DNA from: Planoprotostelium fungivorum
Lineage: Eukaryota > Evosea > Variosea > Cavosteliida > Cavosteliaceae
Direction: 5' to 3'
Length of the DNA stretch: 64,000 bases
NCBI GenBank assembly: GCA_003024175.1
Contig: MDYQ01000036.1
Span: forward strand, 1-64,000
The position numbers were made by a program, and so were the translations under genes. This document shows, in pieces, positions 1 through 64,000 of the stretch; positions within the stretch are counted from its first letter, which is position 1, and each line of letters begins with the position of its first letter. The notes below the pieces were generated by a model that worked only from the letters and a program-made list of their open reading frames with translations, had not been told where the DNA came from and made no database searches.

Positions 1-538
1 GGCTTAGCTTATGGAGCTATTGCCCTTAGATTACAAAATATCATATAAACATCTGATTATCTGTAAGTGTTGTTGATATGAGATCAATTTTGACAGCACC
101 TTGACCACACATAGGGGCTGTGTAAATAAGGGGTATGCTGAGAGCTGCCACAATGGGTCTGAACCAGCACAATGAACAAACCTAAGAAACAGTTCTTGGG
201 GTGTGTGGCAAAACATACACCTCCTGAGGTGTTTCAAAAGTGTGTTGAACAGTGTGATGATCCAGATGCTAAATATGATCAGTATAAGATTGGAATTTGC
301 ATCTGCAAACCGCACTTGCGACTGTTGCGATCTGATCTTGCTTCAATTTCCTGAGGTCTTGCTTTAGGTTCTGCAGGACAAGAAGGTGCAGGACAAAACG
401 GAGCAGGGTGATGAGGAGGTATGTAGGGGCAATTGTCACGCTGCATGACTGTATCCGGTTGTTTTAAGGTAAGTAATGCATCATGTTTTTTTTCCCTTGG
501 TTTCGACGAACAAAAGTGAGTCATGATCTCTTTGTCAG
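1..538. other. AT-rich stretch, no supported gene
   Basis: Short ORFs exist on both strands but none shows a recognisable domain or consistent splice sites. The sequence is richer in A+T than the gene that follows and resembles the islands near 4 kb and 7.2-12 kb. The missing 5' exons of the next gene should lie here or beyond the window, but I could not place them. GT motifs at 418 and 469, paired with the AG at 537-538, are possible introns only. Confidence 0.5.
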
Positions 539-936
539 AGACAATCTGTGGGTGCCCGTCGTGCGTTTGAGTGGGAAGCTCTGCGTATTACCTGGTGTTC
601 CATCCATTTTTGAACAACTGCTCCAAGGGTTGACACCCTACCTTCCTCTACCTCCCTCATCGTCCAGGCAGAAGCGTGTCATCGTCTTCACGAAGATGTT
701 AGAGAGCAATTTGGCTCCCTTCCTGACCTCACTGCAGGAGAAAGTCAAGAGCAAAAAGATCAAAGTGAGAGGACTCGTGATGTCTGTTCTCATCGCATCA
801 GATCGGCTCTTACCCCGAGATGGGTGTCGGAGTGAACATCAGCTTGATCGGAACAGACGAGGAGATACTCTTAGAGGCTGCAGAGCAAGTTGTCAAGGAA
901 TTGGAGGGCAAGATCGTGTCGAAGGGAGACGTTTGA
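539..936 (+). CDS. MoaB/Mog-fold (MoCF_biosynth) domain protein, 3' part, FLAD1/CinA-like
   Basis: About 120 C-terminal residues of a MoaB/Mog-fold protein, the fold shared by molybdopterin-binding enzymes, CinA and the N-terminal half of FAD synthetase FLAD1. The phrases NLWVPVVRLSGKLCVLPGVP and LPPSSSRQKRVIVFTK match the part following the catalytic loop in the fungal and plant single-domain members. A 37-nt GTGAG...CAG intron (765-801) joins KSKKIK to IGSYPEMGVGVNISLIGTDE, the expected end of the domain, with a TGA stop at 934-936. The N-terminal half, including the usual GGxGPTxDD substrate loop, is not visible upstream. The gene is therefore incomplete here, has undetected exons, or was broken by the AT-rich sequence. 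The substrate is unknown. Confidence 0.72.
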
Positions 937-1021
937 ATCACATAAAAGAACCCACGCAAGAATCACACTGGTTATATAGATGTGATGCATTCCATTATTC
1001 GCTTTAGTATGACGAACGTTA

Positions 1022-3720
1022 TCAATCGGGCAGTTCGATACCTTCCCCCTCATCTTCTGGCAATTGTACATCATCCGTCTTGAGTGACGGCATCAGGGCC
1101 TCTATGTTGTCCATGACGTTATCCACCACGTTCTGTATGTGAGACCTCCTGGGTGTTGTCTGGGGTGACATCTCCATGTCGGGAAGCTCTACGTTTAATG
1201 ACGATGAATTCCTGTGTCCATCAGATCCATTCACACTCGTCGACTCACCTGCTGTGCGATGAATGATGGGCCAGATCACTCGAAGAGCGATTCAGATTAT
1301 CCAACTCTTCCATCATCTTCAATTCTTCCGGTACGGATACGGAAGCCACGGGAATTAGACCAAAGAGTTTGTCCTTCCAATGTAAACCGTAGTAATACTT
1401 TTCGTTCATCTTCTCAAACAAGAGGATCTGTGGGGGTCAGTTGTGTCTGAGAGAGAACGTACCTCGTCATCGTCGTGCAATTGTAGTTCCAGGTCGTTCT
1501 TTGATTGCTCTACGCACGCATGAGAGACTGCCATACGTATCTTTGCTGACTGTGCTCTTTGAGTGACACACGATCGTTGAATCGAGTCACCTTATCGAAC
1601 AAGGCTTCTTGTCTCTGTATCATGAAAAGGGCCAGTGAATTGACGTGTGATGATTCCGATATCGCGTCTGCCGCTGAATCGACACTTCCAGCCACAGCTG
1701 TCCCTCTTCAGATACATCGAAGAGATCGAATGGTAGATGAATGGTAGATGAATGGTAGATGAATGGTAGATGAATGTCAGATCGGAATGAATGGCACCTC
1801 GATAAGGAGTGATAGCGAGACCGAGGGTGGTGGAGAGATTTTCATCCGTCATGAGGGAAGTCTCTTGATGTTGGGAGATCTTACTGCACAGGAACATGAT
1901 CTTGTGCAATAACTTGAAGTTCTGTGCGGGGATTCGACTGAGGAGACCTCTGATGTACGGAATGGCAGCCGCCTCCAGTGAAGTGTCGATCAGTTCTACC
2001 ACGATCAGAGGGATCCTCAGTGGGTGTTCTCACTATGGGATAGAATGAACAGAGGACGTAGTCTCTGTGGAATCAACGGAAATTTGGCCGTTCTGAGTAA
2101 CATCTTCACGTAAGAAGCGACGGCATGTGGTTCTTCCGCATCGAATTGGATCTGCATCGATGGGTCATGTGTCTTATATAATGATATGTGTGTACTATCA
2201 CTTGGTACCAATAAACGCAATCGCGGTGAATCACAATGGCGACTCACCTCTCCCTTCCTGGACTGAATCTTCTTCATCTCGTTGATACGAATCTGAGACC
2301 CTGATACTCGAAAGACACCCTCCACGTCGTACCCTGACAACCATCAATCGTTTCATCACATCCACACCCACCGTTTCTCGTCAAACGATCCACGGCCGCA
2401 GAGATAACGGACGTGTGTTCGCACACTTCGATCCCTCCCAACTGTTTCATCTCAACAAAAATCCTCTCAGGTGACCCACCTTGTTGGATTTGACTTCGGG
2501 TGTCAACATGGATCTCAGTTCGCTCTTTCTCGTGGATTCCATGGCTGTCGATAGAACAGGAGACAGTCCGGAAGGTGGTGAGCCAGACAAATCGAGTGAT
2601 CTCTTCATCAGCTCCCTCTTCCCCATCAGAAAGGCATTCAAACGTGCCGTTATGGGTGACTGTGCTATTCAGTCCACGATACCCCCTGTCACTGACCTTG
2701 TACGGTTTCCCATCTTCGTCCTCCGATGCGACGCTATACTTACGCGGACTCCTGCACTCGGATCAATCATCCGACGACATCTATAGAGGTTCACCCCGGT
2801 GGTGTTGCATCGCTGACACCCCTCTTCCTGATGCCCTGCCCTTGTCACCCTCTCCTGACCTTGACATCTCACCTCTTCCTCGGGGTCCATATCGTGTGTC
2901 GTCTCTGTGGACAGTCGACTGGGTGGTGACTTGGCCGAGAAGAAACCTCTGTACGTCTTTGAATTCCCCGAGATGGTTCTCTTCATCGTCTGCCCCTCGT
3001 CAGTCAGTTCGATGAGCCTCTCACCTTCTCTGATTCCAAGTGCAGGGGCAGGGGAGGTGATTTCGATCCGGAGAGCGAACCACTTCGATTCCGAGTGGCT
3101 GAATCGTTGAGAGAAGAGTCATAGATGGGCTCACCGTTCTTCTCCTCTGAAATAATCTTAGACGGTTCGGACTGACTGAGAGACGGGACGAGGGAGCTGC
3201 CGGATGGTCTCTCCACCGTTTGCGGTTCGGCACCGACAATGTCCAAGAAGGTGGGAGAGACAGGTAGACTCTATTGCAGGTGAGTGAGATCACGTGAGTC
3301 AATGGGCAGTCACTTTCGTATCCTTTTTACTTCTCCTCTTATCTCGTAACGCATCTTCGACCATCGACTTTGAACTGTTGCATGGCCACTCAACTCCTCG
3401 TAGATCAGATGACACTCACCCATCTTTCTTTTTGAATAAGGTCAAGCTCCCTCTGGAACTTCTCATAGTCTTCTCGACTTGATCTTTCTTTGCCAGAATC
3501 TCTTGTTGGATCCTCTGCAACATGTCTTCGTCCTGGACGATGATTACATCTCCACTTCGCGGTGGATCATTCTCTCAGGTATCACCTCTGTGGCTTCCAT
3601 TTGTTCCGCAAGAGCGGCTGCGCTGATGTTAATAGCGACGGATGCACGTCGTCTGCCTATGGTAGACGTCGAGTCTAACAGGCGCCCGCCGGTGTCTAAA
3701 TCTGACGAGGACAGCATCAT
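1022..3720 (-). CDS. RhoGAP domain protein with C-terminal SH3-like domain
   Basis: Multi-exon GTPase-activating protein for Rho-family GTPases. The chosen start is the ATG at 3720-3718, which has an in-frame stop just upstream and is followed by a Ser/Thr-rich and then a coiled-coil-like segment. The RhoGAP domain runs from about 2440 to 1620. It opens with LGGIEVCEHTSVISAAVDRL, carries the arginine-finger motif GVFRVSGSQ after an intron, and continues through ASYVKMLLRTAKFPLIP to the Asn-containing LMTDENLSTTLG. A 100-nt intron (1698-1797) separates this from a helical linker. A C-terminal segment with KYYYGLHWKDKLFGLIPVAS fits an SH3 fold, and an acidic tail ends at the TGA at 1022-1024. 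It probably acts on the actin cytoskeleton. Exon borders between 2640 and 3580 are uncertain, because two frames are open in the coiled-coil part. Confidence 0.82.
1728..1778. repeat. 11-bp tandem repeat inside an intron
   Basis: The unit GAATGGTAGAT occurs four times in a row plus a diverged fifth copy. It fills half of the 100-nt intron 1698-1797 of the RhoGAP gene. Replication slippage has probably lengthened an intron that would otherwise have the usual size of about 45 nt. Confidence 0.85.
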
Positions 3721-3775
3721 GGACTGCGTTCCTTGTCTTAAACGATGTTAATGAGAAATGATAGTTGGATGCTTT

Positions 3776-4087
3776 CTACCTCTTAAATGATGTCGAGGCG
3801 GGACCATTGTTCGATATCTGATCTGTAACTTTAAGCATTTCAGAATCCTGGTTGATAAAATACTTACTGTATGATGATATCCCAGAAGATGGTTCTACCA
3901 TGGGAATATCCTCTTCCTCTAATCCAGTGGACCGCAACCACCAAGACACGTGAATGTCAATTGGTTTGTGATATGGGTTTATACTATTCCCTCTTTTAGC
4001 AGAACAGGAAAGTATGCCAAGATGCAGGAGGTGTCGGCTGTTGTGCCAAAGACATTCCCTGTCACGAGCCCAATCTACAGTGCACAT
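3776..4087 (-). other. weak ORF in AT-rich spacer, doubtful gene
   Basis: A 103-codon open frame lies on the minus strand between the RhoGAP start and a foldback element. I recognise no domain, and codon choice resembles the AT-rich islands more than the neighbouring genes. The plus strand over the same stretch also has a short open frame (3950-4147) that might be an upstream exon of the reading frame at 4831-5105. Neither is convincing. The rest of 3721-4572 shows nothing else. Confidence 0.2.
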
Positions 4088-4572
4088 ATCTCTACGAATA
4101 TAATCCGTGAATTTATATCTTTTTCGTTGGTATCAAATGCTGGATGATACTGAAATGGACAAGGGAAAACTTCCAAGATTTACCACGCTTACTATCTCTA
4201 CAGAGAAAAAGTCAGACCGTGGGTGTCGACACCGCTGAAATGAGGCCCGGCGCGTCTACCGTGGGTGGCCAAGAGATGTGTGGAAAGTAGTTACGAGCAG
4301 AGAGCGGTTACATTGCGATATTGGTTGTGGTGTAGCAAGAATTGGGATGGCTGTCTCACCGACGTCCTTGTGGGGACGAGAATTTTTGGGTCACAAGTGT
4401 GTAGACTAGCTTAGAAAATGAGCCAGCATCCGAAAAACAAATGCTATACGACACCATCTTCGCAATTGTTCATAGGCGATAGATAGACGGGTACATGAGC
4501 AGTCACAGCCAGAAAAACTCTCACACTGAATTATCAAAAACACCTCAAAAAAATGACAAGAGCCCTCCCAAA

Positions 4573-4825
4573 GAAAATCACTCTAAATCGATGTATTTTT
4601 TTGATTTATCTCTTGCAATAGTTCTATTGATCCATGACTGTTCTGTGGGTTGATTGACTTCCGTTCCAATGCATTACAAAGCGATGCGGCCCCAGTGACC
4701 TCCCTGACTCACAATCACACTGAGTTGAGGGACATCAAAGTTGTTTGAATCATGGAACAATCATAGATTGTTGGAGCTACTGCAAGAGATAAATCAAAAA
4801 AATACATTGATTTAGAGTGATTTTC
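4573..4825. mobile_element. MITE-like foldback element with 45-bp inverted repeats
   Basis: The left arm 4573-4617 and right arm 4781-4825 are reverse complements at 44 of 45 positions, with a single C/T difference. They flank a 163-bp spacer without coding potential. Such long, nearly perfect arms around a short non-coding core fit a miniature inverted-repeat DNA transposon or foldback element that moved recently. No clear target-site duplication was found. The right arm ends next to a pyrimidine-rich TTTTCCTCAG that looks like a splice acceptor for the reading frame starting at 4831, so the element may sit inside an intron. Confidence 0.75.
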
Positions 4826-4830
4826 CTCAG

Positions 4831-5105
4831 CCCAACAAGTTCTGTCAAGACGATTTCAGGCGATTGGCAAGACCAAGAAAGGAGTGACATCCAGCCGAGA
4901 AGGGAGCCGCTCCACCACAGAGAACTTCCTAATGGAGCTTGATCTCGCCAGTGCGGAGTCCCTGAATATCCCTGAAGACGTCGTTTTCCTATCTCACAGG
5001 TCCACTCTTCTCATCTTCTTCAGATCCATTGACGCGGCACTGCTCCAAACGGAGTCGGTCCAGAAACTGGGAAGCTCAGTTATCACACACCGATCAGAGA
5101 ATTGA
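4831..5105 (+). CDS. hypothetical protein, probable 3' exon
   Basis: An open frame runs from the putative acceptor CAG at 4828-4830 to the TGA at 5103-5105, about 90 residues. It is GC-richer than the sequence upstream and its codon use resembles the confident genes. The predicted chain is mixed charged and helical, with EGSRSTTENFLMELDLASAE followed by IPEDVVFLSHR and a short hydrophobic patch. I recognise no family. A start at the in-frame ATG 4932 or in an upstream exon beyond the foldback element is possible. It ends 83 bp from the stop of the convergent membrane-protein gene. Confidence 0.4.
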
Positions 5106-5188
5106 GGATGCATTACACCGCCTCTCAATTGACAAGAACACATAATGAGAAACCAAATCATTTATAGGAATGAATGATACACAGGGAA

Positions 5189-6025
5189 TTAAGCTGTGGG
5201 TGCAGACGGCTCGGGGGTGGCAGTAGAGGAAGACGCGGCACCAGCAGCGGCACCTGCGGCAGCAGCAGCACCGCTCTCTGAACGATCGAAGAAACTGATG
5301 ACGGCAGCAGCGATAGCCAAGAACATAGAGACGATGGCTAATCCAAATGAGTAACCTGCGCCTGTCAGTCTTACAGCTGACAGACCTTCCTGAGCCGGAA
5401 GACAAGCCCACCTGCGATCACAACGTCTCCGCCTTGCGAGTTGCGGATGATACCGATCCAACAGATCCCTGAAGACGATCAGAGGGGATTCCACGAGGAG
5501 ATCGAAATGAACCCACAAGCGAGAGCCTCCCAGAATGCAGCGGACGCGGCGAGGGCGATATTGACCCAGCTGGATGGGTCAGAAGAGTTTAGAATTTAGC
5601 GCTCACCGTATGGCGACGTGTCTCTCGATGATGACTGTGACAACGGTCTTAGTAGCGAATGGAGCAGCCAGAAAGAAGATTCGGAAGCCGAGGCTAGTTA
5701 CGAAGGCAAGGATGGCAATGATGGAAAGCCCAACGGCCGCATTTCCAGCTGATTGTGGCTGAAATTGTTCAGATTAGAGCTGTGAGGGTTCCCACCGAGT
5801 CTGTGTTATCACCGCTAGAACATCCCATATCAGAGCACACGTACGTTTTCTTCCATCCGATGTTCACATCGAATCTGTTGTCATCAATCTCTGGAAAGTA
5901 AAGTCTTTTACTCACGAGCCGATGGAGTAGTGCCCCCAGCCAGGGGCGGCGATCGCAATAATGGAGAAAAGGATACCAATAGATAGGCAGGCAATGGCTG
6001 CGATGCTCAAGATCTTGTCGTTCAT
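5189..6025 (-). CDS. four-helix membrane protein, claudin/PMP22-like topology
   Basis: Small multi-exon integral membrane protein. The start at 6025-6023 gives a first hydrophobic helix, KILSIAAIACLSIGILFSII, followed by an exposed loop with GWGHYSIG. After a 41-nt intron comes a Cys pair in TYVCSDMGCSSGDN. Helix 2 (VGLSIIAILAFVTSLGF), helix 3 (NIALAASAAFWEALACGF) and helix 4 (FGLAIVSMFLAIAAAVISFF) follow. The C-terminus is a soluble Ala/Gly/Ser/Thr/Pro-rich tail ending at the TAA 5191-5189. Four helices with a two-cysteine first loop match the claudin/PMP22 and amastin-like layout. That is an analogy of topology and not proof of homology. Exon borders around helices 3 and 4 were chosen to keep the hydrophobic frame open. 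Confidence 0.62.
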
Positions 6026-6335
6026 TGATCTGCTCCTGTCCTCCCTCTGATGAAAATGAAGAGCAGGAGGGAGTACAAAATTCTTGGAAAACACTATCCT
6101 GAAACATTCCGATGTCTTTTCCTGATGTCCCACAGAACTCCCCTTTCGAAGGAATTGGGTCGGCGAACGTAAAACCTGTCGGATGATCGCAGCAACGTCT
6201 CTGCCTGTTTTGGTGGTTTTCGTATACGTGTACTTCACTCAGGGAATGACAATTGAATGAGAAGTCGGGCCTCGTATTCATCCACGAGGTGCATCCATCC
6301 ATCTCATTCAAACAATTTTTTTGTAAACACAACAC

Positions 6336-7010
6336 TCAGATCACCTCCATGCTGTCCAGTGAGTCTTCTCCCACAGCCTTAAAGCCGTAATACCATCGAG
6401 GTATCTCCACGATTCTTCCGCTCTTGAGCATCGGCAGACAGAGATGGCTGTCTGGGTAACACTGATGATGTGGAGGCTTCCTCCGTTGAGGCCTCCTCTG
6501 TTGATGGTTGGTCCGTTGTTGAGGGTAAATGCAGGAAGGAATGGGGGAAGCAAAGGCGATGTTGTAGAAGACGAGTCTGGCCGAATTGTTCTCCCAGTTT
6601 CATGCTCGCGTCACATTCACGTTACTGAAGGACACCATTATAGAGAAACGCGTTTCTGTTCCTCCCACGTTATTGAGGGTGACCGGGAACGTTGATGTAC
6701 TTCCTCCGTTTATATTGTTCAGCTTCAGGACGTTTGTGTTGACGTCCATCTGTGCAGAGGGTGGAGCTGTTTCTGCAGAAACTATAGTGACGTTCTTCAT
6801 GTTGGTAACGCCACCAGACAGAACCCCAAAGATGATGACAGCGGAGGTGAAGGTGTTGTTTCTGGCCTGGGCAGACCGTTGCAGATATTGTTCAAGTGGA
6901 GGAGACCATGCTGTTCAGCTCGATGGAGCCTGACTGTGAAACCAGAGATATCCCAGACACATCACGAACGATGACAATGCTATTGAGGGGGATCCTGGCA
7001 AAGTTCATCA
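6336..7010 (-). CDS. hypothetical secreted or cell-surface beta-rich protein (5' end not found)
   Basis: Exons spell Asn/Ser/Thr-rich, beta-strand-like sequence such as IPLNSIVIVRDVSGISLVSQ, RNNTFTSAVIIFGVLSGGVT and TSTFPVTLNNVGGTETRFSI, with many N-glycosylation sequons. An intron from GTCTCC to GCCCAG near 6870-6905 joins the first two parts. An apparent TGA after VNVTRA is best explained by a roughly 41-nt intron with a GGCCAG acceptor. Beyond it two frames are open, one Ser/Thr/Glu-rich and one ending in YYGFKAVGEDSLDSMEVI. The ORF end at 6336 assumes the latter. The repeated strand-turn pattern suggests an extracellular beta-helix or beta-sandwich protein. No signal peptide could be fixed, because the sequence above about 7010 is ambiguous. 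Confidence 0.42.
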
Positions 7011-8255
7011 CCCCCAAGCGGCAGCTCTTGGGTATCACGCAACTCCAAATGGTGCCGTAGCAGGCCAATAGATTCAGGTTCGAAAAGAGTCAACGTCATC
7101 AGGATCTCCGTGTTGGCGTGACGATCACCTCGAACAGTGTCAGAGCGGAGACACACAACATGATGGTGGCGACAGTTTCCGTATGAAGAGGTGACGCTCA
7201 CTGATGATGACAGACAAGCGGATCATGAGAGAGAACCTGGTCTCATCACTTTGATGTTGTTGGAGAAAAAGAAAGAATATGCGTCTCTAATTTGCTCTGT
7301 GTACTCTCTTTTACTCTCAGGTTGGCGTTACATGCCAAATGTAGGCTTATTTTGATTTTCAAAAAATTATCCCAAAGGTTGTTTTCTCCAGGCACTTGAT
7401 TTCCATACATTGATTGTTGCAGTGGTGCCTCTATGACACACAAAGCAATAAAGCACAGATGGGATTTCAAATCACTTGTTGAAAACAGTCTATGCAATGT
7501 GATGGTGCACACATTACTTCGATCTTGCTGATTGGATTGAATAATAATGCCATGAGTCCTCTGATCAAATTACCAGTCAACAAGAACATCATAACTATTG
7601 TATTGATACAGTTCTACAGAAGAACAGAAACAGGCCTAATTTGAATGCAATCTGCATGTTTGTTCTCTCTCTGCTTTTTTTGTGTGAATAGATTAGGACT
7701 AAAGATGACGTAACTTTACGAAAAAGAGACGTCACTGTCTCTTTGTTCAAAGTATTCTGAACTCCCACCAACACGTTCTGGGGGAATGTATCTTCACTAG
7801 AGAATTGAACAATCAGCTGTGGGCAAACCTGAAGCAAATCTGAGACAAGAGATACAAACAGAAAACATCCTCCCCTACCTGTATTGGCAAGTTATGATGG
7901 AAACATAAGTAATGCATCAGACTTCAAAAAAAAGACAAGAAGTTTTGTCACCTTTAGTTCTAATTTATTCACACCCAAAGAATGTGATACATCAAATATC
8001 AAACTTCATTAACTACATCCACTTTGCTATTAGCAGCTTTTTGCACATCCTTGTTTTTCTCTCAATAGTGCAATCTTCCAATTGTATTTCTTTTCAATAT
8101 GGGGTCAGCTCACAGACCTCACACCATATGGGCAAATATTCTGCCCTTATATGACTCAGAACAGATGTCCAGAAATGATTGCAATAACACTTGAGCATGA
8201 ATATAAAACATATTGTAAAAGAAATGAAAAGATATGTATCTGCACATTCTAATAT

Positions 8256-8457
8256 CAGGTTCAGGTTCAGGTTTTATTCAGATATCAGTTTGACCCCGTT
8301 AGGGGCTACTAAGCCATTGCTGGCCAACTGATAACTTTGAACTCTGCAGTCCAGTGGGGAGACCCGAAAAAAAAGTAGCAAAAGAGATACATGTGAGTTG
8401 AGGTACTAGGAGGGGGTATGGCAATCCTTCTGGACATGTGCACAGGTAGAGAGGGGA
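8256..8457 (-). mobile_element. short non-LTR retroelement copy (LINE 3' end or SINE) with target-site duplication
   Basis: A 202-bp segment is bracketed by an exact 15-bp direct repeat, TGCACATTCTAATAT, at 8241-8255 and 8458-8472. That length fits a non-LTR target-site duplication. Read on the minus strand, the segment ends with a small hairpin (CCCCTAACGGGG), an AATAAA and then tandem CCTGAA units abutting the downstream repeat. A 3' stem-loop followed by a short-repeat tail is typical of CR1/L2-like LINEs and the SINEs that copy their tails. There is no coding capacity, and I could not identify pol III A/B boxes. It is most simply a 5'-truncated copy. Confidence 0.7.
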
Positions 8458-9000
8458 TGCACATTCTAATATATATATAGGTTTTGATGATGGCTCACCA
8501 ATCACTTATTATGTAACATCCTTCATCTCTTGTGTCTTCCATTACAGTCTTCTGACCTATTGTTGTTCTGATATGTATGCGCAATAAATGTAGCAATTAC
8601 AAGTGTCCATGCAGTCAGCTATCATGTCCTTGTTGAATAGCATATTGTAATTTAGTGATAATATGTATTCACATATTCACACCCAGATGATTGATAGTAT
8701 CAGTGTTCATTCAGCAAGATTAAAGTAACATGTGCAGCATCACATTGCTTAAATTAGACCATTGAGAAAAAGTAAGAATGCGTAGGAATCAGCAAATGCC
8801 AAAGTGGCAGTAATTGATGAAGTTTTCCAACCTGTTGATTTGTTATGCAGAATTGGTGAAGCAAAATGTAATTGAGGAATGTAACAACAAAACATATACG
8901 CTTCATCCAGAAACTCTTGTCTCTCAGCCAGGCATTGTGAACTGCCAATTTGACTATGTGTCAGACAAAACTTCTGCTCAATTGAACAGTCAATTGTTGA

Positions 9001-9808
9001 ATTGAGGGATTTGCAAAGACCCCGGAAATGACATGGGTAGAATTTATTTAATGGTGGTCCATTTATTGTTTATTGATTATCCATCCTATGCATGTTGCGT
9101 TCTTCATCGCGTTGAGCAAACATGGCATGAAATGAATATAATTTAATACAAAGCAGCTCATCGTGTCTTTAGATAACAACAGTTCTATGGTACAGGAGGA
9201 ACGAGAGATTCTATATTCCGCTAGAGAGCCTGGTCTCCAAGGACGACTGTATCATGGGGGTGAAGGGGAAACACGCTCCATAATGCTCTCACCTCAAGAC
9301 AATAATATACACCCCCCAATAGGGCTTCTAGTGGCGAGTGGAGGAATTGTGATGCGTGTGTAAGACGTGATGTGTGCGTGTGATGTGTGCGTGTGATGCG
9401 TGCCGAAAAAGTCACAAACAGTTCAAGGAAAATTACTCCAGCACGCATCACTCGTCATCAATCACAAGGCTACCGCGCACCAAACTGAACTGAGGTCGAA
9501 CAGGCAGAACCTTGTGCATTGAACAGGTGAGAACTGTATTCTCACGCATTTACAAGTTTCGATCACATGATGGGATACGAAGGAAACAGACTGGCTGCTT
9601 CTCGTCAGTTACCACCACTCAAGTATAGAAGAGAAAGGAATGAAAGAACGGTCCTCTTGACCTAAACCCCCGTTTATCTTCTTTATTATATTTATTCAAT
9701 TCATGCCATGTTTGCATAGGATGGATAATCAATAAATGGACCACTTTCTTCAAGTTGAAGGATTTATTCTTTCGATGTCATTTCCGGGGTCTTTGCAAAT
9801 CCCTCATT
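9001..9808. mobile_element. 808-bp foldback / MITE-like element with long imperfect inverted repeats
   Basis: The outermost 34 bp (9001-9034 against 9775-9808) pair at 33 positions. Pairing resumes inward between 9056-9092 and 9714-9742, where the left arm carries a 7-bp TTTATTG duplication. It resumes again around GCAAACATGGCATGAA, with a 23-bp insertion in the left arm. The arms thus span about 150 bp each around a core of about 500 bp. The core has one short unremarkable ORF and a GT-rich minisatellite. No transposase remains. The arm differences suggest an older copy than the element at 4573-4825. It is a non-autonomous DNA-transposon relative of unknown superfamily. Confidence 0.7.
9350..9402. 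repeat. GTGATGTGTGC-type minisatellite
   Basis: Near-tandem copies of GTGATGTGTGC / GTGATGCGTGT occur at about 11-12-bp spacing inside the core of the 808-bp element. Copies differ by one or two bases. Confidence 0.65.
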
Positions 9809-9922
9809 CGACTGTAATCTACATGTTTGAACTTTTTTAGTGCAGAAAAATATGACAAAATATGACATAACTTCTCAATGACACTTGCAAAAATACAGGA
9901 AAATATTCTAAAATTGAGCTGT

Positions 9923-10012
9923 CCACGCACGCGCAGTGAGTAGTTTTTATCGAATTTTCGTAATTTATTTTTTTATTGCATCAACTTTTCTAACGATACT
10001 GCGCATGTGCGG
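9923..10012. repeat. small inverted repeat with TGCGCATGTGCG-type ends
   Basis: Arms CCACGCACGCGCAGT (9923-9937) and ACTGCGCATGTGCGG (9998-10012) pair at 12 of 15 positions around a very AT-rich 60-bp core. GC-rich alternating ends on an AT core look like a tiny transposon remnant. A chance palindrome is possible. Confidence 0.4.
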
Positions 10013-10784
10013 TCTATGGTTTCGGTGAATTAGCTCTTGATGTATCTGGGAAAATCTTGTGATTCATTTGCATTGCCACTGAAAGAAAAGTTGACCATAA
10101 GATATTGCAACACTTTGCAACATATTTGAATTAAAACAGAATATGGCAATGTGAAACGCAAGATTGCTAGAATATCAAAAGAAGACAGCAAGTGTCTGCA
10201 AAAAAAGGTGCTCGTTTTTTCGAGCAATTCGGTTTGTATATTCTTGTTTTTTATCAATGGTCCGATTTAAATGTTTTTTACAAGTAAGTTGAACCCCATC
10301 ACTTCAATGATTGAGGTGTCACAGAAATACTGGTGAGTTAATGTATAGAATTCCATATAAGGGGGAAATAGGGAATTTTAAATGAGACTATATCTGGCAC
10401 ATGAATGGAGATATTGACAACGATTTCAAGCGCTCACATATTGTTGACCGTCCAGGGAGCTGATCTCAGCTGCATCAAGTATGAGAAGGTTGAACAGAGC
10501 AAGCATTTCGAACTCCTCAAGGAGGATGAGATCCACAGTCCTCTATGGCCATCAAGCAGTGAATTGACTCCCTCAACCCCCAATTTAGAATGTATATCTC
10601 ATCACTTACATTCATTTTATGATCCCTACAATGTCAGGATGATCGACTTCAGTTACCTCTGCCCCATTCGAGATGGATGCAATGATGGATACATCAAGGG
10701 CCTCAACAACCTCTTGAGCTGGCCAATCTCAAACATATCTACACTCAGCATGCATTCGTGATAGACTAGTCGATTTACAGAGCT

Positions 10785-11045
10785 ATCACTGGGTGAGTTG
10801 AGGGAGTCATCATCACATGGCCTGAGAAATTCATCAATGAACGAGCTGTGAGTCACCACTGGCCGAGCCGACTGAGTCATCATCGTGTGGCCCTACCGAG
10901 TCACCACTGTGCAGGGTGAGAAAATTATCATGTGAGCCAATTGAATCATTGTCATTTGGGTGAGTCATTGCTGGGCAAGCCAATCAAGTCACCATATTGT
11001 GAACTGGGGTTATTGCTGAGCAGGCTGAAGGAGCCATTGTCGTGT
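10785..11045. repeat. degenerate tandem array of GAGTCATCATC / GAGTCACCACT units
   Basis: Six or more loosely spaced copies of GAGTCAYYRYY followed by variations of GTGTGGCC or CTGGCCGAGCC occur at roughly 25-45-bp intervals. This looks like a decayed minisatellite. No coding meaning is apparent, although parts are open in one frame. Confidence 0.5.
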
Positions 11046-11143
11046 GCATCTCATCACTCAATATCATAGTGTTTGTGATGTTGATGATCATTGCAGATCA
11101 TTCTTGTTGATTCTCAGTGGAGTGAAAATTTCGGAGACAAGAA

Positions 11144-11221
11144 CGTACCATATTTACATTTTTTTGTAGGTCTACATTCGATGGTGCATGGGAGACCACA
11201 CATAAGGATAAATATGGTACG
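11144..11221. repeat. perfect 13-bp inverted repeat
   Basis: CGTACCATATTTA (11144-11156) and its exact reverse complement (11209-11221) enclose 52 bp. It could form a hairpin or be the ends of a tiny mobile remnant. Confidence 0.5.
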
Positions 11222-11350
11222 CAGTTACGCCGCTGATGTAAGATGAATTCTCTGCGATATTTCGGACTTCTACTACAGATTCAATTGGGTCTTGTCTTTG
11301 CTTCATGTTGTAGCACTTATAATTAAACATCTTTGGTAAAATAATGGTCA

Positions 11351-11488
11351 ATATGATTCGGTTTTTCCGGTTGGTGGTCAAATGGTGCATTGAAAATGGA
11401 TCACTTCTCTCCCGACTACTGGAATATGCACGACGAAAAAATTAGTGATCCAAATGCATGGACACCAACCAGAAAAACCAAATCATAT
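11351..11488. mobile_element. foldback element with 26-bp inverted repeats
   Basis: Arms 11351-11376 and 11463-11488 are reverse complements at 24 of 26 positions. Pairing resumes inside with GGATCACT and TGCATT segments (about 11387-11406 against 11444-11458). The 138-bp unit has no ORF. It is probably a MITE-like copy distinct in sequence from the elements at 4573 and 9001. Confidence 0.6.
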
Positions 11489-12105
11489 ATCAAAGCAGAG
11501 AACAAAGAAATTTGATAAAATATTTTGCAAATGAGGTGCAGTGTCTCTCTTTTTTTGTCTGGTTGGCGTTATATGAATGGAGATATTAGCAAACTGAGTG
11601 CCCATCCGCCTTTGCCTGACAGTCCAGTGACATAGAACTACAATGAATCAATTCTATAGTTCATTGTGACTCAAACCATACAAAGTATTTCACTTCTCAT
11701 TAAGATTCTCCACATTCCTTGAGGGTGCTCTCAAACATAACAAGTGAACTGGATAGGATCTTGGTAGATGGGAAGTCCTTTACCCATGGGTAAATCCACA
11801 AATGAGGGTAGCTCAGAAGGAGTACAAGTTGAGGCCAAAGATTTGATAGACTCAGGTTTGGCTTGTCCATTGGAGAAAGGTGTGATCTTCAGAGCCAAAG
11901 CAGACGCTGCACGATGCTATTGACTAGCCTGTGTTTTGTGAGTGAATGATGCCTGTAACTCTCACTACCACCTTCTAAGCAAAGCGTAAGAGCCAGATGA
12001 GGGTGCAACATATTACACCCCCCCCCCTTTTGTTCAGTATATGTACAAAGAGCAATTGTATCTATTGTAAGTTCATTTGATCTCTTTATCTTCTGAAGAA
12101 ATATC

Positions 12106-15100
12106 TCAAGACATTGTTTGGTGCATTGTGGTAACCTGCAAGGGCAGTCTCTTCCTTCTCATTGGTGTTGCGCTGACATCGCTGGAAGACATCACTTTAC
12201 TTTGATTCTCCTTCTCTGCTTGCATGGACTTGACCGTGCTCAGTGGAGCAGATATTGTCTCATCCAACGATGTTCCTGCTGGTAAGGTAGCCTCCAGCTT
12301 TGCCCTCAACTTCTTCACAGTTTGTTGTTCTTTGTGTAGCGCAAGCTGGAGTTGAGCTTTGTCTTGGACTAGCTTGTTGTTCTCCTCTCTGACACGGTGA
12401 TACATGTTTATCTTCTGCTTTGAGTTGTTGTGACTTCCGAGACGTGCGTTCTCTTCAGATACCTGCAAAGGTGAATACAGAGAATGGTCACTAAACTGTT
12501 ACCTTCTGGAGATGTTCTGAGTTGACTTTGTCACGGATAAGGAGACGCAATCTCTCCTCTTCGTACTTGGCCGCTTGTTCTGGAGTTAGATACATCTCCT
12601 CCCTCTGCCTGTATCTGCTCGTTGGATCAGTTCAGGTCAAAGCAGTATGTTCACCTCTCATTATCGGCTAGAAGAGCTTCGATCTGTTCTGAAAGATAAC
12701 GCTCTCTGTGCTGTCCCTCGCTCTGCATCGTTTTGATGTATTCATCATAAGACTTGAGCTCTGCTATTTTACCCTCCAGAGACTTCTGTAGCTGCCTGGT
12801 CTTAGTTCTCTCCGTCTCAATGGTTTGTGCCTTGACTCGGATCTGATTCTGAGCACTCAGTAGGGCTGAATCATTGCACTCCTTTGTATTGTCACGCCTT
12901 GATGTCTCATTGCTTTACCTTCTCTATCTTGGTCTTCTCATTCTCCCGCCTTAAGTCCTCGTTTGACCTCCTTAATCTCTCCAACTGTTCCATCATGTCT
13001 TTCCTATCTGCCTCGTATTCATCCACTTTGATCTTTTGGTATTTGCTGTCTCTCCTTCAGTCATCAATCCATGAATCAAAAAGACTGAACTGACCTGCGC
13101 TCTCCCTCCAACTCTTCTTTCAGTCTCTTGCACATCTGATCGCTATTCTGTTGCATTGTGGCGATGTCCCTCTGGTAAGTAGAGGCGAGGCCGTTGTATT
13201 TCTCTCTCTCTGCCTTGAGACCTCTAGTCAGCTCGGCATTAGACTCTTTGAGGCCCTGGATCTTGTTGATTTTCTCTTCCAGTGAACTCTGCATTCCATC
13301 CAGAGAGTTGGCGCTCTCCTCAGCTTCTCTCTTCTGCCTCTGTTTCCCATCAACTGGATGCGACGTTCTCAGTGCCCACCTCAATCTCCTCTCTCAGTGA
13401 TTCAATGGCCTCCGTTTTCTCTTCACATTGAGAAGAGAGGTGAGATACCCTCTCTTCTTTCTCTTGTATCTCTCTCATCAGTCCTCTGTTTGTCTGCTCG
13501 ATGAGCTCGTACGATGCTCCCATCTCATCGAATGACTTTCTACTCTTCCGCTCTGTCTCTTCTATCTCCGCCTCTTTCATCCTCATCTTATCCTCCAAGT
13601 AGGTCACCTTCTTCACCTCTCTCTGTTTGTCTTCAACACCTTCATTCAAATTGTTCCTTACCTCTATTTGATCTCGACTCTGCTGTAGATCCACTTCCAA
13701 AGCAGATCTGCTCTCTTGCAGTTGACTGATCTTCTCGTTGCTCTCTTGTAATCGCTTCTGCCCCTCAGCAGTAACCCTCTTGATGTCTTCCATCTCTTCA
13801 CTTCTTGCTCCCAACTCCTTCTCTGTTGAGGATCAGGGTTGTCTCCAATGCCTGTCTCTCACCCAGGGAAGACATGTTTGTCTTGGTTGCGTGGAGCTCT
13901 TCCCTGGCCTTTTCCAGTTCTCTCTTCTCCTATGTTCCTTCAGTATCTCTCACATATCGAACCCTACCTCATCTAGCTGCAAAGTGATGTCCTCTAACTC
14001 TCTCTTGTATCTCTCCTCTCTCTCTGTCGCCTCCTTCATGCCTTCGATGGTCTCGCTCAGCTGCTTCTCTTCAGATTTCTCTTGTGAAATCAGACTCACT
14101 CGTGACTGTACGCTCTGCATGTTCCTCTTCACCACCTCTGATTCCTCATTCATCCGCTGGATGCTCCTCTCTAATTGACAGATCTGGTCATTCTTCTCAT
14201 CTACTTCTCCATCGTGCTCTTCCTTGACTCTCTTCAGTTCTATCTTCAGGCTCTCCTTTTTGTTCTCTTCATCTTGTATGCGTTCCACTAAAACAAGTCA
14301 TTCTCATCCTCAGGGCACCATCATTCACCTTGTCTGTTGTTGTGCTCCTCAGCCTCCGCTCTCAGCAGATCCATCTGATGGTGCATGTCTTGGATCTCAA
14401 CTTCCATCCTCCTCATCTTTTCCTCCATATTCTCGACCACTTCCTTGTGCTGATGTCTTGTCAGATCCTCTATGTCACAACCTATTCTCACCTGAGCTGA
14501 TACTCTCGAGTGGCAGAGATCCTTCTCCTTCACTACATCCAAGGCCCTCTCCAATTGCGCTGCCACTTGGCTGCATTCGTTCTTCATGATCAGCACCTCT
14601 CCTCTGATTTTCTCAGAGATCTCCGTCTTCTCTGCCTTCTCCGCATCAAGCAGACGTCTCAGCTGGAGGTTCTCTTCTCTCGATCTTTCATTCTCCGCAG
14701 TGGCATTGTCCATTGCAGCCAGTTTCTCTTGGATCTCCCTCTTCAGTCGCTGCACCTCCTCTCCATGGGAATCTTCCGCCTCTGCCATGGCCATTCTGAT
14801 GGAAGCGATCTCTTCCTTCAGTTGTTGTGTGTGGAGATTCATCGAGGTGATGCTCTCGTTGAGCTCCCTCTGCTGATCGGACAATGATCGCGTCTGTGCT
14901 TGGTAGCCCTCAATCTCCTCCTTCCTGTCTGAGATCTCCCTCTCCAGAGCCTCCACCGCACTCTCTGCTCTCCTCCTCTCCTTCTCTTCCGAGCTCAACT
15001 TGTCCTTGAGGACGGTCCTCTCCTCCATCGTCTCCTCGTTCATTTGTGTGAGCCTCTGCAGACGTGAATGTAAATGCTCCAACTCTTCCTCTCTCGTGGA

Positions 15101-17261
15101 GATGAGAGTGGATCGTTGCTGAGATTCTGCTTGTACGTCTTGCAGCTGAGATGTGAGAGCGGCCACCGTCTGATGCGATGACTGAGAGGTGTGAGATTCG
15201 AGTGTCGGATCTCAAAACTCACGGCCAGTTCGGTGGAGGTGGAGTCCAGACGATGGCTGATGCGTTGGAGTTCAACAAGCTGTCTTTCGTTTTCCTCCTT
15301 CATCTCTTCGTTCTTCTTCCCCTCTTGAGACACAGTCAACGCTATCTGTTCATATCTCTTCCTCTCTCCTCTGATTTCCTCCTCTCTCTCCTCCAGCTCT
15401 CCTCTGGTGCTCTTGTATGCTCCCTCGAGCTTCTGATACTTCTCTTCCTGATGTGGTGTTATTGAAGACATTATGAGTATTTCCTCAAATAACACAAACC
15501 TGAACGAGAACTCTGGACTCCAACTCTGTGATGGTGACCCTCATCTCAGCGCACATCGCCTCTCCTTCAGCTCTCAGGTGTGTCACTCTCTTGATCTCTC
15601 GGCATTGCTCCTCTGACACCCTCTCCTGCTGCTCTAGTTGACGGTTGATGTTCTGAAGGGATCAGAATGAATGATCTTGATATTGTCCTGTACCTCAATC
15701 TGGATCATCTGTCTTTGAATCTCATCCTTCATGTTCTGGATCTCCCTCTTCTGTTCTCTCTCGATGGATTCCAATTGAGATTTCTCGTTCTCTCTCTGTT
15801 CCAGTTGTACTGTCAACTGGGACACTTGATCCTTCAGCTCGTTGGACTCCAACTCTAGATGGTGGATCTCCTGGTTCAATTGAACCTGTTCATCAGTCAA
15901 CTGGATTCTCATAGAAGGATTGATGCTGACCTCCTGTTGTCTAGTTGCATCGGATGTGGATTGGATCAAGCTCTGCAGGCCCTCACTGGCTGATCTCATC
16001 TGTCTGAGCTCCTCCTCTCGGCTGCGCAGCTCTCTCTCCTTTTCTGTGATCTTCTCATTCAGACTGCTCCTCTGTGACTTGACCTGGTCTCGTGTCATCC
16101 TGAGGATTCACCCTCTCCCCACCTCCTCTAACTGTCCCTCCACTCTGGATATCTCTTTCTCTGTATCGGATAGCTTCTTCTCCAGCTCACGATTCAGGTC
16201 CTGAGCGTTTTGTAACTCCAATTCTCTTTCTCGAATCGTATCGTTCAGCTCCTTCTTCTCTTTTGTGATCTTGTCTCGCTCACTGATTCATCGTCAATAG
16301 GCTTGCAGCGAGTGATTACGATAACCACCTGCTCAGTTGTGTGATCTGCTGATTCAAATTCTGGTTCAAGCCTTGCATTTGGCTCAACTGTTGATTGATG
16401 GAGGAGCACTCTTCCCTGTTGGCATCCATCGCTGTCGACAATGCTTCCTTCTCTGTTTTGACGGATCGAATCTGGTCTTGTAGCTTCTGGGTCTCCTCCA
16501 TATGGCTATCCTCCTTCTCAGCTATCTCTTGCCTCAGCTCTCTCAGAGACTCCTGGAATTGGCGCAGCTTTTCATCCTTAGCTACCAGCGAGGCGCGCAA
16601 CTCTTCTTTCGATTGCTTTTCAATGGCGATTTTCATCTCTTCCTCTTCTTTTGCAGAACGGAAGGCCGAACGTGTCTGATATCAGATGAGAAGAGAGGAA
16701 AGACATTGATCCTCACAATGTCTAGATCGCGAGTGATGACAGACAGCTTCTTCTCTAAGGCAGTCAGATTGGGATCCTTCTTTCCCTTCATGGCGTCGAA
16801 CTGTAAGGAGTTCAGAGCGATTCATCTCTTCGATTGCTGACCTCCTTTTGCATAATCGTCAGGCGATTGGCTAACTGGACCATCTGGCGTTCAGCCGCGG
16901 CGCGATTCTGGGTAGCAGTGTTCTTCTCCCAAGATGCATCACGGACTCTCGTTTCCAAACTCAGATTGCGAGCGTTAGCTCTGAATACGCATCAAAAATG
17001 GATGTCGTGTTCCGCTCTCACTTTTCTAGTTCCTTCACCTGAGTGTCGATCGTCTTTTCGAGGAATGCCTTCCTCTGGGTTTCTGTTTTGAGCTGAACGA
17101 TGTGAGATGATCGATTTGATGGAGGAGAGCACCTGATCCTTCAGTGTCTTGACCTCCGTTCTCAGTTTGACGATCTCGGTCTCGTGGTTCTTTTGAACGA
17201 CGGTCTTACCAAGCCGCATGGTACTACCCAGGTTCATGGTAGAATTCAGAGTGGAGTCCAT
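12106..17261 (-). CDS. giant coiled-coil protein with HMMR/KIF15-like C-terminal motif
   Basis: A roughly 1,600-residue protein, coiled coil almost from end to end, split by many short introns. The start at 17261 gives MDSTLNSTMNLGSTMRLGKT. Heptad-rich Glu/Lys/Gln/Leu sequence begins at once (VKLRTEVKTLKDQ) and runs to about 12500. Near the end ENARLGSHNNSKQKINMYHR, then VREENNKLVQDKAQLQ and VKKLRAKLEA, resemble the conserved tail of HMMR/RHAMM and kinesin KIF15, where the motif reads LxGHxNxKQKIxxxxKLKEEN. A basic Ser/Thr tail (PMRRKRLPLQ) closes the protein at the TGA 12108-12106. No motor or kinase domain is visible. By analogy it is a spindle- or centrosome-associated scaffold. Golgin- or myosin-tail-like proteins are alternatives, since coiled coils mislead homology. 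Confidence 0.72.
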
Positions 17262-17635
17262 GATTATCTGTTAGTTCGATTAGATCTTTCGAATGTGTAT
17301 TCTCGTCGTTTACACTGTATCCCAAGTTGTCTAACAAACTGCTTGGTTGTTCTATTCTACACGGAACAGCCGAGCTTGATGGGTTTCTGGTGAATTAAAA
17401 TTTGAACAGGAAATTTTTTGGCGGGAAACTTTTGACTACAACGTTTCAGAGATTTTTATAACTCGAAAGGTGCATTTATCTGCTTATTCCCTGTTTAGTC
17501 TAGTCTAGCGCTTACAGTGCAAGTCTTGTTATAGACTTACCCTCTACTCTTTTTACACAACAAAAATCTTAAAGAAATATCATCAATTGCTCAAACAACC
17601 GCTGGCTCTTTCATTCAAATCATTCTTTGTGCTAT

Positions 17636-18315
17636 CTACATGTACATCATGTCCAAATTGTCTCCACTCTCAATTTTCTCGTTCTCTTTCTTCTTCAGCC
17701 TTTTCTCTTCGTAGTGATGGTCCAATGTTGGCAGCTCGTGTCTACAAAGGGGACATGTGTTGTGCTGTACATTCTCGTCAGATGAATCACAGATGTCCTC
17801 CATCTACCTTCAGTAACCACGGATGCAGACAGTCATCGGAATGGAACCAATGCTATATTTCTCAATCTGACGCGAGTGTATTTTGATTGTATTGTCACCT
17901 TACAAGGGAGTTTCTTCGCATGGTCTCCAATTCTAAACGTCTCAGCACACACCCCGCACTCCTTCTGTAACAAGGCTACAGTCGATCAGTTGATCAAGGA
18001 TTAAGATGATCTGTAACATACCTCGATTAGAGGAACTTATGGTGACTTCATCCAAATCATCTATTGCGCTGGGTGCTGCTGGTGGCGGGCCTCCACTGTA
18101 TTGTCTTTCGAAAATTTAACTTGTGCAGTGAATAAGTATATTCACTCTCTAGATAACATAGCAGCCAAGTCAGACATTTGTTCATCGCTGATGGGCGCTC
18201 CAAAACGTTCCATTAAACTATTGTCAGACTGTGTACTCTGTTGCTGTGCAATCATTCCAAGAAGTAACTGGAGTGCCTGTGCTTGAGCAGCAGATGGCTG
18301 TTGATTGTCACTCAT
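17636..18315 (-). CDS. RING-H2 E3 ubiquitin ligase, RNF181-like
   Basis: Small E3 ligase. The start at 18315 gives MSDNQQPSAAQAQALQLLLG, and the next exon carries YSGGPPPAAPSAIDDLDEV. The C-terminal RING-H2 reads CGVCAETFRIGDHAKKLPCK, then an intron, HWFHSDDCLHPWLLK, an intron, and NTCPLCRHELPTLDHHYEEK. The ending, with a Tyr-Glu-Glu basic helix and MMYM before the TAG, matches the RNF181 C-terminus (ELPTDDxxYEExRxxK...MYT). This separates it from RNF115/126 and Praja. One oddity is that three residues, not the usual two, separate the zinc-binding His of FH from the next Cys (HSDDC). The start lies 91 bp from the divergent BuGZ start, so the two probably share a promoter. Confidence 0.86.
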
Positions 18316-18406
18316 CTCTGATCTCGATGTCTGCGTTTGTTTATTTCGTGAAAAATGCAGTTCTTTTCTACAATAAACTCAACCGCTTGGCAATCAACGA
18401 TCTACC

Positions 18407-19586
18407 ATGGGGAAGAAGAAGAAGAAGGAGGAGAAACCTTACTGCTGGTGATAGAACAAGCATAGCACGAACCTCATCTATTTAGGTATTGTCTTAGAAC
18501 CTTCGACGATGAGAAGGTCTTGATTCAGCACCAGAGAGCACAACATTTCAAATGCCACCTATGCAATCGAAAATTATCCACTGCAGGTGGAATGGTGTAT
18601 CATGTCTATCAAGTTCACAAAGAGAATATACACACGTGAGTTTCAGACAAGTTCTAATTGGTTTATCATCCATAGAGTTCCAAGAGCTAAACCTGGACGT
18701 GATTCGATCAAGTGGGAGATCTCTGGAATGACTGGTATACCTGACGATGAAGAGGCGGGAGTCGAACCTATAGACTCCAACAAGAAGCAAAAAACAGACA
18801 GTACACCTGCTGCTCTTTCACCTGCACAAGCAGCCCCGAGAATCACGCCCCCCGTTCCTTTTTCTGGTCCTCCACCGGTGACAGGAGGTCCAGGTCCAGC
18901 CATCCCTCCGTGAGTCCGTACAGTTTCTCCCTTCTCACCCACTCAGTCCCAATTTCGGGTATCCTCCTATGGGAGGCTTTCCTATGTACCCACCACCCAT
19001 GCAAGGGATGGGGCCAGGCTATCCTTATCCCCCTCCCATGATGCCACAAGGCATGCCCCCAGGCCCTCCCATCCCCATCGGTCCTCCCATGGGTATGCCA
19101 CCTCCAGGTGAGAGCCCGTGTGGTCCCTATTCATTCTATTCATTCATGTGGTCCCTATTCATTCTATTCATTCATGTGGTCCCTATTCATCCTCTCAGGT
19201 GTTCCCCCAGGTGGGTTACTCTATCCTCCCTCCGTACCTCCCCCCTACGCTTCCTCCATGGCACCCCTTCCTCCTCCTGTCGTTCCTTTCGGTGGGTCTA
19301 GCATTCACTCCACGTCTGACCATCACAGCACCCATCACAGGAGTCGAAAAGGTGGGTGTCTCTGCCACACCTGCAGTGAACACACCTCAAACCATTCTGG
19401 TCTACGATGACGAGATGGTCTCCATGGTCAGTTGAATCGCCAACCAGATCTGACCGTTTGCAGGAAGAGAAGAGAGCCACGCTCATCAAATACCGACAGA
19501 ACGACGACAGCATCAAAGAGAAGTTGAACCGAATGGATAACAGTATCGAGTCTAGATTGGCAGTATTAGGGGACATCGGTCATTGA
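18407..19586 (+). CDS. BuGZ / ZNF207-like zinc finger and GLEBS protein
   Basis: Orthologue of BuGZ (ZNF207), a microtubule- and Bub3-binding protein that helps kinetochores load Bub3. The basic N-terminus [14 protein letters not shown] continues after an intron as [20 protein letters not shown] and [19 protein letters not shown], the two C2H2 fingers characteristic of the family. [17 protein letters not shown] follows, as in ZNF207. The middle is a Pro/Gly/Met-rich low-complexity region, which in animal BuGZ drives phase separation. The C-terminus DDEMVSM, then an intron, [11 protein letters not shown], is a good GLEBS motif, the Bub3-binding element. The stop is the TGA at 19584-19586. One intron (19108-19198) is made of a 28-bp tandem repeat. 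Confidence 0.93.
19120..19190. repeat. 28-bp tandem repeat filling an intron
   Basis: Units starting GTGGTCCCTATTCATTCTAT begin at 19120, 19148 and 19176. The first two are identical and the third is truncated. They make up most of the 91-nt BuGZ intron 19108-19198. Confidence 0.9.
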
Positions 19587-19687
19587 GTCCCGTTTGAATC
19601 ATTCTCTGACGAATAATAAATCCTCCAATCTTCTTTACTCTCTTTCAAGTGAGCCCCTTTGCACTATCATCAGGCAGTTCTCTGGTG

Positions 19688-21704
19688 TCACCTGAATCTG
19701 CAGTCACACTCATGCCACATATGTATATCATAGATTAAGATCACCTCCTTGGGCACGTAATAACACAGAGATGCCTTGTATCCCTTCTCTCGGAGGTGCA
19801 GAACCCTTCCCATATCCAATATCCTCTTTGGTCATGTCATTCCTCATCCTGTACTCAGCGCTTACCTTGGATTTGAGCCCCAGCTCACTCTTTCGTTTTG
19901 GGCTTAGCTCTCCGTAGACTGTGTCGCTCGGTGCCTTGGCTTTGAACTCTTCTTCCGCTGCATCCTGACGATCATCACAAATCAACTGCACAGGGAGACT
20001 TACCAGATCACTGAAGGGTATTGCACTGGCCCAACTATCATAGTGAGATGGATTTGTCAAGCACATTCACTCACCTCGACACAGCACAAAGCAATTTGAA
20101 TTGCTCTTTCGGAACACCGATATCCTCCATGATGTATCTCTTATCTGATCCCTTCGTCAGTCACAAGATAGACATCTACGAGGTAACTCACTGACGTAGG
20201 AAGACCACATGCAGCGATGATGACAACAATTGGCAATCATAACGGCACGGATGTTCATGTTTTCTTTGAAGGCACATCTGTAGATTCGTCAACTCAGAAA
20301 TGGAAGGTAGGATCACCTCACGGTCAAGTCAGCTGCAGCTCCACATAAATGCTGTATTCAGTAAATAAGTGTCGTTGTCAGTAATTCACCTTGGAGACAA
20401 TGACGACGGATTGATCTTTCAGGTCAGGCATCTGCGACATATCTAGATCAGCAATGTCCATGCTCACTCGCTTCATTTCCTCGCTCCTATTCTTTGATGT
20501 CTTTTCCGCCTGCACGTGTGAGCCATTGTCTGTCAACAAGAAAATCACTTTGTTTTGAAAATTCTGCCTGCGATCCAGTAGAATATGTCGACTGTCACCC
20601 ATCACTTCGTGCAAGACATAAGAGAGTGTTGCTTTCCCACATCCTTCTCTCTTCAGCTCTCATCCTTTTCTTCATCAATCATTCACCAAACTCCAGGAAA
20701 ACTGTCTTCTCTTTCTCCTCCATCAGTTGCCTATCACGAAGGTGCTGGGTGATGGACGATTCCTGAATTGCGTGCTTCAAGTTCTTCTTCTTTCTGTGCT
20801 TGTCATTTCCTCCCTCTCATACAACGATTACCCTTGGTAATAGGGCAGCTCCTGGCATGCTGATGATTCACGAAAATCGTCCACAATGTGTCCCTTGACG
20901 TACTTGTCGAATCCCGTCTCGATCTGGCCTCTCTATTAGTCTTTTGGAGTCATTCGTTTCTTCAACCTTATCGATCAACTCTTGTAGTTGATGGTCTGTC
21001 AGTTGCAAGAAAGGGGAGGGCTTCTGCTCTCTCTTCAATCGCTGACCTGGTGCTAAGAATCCTTTCTCTCCCTCCTCTACCGTCTCTCTCTTATCTGCCT
21101 TCTCCTTCTCCTCTCTTCCCTCTACCTCATCTCTCTGGTTCTCCTCTTCCTTCTCTTCTTCTCTGTCTCCTGTCTCTTCCTCAAGATCTGATCCTGCATT
21201 TGCCCCTGTGTACAATTAGAGCCGTCTGGGCAGGCATTTTGTACCTTTTCTAAAGTAGGGCTGAGATGTCTGTTTCAATTGATCGCGTAACAGGGGACAT
21301 TTGAGAGCATGTCTCTCTTTATCCTCTTCAAATATAGTACTGGGCCGCATTAGTGCTCCGCAGTGAAAGCGGAACAACTGACGATCTGATCGATGAAAGA
21401 AGTCTCACTGCCGTGGGTCTATAGGACAAACGATACGTATCTTTCCATCTTTTTGTGACTGTGATCCGTTATATACATATTCATCAGTGCATCACGCACC
21501 TTGTGTTGAGTGCAATATAATTGATCGCCTTCGGGTGGTAACTTGCAGTAACGATTCTTTAATGGTAGAAACATGCCGCAATGTTTGCTCTCATCTGATA
21601 ACCATCATCAGATCAATAAGAATGACAGTGCCACCTCTTGCTTGTTTCTTGGCCTTGATGACCTCACGTCGCTTAGTCCTGTTGTATTCGACGCTTCCTT
21701 CCAT
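19688..21704 (-). CDS. TRM13: tRNA 2'-O-methyltransferase TRM13/TRMT13
   Basis: TRM13 methylates the 2'-OH of position 4 in the acceptor stem of certain tRNAs. After the start at 21704 (MEGSVEYNRTKRR), a CCCH finger reads CGMFLPLKNRYCKLPPEG then YCTQH. Splicing out a 70-nt intron gives CPIDPRHTIFEEDKERHALK with Cys after it, the CHHC-type finger of the family (human CPLDPKHTVYEDQ). A long acidic Glu-rich insertion follows, then LTDHQLQELIDKVEET. The SAM-binding motif VFLEFGxG is split by an intron. SYVLHEVMGDSRHILLDRRQ and RVSMDIADLDMSQMPDLKDQ match the core, and GRVLHLREKGYKASL matches the C-terminal block. The stop at 19688-19690 depends on the last exon being read through to the TGA. It is convergent with BuGZ, 101 bp away. 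Confidence 0.9.
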
Positions 21705-21786
21705 CTTGCTGATCGGTTGGGCCTTCCCGTCCCGTTGTAGGGTGTGTAAAATGAAAAAGAGACAGCAGAAGGAAAGGAGAAGGACT

Positions 21787-24723
21787 TTAATGAACAATGC
21801 CTCCCTCGCCAGGAGTCGTTTCGGGAGTAGGTGAGACGGGAGGTTGCTTGTATGTAAGTTGATCGTACGTTGTTGGCGCATCAGCCCAAGGTCTTGGGCC
21901 CAAGAGTTGTGTCAGGTCGTCGCGGCTGATGACCTCCCTCTGAAGCAATAGCTGTGCCACCTGATCCCACTCAGCAACATCTCTTCATACTCTTCACCTT
22001 CTCCAAGTTCTCCTTTTGGTTGCTGAGCAGATCTTGTGTGTGGTTGAAGGCTGTCAGCACCAACTTTCTAGCCTCTTCATCGATCAACTTTCCTGTGGCT
22101 TCACTGTAGCTCTTCTCGGGGACGTACTGGCTGCCCGTGTTTCCATCGTAAGACACTGTACCGATGCTCTCGTTCATTCCGTACAGAGCCACCTTCCACC
22201 TTCAGTCACCTCACTGGCAATGACCCACCTGAGAATAGGCCATCTTGGTCACTTTGTCGAGATCGTCACTGGCACCTGTGGTGATCTTTCCAAACTTGAT
22301 GATCTCTGCGATTCTTCCTCCCAATGTCATGCAGATGCGGTCAAACAGCTCTTCTTTGGAGTAGAGATTCTGGTCTTTGGGCTGGTATTGTGCATACCCG
22401 AGGGCTGCTACACCACGAGGGACAATGGAGACCTTGAGTAGAGGATCTACGTGTTGGAGGTACCATCCGGTCACCGCGTGTCCTGCCTCGTGGTAGGCCA
22501 CTGTCACCTGTCTCTGTCACTTTCGTTTCACTCTCTCTCACCTTCTCCTCTGGGGACATGATCCTGTTCTGTCTCTCTGCTCCTCCGATGACTCGCTCTA
22601 TGGCTGACTCTAAGTCGTTCATCGTCACTGCGGGATGACTCCTTCTCGCAGCGTAGAGGGCTCCCTCGTTACAGATGTTGGCAATGTCTGCTCCCGAGAA
22701 GCCAGGAGTGAGAGTGGACAGCTTCTCTGAGTAGGTGGACAGATTCGTCTCTTCCAACTTGAGCTTCTTGAGGTGAATCTGGAAGATGTCGTTCCTTCCC
22801 TTGATGTCGGGGAGGTCGACCAAGATCTGTCGATCGAATCTCCCGGGACGAAGGAGGGCCTTGTCCAGGATGTCTGCTCGGTTGGTGCCCGCCAAGATGA
22901 CCACTCCGGAAGTGCTGTCGAAACCATCCATCTCCACCAGGAGCTGGTTGAGTGTGTTCTCTCTCTCATCGTTCGTTCCCATCTTCGATCTCTCCCTTCC
23001 CATGGCGTCGATCTCGTCGATGAACACGATGCAAGGGGCGTTCTCTCTCGCCTCTTTGAACAGATCACGCACTCTGGCTGATCCCATTCCTCCGAACATC
23101 TCGATGAAGTCACTTCCTGCCACACTGAAGAACGGAACAGAGGCCTCCCCTGCCGTGGCTCGAGCCAACAGTGTCTTTCCTTTCACTCGTCACTCCTTCG
23201 TCTCTCTCTCTCTTCTCACCAGTTCCTGGTGGTCCCACGAGGAGAGCTCCCTTGGGAATCTTGGCACCTTCTCGCTTGAGGATGAGAACTGTCAAACCTC
23301 TCACCTAATTTCTTGTATTTGGGTGCGTTCTTGAGGAAGTCCACAAACTCCATGACTTCCAACTTGGACTCATCCATACCGGCCACTTCAGAGAATTTTG
23401 TCGTCAGTCCAGATTCCTTTGTGATTCTCTTCGCCTTTGACTTTCCAAATCCGAACATGTCCTTTTCATCTCAGTAAGATCGATGGATGAAATGTGGAGT
23501 ACTCACAGCCCCTCTTCCGCCTGCCCTGGACCTCCTCATCACAAGGTAAAATACACCAAACACCAGTGCCAGAGGAATCAATGCTCCCAAGGATGCCCCA
23601 CTATCAAAGTGAGAACTCAATCATCAGGTGGTAGAATCAGAGCTCAAGAAAGATCAAAAGAAAGATCAAAAGAATGATCATGAGAGAAAATGAGAGGAGA
23701 CAACCATAGGAGATAATAGAGGACAGTGAGAGGAGATAATAGAGCACAATGATAGAAAATGATAGAGAATAATAGAGGACAGTGAGAGGAGATAATAGAG
23801 AACAATGATAGAGAATGATAGAGGAAAATAATAAAGGGGTAGAGGGAAATACACACATGAGCTGTGATCCAAATCCCCTTCCGTGATACTGTACAGGGAT
23901 GTGATCAACGACGTCGATACCCAGATCATTCTGAGCTTGCTCCAATTGCTTTTCGAACAAGCGAGTGTCTCCTATGGTGAACATAAAGTCTCCTCGAGGC
24001 GAACCGTTCTTGATGAACACCCGGACCATGTTCATTTGTGTATCTACCGTCAGTTTTTCCACCTTTCAATGTCAGCGAAGGTCTCCATCTCCATCACACC
24101 TGTCCAGTCTGTAGCACGGTATTCTTGAATGTGTACCAATCGATCTCCGGGCTGAAGTTAGAGCCCATGAGATAGCTAACGAAAATGAAAGTTCCAAGAC
24201 TTCCAGCCACGAGGTACACCCAGGTACCCCACTCTAATCACATCAATTGAATCATTTTTTTGTGAAAGTCTACTCACTGCCGCTCTGGTTCCCTCCTGAG
24301 AAGGGAATTCTCCCTCCTGTTGTATTTCAATCTTCGATTGAATGTTGATCACTCACTGGCTTTCTCTCTCCTCTCTCTTGCCTCTGAGAAAGACCACATC
24401 TTCGGTCCACTCTTGGACTCTTCAGCTCCTCCCGTTTTCTTCTGCTCTTCTTTTTTCCCCTTCCCTTCGCCCTCCTTCTGCTTGTTGTCTTGCTCATTGT
24501 TGGCCTCTGATTTCCCTTCCGAATACCAGCGTCTTCCCAGAGAAGTGTTTATTCTCAGCATTCCACTGTTGATGTGACTGTACTGTTGTGGGAGTGCAGC
24601 AGTGGAAGTGAAATGGCCCAATCGTAATTCATTATATGTCACACGGTTATTCAAAGATAGAATAGCATTAGTTCTCTTGACTGGAAGTAGTTTTGAAGCG
24701 GAGTGTGTCTGTAACCTCCACAT
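21787..24723 (-). CDS. mitochondrial m-AAA protease, AFG3L2/FtsH type
   Basis: Membrane-bound ATP-dependent zinc protease of the mitochondrial inner membrane. The preferred start at 24723 gives [17 protein letters not shown], a basic amphipathic leader; an upstream in-frame ATG at 24804 is possible. A Lys/Glu-rich linker, TM1 ([19 protein letters not shown]), the intermembrane FtsH-extension domain and TM2 ([16 protein letters not shown]) follow. The AAA+ domain has Walker A GPPGTGKT split by an intron, Walker [10 protein letters not shown], and the arginine finger in [11 protein letters not shown]. The peptidase has HEAGH and the third ligand in TTGASDDL. The pore loop reads MFGGMG where MFVGVG is usual. 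It ends with [15 protein letters not shown] at 21789-21787. It is divergent from eL27, 144 bp away. Confidence 0.94.
23715..23830. repeat. 56-bp tandem duplication in a purine-rich intron
   Basis: AATAGAGGACAGTGAGAGGA starts at 23715 and again at 23771, and the two 56-bp units differ at only a few positions. Simpler GATAGAGAAT-like and AAAGATCAA repeats surround them. The unit sits in a roughly 220-nt intron of the m-AAA protease gene, long for this genome. Confidence 0.85.
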
Positions 24724-24867
24724 GATCTCTTTGTGCTCACGTGATGCGATTTTTGTCCGCGATTCGCATAATGTAGATATTTTCAAGTTGAAATCGAGAG
24801 ACAACAGGATTCGCGTGCAAGTCTTGGTTATTGCCTGGCTCAGAGTCTATCCCTTCATCCAATCACC

Positions 24868-25524
24868 ATGGTCAAGTTGTGAGTGCATCCTCTAAATCCA
24901 TCATTCATCCGACCTTTCTGTGCCTTTTTGTGGTATAGAGTTCATCTTCGAATGAGGGATGCATCTTGATCTAATCCAACTTTTCATCATGGAAAGTCTA
25001 TCGCTTACATCCCAAAGCTTGAAAACCGGAAAGGTCGTCGTTGTTCTCAACGGTCGTTACACTGGTCGCAAGGCCGTCGTCGTTCAGACATTCGACAAGG
25101 GCACCAAGGCTCGCCCCTTCGGTCACGCTCTCATCGCCGGTGTCGACAGATACCCTCTCAGAGTCCACAAGAAGATGACCCTGAAGAGAATCGCCGCCAG
25201 ATCTCACGTCAAGCCTTTCGTCAAGGCCATTAACTTCAGCCACCTCATGCCCACTCGGTAAGTCTTTTTTCGTTTGTCTAAGATCAGATGCTCGCGCTAC
25301 TCTTTTTCCGTTGGTTTATTGAGAATACAGTTATGGACTCGACATCGATCTGTCTGCTGTTAACCCAGAGAACGCCACCGATAAGGGACGCAAGGCCTCT
25401 ATCCGCCGCAAGGTCACCAGAGCTTTTGAGGAGAGGTGCATACACTTTGTTCATTCTTCATCTAAATCATTACAGATACAAGTCTGGCAAGAACCGTTGG
25501 TTTTTCACCAAGCTCCGCTTCTAA
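24868..25524 (+). CDS. RPL27: 60S ribosomal protein eL27
   Basis: Cytosolic large-subunit ribosomal protein eL27. The first exon is only ATGGTCAAGTT (24868-24878). A GTGAG intron runs to the AAG acceptor at 25017 and restores [20 protein letters not shown], a near-exact family N-terminus with a KOW-like motif. Further exons give [32 protein letters not shown] and, after a second intron, [20 protein letters not shown]. The C-terminus [15 protein letters not shown] is diagnostic, with TAA at 25522-25524 and a polyadenylation signal AATAAA at 25535. Total length is about 135 residues, as in other eukaryotes. Codon use is strongly biased to C-ending codons, as expected for a highly expressed gene. 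Confidence 0.97.
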
Positions 25525-25748
25525 ATCTTGACGAATAAACAGAGAGGTGACGGGGATATGAACGAACTTCATGCTATCTTTCTTTTTCTTCTCTCTGCGT
25601 TGTTTCTGTTACATTGACTTGCTTGTCTTGTGTATCAAACGATCGTTTGAAGGTGATGTCTCATGTGTTCGGCAACAAAAATGAAATAAAATTTGTTCTG
25701 CAAAAATTCTCCCTTTTTCTTCAAACACAGAACCGAACTTAGGAAGCA

Positions 25749-26825
25749 ATGGCTGGTGTAACTGTTGAAGGATTGGTAATCTAAAACACATCATACGAGC
25801 TCCACTGAGAATACTGGTTAGGTGATAATCAAGATCATCAAGCATTGCCGCGAGAATCGCCCCCAACTCGTGTTTGGAGAGCTTCTTGGGCTCGATTTTG
25901 AGGATTCTCTTGAGGTCACCAACTGCTTCCCCCATCTGAGCAAGATCGAAGAAGAGGGAGAAGATCAGGAAAAGGCCACGAATGAGGCCGCCGAATATGC
26001 ACACAAGATGATGCGCTGTCTGCAAGAAGTCAATGTAGATCACAATGCAGTAGGATGGTACTCTTCCAACTACATGGGAAAATTCTTTAACGAAAACACG
26101 ATCGAGACTCAGTTCAACTACCAAAAGCGATTACCCAGCAGTGTCGTTCTGGTCTACGATCCAGTGAAGACGTCTCAGGGCTCCCTGGCCCTCAAGGCCT
26201 ACCGCCTCACAGATCGCTTCATGGATCTGTACAAGACACAACAATTCAGCAAGGAGAGGTGAGATATGCTACCCTCTATCCATCCATCGCTGACATGGTG
26301 CAGTCTGTCAAAGTCAGGAATCTCCTTCGATGCCATATACAACGAAGTCCCCATCAAGATCCACAACTCCCTCTTGGTCAACGCCTTCCTCTCTGAGTTG
26401 GAGCAGAGTGGCACCAACGAATGTGACTTGGAGAGGTGAGTGAGAGTGACTCTCCCTCCTGAACAGTGTAGATTTGATCTCCAGACGAACCCCTACTTGG
26501 AGAAGACACTCGAGTGTCTCATCGACACACTGGACGAGTTGAACGCAGAACAAGCCAAGTTCCAATTCTGGCAGAAGAGCGTACAGAGACAGGCCCTTCA
26601 GCAGACCAAGTGGCAACAGAACAGAGTGAGTCAGAGAGGAAGGGAGGGACTGAAGGTGAACAGAAGGAGGGAGAGGACAACACACCAAAGGCCATCCCAG
26701 AGCCGAGCAGACTGGACTCATTGGTCTATACCAACCAGGTCGACAGCTACTGCCAACAGATCAAGCAGTTTTCGGGTAACAACTTTGCCAAGCTGTGGTT
26801 GGTCTCCGGTGTTTCTGAGAACTAG
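25749..26825 (+). CDS. EIF3H: translation initiation factor eIF3 subunit h
   Basis: MPN-domain subunit of the eIF3 complex, which binds the 40S subunit. The first exon MAGVTVEGL is followed by a GTAATC intron and VIIKIIKHCRENRPQLVFGE. LLGLDFEDSLEVTNCFPH, NVDHNAVGWYSSNYMGKFF and VVLVYDPVKTSQGSLALKAY match human eIF3h block by block. The metalloprotease JAMM residues are absent, as is normal for this catalytically dead MPN protein. The C-terminal helices (LEKTLECLIDTLDELNAEQA) and the end DSYCQQIKQFSGNNFAKLW also match. The stop is the TAG at 26823-26825. Three introns of about 35-75 nt were recognised. Confidence 0.95.
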
Positions 26826-27092
26826 ACCACGGACCTTTCTGTCTTCAATAGAGTCGAACTTCTCTTCGTCTGATCTGTCACACACTCGCTTTGTTTGTAT
26901 CAGAGTGTGATCTAAAGACATTCATTAGGCATGACAAAACACCGTTGTAATGGCTGTTGTAATGGAGTGCAACATGTAAGTGGGATTTTCATCCGACCCT
27001 GTCATCGGATAGCGCATTGCAGCACGTTAGTTACCGCACGATTGTCTGTTTGTTACAAATGTGACTTCTCTCCTTCCTACGTCACTTTCATC

Positions 27093-27869
27093 ATGAGCAC
27101 CGCACAAGCAGACGAACTCTTTACTCAAAACAAGAACGCTGAGGCAGCTGAACTTTTGGCCAGCGCCAACACTGCCACACCCAACAATGCAGAGATTCTG
27201 TGGAGGTGACCCATTTTTCGAGAGACAGCGTGTTGAATGCAATCTACAGACTCGCCAAGGCCCACTTCGAATTATCTGAGGAGAAGCCAGAAGACAAGGC
27301 ACTTCGTCAGGCCCAATTAGAGAAGGGAGCCCAATACGGAGAGCAAGCTTTGGCTGCTGATCCCAACAACTACGGTTCTCACAAGTGGTGGGCACTCAGT
27401 GTCTCCGCTCTTGGCCAATTCCAAGATTCCAAGGAGAAGATTGGAAATGCAGTCAAGATCAGGGTGAGTCAGAAGAGAGAAACTAATGGCTCAGTTGTTA
27501 AGCGTTGAATAGGATCACGCCATCAAGGCTACAGAGTTGAAGCCAGATGATGCCCAAAGCTTCTACCTCCTCGGTCGTTGGGCCTACACAGTCGCTGGCA
27601 TCGGTTGGATCGAGCGCCAGGTGGCCTCTGCTCTGTTTGGAACACCCCCAACAGCCACTTACGATGATGCTCTCGGTTACCTGAACAAGTCCATCGAGCT
27701 GGATGCCACCAACATCCGCACTGCTTCCTACCTGGGTGACACATACTACGCCAAGAAGGACTGGGCTAAGGCCAAGGAATGGTACCAGAAGGCTCTGGAT
27801 CTCCCCCAGAGAAACCAAGTGGACAGAGACTACGTCCCTGACCTCAAGTCCAAGGTCTCCAAGTTGTAA
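27093..27869 (+). CDS. regulator of microtubule dynamics protein (RMDN1/FAM82-like), TPR protein
   Basis: The start at 27093 gives MSTAQADELFTQNKNAEAAE, opening a run of TPR-like helical repeats. Exons joined at 27208 and 27463 give ILWRLAKAHFELSEEKPEDK, AADPNNYGSHKWWALSVSAL and DHAIKATELKPDDAQSFYLL. GIGWIERQVASALFGTPPTA is the signature block of the RMDN family (human PWYQRKIAAALFATPPTST). The protein ends in DRDYVPDLKSKVSKL, TAA 27867-27869. Animal RMDN proteins associate with microtubules, mitochondria or ER contact sites. The N-terminal anchor of RMDN3 is missing, so an RMDN1-like soluble form is likely. Its stop lies only 23 bp from that of the convergent katanin p80 gene. Confidence 0.9.
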
Positions 27870-27892
27870 AAACATAAAGGTGTCGTTTCTAT

Positions 27893-30320
27893 TTATCCAA
27901 TGTATGGTCGCAACAGGCTCAGCATCTCTCTTGCCATCTGTCCCGCCTTACCCGATATCGTAGAAGAGGCGATCGCCTCCAGCCCCACTTTCGTCTTCAG
28001 CAGCACTTCCTTCACCCAGCTGCATTTCTCCAATCTGTTGTCTCTCGTTCAGACATCCTCTCATCATGATCTCTCTTCATGATCTCCCACCTCTCTTCCC
28101 TGGAGAGATCTACACCCGTTGAAGGAGGAGCGGATAGTGTGGATCGGATGATGGGGCCGAACAGAGTGATGAGAGACTGCATCGCCTTCATCGATGTGAT
28201 CTGATGACTGACGCACGTCAACTGAGAAGACGAGAGAGACTCACTCTTGATGGGGGCTGTCCAAGAGATCCTTCAAGATGAGAAGGAGGTGTGGACACGT
28301 GTCCAGGGTGACGACAGAGTTCAATTTGTCGGTGATGGCGTTGATCACATCCACCACAACTGCCTGGTCTCTCACGTCTGACAATGACTCGAAGCATTGC
28401 TTGATTTCTCCCTTGGACCACATTCTGTCCCTCGTCAGGACGAAACGATCATCGGTATCTCACCCTCTGATGAAGCGCAGATCGCTCACTCTACCGTGCA
28501 GTATGCTGCACATATTCGAGTGGGACTTGTTCAGCTCTTCAATGATCTTGGTGGAGTTGAAGTCCTCTGTGTTCGATTCCATTCTTCCAAACTTCTTCTG
28601 CATGTCGTTCAGATGTTGAGAGATCATTTAGGATCACCGGTAAGAAGGACTCGATGCTGAGATTTGTGTTTTGGATGATGGTGGGTCCTGATTCACGGAC
28701 GTTGATGCTCTCTCGATTGGGAAGGCTGTCTCTGTTTCCATCTCTGCTGACGCTGTCCCTGCTTCCATCTCTGCTGACGCTCTCTCTGTTTCCATCTCTG
28801 CTGACGCTCTCTCTGTTTCCTTCTCTGATAATACCCTCTCTGTTTCCTTCTCTGCTGACAGTGTCTCTGTTCAAAGACTCTCGGTTATTCCCCGTGGGTG
28901 TATCTCTCACTGGATAGAAATCCACTGCATCTGACGCTATGGATTGAGTCAGAGTACACCTATGCTTCGACTCACAGTTCTGTCCCTCTCGATTCGATCC
29001 TCCTATTTTCATTGAGTTGGATAGTACGACAAATGTCTCACCTATGGACAACAGCTTGAGTGCTTCTGCCGTCTTGTTGAAATTCTGCGACGTCCTGACA
29101 TTGGTGGGTGGTGGATCGAACACATTGCTCTCTTTTGAAAATGGTCTCAGTTTCTGAATATGTCTCAGCGGTTCTTCTCATTGTGTGAAAACACTCACAA
29201 ACACATCCACAACCCACACTGAGACATTGGATGCTGTCATGGCGCAACCGATCAGTTGATCGGCCGTGATGTTGATGTCGTGAACGTTGTTCCATGGTAC
29301 AGATACGTTATCGTACAGCCGTGATGGTTCGTATCCCCACACCTGTCGACGTGTCAAGATCAATAAGATGTGGAGCATTCACCTTCAGAGAATCTTCGTA
29401 AGCAGAGAGGAGAGCTGTTCCGTCAGGATGGAAGATGACAGAACCCACGGAGGAGGACTGAGAGTCAGAGGAGGAGATCATCTCGAAGGACTCGAGGTCC
29501 CAGAATTTGACCGTCCGATCTGCACTGCCGGAAGCCAAGAGGAATTCGTGAGGGTGGAATTCTAGGCTCTTGATGGATCCTGTGTGATCCTTGAACTCTC
29601 GCAGCGGTCTTCCCGCTGTGAGATCCCACAACTGAGGTGGATCAGTTGGGCTCAGATGATGAAAAGTCCACCTTGATGAGCCCATCTTGTCCACCGGATA
29701 TGACCCAACGGCCGTCGGGAGAGAAACGAATGATACTGATGGGCTGCTTGTGTCCCTTGTAAGTCTGTATACATCCTCTCCTTCTGATATCCCAAATCTT
29801 CAAATCGGTGTCCGCTGAACCAGAGGCAAAGAATTCACCAAAGGGATGAAAATCCACGGCACAGCAGCTGGATTTGTGGGATCCATTCAGAGTGCGCACG
29901 ACCTGCTGCTTATCGAGATCCCACAACTTAATCGTCCCCGCTGAAGATCCGGCCACGACCAACTGCTATGTTTCAGTCACCTGTGAAATCGTATCGCATG
30001 ATCTATTTAAGATTGCACCTCTTCAGCTGTATCGAAACAGACACTGTCTACCGCATGTGTGTGTCCCTCGAGACTCTGCAATCTATAAATATGGATTCAA
30101 ATCGAATGTCATACCATGATGACTTGTTGCTTTCCAATTGCCCACATGTTGACCAACTTATCATCTCCTCCTGTGACCATCACTCGACCGGATTTCCTCC
30201 CGATCCGTAAGCTGTTGACATTTCCTCCATGTGCAGCGAACTCCTCTGTGTGATGTGAGCGATCGGCGACAAGATTTGGAATAATGCAGCCTCACGTAGT
30301 TGAAAGACACGCTTCGCCAT
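27893..30320 (-). CDS. KATNB1: katanin p80 WD40 subunit
   Basis: Regulatory subunit of the microtubule-severing enzyme katanin. The start at 30320 with a 61-nt intron gives MAKRVFQLQEFAAHGGNVNS, then TGGDDKLVNMWAIGKQQVIM, matching human p80. Six WD40 repeats follow, with clear GH/WD signatures such as GTIKLWDLDK, ADTDLKIWDIRRRG, DRTVKFWDLESFE and a last VSVWVVD. A disordered linker holds nine-residue REGN/VSRDGNRES repeats. The C-terminal con80 domain, which binds the p60 ATPase, is recognisable from SIESFLPVILNDL to GVDLSREERLEKCSWVKEVL after splicing a roughly 58-nt intron. It ends in ISGKAGQMAREMLSLLRPYI plus G, TAA 27895-27893. Confidence 0.95.
28715..28875 (-). repeat. 27-bp coding tandem repeat (VSRDGNRES-type)
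   Basis: About five 27-bp units encode variants of VSRDGNRES in the linker of katanin p80. Charged Arg/Asp/Glu/Ser repeats like this are probably disordered and may vary in number between strains. Confidence 0.8.
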
Positions 30321-30451
30321 ATCAGATATCTGAATATTGTAATAGCGGGAGGGTCCAGCCCTCTTTGATGATTGCGATCTGTTCCCGTTGAGCGGGCTGC
30401 GAAAAATTCAAGTGGAATTAGTAACGAACTTATTTTTCAACCAAAGCGAAG

Positions 30452-31992
30452 ATGACCACTAGGTCACGCAAAAGACCTCTCGAAAACTCCTCCGAAGAGG
30501 AGAATCAGAGAAGCAAAAAGGAAAAAATCGATGCAGTTCACAGTGACATCCACGTGAGACTATCGTCCGCGCGGCAAGCGTTCACACTGCAAGAAGAGCC
30601 AAGAAGTGTCTCAGGAAGAGAGAAAGAACTCAAAGAGATCCGTGATTGGATTCAGGAACACATAGACAATGGGTCCTCTTCATCCCTCTACATCTCTGGA
30701 CGCCCGGGAAGTGGAAAGACTGCCACCATCAATCAGCTCCGAAAAGACTTGGTCAGCTCACAGAGCCGCACGAATTGCGTGTACATCAATTGCATGCAGT
30801 TCACAGCAGACCGCAAGCAAGTGTACAGAGAGATCAGCGCCTCATCTCAACTCGGTAGCTGTGACACAGCGGCAGAGATCTCTTCCCTTTTAGGGAGTAG
30901 ACAATCAAAGACCAAATTAACACGGTGAGGATGTACATCGTCCACCTTCTTATCGATCCCAGCATCATCCTTCTCGATGAGATTGATCAGCTGCTCAGCG
31001 CTAACAAGTGATACTCAATCGATCGAACATTCTATAATAACCCTTGACAGAAAGATGCAATTGGAGTTGGCTGAGATATTTGGGTGGACAACCATTGAGA
31101 GTGAGAGACACATAGCGTTGCGATTCTCACACGAGAAAGAGAGCCGAACTCTGGTGATCGGAATTGCCAATGCATTGGATATGACAGACCGCATACCTCT
31201 GTTATCCTACATCAAATGTAAGTCTCCGTTAGTTGTTCTCATCATCGATGCTCATTCGAGACAGGTGAGCCCAAGCTGATGCATTTCCGAGGGTACACCA
31301 AGGAAGAGATCGCGAAGATCATCCAAGAGAGGCTTCCTCCACTGAGAGAGGGAGAGAGTCCCCTTCTGGACCCATTGGCCATCCATCTTCTCTCTCAAAC
31401 GGTGGCCTCTCGATCGGGTGACATTCGAATGGTCCTGGACATATGCAGGAAAGCCGTCCAGAAGGTATTCCACTCAGATATCACGAGCTGACGACGATAG
31501 ATACAGAACCGTGTTGAGCTGGACGGTGAACGAGCAGTGACAAAGGTGAGTCTCTACCATCAATACGGGAGTGAAAGAGAACAGATCACCATCGCTGATA
31601 TGAAGGGGATATGCTCGGGATTATTATACGATCCCGTGGTGGAAGAGGTCAAGTCTCTGTCCGTTCACGGTCAACTGCTGTTGGTAGTCCTCACGCTCTG
31701 GTCGAGAAAGAACAAAAAGGCGATCACGGGGAGACAGGTACAGGGGATTATTCATCAGAGAAGTGCTTACGATGGACAGTTGAGGGAGGAGTACAGGACA
31801 TACAGTAAGAAGATCGGAATCCCTGGCGTAGAAAGTGAAGTGGCCGACTTGTGTGGAAGTTTGGAGGCTTTTACGGTGATGGGGAAACAGAAGGAATTCA
31901 ACACGAGGACCATGGGTCTACGAATATCTGAAGAGAGTCTTCTCTTGGGCCTCGAAGACGTTAAGATTCTTCAGAACTTGATTAAACAATAG
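30452..31992 (+). CDS. CDC6: replication licensing ATPase CDC6 (Orc1/Cdc6 family)
   Basis: AAA+ protein that loads the MCM helicase at origins. The N-terminus MTTRSRKRPLENSSEEENQR is basic and Ser-rich. The ATPase core has VSGREKELKEIRDWIQEHID, Walker A GRPGSGKTA, Walker B IILLDEIDQLL, sensor 1 LVIGIANALDMTDR and the sensor-2/lid block ASRSGDIRMVLDICRKAV. A winged-helix domain closes the protein, from LYDPVVEEVKSLSVHGQLLL to RISEESLLLGLEDVKILQNL, TAG 31990-31992. No BAH domain is present, and the spacing and human CDC6-like blocks favour CDC6 over ORC1. The start is 131 bp from the divergent katanin p80 start. Confidence 0.9.
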
Positions 31993-32047
31993 CCAACATG
32001 GATAAACAGATCGAGTCATACGATGTGTTATGTCTATTCTCTGGCAT

Positions 32048-32443
32048 TTAGTTGCCGTCTCTCTCCTCAATCACAGGCTCCTTGTAGTGAGCAGGCTTTC
32101 CCTTCTGGTGGACGGAGATTGAAGTCATGTTGTTGTCCAGTTTGAACTGAGCTGAAGCCTTGGCCCACTCGGGATCGAAGGTGGAAGCGGGAACGGCTCT
32201 GTATCTGTCTGTTTCACGGTTAAGAAATTAACCTTTCTAGGACTGCTCACTCTTGACCATGTGGCTGGCCTGGAAGAGAACTAAAGTGGCAGCAATGATG
32301 AGACCGGTGTTACGAAAGAGTCTAGCGTGGTTGACGAGACCAGCACCAGTGTGGAGTTTCCAGTAGGTGTAAATCTCGGGCTGGACGCTCAAGTGGAACT
32401 TGGGCAGGCGAGGGTTAACTTTATCCATATTGTTAAGATCCAT
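32048..32443 (-). CDS. small single-pass membrane protein, unknown
   Basis: Two exons give about 120 residues. The N-terminal part (MDLNNMDKVNPRLPKFHLSV) precedes a likely membrane helix, NTGLIIAATLVLFQASHMV. The second exon gives DRYRAVPASTFDPEWAKASA and a polar end, KPAHYKEPVIEERDGN, TAA at 32050-32048. Size, one helix and the basic/aromatic N-terminal half resemble accessory subunits of respiratory complexes, but I recognise no family. Its start is 173 bp from the divergent RAMP4 start. Confidence 0.7.
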
Positions 32444-32616
32444 GGTGCTTTATAGAGTCAATTGAGCGAACTGGGAAAGACATTGTTCTCACATTAGCTG
32501 ATCTTGGTGATGATGCGCAGGAGAGAAAAAAGTCAGTTGTAGAGGACGAATAAATCTCACCCGATTTTTTTCACACGTGTGTCACAAAACCACCGCGGAC
32601 CGAACAATCAGCAAGC

Positions 32617-32918
32617 ATGGTGAGTTTGGGAGCAAGGAAGAGGCGCTGATTAATCAACTAGACATCCCGTAAAGTTCAGCAGAGAATCGACAAGTTCGAT
32701 GAGAACGTTAACAAGCGAGGGAGCGTTGTTACCGCTGTAAGTTTAAGATTCTAAGGATAATCTGACTCACTTGATGCAGAAGAAGGAAAGCAAGACCCCT
32801 GTTGGCCCCCTCGTCTTGGGCATCTTAATCTTCGTCGTTATCGGATCTGGTAGGTGTTCACGTTGCGTCCAATTTCTAAACAAATACAGCCCTTCTCCAA
32901 ATCTTCAAGGGTCAATAA
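32617..32918 (+). CDS. SERP1: RAMP4 / SERP1, ribosome-associated ER membrane protein
   Basis: Tail-anchored ER protein that binds the Sec61 translocon. Four exons encode only 58 residues. The first coding exon ends directly after the start codon: ATG at 32617-32619 is followed at once by GTGAGT. Splicing gives MTSRKVQQRIDKFDENVNKR, GSVVTAKKESKTPVGPLVLG and ILIFVVIGSALLQIFKGQ, TAA 32916-32918. The basic QRI..N..K.N..KRG block and the single C-terminal helix match SERP1 closely, including the Pro-Val-Gly-Pro preceding the helix. Introns are 35-45 nt. Confidence 0.95.
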
Positions 32919-33111
32919 GTCTTCTATAAGAAAATACTGGAACTGTGCTGTCATCATAAATTGTCATCGTTTATAATCGGCTCCTTTTTTCCTTCTATGA
33001 AAGCTATAGAAGGTCCTCCTGGAAGTTCATCGCAGTTGATTAGTGTACAAGGCCAGATTTACCCAAGACGTTTTCACTACAACTTGAACATCGATCGACG
33101 ATTAAACAAAG

Positions 33112-34170
33112 ATGTCGCTGTCAACACTGAGGCTGAGGGTGCCTCTCATCGTTGCACCCATGGCCGGAGGACCTTCGTCACCTCAGCTCGTCGCTGCCAC
33201 TTGTGAGAGTGGTGCTCTTGGATTTCTTGGTGCAGCATACCTTTCTCCTTCACAGATCATTCACCAATCGGAAGACATCAGACGACTGACAGAGAAACCT
33301 TTTGGCATCAATCTCTTTTGTCCCAATCCTGCATTCGACCCTCACACCTTTCCAAAAGAAATAATACAAAGAGGAAAGGAGAGACTGGAGCCTTTCTTGA
33401 GAGAAATGGGAGCAGCAACTCCCAATTTGGATCCACCCTTCGATGAAGACTTCTATCGTCAATTTGACGCTGTGTTGGAGGCCAGGCCAGCTGTACTATC
33501 CTTTGTCTTTGGTGCACTACCAGAAGATTGCTCGAGACGAGCACGAGAGAAGGGAATTCTGCTCATCGGCAAGGCCACCTGCATGGAGGAAGTCGACAAG
33601 TTGTCTCAGTCCGGGGGCATCGATGCCGTGGTGTTGCAGGGAGTAGAGGCTGGGGGTCACAGAGGCATATTCGACCACAAAGCCCCAGATCCCAACATCA
33701 AGACGCACGACCTGCTGAATCAATGTGTGTCCTCGCCACAATACAAGGACCTGTACAAGATCGCTGCCGGTGGGATCATGAGCGCGGAGGACATCAGGAG
33801 GGCACTCGAGTCAGGAGCAGATGCAGTTCAGATGGGAACAGCTTTCCTCGCGTGTGAAGAAGCTGGCACCTCGGCTCCTTACAAAAGAGCCTTGCTGGCT
33901 TCTGAAGAACGGAAGACCAGGATCACGAGGGCTTATTCTGGTCGATTAGCCAGGGGATTGATCAGACCTTTCATGGATGAGATGGAGAAGGAAGAGATAC
34001 TACCCTTCCCGATACAAAATTCTCTGACTAAACCGTTGAGGGCTGCCTGCTTGAAGAACGACACAGATAAGTACATGTCCTTGTGGGCTGGTTCTGGAAG
34101 GGGAAAGATCTGGACTGGGAAGACGAGAGACCTGATCAATCAACTGTTTCCTTCTGTACATAAACAATAA
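33112..34170 (+). CDS. nitronate monooxygenase (2-nitropropane dioxygenase family), intronless
   Basis: FMN-dependent TIM-barrel enzyme of the NMO/NPD family, which oxidises propionate-3-nitronate and similar nitroalkanes. One uninterrupted frame of 352 codons runs from MSLSTLRLRVPLIVAPMAGG to the TAA 34168-34170. Family blocks visible are the N-terminal PLIVAPMAGG, the ATCESGALGFLGAAYL loop, GVEAGGHRG with the conserved His, the phosphate-binding IAAGGIMSAEDIRRALESGA, and ADAVQMGTAFLACEEAG. Length is normal. It is the only long intronless gene among neighbours with many introns, and the family is mostly bacterial and fungal, so acquisition by horizontal transfer is plausible. AATAAA (34166-34171) overlaps the stop codon. 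The convergent nucleoporin stop is 12 bp away. Confidence 0.93.
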   Translation: MSLSTLRLRVPLIVAPMAGGPSSPQLVAATCESGALGFLGAAYLSPSQIIHQSEDIRRLTEKPFGINLFCPNPAFDPHTFPKEIIQRGKERLEPFLREMGAATPNLDPPFDEDFYRQFDAVLEARPAVLSFVFGALPEDCSRRAREKGILLIGKATCMEEVDKLSQSGGIDAVVLQGVEAGGHRGIFDHKAPDPNIKTHDLLNQCVSSPQYKDLYKIAAGGIMSAEDIRRALESGADAVQMGTAFLACEEAGTSAPYKRALLASEERKTRITRAYSGRLARGLIRPFMDEMEKEEILPFPIQNSLTKPLRAACLKNDTDKYMSLWAGSGRGKIWTGKTRDLINQLFPSVHKQ

Positions 34171-34182
34171 ACCTTTGTCGAT

Positions 34183-37100
34183 TTATTTTCTGCTTGCCCA
34201 CATGTCACCGGCACCAGGAGTGGTGGGAGCGCTGCCAAAGACAGAGCTATTATTGTTGTTGAAAGCAGAGAAAGGGCTGCCGCCTGCCGGATTGTTGTTC
34301 GCCGCACCGAATGCACTTGCTCCCGGTCCTGCAGCAGCACCAAAGCCACCTCCACTACCAAAGGGAGACGTCTTGAATGCATTGGTCGCTGTTCCCTGTC
34401 CAAATGCGGAGGTCGGTGTGGTCTGTCCAAAGGCGGAAGGTGCTGTGGTCTGTCCAAAGGATGACTGTCCAAAGGCAGAAGGTGCTGCAGTCTGTCCAAA
34501 GGCAGAAGGCGCTGCGGTCTGTCCAAAGGCAGAAGGTGTGGACGTCTGACCGAAAGCTGAGGCCTGTCCGAAAGCGGAGGGGTTTGAGGTCTGTCCAAAT
34601 GCAGAGGGTGTAGAGGTCTGACCGAATGCAGAAGGAGTAGAAGTCTGGCCAAAAGCAGAAGGAGTGGAAGTCTGACCGAATGCAGAAGGAGTGGAAGTCT
34701 GACCGAATGCAGAAGGGGTAGAGTTCTGACCGAATGCGGAGGGAGTGGTGGAGAATGCTGAGCCGATGGTGGGTGTGGGGGAAGTAGGGAAAGCGGAGGG
34801 TTTGGGAGTGGTCACGAAAGCAGAACCGAGGTTGTTGACAGGTGCGGGGTTACCAAAGGGGTTCTTGGGGGGTGTCCCAGAGGGAAGGGTGCCTCCCAAT
34901 CCCATCGAACTCATCGACATCGAATCGTTGTTTCCAAAGACACTGCCCCCCGTCCCTGCGTTTGAGAACCCTGCGATCGTCAGTCTCTCTTTTTTTTTTT
35001 TTTTCCGTGTTCCTCGATGGACTCACCCGATGATTGTCCGAATGCAGAGTTGGTCTGACCGAAGGCATTCGTTGGTTGGGCGGCGCCGAATACGCTGCCC
35101 GTTGTAGATGGAGCCGTAGCCTGGCCGAACACACTGCCCGTTGTAGATGGAGTGGTGGCTTGACCGAACACACTTCCCTTCGCAGGAGCGGTGCCCTGGC
35201 CGAATACACTGCCCGTTGTAGATGGAGCCGTGGCTTGACCAAACACACTGCCCGTTGTAGATGGAGTGGTGGCTTGACCGAACACACTGCCCCCTGCGGG
35301 TGGGGTCGCAGCCTGACCGAACACACCGCCCGTTGTAGACGCAGGTTGACCGAACACGCTTCCCTTCGTGGAGGGTGCTGCAGTCTGACCGAAGACGCTG
35401 CCCGTCGATGTAGCCCCGGTCTGTCCAAAGACACCTCCCGTCTTCGCTCCTTGTCCAAAGACACTGCCGCCGGTGGGTGCTGTCGTCTGACCGAATACGC
35501 CGCTGGTTGTAGATGGTGTGGTGGCTTGACCGAACACGCTACCGGATGTCGATGGTGCTGATGTCTGACCGAATACACTTCCAGTGGATGGACCACCGAA
35601 GGCTGATTTGGGGGCGGTGGTGTTACCAAAGGTAGAGGGTGCTGTGCCAAAGACACCACCACTCGTGCTGGGTGCACTGCTCTGACCGAACACATTTGGT
35701 TTCGTTTGATCGAATACGGAGGGTGCCGATGTAGATGGTGCTGTGCTCTGACCGGGTGTCGTGGTGGAAGGGGGTGTGCCAAAGACTGTGTTTGTTTTGG
35801 ATGGCTCAGTGGTGGATGCACTATTTCCAAATAGGTTCGTGCTGATTGCAGGTGTAGGTTGGCCGGCTGTAGAGAGAGTGGGAGTCTTGGTGGAGCTCTG
35901 TGGCTTGGTTTCAAAGAGGTTCTTCACCACAGGTGTTGCTTCTGGTGTGTTGGTAGGGACTGCGCTCTTCTCTCCCAGAGCAGATGCCTCTGTCTCTACC
36001 TCACTCTTTGATGTATCTTTGGTCTTTGGTTCCGTCTTAGGAGGGACCGCTGAGGTGGGTGTGGAGATGGAAGGTGCAGGCAGAGCAGAGGGTGTGGGTA
36101 GGGTAGAAGTGATGGGAGTGGAGGATGTGGGTAGAACAGAGGGTGTGGGTAGAACAGAGGGTGTGGGTAGGGTGGAGGGTGTGGGGATGATGGGTGTGGG
36201 CAGGGTTGTTGTGAGCGTTGATTTGGGTGCGGTAGATCCGATGGGGGAGGGTGTGTTCAGCTTGAAGGGCAGGGGACCACCCTTGGTGAAGGGTGTGGTC
36301 GTTGTGAGGGGAGAGCCCTTGATCGATTTACCCGACAAGAGGGACGTATCAGAACTCTCTGGGCCCACGACACTGATGGAGGATGGAGGAAGGGTGCTCG
36401 TCTTGGTGGAAGGAGGGGTTGTGCTCTCTGGTGCCTCGATCACATCGTCTCCTCCCTTCGAAACAAAGAAGCTGGATCTGTGACTGTGAGTCGAAGAGAG
36501 AGATCATCCCTCACCTCCTTCCGTGAGATGCCTGAGGTGGCGTGTTGAATTCGAGCTTCCTTCCCACTGTCGAAGGTGAGAAGAGATCGACTCCATCAAT
36601 GTCTCTCACCTCCAGAGTCCTTTCCTTCCCTGTCGCCTTCATTGACACGAGAGATGGGAATGGAGGGTGTCCTCAATACGGAAGGTGTTCGGTTCTGCAG
36701 TGCACTTCGCAGTTGATCTAATTTCATCTTCCTTCCAGAGTCCTCCTGAGGATTGTAGAACACACCCGGTCGATCTCTCAGAGGGGTAGAAGGGACAGAG
36801 TGCCATCCCTCTTCCTTTGCCTTCGTGGAAGAGACATCGTTGTACTTGTGCGTCATCTCCTTTGTCTTCTTCTCCATCTCCTGTGCAGGGTCACACCTCG
36901 TCTTCTCTTCCTCTCACCCAGAGTGTGTCGTTCTGTAGGGTCAATCGTGCCATCTGATCTCTCATTGTGGTGTAGATGATCTGCACTTGGTCTTCCTCCT
37001 CCTGCCTTACAAAGGGAGCGATCTTCTTTGCCGTGTGTCTCTGCACCGTCGTTCTCTGGATGCCCTTCTCGTCTCTCACCGTCTCTAGCATCAAGACACG

Positions 37101-40100
37101 CACAGGTGATCCATTGGCCTCTCTCAGTGTTCTATCGGTCGTGGGCACCCTCGCAGGTGATGCTCTGGATTCCTGTCGTTGGACCTCGTCTCTTTCAGCA
37201 CGATTCGGCAGGATGCACTTCACCTCCAAGTGACTCTGAATATCGTGGAGTTGTAGATCGATGTCGTCGCATTTGGATCGGATCTGTACCTGCATGAGAG
37301 CGAGAGAGGGATCTAACTTCTTTCGGTCGATGAGGCCTCGGTAGCTGGGATCTTTACTCTCTTCCATGAATAGTCGATCGGATTCTCCTTGCTTCAGCAC
37401 TGTGACGTTCAATCTTCTACTGCTATACATGTTGTCTCCATCATGGAAGTAGCTTACATTGAATGGATTTAGAGCGAACACCATCCACGAGAGACTGTTG
37501 TGTCTGATAGTACTCTTGTGCACTCCTAACCTCTTCTCTCATCGTCTGGTAATTTTCTCTCGATTGCTTCAATGCCCTACTCCATGTCATCTACGTGATT
37601 GATCCATCAACTCACTGATCGTTGATGTCACAAGGGTTCTTCGATTCAGAGAGGCTCTTGATCGTATCCTCTAATATCTTCCCCGCTGCTTTCATCTACG
37701 CTCCTTTACATTCTCTCCTCTCCTCTCCACTCACCTTCTGCAGTTCACCATTGAAGGAGTCGATGATGAACTTGAATTGATCCTTCATGATGAGGCCCTT
37801 CCCCATCTCTTTCGGTTTCGCCTTCCACGCTTCTTTCATCTGTTCTCTGTCATCTCTCTATCATCCTCGAGACCGACCTCTTTGCTCGTTCGCTCTGCAA
37901 AGTTATCATCGATGATGGACTTCCTCCTCTGAGGGAACGTGAAAGACTTGTTCTGTTCCATCTTGCCCCCTTTTTCTTCTCCGTTCGTCTTCTCTTCTTC
38001 AGTAGATTTCACTTTCGATGGTTGAACACTCAGACTGTTCTTCTCTGGAGCACTCTTGGTGGATGGACGGTCTGCCGCAGCACTCTTGGGCTGAGCTGGC
38101 TTGAAATCTACCATCGTAAATGATGCGTACGTGAAGAGAGCTCACCTGGTGCATTCTCGATGACAAAGGAAGATGGAGGCATGCCTCCTCTGGTTGCTTT
38201 CTGCTCAGTGGACTTGTCCACGCCGAAGACATTGCTGGGTACAGGCTTATCGGATATACCGGCAAGATTGGGCTTGAGTAGATTACCCGATGCAGGTGCT
38301 GCAGTGGTAGCAGAGTTGAATGGATTGGTAGGAATAACGCTGTTGAAGGGATTGGTCGATGCAGGCTTGTCCAGTGTCTTTGTGGGAGCCGAGTTGGATG
38401 AGTTGGTTGCCGGGTTGTTGAAGACATTGGTGGGTATGGTGTTGAATGGTCCACTGGATGCGGGCTTGTCGGATGTCTTACCGAGTGTAGGGTTTCCGAA
38501 TAGATTTCCGGGTGTGGAGTTGAATAGAGGAGTGGGGACGCACTTTTCTTCCTTCTTCTCTGGAACATCTGACGTCTTTGGCATTCCAAAGAAATTCTTC
38601 TCGTCCTTCACTGCATTCAGTGAGGAAGCACCCGTCTGAAAGGGAGAGGAACCAATCTGGAAGGGAGAAGTTTGGAAGGGAGATGAACCAGTGGAATTTC
38701 CAAAGGAGGGTGGTTGGCTACCCGCAAAGGTGTTGGTCACGGTGGTGGGGAAGGTGAAAGTGGACTTTTTCGTCTCCTTCTTCTCTTGCACGTCCGTCGC
38801 TGATGGTAAAGGCAGGGGGGGCTTGACGAAGGGATAGGGCTTACGCTCATCGGTCTTCACGAGGGGTAAGGCTGTAAGTGAGCCATCGATGGTGAGGACC
38901 AAGATAACGGGAGCTGGTGTGGAGAATTGAACGTCATCTGGTACGAGGCTGTTGGGGAGGGCGTTCGTCCACGTGGTGTCCAGACTCATTCCTCGTGCGG
39001 CAGGATGATCGTCATCTGCAACGGTGAGTCAACGAGAAGAGACGGAGTGGATACTCGGTGGAATTTGGTCCAACGTTGCACTAGCAGTATCTTCGAAAGA
39101 TAGATTCCTCCAGACTTCACCATCGTGATGAAAGACGTCGATGTCTGATGCGCTACAACAGGCGACAATGATGCTCCATTCACGAATGTACACGAGGTGT
39201 AATTTCATTTCCGCCGGTGTCTCTGCTGTCATAACGAAAGGATTCCATTGATACGTCTGTCTAGGTCATTGATCCTTCTCTTCACAAGATTCACCTCTCC
39301 ACTCTCGATACCGGCCACGTAGATGATGAAATTCTCATCGTTCTGTACACAGTCTACGATGGTCTCCTCTTCTATCCAATATAATCCTCTCGCTACGCAC
39401 GTCACCCTATAGAACAGATGTTTCAGACTCACACTCGTAGGACTCGTCGTGATCGACTTCGATGCTGTTGGACTCTTCGGCCTCGGGCCAGCTGTAGATG
39501 GTGATGGAGTGTCCCTCCCCCAAGGCAAAAGCATCACCACTCGGACTCCATGCCACTGCTCTCGTTCAGTGGAAAAAAGATGGAGGAGCTCACGTGTGGT
39601 TGCTCCGTCACTCTCTACGACGGTACTCTTCTTCCCGCCCAGGTGATAAGAGAAGCAGGTGCCTTCTTCATCGAGGAAGATGAGGAGTCCATTCTCTTTC
39701 GTGGACCATTTCACATCGGATATCTGCTTTCCATGTTGATGAACTTCTGTCTGCCCTGTGGACTGAAAGGTTCAGTATCAGGTTGGATCACCTCTCTTTA
39801 CCTTTTGAAGAAGGAGCGAAGAGATGGAATATATGTGAAAGGAGGAAGATGACGTGACTAATAGATGAGTTTGATCCAAAGAAAGTGCCAGTGTTTTGAT
39901 GTCCTGTAACGAAATACTGATTGCATGTTGTTGTGGTTGTTGTCCTTGTTTACTGAGGCATACAAGTGAAGGTAAGCAGATCAGTTGTGAATGTTTTCCC
40001 GTCTTCCCAACGATAGTGAACCCATATATAGAAGAGGTTACAAGGAGGGAGGCGTCATTATGGTCCTCGTATGTGTGAGGAAGTCCCAGATTGAGTGCTT

Positions 40101-40161
40101 TTTCGTATTTTTGGCGTCGAAACTCGAAAGGATGGTCGTTCGAGCTTTCTATCTGAGCCAT
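34183..40161 (-). CDS. Nup214/Nup159-like nucleoporin
   Basis: FG nucleoporin of the cytoplasmic face of the pore, which in animals and fungi recruits the mRNA-export helicase DDX19/Dbp5. The start at 40161 gives MAQIESSNDHPFEFRRQKYE. About 450 residues with beta-propeller character follow (LLVTSSIYGFTIV, DIKTLALSLDQTHLLVTSSS, SEREWSIIV-like strands). An FG region with FGNP/PFQT motifs (38160-38720) precedes a charged helical stretch (36600-37850) that should be the coiled coil assembling with Nup62/Nup88 partners. A long C-terminal FG domain carries dozens of SVFGQ and SAFGQ repeats separated by TTPST/APST spacers, ending GDMWASRK, TAA 34185-34183. Order (propeller, FG, coiled coil, FG) is close to Nup214. 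About a dozen introns occur, one with a 17-18-bp T run near 34990 (plus strand). Confidence 0.87.
34430..35590 (-). repeat. FG-repeat coding tandem arrays
   Basis: Two arrays lie within the nucleoporin gene: about 27-33-bp units encoding SAFGQTSTP variants (34430-34740) and about 36-bp units encoding SVFGQATTPSTTG variants (35060-35590). Near-identical adjacent units point to recent unequal exchange. The two arrays have homogenised separately, one on Ala and the other on Val before FG. Confidence 0.85.
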
Positions 40162-40738
40162 GATGAGGTGTTGCTGATGTGATGTGCCACCGCGCGTTCG
40201 TTCCGACTTTTCTTGGACAACACCATCTACAAACGATTGACCTTATCAACAGCCTGACTAATTGATATCTGAGCGTGTGCAGAGGATTCGTCGATGAGGC
40301 GGAGTTCCCTAAAATGAATGAGAAGATAATCCATCTGATAGTTCACGAACCTGTCTCACTATTCTCCCGGCCTGCAAGTAACGAGGCAAGTTTTTTTAGC
40401 ACGGCCGTGCGGGTGACACGCGCAGAACAACGGAACGACCTCGTATCTCTTCTTCAACAGTCGTGTTCAATATACGTTTCTGTGATAGCCCCCAAAAATG
40501 ACAACTATTGGAGATAATCAAGACAGGTTTTGTGGAGGTTTCTCGGTGAAGCGCAAGAATTGGACTTTTCTCGCAGTTCTCTGGTTGACAGAGGACCCCA
40601 CCAGTTTCGCCACAAACGATAACGATTCACGACTGAGAGATACATCGAGGACGAGCCTCTCCTCCGACATCTGTGAGTGATTTGACGATTCGAATCGTGA
40701 TCCAGATCTGATTCATTCGAAGAAACAACTGCGCAGCC
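40162..40738. other. intergenic, divergent promoter region
   Basis: 577 bp between the divergent nucleoporin and phosphodiesterase starts. A 60-codon plus-strand ORF (40498-40680) is present but shows no domain. I see no RNA gene or repeat. Confidence 0.5.
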
Positions 40739-43700
40739 ATGGATTCACCCACTGTGCAAACAGATGATTGTGAGGCTAAGTTATTTCAAATGCCAAACGG
40801 TGGCACTATCGTCAAAACCGTTTTGGGTAGAGTTCAGATAGGAATTCCACCCGAAACGATCAAAGGTAACGTCTCCTTTCACTTCACTATTCTGAATCGA
40901 ATCAGATTCGATGAAGTGTGGCATCGATGTTCCCAACTATTTCGTCTTTGGAGAGCTGCTGTTCGACAGGAAGCATGGAGTCAATCTGGCAGAAGCCGAG
41001 TTTCCAGCCTATTGGAATTTTTTCATCAAGAAGAGGGTCATCAACTTTGTCTGTCGCCGCGATCAGGAGATCGCCATACGAAAAGTGTTTCGAGAGACTC
41101 TTCTGGGTCCAGAGAAGATCGATTTATCCAGTGAATACCCTCCTCACCTGGCAGATCTGATGCCAGACCTTCACAAGGAGGCACAATACCTCAGAACCTT
41201 CGACAACATCGACGAGCTTCTCCACTTTCACAACTTTGATCGAAACGGGACCGTCAGTTTGGAGGGAGGCAGACTCAAGATCCATCACGACAAGAGCAAT
41301 CACCTTTTTGTCTTCTATGAGGACGATCAGGAGACCGTGTCCGTCTCTTCTTACGTGTCGGTGAGTTACATCGATGGAAGAAATGGATGCGAAGGATGAC
41401 AGGTACCGGGGAGGAAGTACCAAGGGAATTCCCTGAAGATGAGCACGAAGATGTTCGAGCCTCCCGTGTTTGGTATCACCATCTTGGGTAACTCTTCTGG
41501 ATTCGATCCATCCCATTCTACCTCGGGCTTCATCTTGTGGATCGATCGACGAGGCAGTGAGTCTCTTTCTCCTCCTTCTTCTCTCTTTCATCTCTTTCTC
41601 TTTCTCTCTTTCATCTCTTTCTCTTTCGTCGTGAATGATAGACACACGACAACGTCTGCGTGAAGAAGTGACGAAACTGAAGAGAGACAGCGATGGTGGA
41701 TCCACCTCTAAATTCAAAGGAAATCCTGCAGAAGGCAGGTCTGCCCTCACGATTCATTGATCATGTCATCGTCAGTCACTGTCACGCAGATCACGGTGAT
41801 GAATCATCTCAGTCAATGGATTGACGTCCATCAGATGCCGGTACGATGCAGGCGATACTCGATGAGACACAGATCACCATCATGACGACACCCACCATCA
41901 TGCACAGTTTCCTGAGGAAATATTCCGCACTGACTAGCTTGAGAGAGAGTGAACTGCAGAGATTGTTCACATACAAGGTAGATAGGGTAGAGAGATGAAA
42001 GTAACACGTAGCAGCCAGTCACGTGTGGAGAACTGATGAGAATCAACGGTGCTGACATTCGGTTCCATTACAGTCTGCACACCATCCCTTGCATCGGTTT
42101 CGAGTGTGTCCTTCCTTCTCTTCACATGGACTGATGTCTGACAGAGTTTTTTACGGAGGAAAGAGTATCTACTTCTCGGGAGACACTTGTAATATTCCGG
42201 AACGTATCGAAGAGATGCACAACCAAGGTGAGACGCTTCTGAAGGGATGAGCTGACGGGAGAAGGGAGGATGAGCAGAGGAAGATACGAGTATTTCACCA
42301 ACTTTGGATGGCAGCACAGTCTCATTCTCCATGAAGCGGGAATCCCTCCCATCCATACTCCCATCTCCATACTGCAGGATCTCCCTGATGACATCAAAGA
42401 GAGGTGGGAGGTCTTTCATCGTGTAGGCTAAGAGATGTAGATTGCACCTGATTCACCTCTGTGAAACGTCGATCCCTCCAGAATCAAACTTGAAGATCGC
42501 CAAGCAAGGGATAGACAATACGATCGCATTACCCGTCGTTCCTTACATCCACTCGGATGCCATTCAATTACTACGAGTCTTAGAGGCAACGGATATCTTC
42601 AGAAACTTCACTCTGGTCCAAGCCATCGAGATTCTCAGTATCGCCAAGATGACCAAGTACCGAGCCTGTGAGATATCGTCAGACATCCATCCATTGATCG
42701 AACACAGCGGAGGAGATCATCTCTGAAGGCTCGTTCGGTGATGGCTTCTACATCGTTGCATCGGGCATCGGATTGGTCAAGGTGGAAGATGACATCGAAT
42801 CGATGATGACACGAACAGATCTCGGGTAGACAGAAGAAGCATCTGATCGTGGGGGACTTCTTTGGAGAGATGGCATTGATCGGAGAGGGTAAAGGACAAG
42901 ACGGATGCATCAGAACGGCCACTGTGGTAGCACAGACGGACATGGATGTCGTCTCGTTCGATAAGACATCCTTCGTCTCCATCATCCGAGGGAATCACTC
43001 CCTCATCGACTTCATGGTCAAGCTTGCCAAGGCCAGACAAGACGAGAGCTGGAGCATCGTCGATAAGAACTGCATCCTATCCAATCTCACGAACGCACAG
43101 AAGGCACAGTGAGTCACATCGATCTATATCGATCACCATCATCAGAAGAATCTGACGCTTCATCTCGTCAGTTTCCAAGCGGTGTTATATCCCGTGACGT
43201 GCAAGAAGGGAGATTATCTGTGGAGGAGGGGAGAGAAGGCAACTCACGCTTATCTCGTCAGGACGGGGAGCTCGGCCGTATACGAAGAGGATGCTCTGGG
43301 CATCGATTTCCTGCATCGAAGTATCGATGAGAGCAACCACCGACCCACCCCCCTCACTCCAACCACGACGAGGAAGGGAATGTCGTCAGGTAATGGTGAT
43401 GAGAATCCATTGCGATAGAGTGATCCATGAACGATGCTCCAGTGATGGAGAGAGACTGACGGGGAACAGGCAAGACGGTGGAGAGCTTCAAGCACGGATC
43501 GGTGCCGAATCCGAACCCTATCTTCATCGATGGAGATGGAGAACACAGAAAGATCTTGCACCAGAATTACTTTGCTCACTATCCGTTCGGTACGGGTTCC
43601 TTCCTGGCGGAGACAGACTCGTTGGTCAGGTGGGATGAGAAGGAGAGACGAGGGATTGAATGGAACAGTGGGACGGTGAAGAATCACATGACAACGGCGT

Positions 43701-43870
43701 TGGTGTTAGAGGATAGCACATTGTATGCCATCCATCAAGAGGATTACGCACACTTTTTGGAGAGGAATCCGGGAGTCAAGTTGAATCTGATGGGAACGAT
43801 ATTTTCTGAGGCGATCCAATTGTCGACACCCATGAGAAGGGGGGTCAGCTATGATGAATGCGAATATTGA
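40739..43870 (+). CDS. metallo-beta-lactamase / tandem cNMP-binding phosphodiesterase (PdeD/PdeE-like)
   Basis: Architecture of the Dictyostelium cyclic-nucleotide-stimulated cGMP phosphodiesterases: a class II type catalytic domain in a metallo-beta-lactamase fold followed by two cNMP-binding domains. The start at 40739 gives MDSPTVQTDDCEAKLFQMPN. Exons then read GIDVPNYFVFGELLFDRKHG, FGITILGNSSGFDPSHSTSG and, after a 37-nt intron, VSHCHADHDAGTMQAI, the HxHxDH zinc motif intact. SIYFSGDTCNIPERIEEM supplies a further metal Asp, and FGWQHSLILHEAGIPPIHTP is the downstream catalytic region. The first cNMP domain holds GFYIVASGIGLVKVED, HLIVGDFFGEMALIGEGKGQ and RTATVVAQTDMDV. The second starts at YPVTCKKGDYLWRRGEKATH and is more diverged. 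TGA 43868-43870. It probably terminates cGMP or cAMP signals in the cytosol. Confidence 0.9.
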
Positions 43871-43899
43871 TGAATGAACAATCCTTTTTGTGAAATCCA

Positions 43900-45335
43900 T
43901 CAATTCCACTGATGACTCTGTCGCAGACGATGTTGTGACCGACAGACGACGATCGATCGTTTTGGAGTCTTGACAATGGTTGATGTGGAGGACGATGAAT
44001 TTGGTGATAGTGGTGGCTTTGGTGTGGATGAAGGACGAGACGGATAATTTGGTAATGATTTAGACCACTTCGGCAAATAAATAACAAGTTTATGATGACG
44101 GGTTTGTTTCTTCATCTGGTACGTACACCTGATGTGCTGTCCCATGTCTGTCTTCTGTTAAAGAGGACTGACATCATCAGAATAAGCTAACCTCCTGTTA
44201 TGATTTTGTACGATCTGCCTCAATCTTTCTATCTCTTCCTTAAGGTACCTTTGTCTTTCTAATTGTACCTTTCTTCATTCAGGTCCACGAGTCATATTCA
44301 CTCACTTGTTGGATATTATCCTTTGCCTGGAGATCAAGACTCATGGCTTCCAGTTGTTTCTCAAGTTGTTCTGTTTGTTTTCGCTGCCTACGTCCTTCTC
44401 TGATTTGTCGTTCTAAATCGTAGATATCTCTGTCCTTTCGTGCCATTGTCTCAGTCATCTGGTGAACCGTCTCAATAAGAGGAATCGCTGAATCAAAGTG
44501 TACCCCACGTGCTTGATGCTCTAGCTCTCTGATTCTTTCCTCTTGTGCATGGATCGTCGATGTCAACTGTTCTACTCGCTCGTACATTCCCTCGTCTTGT
44601 CTTGCACTCTGGACTCTGTTATTCCTTGTTTAACACGCATCACACTCACGCGGAAGCCTCTGGTAGGGCTGGTCAGGGGTGAGCCACTGGGATAAAAAAT
44701 CGAATTGAGTTTGGACATAGAGCCTAAGTAGGACTGTGATCCCTGCGCTCGAGGGTATTGATTTCTCAATATCTGCTCCAAACTCTCCTTCAAAAGGGCG
44801 TTCTCATGCCTCGACACAACCAGAGCGCGCCAAACCTGTACTGGTTGATATTCGGAATGATTGCTCATACATACTTGTTGCTTGGTAGCATTTGGTGCAT
44901 CTCCTTGTTCATCAAATTCATCCTCCGTCCTTCCATCGTCCGCTGCCACCAATTCCAAAGACTTCAAATACATTGCTTTCACCTGTTGTCATCATTCCCT
45001 ATAGCTCATCACCGACGAATCACCTGTTCTGATAGAGAGAACAGACTCTGCTCCAGCCCCCGGATGTATTGATCGACATCATCTGGCAATTGTTGAGCAG
45101 CACCCCTTTCCATGCGAAGTAATTTATCTTGCGTCTCTCTCAACTGCCCCACTAAATCTTTCTAATCATCTTTTTAATCACCTGCTGATTGGTTTGTGCC
45201 ATAAGAGTCTTTGTCGAGTTCAACTCTTGCCTTAAGGCTGAATTCTCTCTTTCCAAGGGCTCTGAACTCCGTCAGAAGAGACATCACCAGATGCATACCC
45301 TCTTTCCGATCATTCGATCGAACAGCTGAACTCAT
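43900..45335 (-). CDS. coiled-coil protein, unknown
   Basis: Splicing of two 36-38-nt introns gives the start MSSAVRSNDRKEEPLERENS at 45335, followed by heptad sequence (ALRQELNSTKTLMAQTNQQL, RETQDKLLRMERGAAQQ). An acidic exon, LELVAADDGRTEDEFDEQ, a further helix with RHENALLKESLEQILRNQYP, a Ser/Pro linker (SIFYPSGSPLTSPTRGFR) and a second long coiled coil (MYERVEQLTSTIHAQEERIR to EQLEKQLEAMSLDLQ) follow. The last exon is uncertain. A Ser/Thr/Pro-rich basic tail to the TGA 43902-43900 is favoured. No known domain was recognised. It is convergent with the phosphodiesterase gene, 29 bp between stops. Confidence 0.62.
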
Positions 45336-45534
45336 CTCAGAAGGACTTCCTTATGGATCGCTTCAGCACTGGATTCCTCCTAAGATAGCTTGTGAGCCTG
45401 AGAGGTTTCCCGCTTTCGAGTTTCAAATATTCCCAACCGACACTTGGAGAGGAATTACATCTACAATGCAAATAATCCGATTCCAAAATTTATTACAACT
45501 CTAATGTAGTACAGTGACACTAATGATACCACCT

Positions 45535-46745
45535 TCACAACTTGGCCATCGAGAGTTTCATCAGAGAGTTGTAATGGTTCTCATGCCAATGCGACAGATA
45601 AATGTCCCTCGTTGCTACCCCCTTCACGGGTTCTATGACCGTCATGGGATCGTCTTTACCTGCGGACGATCAGTCACACTCAGTTGTGATCGTTCTCTCG
45701 ACTCACTGGATGTTGTCCTGACAGAACTCAGGATGTGGATCCTGACTCCGTACAATTGACTGGCGGCAACCAGAGCCAAATGGTCCCCCCTTCACCCGTC
45801 AGCGCAAGTCAAACGAACGACTCACCAAGTGCTGTCGGATGAAACGTAGCGACAGTAGGCCTCCCAGTTTGGAAATTGATCTCGGTCTAGAAAATCTTCC
45901 AGCTTCACTCCACTATCGTCGATGGAGAATGCTGCATTTCCTCGCAACCATTCGGTGATGTCTTGACGTACCTGATGGAGTGAGATGAGAGTAAGGTGAA
46001 TTTTTTACCTTCTTGTGTCTCCCACTCCTGTCGGGTGATTCGTTGAACTTTGCGTCCAATTGATCGGCGAGGGCTCTGTACATGCAGTTGCCTGAAGTAG
46101 AGTCAGATGCTTCATGGTCAAAGGCATCACCATCTCCGATCACTTCTCTCTCTTGGAATCCTCGATTTTGGATTCGTTTCGTCATCGAGTCTTCGTCGCT
46201 CTCCTGCTCTCCGAGTAAACTGGCTGCACTAGCACTGGTTACCTAAAGAAGATGAGTCGAACGATCCTCGTTGACATGATGACTATGTTGTACCTTCACA
46301 GGAGAATCACGATACAGAAATATCAGGATAAAGAAGATGAGCATCACCAACTGATCGGGTAGATCAATGGATGATGTGAAAGAATAGGAAGCTCAGACAG
46401 AATTGTCACTCACTGAGAAGGCGGCGGCCGCTGCGACGAATGTCAGACTCTTAAATGGTGTTCCATCTTCCATCTTATCTGTGTGCTGTTGTCGTGCTAG
46501 AATACGTCAATTACAATTGTTGACACGAACTTCGACTCACCATTCCATGATGTTGCTCGATTTATGGATCCGTTGGATGTTGTCGCCAACGGTGGCAACT
46601 TCTTGCTAAGACTTCTCCCTACGGTTTGTTGGTTGTCTGTGCAAAGGTGGACATCATACATACCTGGAACAATCTTATTCCCAACGGTGTCGGTTAGACG
46701 AAAATGAGTGCCTTGTGCAAGTTTGATGCTTTTCAGAAGAGACAT
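45535..46745 (-). CDS. membrane-tethered OTU-family deubiquitinase
   Basis: Cysteine protease of the OTU family, likely removing ubiquitin chains. The start at 46745 gives MSLLKSIKLAQGTHFRLTDT. Further exons give MEDGTPFKSLTFVAAAAAFS joined to a strongly hydrophobic LVMLIFFILIFLYR, so the N-terminus probably enters a membrane. The OTU domain follows an acidic linker. The catalytic Cys lies in DSTSGNCMYRALADQLDAKF, with helix RQDITEWLRGNAAFSID, the core WGDHLALVAASQLYGVRIHI and the catalytic His in LSHWHENHYNSL. TGA 45537-45535. The usual DGNC reads SGNC, with acidic residues a few positions before. OTUD3/OTU-DUB types are the nearest I recognise, but none has this N-terminal anchor. Confidence 0.85.
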
Positions 46746-47185
46746 GTTATGGTCGTCTTCTCTTATTCTGGTCGGGTGACAGCAACGAGCTTTCTATTTT
46801 CGAGAAAGTTGCGAAAGTTGTCAATTTACAACAAGTGAATCATTTAAGTTTATCTTAGCTTTACTGATGCACTCGTGCCCTTGGCTAGCCCAGATTCAGA
46901 AACTACAAGATTGATATAACCGCCCAGGATTTGATGCCCAAATGAATTAATCCGTCGTTGGCATCGCTCCCTGTCCATCTTCAACTTCGGTAGCCACTAA
47001 TCGAGGGAGGGACTGTCTACTTGTATCATAGGATGTGGACCGGCATTCAACATGTTCGGAGAGAATCGAAATGAACTCGAGCTGCTGGAAGACTTGCAAA
47101 TGTCAAAAATAAAACATGCCTTCGGAGTCTGTCATCCGTTCTCTTCGGGAAGCGACCGAGGTGAACACAGTGCAAGCAACAGCAG
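46746..47185. other. intergenic, divergent promoter region
   Basis: 440 bp between the OTU protease start and the receptor start. A short plus-strand ORF (47052 onward) overlaps the receptor's start but in another frame. I see nothing else. Confidence 0.5.
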
Positions 47186-50100
47186 ATGTGGGCTGTGTTC
47201 ATCACCTCGATTCTCTGCTCTATCACTTCGGTGTTGGCTCAATCGGAGGGCACCATCTTGAACAATCTGAGAATTGCCGGTGGTGGCTCCTCTCAGACTG
47301 CTCTAATCTCGCAAGTGAATCACTACTTCTTCTCGTTTCCTTTTCATCTGATCGACGGCAGCCGTGCACTTTTGTCGATCCGAGTGGGTATCTTTCCATC
47401 ACGTGCGATGTGATCGGTGGGGTCTCCACTCTGACTGTGAAAGGACTGAATGGCACTCTCTCTCCTGATATCGGTGTGTTCATCTTCTCTGTCGCAGTTC
47501 AACCTCATTTATGAAGGTCTTTTGACCAATCTGACCTCTTTGACCATCACAAACTCTGTCAGAGGACCGCTACCCGTTTCTCTCGGCCTTTTGACCGGTC
47601 TGAAACAACTGACGATCACGGGGAATCAGGTCGATTCGTCTGTCCCAAACCTTAGTGGCCTTCATAATCTCACATATATCAATCTGTATAGCAATGATTT
47701 CACGGGTGACATACCCTCTTATTGGTGTGATGTGGCCCAACCGAACACCATCGTCATGAACCAAAATCAGTGAGGAGACAGGAAGACCTACGAGTAACTG
47801 AATAGATATAGCTTCACTGGTAATATCTCTTTCGTTCAAAACTGCATCAATCTGAACACACTCAATGTGGTGAGATTTCTTCAGACAACTCACCTTTGTG
47901 TTGTCACTGAGAGAAGGCCAGGGCAGCAATGCTCTATCAGGAGAGATGCCTGCCTGCCTCTTCAATTCATCTCTGACGAGCGTGGATGTGGGTTACAGTC
48001 AGATGACCTTCCCCTCCATTCCACCGATCTTCTCTGGTCCTTCCCAACTTACATCGTTGGCTCTTCGCGGTACACATCATCATCATTGATTGATTTTTCT
48101 CACGAACGACAGATACGGGATTAACAAGCTTACCTTTTTGGCTTCTCCAGAGTCTGACGAATCTGCGTACTTTCTATCTGGACGGAAACCGTCTCAGCTC
48201 GCTGCCGAGCAATTTTGGATCTTCACTGCCGAATTGCGTCTATATCGATCTAGGAATCAACTCCATCCCCGTGTCATATCTACCGATGCTCTTCGGCATG
48301 AAGAGCATCCAGATAATATACATGAGTGCTAATAACATGAACGGCACCATCGAGATCGATCAGCCTTCGAATCTACAAGTATTGGACTTGTCGGGCAATC
48401 GCCTGTCTGGAGACCTGTCCTTCCTGAAGAAGATGGTCAGTCTCACGGATTTGAACATGAACGGTGCGTTTCAGGTTCCAAATCAAGAGGAGAGAGTGTT
48501 ACCTTCGTTCATCGGCTCTCTCAATCAGCTGAAAAGCTTCACTCTCAGGGTGACATTCATGTGGAACGGATACCTTGATACTGAAAGAGATCAGGGAAAT
48601 AATTTCACAGGGTCCATTCCTGCTGCTTTATCAAATCTGACGAAGCTACAGAAGTTAGATCTGAGGTGAGCATCTCGGTCTATCATTCTCACATCCCTTG
48701 ATCAAGAGACTTTTCTTGACATTTATATCAGTTCAAACTCTTTCTATGGCTTCGTCCCTTCCTTTTTAAACGCCACCGTGTTTCCTTCTCTCACATCCAT
48801 CGATCTATCCAGAAACTCTTTCACTCTCATCGACGAGAATGCCCTCAGTGGTTTCCCATCTACCTGCTCTATCCTCGATAATCCTCTCTCATGCTTCGCC
48901 TCTCAGCCTATTGATTCATCGTGCGAGTTACCCCCACATGCAGCCTGTCCATTGAGATTGCTGTACAACGAAGGGACGTTGATCTCATCGAATGACGCAC
49001 AGGTGAGAATGGAGAGGAGAATGATAGTTGAATGAGAGTTCAGTCTATTTTGGAGAATTTTAATACGTCGGATAGCCAAGTGAGCGATTTAAACCCATTT
49101 CTCTTAGGATACGATGTGAAGTGAAGTGACTCAAATATGATCGTAGATCACAGAGGTGGTGGCAGCTGTGATAGGGTCCTTGGTGAGGACAACAAAGAGG
49201 TTCACGTATACATCAAATTCCACATCAATCAGCCTGCAGACGTACAACAAGAACGAAAGCAGCTCAGCGAGAATAGAGAATGCAATTAACGGTTCAAATT
49301 ACGCCGTGAGTCTACCTTGGTCATCCGTGTCTACGAAAGATCAAGGTGAGAGTGTATAATGCGAAGGAATGAAAGAGAAATGTATTGACGATACCAAGTG
49401 TCGGTGGCTCTCTCCTCCATTCTTCTGAATCCTTCTCTGTCTATCTACAGGGAATCGATGTGAGGAATGATCACCATCCATCCAGAGCTGACAGAGTGAC
49501 GAAGAAGAGGCAGAGTGGTAGGAGTGCAAGTGTACGATGGTAATGGAAGAGAGGTAGAGATAGGAGGAGTGACAGAGAGAATCAACATCACTATGGGCTT
49601 CATCGATGCCATACCGTCTGATCAAAGTGAGTTGAAAACGATCTCGCTATTTTAGGGCTGAAAGAGACAGATGCTGTGTGTCAGTGGTGGAATGAGGTCC
49701 AGAAAGAATGGTCGCGTGATGGATGTGACCTATATGTAGACGAAGCACGTCTGGGAGTGTGCCAATGCAGCCATCTCACAAACTTCTCCATTGGCGTAAT
49801 ACCAGCCGACACTGCAGCCGTGATACCACAAATGGGAGGAGGAATGTCGACACAACTGATGATCATAATCATCTGCTCTGCTGCTGGTGGCTCTATAGTC
49901 ATTCTATCCATCATCATTCTGATCGTCGTCGTGCGCAAGAAAAGAACGGTGAGTGATGTATCTCGAGATCAAGGCTGAAAGAAGAAATAGATCAAGCATG
50001 AGACCACGATGGAATTGATCGGAGGAGAAGACATGAGAGGAAGAGTCAAGATGGAAAGAAAGGAAAGAGAAGAAGAAGGCATAGAGACATGGAAGGCAGT

Positions 50101-51120
50101 GTGTGACGGCGTGACTGCAGTGTGCGTGATGAAGGCAATGGATGCAAGAGGTAAAGCACAGATGACGAGAGAGGCAGCTATGTTGCAGGTGAGAGAAGAA
50201 GGGCAGATGATGTACAGGGCAGCTGAGAGAGAGACAGAGACAGCATCATCCGATGATAGTGATGTATCTGGGACAAGACAGTGCAGGTGATGAACCGTCA
50301 GAGTGAAGAAGGAAGAGACTGAGAGAGAACAGAAGGGTACATAGTAACAGAATGGATGAACGTTGGAAGACTGCGAGAATATGTTAGAAGAGAGGCACTG
50401 GATTTATTTACCGTATTGAAAATGTGAGTGAGAGTGAAGGAGAGAGAGGACTGATAGAGATGCAGAGGGGAGGATGTGGCGAAGGGAATGACGTATATCC
50501 ATGAACAAGGTCTTGTTCACACTCATCTGACAGCCAGCAGCGTGAGTGAATACTTCAAAGAAATACGATGCTAAATACGAAATGCAGGTGTTCCTGAGCG
50601 TGATCGACAGAGAAGTGACAGCGAAGATAGCCAACATGGCTCATGCTGTCACAGAAGGCGACAGAGCAGAGCAGCGACAGATTGGCCCACACACAGTGAG
50701 TGACAGCAGCGAGAAGAGAGCTGACAGAGAACGAGGCGCCAGAGGTAGAAAGAGAGGGAGTGTACAAGAAGGCATCAGATGTGTACAGCTATGGACTGCT
50801 TCTCTGGTCAATGGTCGAACAGCAAGACGTATCTGAGAAGGTGATATATATAAGATCAAAAGATGTGCTGAACTAGTTTGTAGACGGGTCATCGTCTTGC
50901 GACGAGAGAGTCTTCCACTATCATGACTAAAAGCTGGGACACGGGAATGAAAGCTCTTGTGCTCGACTGTACGCAAGCAGAAGATAGACCTAAGTTCTTC
51001 GATGTCGCGAAGAAACTGAGAGTACGAAGACAGACACACTCCGCCAATATCACGAAAGATGATTATACGAAGCACAAGAGAAAAGACGAGGAGAGCGAGC
51101 ATTATGGGTCTGATCTCTAG
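47186..51120 (+). CDS. LRR receptor with GPS motif, one TM helix and a degenerate kinase (pseudokinase) domain
   Basis: Type I receptor of over 1,000 residues in many exons. The start at 47186 gives a signal peptide, MWAVFITSILCSITSVLAQ. An N-terminal cap with PCTFVDPSGYLSITCDVIGG is followed by about twelve leucine-rich repeats, such as NLTYINLYSNDFTGDIPSYW, LQVLDLSGNRLSGDLSFLKK and NNFTGSIPAALSNLTKLQKL, and a Cys-rich LRR end. A beta-rich juxtamembrane region ends in a GPS motif, CQWWNEVQKEWSRDGC then CQCSHLTNFSIGV. The helix TQLMIIIICSAAGG to IIILIVVV is followed by a kinase-like domain. It keeps the beta-3 Lys (VCVMKAMD), the alpha-C Glu (REAAMLQ), GYIVTEWMNVGRLREYV, EAPEVE and SDVYSYGLLLWSM. 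The catalytic loop reads HTHL instead of HRDL, and the metal-binding DFG is replaced by ANM. TAG 51118-51120. Confidence 0.87.
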
Positions 51121-51232
51121 TTTTTGGAATAAATTGGGATCCTTCTTCGTTCTTCTGCAGATAGCAAGTGATTTCGCTGTACTAATTTGAGTTATTCTCA
51201 ATCTCATTTATTTCTCTTTTCGAACTGTATAC

Positions 51233-54200
51233 TCAAATCCATGCATTCCATCCCACGTACATCATGGCTAGATTCTCTACAGAGGTCGCATGACCAATCT
51301 GCAGGTGCACTTGTGCGTCCACCGATTGCTGAAATCCAGCGGAGCCTTTCCCTTGCAGCCTCTTGTCCAACTCTAAGATGATCCTCGTCGCCTCCTCTTG
51401 TGCGCTGATTGGTTCGGAATAGCCCTTCTACTCTATGAGCGATATTCTCCGCTTCCACTCACCTTATTCTTCTTCTCTTTCAGCTCCTGCAGAGGATCGT
51501 AGATGAACGTCTCCAGGACACTCAGTAGAGTCTCTCTGTGTTGTCGGATGAGAGACAGAGACTGCCTGCAGATGTTGACGAATATCCCCTTGTAGCCTAG
51601 TATTCCCATCACGTCAAGCATGTTGTTCGTCAACCGAAATGGAACCGTCTCGGGCTCAGCGAACGTCAGTCCCTTGTAGAACAAACAGTTGAAGTCCACG
51701 TGAACACAATCTCCATTGTTCGCATCGAGCATGATGTTCTCAGAGTGTCGATCTCCCAATCTAATCATCGTTATTATCCCACTTACATCGATGATATCGT
51801 GATGTGCATGGTTATCGTGATTTGATGTCCGATGAGCCCACCCCAGGATGTATCCGATCATGGACATGACCGCACACGATTTCGTGAATGAATTTCTGGC
51901 CTGAAGCCACGAAGAAGGATCACTGAACTTCTCCAAATACCACTTGTGCATCACGGGAGAGCTCCACCACTGCTGGATCTCTTTGAACTTTTGTATCCTA
52001 TCTCGAATGAGAATGGTTCGTCTCACGATTTCTCACCGGATGTCTGGTGGCATCTTATTCTTGAGTTCACCGGCGGTCTTTTTGGTGAGAGCGACGTAGG
52101 CACTCGAGCCCATCTGTTGTTCGAAGAGGGGAGAGACAACGTTACGAATGGTGTGAGTGTTATCCATCCATTCGATGATTCCGTTCAGTTCGTCCAGTGG
52201 TACCACGCTATACGTTCGAATGTAAAGCTGATGCTTTCGGCAGTTTCCGTCCTTTCTGAAGAGGATGTTGATCATCGTGTTGATCTCCATCGTCCTCGCA
52301 TCGTGTCTCAGGTCATCTTTTGGCTTACACAGAAAGTGACACCTCTTTCCTTCGTTCGTCTGCAATGTATCGTCAATAAGAGTCGATATGTATCCGTCTC
52401 ACCAGCCACGTCATTTTCTTCGGTCTAGCGATGGAGGACATGATGATGACGTGGTCTTCCAGCTCTCTGACAGTCGTCGGGTTCCTGTGGAAACCGTTGT
52501 ACGTTTCACCGGGTTTACCTCCCTCTTTGTTGTGAGGTAATTCGATGGTCATGGCAGCTTGTAGGGGGAGAATGATCTGATAGCTGGCCAGGTCTTTCAG
52601 GTAGCGGAAGTAATTGGTTAGCCTTCCCTTCTGTCGGCTGATGTCGAATTCTTTGACTTTCTCCGGCTCGATGGTGATGTGGCACATGTCGGTCAGGAAG
52701 GCAACGAACGTCTTGAATTTCTCGAGATAATTGGCGAGCTCCTCTGTCTTTGATTCCTTCCTGGCCAGTGTATCTACATCTATCGGATGATGTCAGTTTC
52801 ATATATATAAGAGGATGAGAAATCGATATCGAATACCTTGTGCACGTTTGCTTCGATTCTGTTCTTTCGATTGATTTACGGAGGCCATGAGCCAGCTGGT
52901 CTGCTTGGGATATGTCTTCAAGACTTTGCTCAGAACTTGTCGGATGAAACTGAAGGCCGCCTTGTTGTTGTGACAGATTCGACTGATCATCTGAGGTAGA
53001 ACTGTGTACCATTGGTAGGCACAGATATCTGCATTCTTCACGATCCTATCATTGTGAGCCTCCTCGGTGCCGTTTCATTTCTCCTCTCACTCGCTGACTT
53101 TGTTGTATCTCTCCGTGATGACCTTCATCTCTTTCGTCTCCTTCTGGCTATTCAGCAGCAGAACATTCGTGCCGAAATCAAAGTAATTGGTCAAGAGTCT
53201 CGGTAGAGAATGATGGATGTATTCACTACCAATGGAAAGTGATTTCGCTGGCCTCGTAAGACAGACATCAGATGTTTCAACTCACAGTAACCATCTATCG
53301 CGTGGAAGAACCAATCGAGAGGTAAGGCAGGATCGATGCTCGATTTGGCCGTGAAGATGTGCGTCTCACCATGCTCCCTCTGATATTGAATCCACAGCGA
53401 ATCACAGTACCTCCCCCACTGAAAGTATCCCTTCTCCCAACTGCATCGTTATTCAGTCTCTCCCCTCTCTCTCTTTCTCTTCTCACTTGGATCTCCTCTT
53501 GACCACCGTATCGTACATGTCTACCAGCTGAGGTGGATCACACAGCTCCATAGACTGTGACCACCTCGCTATGGAGAGTAAGATTCTCCCTTCCAAGGCT
53601 TGATCCTCTTTCTCCTTCTTCTTGTTGTCTCGGTAGGTCTGGAGCATCTGCAAGGCCCTGTGTTGCTCTCCCTTCTTCCACAAGATCTTCGTCTCTTCGA
53701 TGAGCACCCCTTGTCCTCCGTCTAATTTGGAGCGTGTGAGGCAACTGGAGGCCATCTGAAGGATGTCACGATCGATTATATCGAAGAGAGACACCTGAAG
53801 CTGATCTGCTTTCCTGGCCAACTTTGCAATGTTTTGGGAGATAACGGGAATCATTGGATGTGATATCTTTGTCTTCTCTTTCAAGATCTCCAGTAGAACT
53901 CGTCTGACTGTCAGGAGGGGTTCGCGAGATTTCAGCGTGTTTTCCACGACATCCATGCGTGTGTCCCACAGTCTCTCCACTTGCTTCTGATAGTTGGTCG
54001 GTGTGGTGTGATTGTCCATCAGCATTAATGAAAATCTCTCGATCTCAGTTAAGATCTGAAGCTTTCCCAGGAGAGAATAAGAAGCTTCGTACGATTGAAG
54101 TGTCGACACACTGAGCGAAGCCATGATGTCTTGTCTTCCTCTCTTCAGCGATAACGTCAGCTTATCTCTCTCTCCTTCTCTAGTGGCCAGCAGACACCTG

Positions 54201-57200
54201 TTGCAATGATGATCCATACAAACGATCTACATCAGAGTTTACCTTCCCACTTGGACTTCGAAGCCATCATCGACAGGATGAGATAAGAAGGTGTTCAAAT
54301 CGGTCCAATCGGATAATCTCCAAGCTGCGTGAGATGCATACGATCGTAACGTCTTTCCGTTGATGTCCTCCTCGTCCTTCCTCGTGTTCAGAGCTTGTTG
54401 TGCGATCATTTTCATCGTCTGTGTCTGTCCTCCGTGCTGCAAGCATTCCAACAGACCCACCTGTCAAGTATTGACAAAGATGAAGAGACGTAGAAATAAA
54501 GAAGTTGTACTCACGACGTGTCTGATGTCATTGGGGTTGGCTTGAATGCACTGATCGTGAATGTTCTGTGCTTCGGACCAATTTCCAGAGCTCTTCAGAT
54601 CGAAGAGGGTCTGTTCTAAGGTAGTCTCTCCTCTGATGCTGGACAATGCCGCCAGATTCATGTGATCTCCCAATCGATGAAAAATCTCCTCCAGAGCTTC
54701 CACGTTGGCCATCAGACATCCACTGCAGATGTCAGATCTTCCACCGTCGCTCGTTGTCTCACCTGTCGTTGTGTTTGCTCTTGATGAATGATTCCAGGTG
54801 CAAGAGAGATCTAGCGTAATCTTTGCATCGGTAGGCTGCCCTCGACATGGTCATCTGAGGGATGTTTGAGAGGAGCTGCTCCACCGAACTCTTGGGTTCC
54901 GTTGTGATTCTTCTGTTTCCCTTCTTCCTCTCCGATTCCTTCTTTCGAATGGTCTCCAGCCATTCATTCAACCAATCGATCAAGTAGAACACTCTCTGAC
55001 TGCACATGACCACGAATTCACTGCTCTCCTCTTTCTCCAAGACTCCTGACATGAGATGAGTGAAGAACGATCGATCCTTCTCACCTAACATCTCGTGAGA
55101 GATAGAGGGCACGTATTCTAGGTTGTGATTCAACACGTCGATCAACACGTAGGGTAATAGATATAAGGTCGTAGATAGATCATCTCGAATGACACCCCTG
55201 TGACGAATGAATACGTCATCATCCTTATGATGTGAAAGCTCACCGACAAGCCCAAAAGATGCCTGATTTCGATCCTCTCGATACTTTGATGAGCTGTCTC
55301 GTCCATTTGATGATCCACATCCTGTAACTCGATACACTTGATATCACCGTTGTCTTCTCTTTGTCCGTGACATTCGCTTCCTCTGCAACATCTCGTCATC
55401 AAAATGGTCCATCGTTCACAATGACATGTACCATTGACATAGAAAGCATCTCACCTTTCAACTCGTAAGTGGAATTCAACAGAGGTCGAATGATGGCCTG
55501 GATGTCCACAGAGAAGCAATCCCACATGTTCGGCTCGCTCTTCTTCTTCTTGTCTGCCTTCTCCTGACACTTGAAGATCTTCAACACTTCTTGTATGGCG
55601 TAAGAGGCTCTGTCCTGCACGTTCGTGTCTCTCGATCCACCTCTCATCACTTTGATCAGGTAGTTCTCGATGAGATCGACTCCGAAGTCGTGATCAGACT
55701 GTCATCGACGATGAGTATGGATGTGATCGTTGTAGATGGCACCTTTTCTACCGGTTTATCGGGTCTCAAGTGGCGGGAGATATCGGAGAAATGGCAGGAT
55801 TCTACTGCACCAATTTCTCCGAGACACGCTGCGATCTCTAATTTGTTCTCTCTCAGAGTCTCACTGTTTCCCGCCAAAATTAAACCCTAAATCCTTGAGT
55901 TTCCAATCGATCTTGTACCACTCACCTTGACGAGAGCTTCGATGACTTTTCTATACTGTGGATCTCTAGAGTGCAACAGACCATCTCTCAATTCATTTCC
56001 TCTCTCTTCGAGTAATCCTCTCAGTCGTGTGAGCGTGTAACTCCGTATGTTGGCGTTCTCGTGTTCGATCGCTCGAGCCAATTGATCCAGTTGGTCCAAT
56101 AGACCGATGGGCTTGTTCTCCAGCACTTTGCACACTTCCTTCATCGTCGGATATTCATCGACATGTAGGGCGAACGGAATCTGACATCGTGAGACGATAT
56201 CATCGATGGGATCTTCCCACCTCTTTGAAATATGGAGACATCTGCTGCTTCTTCTCGATGACGATGTACTCGAATATCTGCTTGACGATCTCCTTCACGT
56301 CATCCGGTGCACCCTCCTTCCCGAGAGGTGACAAAACTACGAAGACTTGTCCCATGATTCCTCCCAAGTGTGGCACGTCCAGTTCTTTGACAAAAGTGAG
56401 CCACGCTTGAACTGTCTCCCGATGCACATCCGGATGTAATTTGATGAGCAGCTCCAACGTCGACGCCACCTTCGGTCGATGCCCGCAGATGTGCTTGCCC
56501 AAGATATCGATGAGCTTCTCGATGGATGTCACTAGGCTCTTCTTGCGTAGCAATTTGGTCTCTTCACTCGAACTGCGATGGATGTCGCCCGACGAGCTTC
56601 TCTCTTCTCTCGGAAATAATTTTCCGTTGATGTGGTCCATGATGGAGAGGAAGTTCTGCTCTAGGAAATCGGAGATATCCGTCTTCAGCTCCATGATCGA
56701 TATGACCCGATTGAGGGCGTGGAGAACCGGCTCCATCGGGTGATCTCCCAGCATCTCGGACAGTCGATAGAGAACTTGTGACAAGTGTGCCTCCAGAATA
56801 GTACGAGGTGGTACTCTCAGGATCTCGCAGAGTAGATTGAGAGAAGATTCGGTGTGGGAGGGATGGTCCACCAGGATGTTGCACAGTAGCTCCGGGAGGC
56901 AGTCCAGGATGAGATTTCCTCGACTTTTCGATCCGGTCTTCTTCTCCAAACGCTCCAGGGCGGTGTTTCGTTCGTCTCTCGGTCCGGTCATGATGTACGT
57001 CAAGATATCGCAACTGCTCTTGCTGTACCATTCCTCCAAGGCTTGTTTACTCTCTAGCCATTGTTCGATGAGGCTGTCGTTACAGTTCTCCACGATAATT
57101 CTGACACATTTCCATCAGTTCTACACCGTACAGACGATCTCACTTGTAGGGTAATTTTCCGTGGAAGGAATCACTGTCGTGATCCAGTAATAGATTCCTC

Positions 57201-60200
57201 GGTTTCGATAGTTCCTTGTGTGTGGTGATGACATTGATCTGCTCGGATACCAAGAGGGGACTTTTGTCCATCTCTTTCATGAGAGTCACGAGGATGAGCA
57301 GCAGATCATCTCCACTGAGAACACTTCCCAATCGACCGAAAGTTCGAATGATGGATTCACTTGTCTCTTCCTTTCTCTCTTCCTTCTTCATCGATACTAA
57401 TCTGTATGGGTTGAATGATCAACTCGTTCACATATGACATTACCTGAACATGAGGTTACCTAATGGAGAGTGGGCACTGTCGTTCTGTGGCCCGAACAAG
57501 TAGAAACCGTTACCCTTCATAGCAGTCTGAAGGACCAAAGAGAAGGTTTCTCTGATGGAAGGCGAGGGGTTGACGCACAGCTCCATCATCTTGTCCAATC
57601 TCTTCCACTTCTCCTCTGCGCTCACGTTCATGTGGTAGAGAATCCGAGGAAAACTCGATAGAAAAGCGGATGAAATTTCATCAGAAGAATGGAAACACGT
57701 TTGAGTGAATACGTCCCAATCTACCGGTGACAAGATGGTCGGTGTAGACACATCCATCGCCTTTTCACCCGCATCACAGGCTCCTGCGTCTGTCAGAAGA
57801 GGAAGCGAAGGATATTTACCTGAGCATTGGATGTACGATTGAGAAGAGTCCGGTAGATCTCTTGATTTGAGGATGAAAGGTATTCCATCCATCTCTCTGC
57901 TGGTGATGCGGCTGCTGCCTGCGGCGATGCATGATAGTTTGCCGATGACGTCTCCTATCGATACCAAGATATCTGTGTTCTCTCCTTTCATCAGATCCCT
58001 GTTCCGCTTAGAAAATTCAAGAGATAAAATGGAAGTTTGTCTCATGATAAATCACCTCAGTAGTGTGATGAATGTGGGCATCAGATTCTTGTGATGATGC
58101 AAGAAGAGAGGTAACTGATGGATGGCCACGGACAACACAGATGGTCTCACTTCTCTCAGGCACTGAACGTAAACGTCCTCGAGCTGTTTCGAATACTCTA
58201 CGGGAAATAGGGGCATGGCCTTGATGCAGCCCTTGCAAAATTGGATGGCCCCTAGATCGTCCATTCTGAATCTCTCGTTTCCTACCTTCCATGCCAGACA
58301 GATCAAATTGAAGAAGGATGTCATCGCTATCATATCCAGAGGTGTCGGACCTGTATATCACACTATGAGCACATCTACACAAGAATATGATATGTATGAA
58401 TAAGAGTTGAATTGATTGACTCACTGGTCTTGAGGCAGACCTGTACGATTCCAACCAATATCGACATCGTTGATAAGACATCCTTCTCTACACTCTGCAT
58501 CATCATTGATCAGAAACTCATCGCACATCATCATCACTCACCCCCTGATTCACCAGATCGACTACCCTCTGTATGATATTCTTCACGTTCCTTAGCAAGT
58601 GATCGTAATTTCGATGGCCCAACAAGTGGACCCTCAATGCCGTGTCCAGTGATGCGACACAATTGGAGATGAACATCCAATGATCAGGGCTTCCTGTCCA
58701 CATTGCCAAGTGTTCGTTCAGTGCCGTTTCGATCTGGGAGAAGAGGATCGACGGGTCACCCTGGACATTTGAATCTTGAGATAATCTCCGTTTCTTCTTG
58801 GCTCTCTCTTCTCCTTCTTCTCCTTCTCTCTCCTTCTGTATGATGAGGTAGTAGTTGCGAAGTATGACGCTCTGAAGGGGTACGGAGGCGATCTGCTTGG
58901 AGAGGTAATACATGTAGCTGTCTTGCAGTGGCTTCGTTTCTATGGCGACACCCAGTAGAGTGTACAATTGACTCAAGATCTTCACACTCGTCGAGGGAGA
59001 TTGATACTTATCCAGCAGCTTGTCCATCTGTATGGAATCTGGGGTGATGGCTGCAGATCCAGAATGCTTGTAGACCATGTCATTGATGGTGCTGCCGATC
59101 TCATCGCAGAGTGCAGACGACTCTTCGTCTGAATCGATGGTGTCCCAGCTCAAGAGAAGCAGCTGATCGATGAGAATAGATAGACTCTCTACGATCCATC
59201 GATCGATGACGTTCAGCCTCACGATCATACTGTGGATTGTGCTGATGGAAGCCTGAGATCATCAGCACGATCATACGATCTAATGATGTGATCGCATCAT
59301 GAGATCGACAAGTTGATGACCGTCACCCTCTTGATGTGAGGATTCTGCGTAAGTTGGATCTGATGGAGAAGACACTCCCAGAGAGGACGATCTTGATCAT
59401 CCAATAGTTGAGGTACACTCGCGGTCAGACCCTTCACCACCTCCATCAATCCCAGAACAAATTGTGCATCTTTTCCTTCCCTCCCTTCTTCTAATTCGAT
59501 GTCGATTCTCAGATATCCTGATTCATCTCAACGAAATAAATCGAAATGTGTATATTATTATTATATAGAATGATGATCACCGTTTTCGTAGGTTGGACCT
59601 AAAGGAAAAGATTGGCACAGTTCAGGACAAGCTTTGATGATTCCACTGAAGGACTTGATCTCGATGACCAGGGGTCCGGCCTGACCAGAAAATTGCGACA
59701 CGAGAGAAGGATGAGCCTGAACTAATTCTGCGACATCTGCGAGGGATGAGAGAAATTTGTGTGAACATCACCTCCGAGGAGCGTCAGAAGATCATCGAAT
59801 AAGATGCGGAACAAAGGTGGGTTGATCACTGTCAATTGGATCAAAAAGAACGTGAAAGGGATCGAGTAATCACCAGCCATACAAGTGATTGCCGAGTGTA
59901 ACGTGCTTAAAATGCGATGTCTGAACGGTAGATACTCTGCAACTGCCATGTCTATGATAAAATTGGGAAAGAAGGCGCAAGCCATCTGTGGGGACATGTG
60001 CGTCTGTTGCTCACAAAATTTGATCAGCTTGTTGAGGAGATCACCGGGGCAAGAAGAGTCTATTCATTATTTGAGTAGAGAAGGAGAAGAGGGGTGAATA
60101 TCGACTCACCAGACAGTAGATTATGTAGAGCTTCCACAAATGGGCGCATGCTATGCTCTGAAGGTGGACCATTAGGCACACTAGAAGATATATCACCGCT

Positions 60201-60224
60201 ATTTTCTCTGAATGGTCTCAACAT
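51233..60224 (-). CDS. ATR: ATR/MEC1 checkpoint kinase (PIKK)
   Basis: Phosphatidylinositol-3-kinase-related protein kinase that senses replication stress and resected DNA ends. About 2,600 residues in more than twenty exons. The start at 60224 gives MLRPFRENSGDISSSVPNGP. The first two thirds are HEAT-like helices, followed by the FAT region. The kinase domain at about 52700-51430 has CHFLCKPKDDLRHDARTMEI, YSVVPLDELNGIIEWMDNTH, AVMSMIGYILG, catalytic LGDRHSENIM and HVDFNCLFYKGLTF, and PETVPFRLTNNMLDVMG. These are blocks specific to ATR rather than ATM, TOR or DNA-PKcs. The FATC end reads QVHLQIGHATSVENLAMMYV then GWNAWI, TGA 51235-51233. All catalytic residues are intact. Confidence 0.94.
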
Positions 60225-60575
60225 CTTCAGATTAGAGTTGGATGCACCAAACGTGACACTGAGTCAAAGAACTTGTAGGATCCATCTACAAAGGATTTCC
60301 TGGAAAAACGCGCCAACAAAAAGATACATTTTATTCGCACAAACAGAATTATGATCACTGCGGAAACAGTCGTTCACTGTTGCGCCATGCAATTTCGTGA
60401 ACAAATAGCCTGGTACTTCACAAACGACCACTGTAGTACAGAATTTGGGTGTTGTCCATGTCACTGTAGTTTAGAACTTGTAGATCGAATTAAAATCGCA
60501 GACAGGAACCGCCGTCTAATTCGAGGGATCTCTTAGAGCTGTTGTCTCATCAACCGCTAACTGGTGCCGGTCACG
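60225..60575. other. intergenic, divergent promoter region
   Basis: 351 bp between the ATR start and the next plus-strand ATG. No RNA gene or repeat recognised. Confidence 0.5.
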
Positions 60576-61837
60576 ATGTCTTCCCATTCGCAAGCGCGAG
60601 GTTTCTTGCGGAATGAAACGCGCGAAGAAGTAAACAAACAGATCACCCCAACCACATATCACGCTCTAAAGACCCTGGTAAGTTCTTTTCGTTATGGTTG
60701 TATTTGGATATCTCTTTCTTGTCAGCCAAAGATTGATGGACTCCAGCTTCACCCTCTGCAGTTGAAATGGCCACTCCTCGCCCTCGAGACAGGAATGGGT
60801 ATTTGAGTATCGCATTCCATCGAAGACTCATTCATTTAGGATGATACTCACTCACCAATACTCATTCTATATATGATGCGGTACGTTCATTCATCACATG
60901 ACGGCAACACATGTCACATCACATCACTAATCACTCCCAGACGGGACGCCATCTCATCGCACGTGCGATGACTACTGTCATGAATCCTATCCTCTGGATA
61001 CTCAAATATTCACTTAACAGGGGGGTCACTCACTCAAATACCCATTCCTGCCTCGAGATGACTCTTATTTGAGTGAACTTACAACTATTGACGCCAAGAG
61101 AGACGTCCTCGCCGCTGATGTTCGACGTCTAACAACACAACAAGTCGGTGGAGCCGCAAAGGCGGCCACTTTTGCTTGGATATACAATACGGCCACTCAA
61201 GAAAGAGAATTAGATGGCTGGCTCACATTCCCTGATGAGGACTTGATCGACGCTTTGAGTAGTAAAGGTGAGTTGCTGTATATGTCGAATACACACTCTT
61301 AATTAACTGTAGTTAGAAAATTAAGAGGAGGAAGACACAAGAATGGACGGGCGAACGTGGACAACATCAACCTGGCTCGAGAGGACCAAGGACGCGGCCG
61401 TGATTCTTGGGGGAGTTACTTTTTTTACAGGAGGAGCCTTCTACCTATGGTCGACCGCATATCTGAAAGAGTATGCAGTGTCTGCAATAATCACGCAGCT
61501 ACAGCAGAAGCTTGTCGGTAGCTCCTCTCCACAGCACGCTCAACCGCTGTATGCCGAAGGTGTGTGTTCATACGAACGTCAGTCTAGATCAGATCTGACA
61601 TTCATACAGACGAGATCTACCACGACCACATCTGATCCGCAGAAGGAGGAGGACGCACCCTCATTCGCCCCACCAGAATCACCGTCGGCTCGCAGATCCA
61701 CAAGGGAGGGTAGAGGAGTCGCACCAGTTCGCGATCCATCACTCTCCAAATCACGAACAGGCACTGGGGAGAAGAGACAACACTGGACGCGATACAGCAC
61801 CCTCCTAGAGGCTTCGAACAAACGAGGCAGAAAATAA
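60576..61837 (+). CDS. hypothetical single-pass membrane protein, exon structure partly uncertain
   Basis: Exon 1 reads MSSHSQARGFLRNETREEVN to YHALKTL, then a GTAAGT intron. A later exon has YPFLPRDDSYLSELTTIDAK and then LTTQQVGGAAKAATFAWIYN, ELDGWLTFPDEDLIDALSSK. A roughly 50-nt intron leads to EEEDTRMDGRTWTTSTWLER, a hydrophobic helix (AAVILGGVTFFTGGAFYLW) and a Ser/Thr/Arg-rich basic tail. TAA at 61835-61837 is overlapped by AATAAA. I recognise no family. Charged N-terminal helices plus one membrane segment would fit an organelle-membrane anchor protein. The middle exon border lies within an inverted repeat (60783-61057), and the frame across it could not be settled, so exon 1 may belong to a separate transcript. 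Confidence 0.5.
60783..61057. mobile_element. MITE-like element with 26-bp inverted repeats, probably intronic
   Basis: Left arm 60783-60808 and right arm 61032-61057 are reverse complements at 25 of 26 positions (CTCGAG outermost, ATTTGAGT innermost). The 223-bp core has no ORF, but potential splice sites lie in or next to the arms: GT at 60799 and the AACAG at 61016-61020. The arms resemble neither the 4573 nor the 9001 element. Confidence 0.65.
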
Positions 61838-61874
61838 ACAATGTGAATGTGACCACATCACCTTCGCATTTCGT

Positions 61875-62174
61875 TCACATCACATGGTACGCCAGCGACC
61901 CCTCCAACTTTCCGACTTTATACAACTCGACGTCGTTTCTGTTGGCCGTTAGTTCGCTCATCTGGTGTCCTGACTGGTCCAGACGACCAATTACAGCCAT
62001 AAGGCGGCACAGATATTTTCCGACGGAATTATTAGTGCTCATCTGAACATCAGAGCGTTGAAAGAAAAGATCGATGGTGTTCAGCCAGCTGTGGATTAGA
62101 TATCTATCCAGCTGAGTAAGTAGGTGTGAAAGAGACAGCGCGTTCCCATTCGCAGGCTTAAATCTCACTTCCAC
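61875..62174 (-). CDS. hypothetical small protein, single exon
   Basis: A 99-codon frame, MEVRFKPANGNALSLSHLLT to YKVGKLEGSLAYHVM, with TGA at 61877-61875. Codon use resembles neighbouring genes. The chain is soluble and largely helical (LTQLDRYLIHSWLNTIDLFF, KYLCRLMAVIGRLDQ). I recognise no family. The ATG lies 71 bp from the divergent LRR gene start, a spacing seen at other gene pairs here, which supports it being real. Confidence 0.5.
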   Translation of the reverse strand: MEVRFKPANGNALSLSHLLTQLDRYLIHSWLNTIDLFFQRSDVQMSTNNSVGKYLCRLMAVIGRLDQSGHQMSELTANRNDVELYKVGKLEGSLAYHVM

Positions 62175-62245
62175 ATTCCCGGGAAGAGATCAAAATAAAA
62201 AGAAAATGTCTCTTGGGCCGTACATACCAACAGACAAGACCCAAC

Positions 62246-64000
62246 ATGAGACTGATCCTCCTTGTCTCTTTCTTATGTGTGGTGCAGGGAGATGTCTTTC
62301 TCCCCTTCTCGAGTAATATACCAAATCTACGTTCTTTCTTTGACGGTCTTAACGGTAAACGACTGCACCACAACTTCAGAAATCTGATCTCCAGAAGGAA
62401 AAGAATGGTTCAACTCGTCTGGATGGTTTCAGAGCCCCGATCCGTGCGATCAGAGCTGGTATGGCATCAATTGCAGCATCATCACAGACCGGACAAAGTT
62501 TCCCATACCAATCCAAGTTGCAAATATCACCCTCCAAAGAAATAATCTGAGAGGGAGTATCACCTCCAGCGTGAGCGTTTCAATGATCGAAGAGCCGACG
62601 TAATCATCACGGACAGATCCCCTTCGCCCCGCTGCTCAATTTGACTGGAAATGATATCGGTGGTATCGTCAGACCAGAGGCCATTTGGACATACACCGTC
62701 GCTCTCGATCTGTCGATGGTGAGGTTCCGGAACGAGATCGAAAATCAACCCGATGCACAGAACCGCCTGGAAGGATCGATTCCAGACTTGTCCAAGTACA
62801 GCTTACTCCAATATGCTGACCTCTCTGGCAACTATCTCAACGGAACCGTTTCATTCGACTCCACGACATCACCACTTCAATACCTCGACCTATCGGTGAT
62901 CGTCACATCCACGTCAACATCTCACAGTCAAACAGAACAACAAGCTGAACGGTCAAATTCCCTCCAATTTAGGAACGGCGAACCTCGCGTTGGTGAACTC
63001 TATTTGTTTCATGTGATGATGTAACGGCTTCTGCAGCTGAATCTGTACAATAATCAGTTCTTTGGGGTCATACCTCCCTCTTTCTGCGGACTGCAGCATC
63101 TTCGACTGTTAGACCTGTCTTACAATCTACTCTTCGGAACGGTGCTTCTCTCACCACTTCACCATCAGACTCATCACCTTCTAGATCCCTTCGTGTATCG
63201 GCAATTTGACGAATCTGGAAGCCCTTTTCCTCCAGTCTAATCTCCTCCAAGGACATCTACCTCAGGGATTATATCTATTGAATCAGGTCAGTTTCACTTC
63301 ATCTCCAACATCACTCAATTCTGCAGCTGGCGGGCTTAAGATTATCACGAAACAAGTTCTCCGGCAGTCTTTCCACTGGATTGTCTAATCTAACAAATCT
63401 CGTGGTACGTGTTCATGATCATCGATCGATTCACATCAGATGTAGATGATCGAAATGGATGACAATCTCTTGGAAGGCTCACTTCCCGAGCTGACTCCCC
63501 TTCCAAACCTCTTGGCCATCAAGTTAACTCAAAATCGATTCAGCGGTTCTTTGCCAGCTTCGTTCATCGCTCACCCGCAGCTGAAAGAATTATCACTGAG
63601 TTACAACAACCTCTCGGGCTCTGTACCTCGTTTTCCAGGTGATTCTCTGTCTCTCACCTCCAGCTGACGTACGACAGGATTGACCACCCTGCAATTATTG
63701 TACCTTGATCACAATAACTTCAGCTCAGTCATTCCATCGGAGTACTTGTTAAGCTTGACCAATGTTCAAGTCTTCGGTGAGCCCGTCCTTCATCTACGAC
63801 GAGACTGAATGATGGAAGATCTTTCTTACAATCATTTCTCGGGCCCCGTACCATGTGAGACGATCGATCTTGATGTGAATCTGACGTGATCAGTGATTCC
63901 GCCATCGGTGAAGAGTCTGACTAAGGTCGTCCTGAGTCACAATCACTTTGAAGGAGGCATGCCACCGTATCTGGCCCCATATACGGGCCTGTCTTATCTC
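62246..64000 (+). CDS. leucine-rich-repeat receptor-like protein, 5' part (runs off the window)
   Basis: The start at 62246 gives a signal peptide, MRLILLVSFLCVVQGDVFLP. An LRR N-terminal cap with WFQSPDPCDQSWYGINCSII is followed by at least ten plant-type LRRs across many short exons: LEGSIPDLSKYSLLQYADLS, LNLYNNQFFGVIPPSFCGLQ, NLTNLEALFLQSNLLQGHLP, NLLAIKLTQNRFSGSLPASF, LQLLYLDHNNFSSVIPSEYL and VVLSHNHFEGGMPPYLAPYT. The repeat type (LxGxIP) matches the receptor at 47186-51120, so the two are probably paralogues. Whether this one also has a GPS motif, helix and kinase-like domain lies beyond 64000. Confidence 0.8.

Follow-up and report, generated by a model that had tools for sequence, protein, structure and literature searches.

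As predicted from its spliced sequence, the gene at positions 47186-51120 (+) of the window (the whole 64-kb stretch of DNA analysed here) encodes, in this order, an LRR ectodomain, a complete GPS motif, one TM helix and a cytosolic, catalytically dead kinase-like domain. Each of these parts is known, and no published description of their combination was found. A literature search for a single-pass GPS-kinase receptor (LRR-GPS-TM-pseudokinase) returned no description, in agreement with the sequence-only reading, which knew of no such system, although this does not prove absence; unnoticed eukaryotic relatives likely exist. We consider it moderately probable that the LRR ectodomain is self-cleaved, stays non-covalently held and is shed or shifted, and that the kinase domain, itself non-catalytic, passes the signal on to a partner kinase.

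Gene structure and domain order

Three-frame translation of 46.9-51.3 kb and a manual splice model gave one gene of 18 exons encoding 978 aa, with the ATG at 47186 and the stop codon at 51118-51120. Both ends given by the sequence-only reading (47186 and 51120) were correct. Introns were picked by frame, donor and acceptor on the three-frame translation. All 17 are GT-AG and the spliced frame has no internal stop. Fifteen of the 17 measure 34-66 nt, the remaining two 144 nt (49003-49146) and 164 nt (49346-49509).

47315-47361, 47474-47516, 47770-47805, 47870-47921, 48070-48112, 48550-48594, plus strand: introns 1-6
48666-48731, 49003-49146, 49346-49509, 49627-49664, 49949-50002, 50189-50243, plus strand: introns 7-12
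50287-50332, 50424-50465, 50542-50587, 50696-50729, 50841-50883, plus strand: introns 13-17
49451..49459, plus strand: candidate 9-nt microexon inside the 164-nt intron, which would add GNR

A few acceptors are ambiguous by several residues (e.g. 49655/49664/49670), which leaves all key motifs unaffected; alternative acceptors such as 47497 and 47926 were dropped because they broke the frame. Judging from its flanks, the 164-nt intron may hide the 9-nt exon, which is preceded by a pyrimidine-rich tract and AG, is followed by GTGAGG and keeps the frame. Codon usage was coding-like in each domain part and not in the introns. The juxtamembrane and kinase exons and introns (49950-50760, +) are markedly purine-rich (GA) on the plus strand, and GC skew and AT skew each reach about +0.12 across 50001-52000.

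Pfam and hydropathy analysis of the spliced protein confirmed the proposed plan of signal peptide, LRRs, GPS, one TM and kinase-like domain; the LRR, GPS and kinase matches all exceeded the Pfam cut-off. The features up to the membrane are as follows.

47186..47239, plus strand: signal peptide, aa 1-18 (MWAVFITSILCSITSVLA), hydropathy maximum at residue 1
47410..48873, plus strand: LRR ectodomain, aa ~60-452, introns included (Pfam matches; LxxLxL motifs)
48874..48948, plus strand: Cys-containing cap 3' of the last LRR, aa 453-477, three Cys (sequence, position)
48949..49777, plus strand: region 5' of the cleavage site, aa 478-638, candidate short GAIN domain (position and length only)
49676..49792, plus strand: GPS motif, aa 605-643 (PF01825; ADGRF1 match)
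49778..49852, plus strand: stub that would remain after the predicted cleavage, aa 639-663 (TNFSIGVIPADTAAVIPQMGGGMST), cleavage predicted from HLT
49853..49933, plus strand: single TM helix, aa 664-690, then RKKR (Kyte-Doolittle)

The LRR part matched LRR_4 (E 6.4e-26) and LRR_8 (E 2.3e-21) and contains 9 LxxLxL motifs; the Pfam LRRCT model did not match the cap (aa 453-477). In a tblastn search of the 64-kb window with the LRR, GPS and kinase parts, a second GPS or kinase copy was not found, and the sole further match was the other LRR gene at 62.3-64 kb. This gene (62300-64000, +), which runs past the window end, carries repeats of plant-like type (PF00560, E 6.8e-18) and, at its N terminus, a W...DPCDQSWYGINC segment. 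It is a possible paralogue of 47186-51120; the window ends before a TM or kinase could come into view.

Other genes were observed in the window. On the minus strand lie the neighbouring PIKK gene (51433-59258), ATR-like by eye, with a PI3/PI4 kinase domain (E 2.7e-36) and a UME domain (E 2.1e-15), an FG-repeat nucleoporin region (34983-36503; PF13634, E 5.8e-22) and an AAA ATPase with lid domain (22344-23189; PF00004, E 1.2e-36), FtsH/AFG3-like by eye. On the plus strand, a nitronate monooxygenase-like gene (33112-34167; PF03060, E 6.6e-71) comprises 352 codons without introns.

The GPS motif and its predicted cleavage

In the spliced protein the GPS matched PF01825 with E 2.1e-08 (35 bits versus a cut-off of 22.5). 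The residues C606, C621, C633 and C635, W608/W609 and W616, and H637-L638|T639 are all present, so that the intact motif claimed before (both Cys pairs and HLT) was found in full, Trp residues included. The HLT fits the consensus at the cleavage site, His-Leu/Ile-Ser/Thr (PMC13197933). The closest solved GPS in the PDB was that of the adhesion receptor ADGRF1 (E 2.7e-5), with those of D1 and L3 also among the nearest. A relaxed pattern, CxCxH[LIM][ST]x[FYL], had a single match in the six frames of the 64 kb, against 0.0 per window in 200 shuffles; because this core pattern never appeared in the shuffles, the GPS motif is no chance product. Viral contigs scanned with the GPS exon gave no match.

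The GAIN domain is both necessary and sufficient for cleavage, and shorter GAIN versions, in which subdomain A has two or three helices, still cleave (PMC13197933). From the LRR cap to the predicted cut the protein has 161 residues, compared with about 320 in the first solved GAIN domains (PMC13197933). The Pfam GAIN model matched neither the spliced protein nor the pre-GPS region, and a PDB search with this region, GPS left out, returned no GAIN structure; its matches to antibody chains and designed helices were dismissed as chance. Inspected by eye, the region contains a plausible helix (ITEVVAAVIGSLV) and the strand-like stretches TSISLQTY, NYAVSLP, VVGVQVYD and RINITMGF. AlphaFold2 applied to the GPS exon by itself gave a pLDDT of 51.6, too low for use.

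A GPS motif may exist yet stay uncleaved. The motif could then be structural, a disulphide-knotted juxtamembrane module in an ordinary intact LRR receptor pseudokinase. We regard this as unlikely: the shortness of the upstream region (161 residues) and a GAIN fold undetected by sequence would agree with it, whereas the cleavage tripeptide is intact, as are all four Cys and the Trp residues, and in an uncleaved protein the HLT could drift freely.

In the self-cleaving mechanism that we prefer, the GPS would cut between Leu638 and Thr639 during biosynthesis, and the outer fragment with the LRRs (1-638) would stay bound, non-covalently, to the membrane fragment (639-978). GPS cleavage in known proteins produces two fragments that remain associated (PMC13197933). 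The TM helix (aa 664-690) reaches a Kyte-Doolittle value of 2.7 over 19 residues, is the sole such segment apart from the signal peptide and carries a small-residue patch, SAAGGS. Intramembrane proteases accept substrates with short stubs, and the 25-residue stub would be short enough for such cleavage. By analogy with Notch, the membrane fragment might be cut within the membrane after shedding and the pseudokinase released, a reading that is very improbable and draws purely on this analogy.

Neither hydropathy nor Pfam gave a seven-TM domain 3' of the GPS; one TM is followed by the kinase domain up to the stop. In adhesion GPCRs, the freed tethered peptide binds inside the 7TM bundle. The tethered-ligand receptor proposed by the sequence-only reading is weakened by this, because the mechanism needs a 7TM core and with one TM the receptor pocket is absent in cis. 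It is improbable that the freed stub, TNFSIGV, instead acts in trans, as the tethered agonist of a 7TM protein or another partner in the manner of adhesion GPCRs. Just past the cut, the sequence is similar to TxFAVLM, the agonist core in adhesion GPCRs (consensus in PMC12716839), yet this likeness may merely reflect the last GAIN strand; the missing pocket in cis and the lack of a known partner also count against it.

The kinase-like domain

50078..51018, plus strand: pseudokinase domain, aa 721-945, introns included (PF07714, PF00069)
50120..50134, plus strand: beta-3 strand VCVMK, aa 735-739 (Src alignment)
50171..50173, plus strand: alphaC Glu, E752, kept (sequence)
50518..50529, plus strand: catalytic loop HTHL, aa 820-823, HRDL in active kinases (sequence)
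50633..50641, plus strand: NMA at the DFG position, aa 843-845 (sequence)
50736..50744, plus strand: APE motif, aa 866-868 (sequence)
51019..51117, plus strand: charged C-terminal tail, aa 946-978 (sequence)

The domain matched PF07714 (PK_Tyr_Ser-Thr; E 1.4e-25, residues 737-945) and PF00069 (E 2.2e-16), and its closest PDB chains were TYK2, EGFR, CTR1, RAF1, CSK and Src. The NCBIfam kinase matches were all far under cut-off and without meaning, and prokaryote genomes scanned with the kinase part gave no match.

The catalytic loop reads LVHTHLTASSV, aligned with YIHRNLAARNV in TYK2, which confirmed the HTHL reported earlier, and the alphaC Glu (E752) and the APE-like motif (866-868) were found as claimed. 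AKIA-NMA-HA lines up with KIA-DFG-LA; the reported loss of DFG stands, and the motif given as ANM is correctly read as NMA. The beta-3 Lys had been regarded as retained. In the best alignment, a weak phmmer match to Src (E 0.4), VCVM-K stands opposite VAIK-T, and since this alignment is gapless through a common Trp, the Lys position is likely Met738; the Lys that had been meant is probably Lys739, one residue off. No glycine-rich loop was found in the segment 5' of beta-2 (EREEEGIETW).

With HRD replaced by HTH, DFG by NMA, the Gly loop lost and the beta-3 Lys probably lost, the domain is therefore classified as a pseudokinase. As both the HRD Asp and the DFG Asp are clearly lost, it is predicted to be catalytically dead, its residues indicate a greater degeneracy than previously stated, and ATP and metal binding is expected to be poor, if there is any. 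The kinase fold is probably kept because the alphaC Glu, APE and the C-lobe remain. The dead kinase also held against splicing that restores HRD and DFG, which had been set as its refutation: DFG was absent from every plus-strand frame of 49949-51130, and the sole HRD in these frames is both misplaced, 5' of the beta-3 strand, and in the wrong frame.

It is highly improbable that the gene is a decaying pseudogene or mis-spliced, its catalytic residues having drifted away or being restored in another isoform. The very degenerate ATP site and the two introns that exceed the others in length (144 and 164 nt) would fit such a history, whereas 18 open exons with all splice sites canonical, coding-like codon use in every domain, an intact C-lobe and APE, and the lack, in the plus-strand frames, of an HRD or DFG at the right position argue against it. 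Since its codon usage is coding-like (0.174 in frame versus -0.29 and -0.14), the kinase part is no obvious decayed remnant, and 47186-51120 is probably no decayed gene.

Proposed signalling and comparison with known systems

In the preferred self-cleaving mechanism, a ligand of the LRR part, or tension applied to it, would loosen or shed the outer fragment, and this change would alter the pairing of the membrane fragments (25-residue stub, SAAGGS patch in the TM). The dead kinase domain would not phosphorylate but would dock onto an active partner kinase and allosterically activate or release it. The ErbB3 and JAK pseudokinase domains likewise work through an active partner kinase. In plants it is experimentally established that the LRR receptor kinase EFR can activate BAK1 without catalysis (PMC11259431).

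It is possible, though we suggest it tentatively, that the protein stands for a class found in a unicellular lineage: LRR receptors with one membrane pass that undergo autoproteolysis at a GPS and signal via a pseudokinase, GAIN/GPS acting on its own as a switch for shedding or force. If so, the GAIN/GPS module works independently of 7TM and channel cores. The host is a eukaryote whose genes have many short introns, and may be an amoebozoan such as Planoprotostelium; in that case the module would act in a lineage for which a survey reported no GAIN domains among family 2 GPCRs (PMC10445921). If the protein is cleaved, a receptor without a 7TM core can make use of the GPS module, and the self-cleavage role (a two-part, sheddable ectodomain) would be separable from the tethered-agonist role, a distinction still under debate for adhesion receptors. 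The known non-catalytic LRR receptors would then be joined by one that has a dead kinase and a release switch of its own.

Adhesion GPCRs such as ADGRF1 likewise possess a GPS with four Cys and H-L-T, but they have seven TM helices and G-protein coupling, whereas in the present protein a single TM leads to a kinase-like domain. ADGRA2/3 place LRRs ahead of GAIN/GPS, and polycystin-1 combines a GPS with LRRs. Like the present protein, polycystin-1 and the sea-urchin egg-jelly receptors are membrane proteins other than GPCRs; they undergo autoproteolysis at the GPS (PMC13197933), as is predicted here. They differ in their REJ, PLAT and multi-TM channel region, all absent here: Pfam found neither a REJ module nor a PLAT domain, and one TM was found instead of the 11 TM of the polycystin-1 family. 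The sequence-only reading assigned the GPS/GAIN module in animals to adhesion GPCRs and polycystins, which was broadly right, with the egg-jelly receptors omitted (PMC13197933).

The protein has the plan of an LRR receptor kinase (signal peptide, LRRs, TM, C-terminal kinase domain). Plant LRR receptor kinases such as EFR likewise have a signal peptide, LRRs, a single TM and a kinase domain that can work non-catalytically (PMC11259431). Unlike in these, the kinase domain here is closest to TYK2, CTR1, RAF and Src in the PDB. BIR2 and STRUBBELIG are further plant LRR receptor kinases with non-catalytic function, and no plant LRR receptor kinase is known to carry a GPS. Receptor pseudokinases of animals (ErbB3, and the TYK2 pseudokinase, which is cytosolic) have kept the fold, lost catalytic residues and use a partner kinase; they share fold retention and catalytic loss with the present protein and are without an LRR-GPS ectodomain.

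Among amoebozoans, Dictyostelium has nine TKL kinases of classic receptor architecture (PMC1420674) and in Acanthamoeba seven tyrosine kinases are predicted to have TM domains (PMC4053784). GPCR-TKL/K and GPCR-TK fusions, which occur in choanoflagellates, oomycetes and amoebozoans, likewise join a receptor module to a kinase in unicellular eukaryotes (PMC12716839). These fusions have a 7TM, whereas in the present protein a GPS module without 7TM is joined to the kinase.
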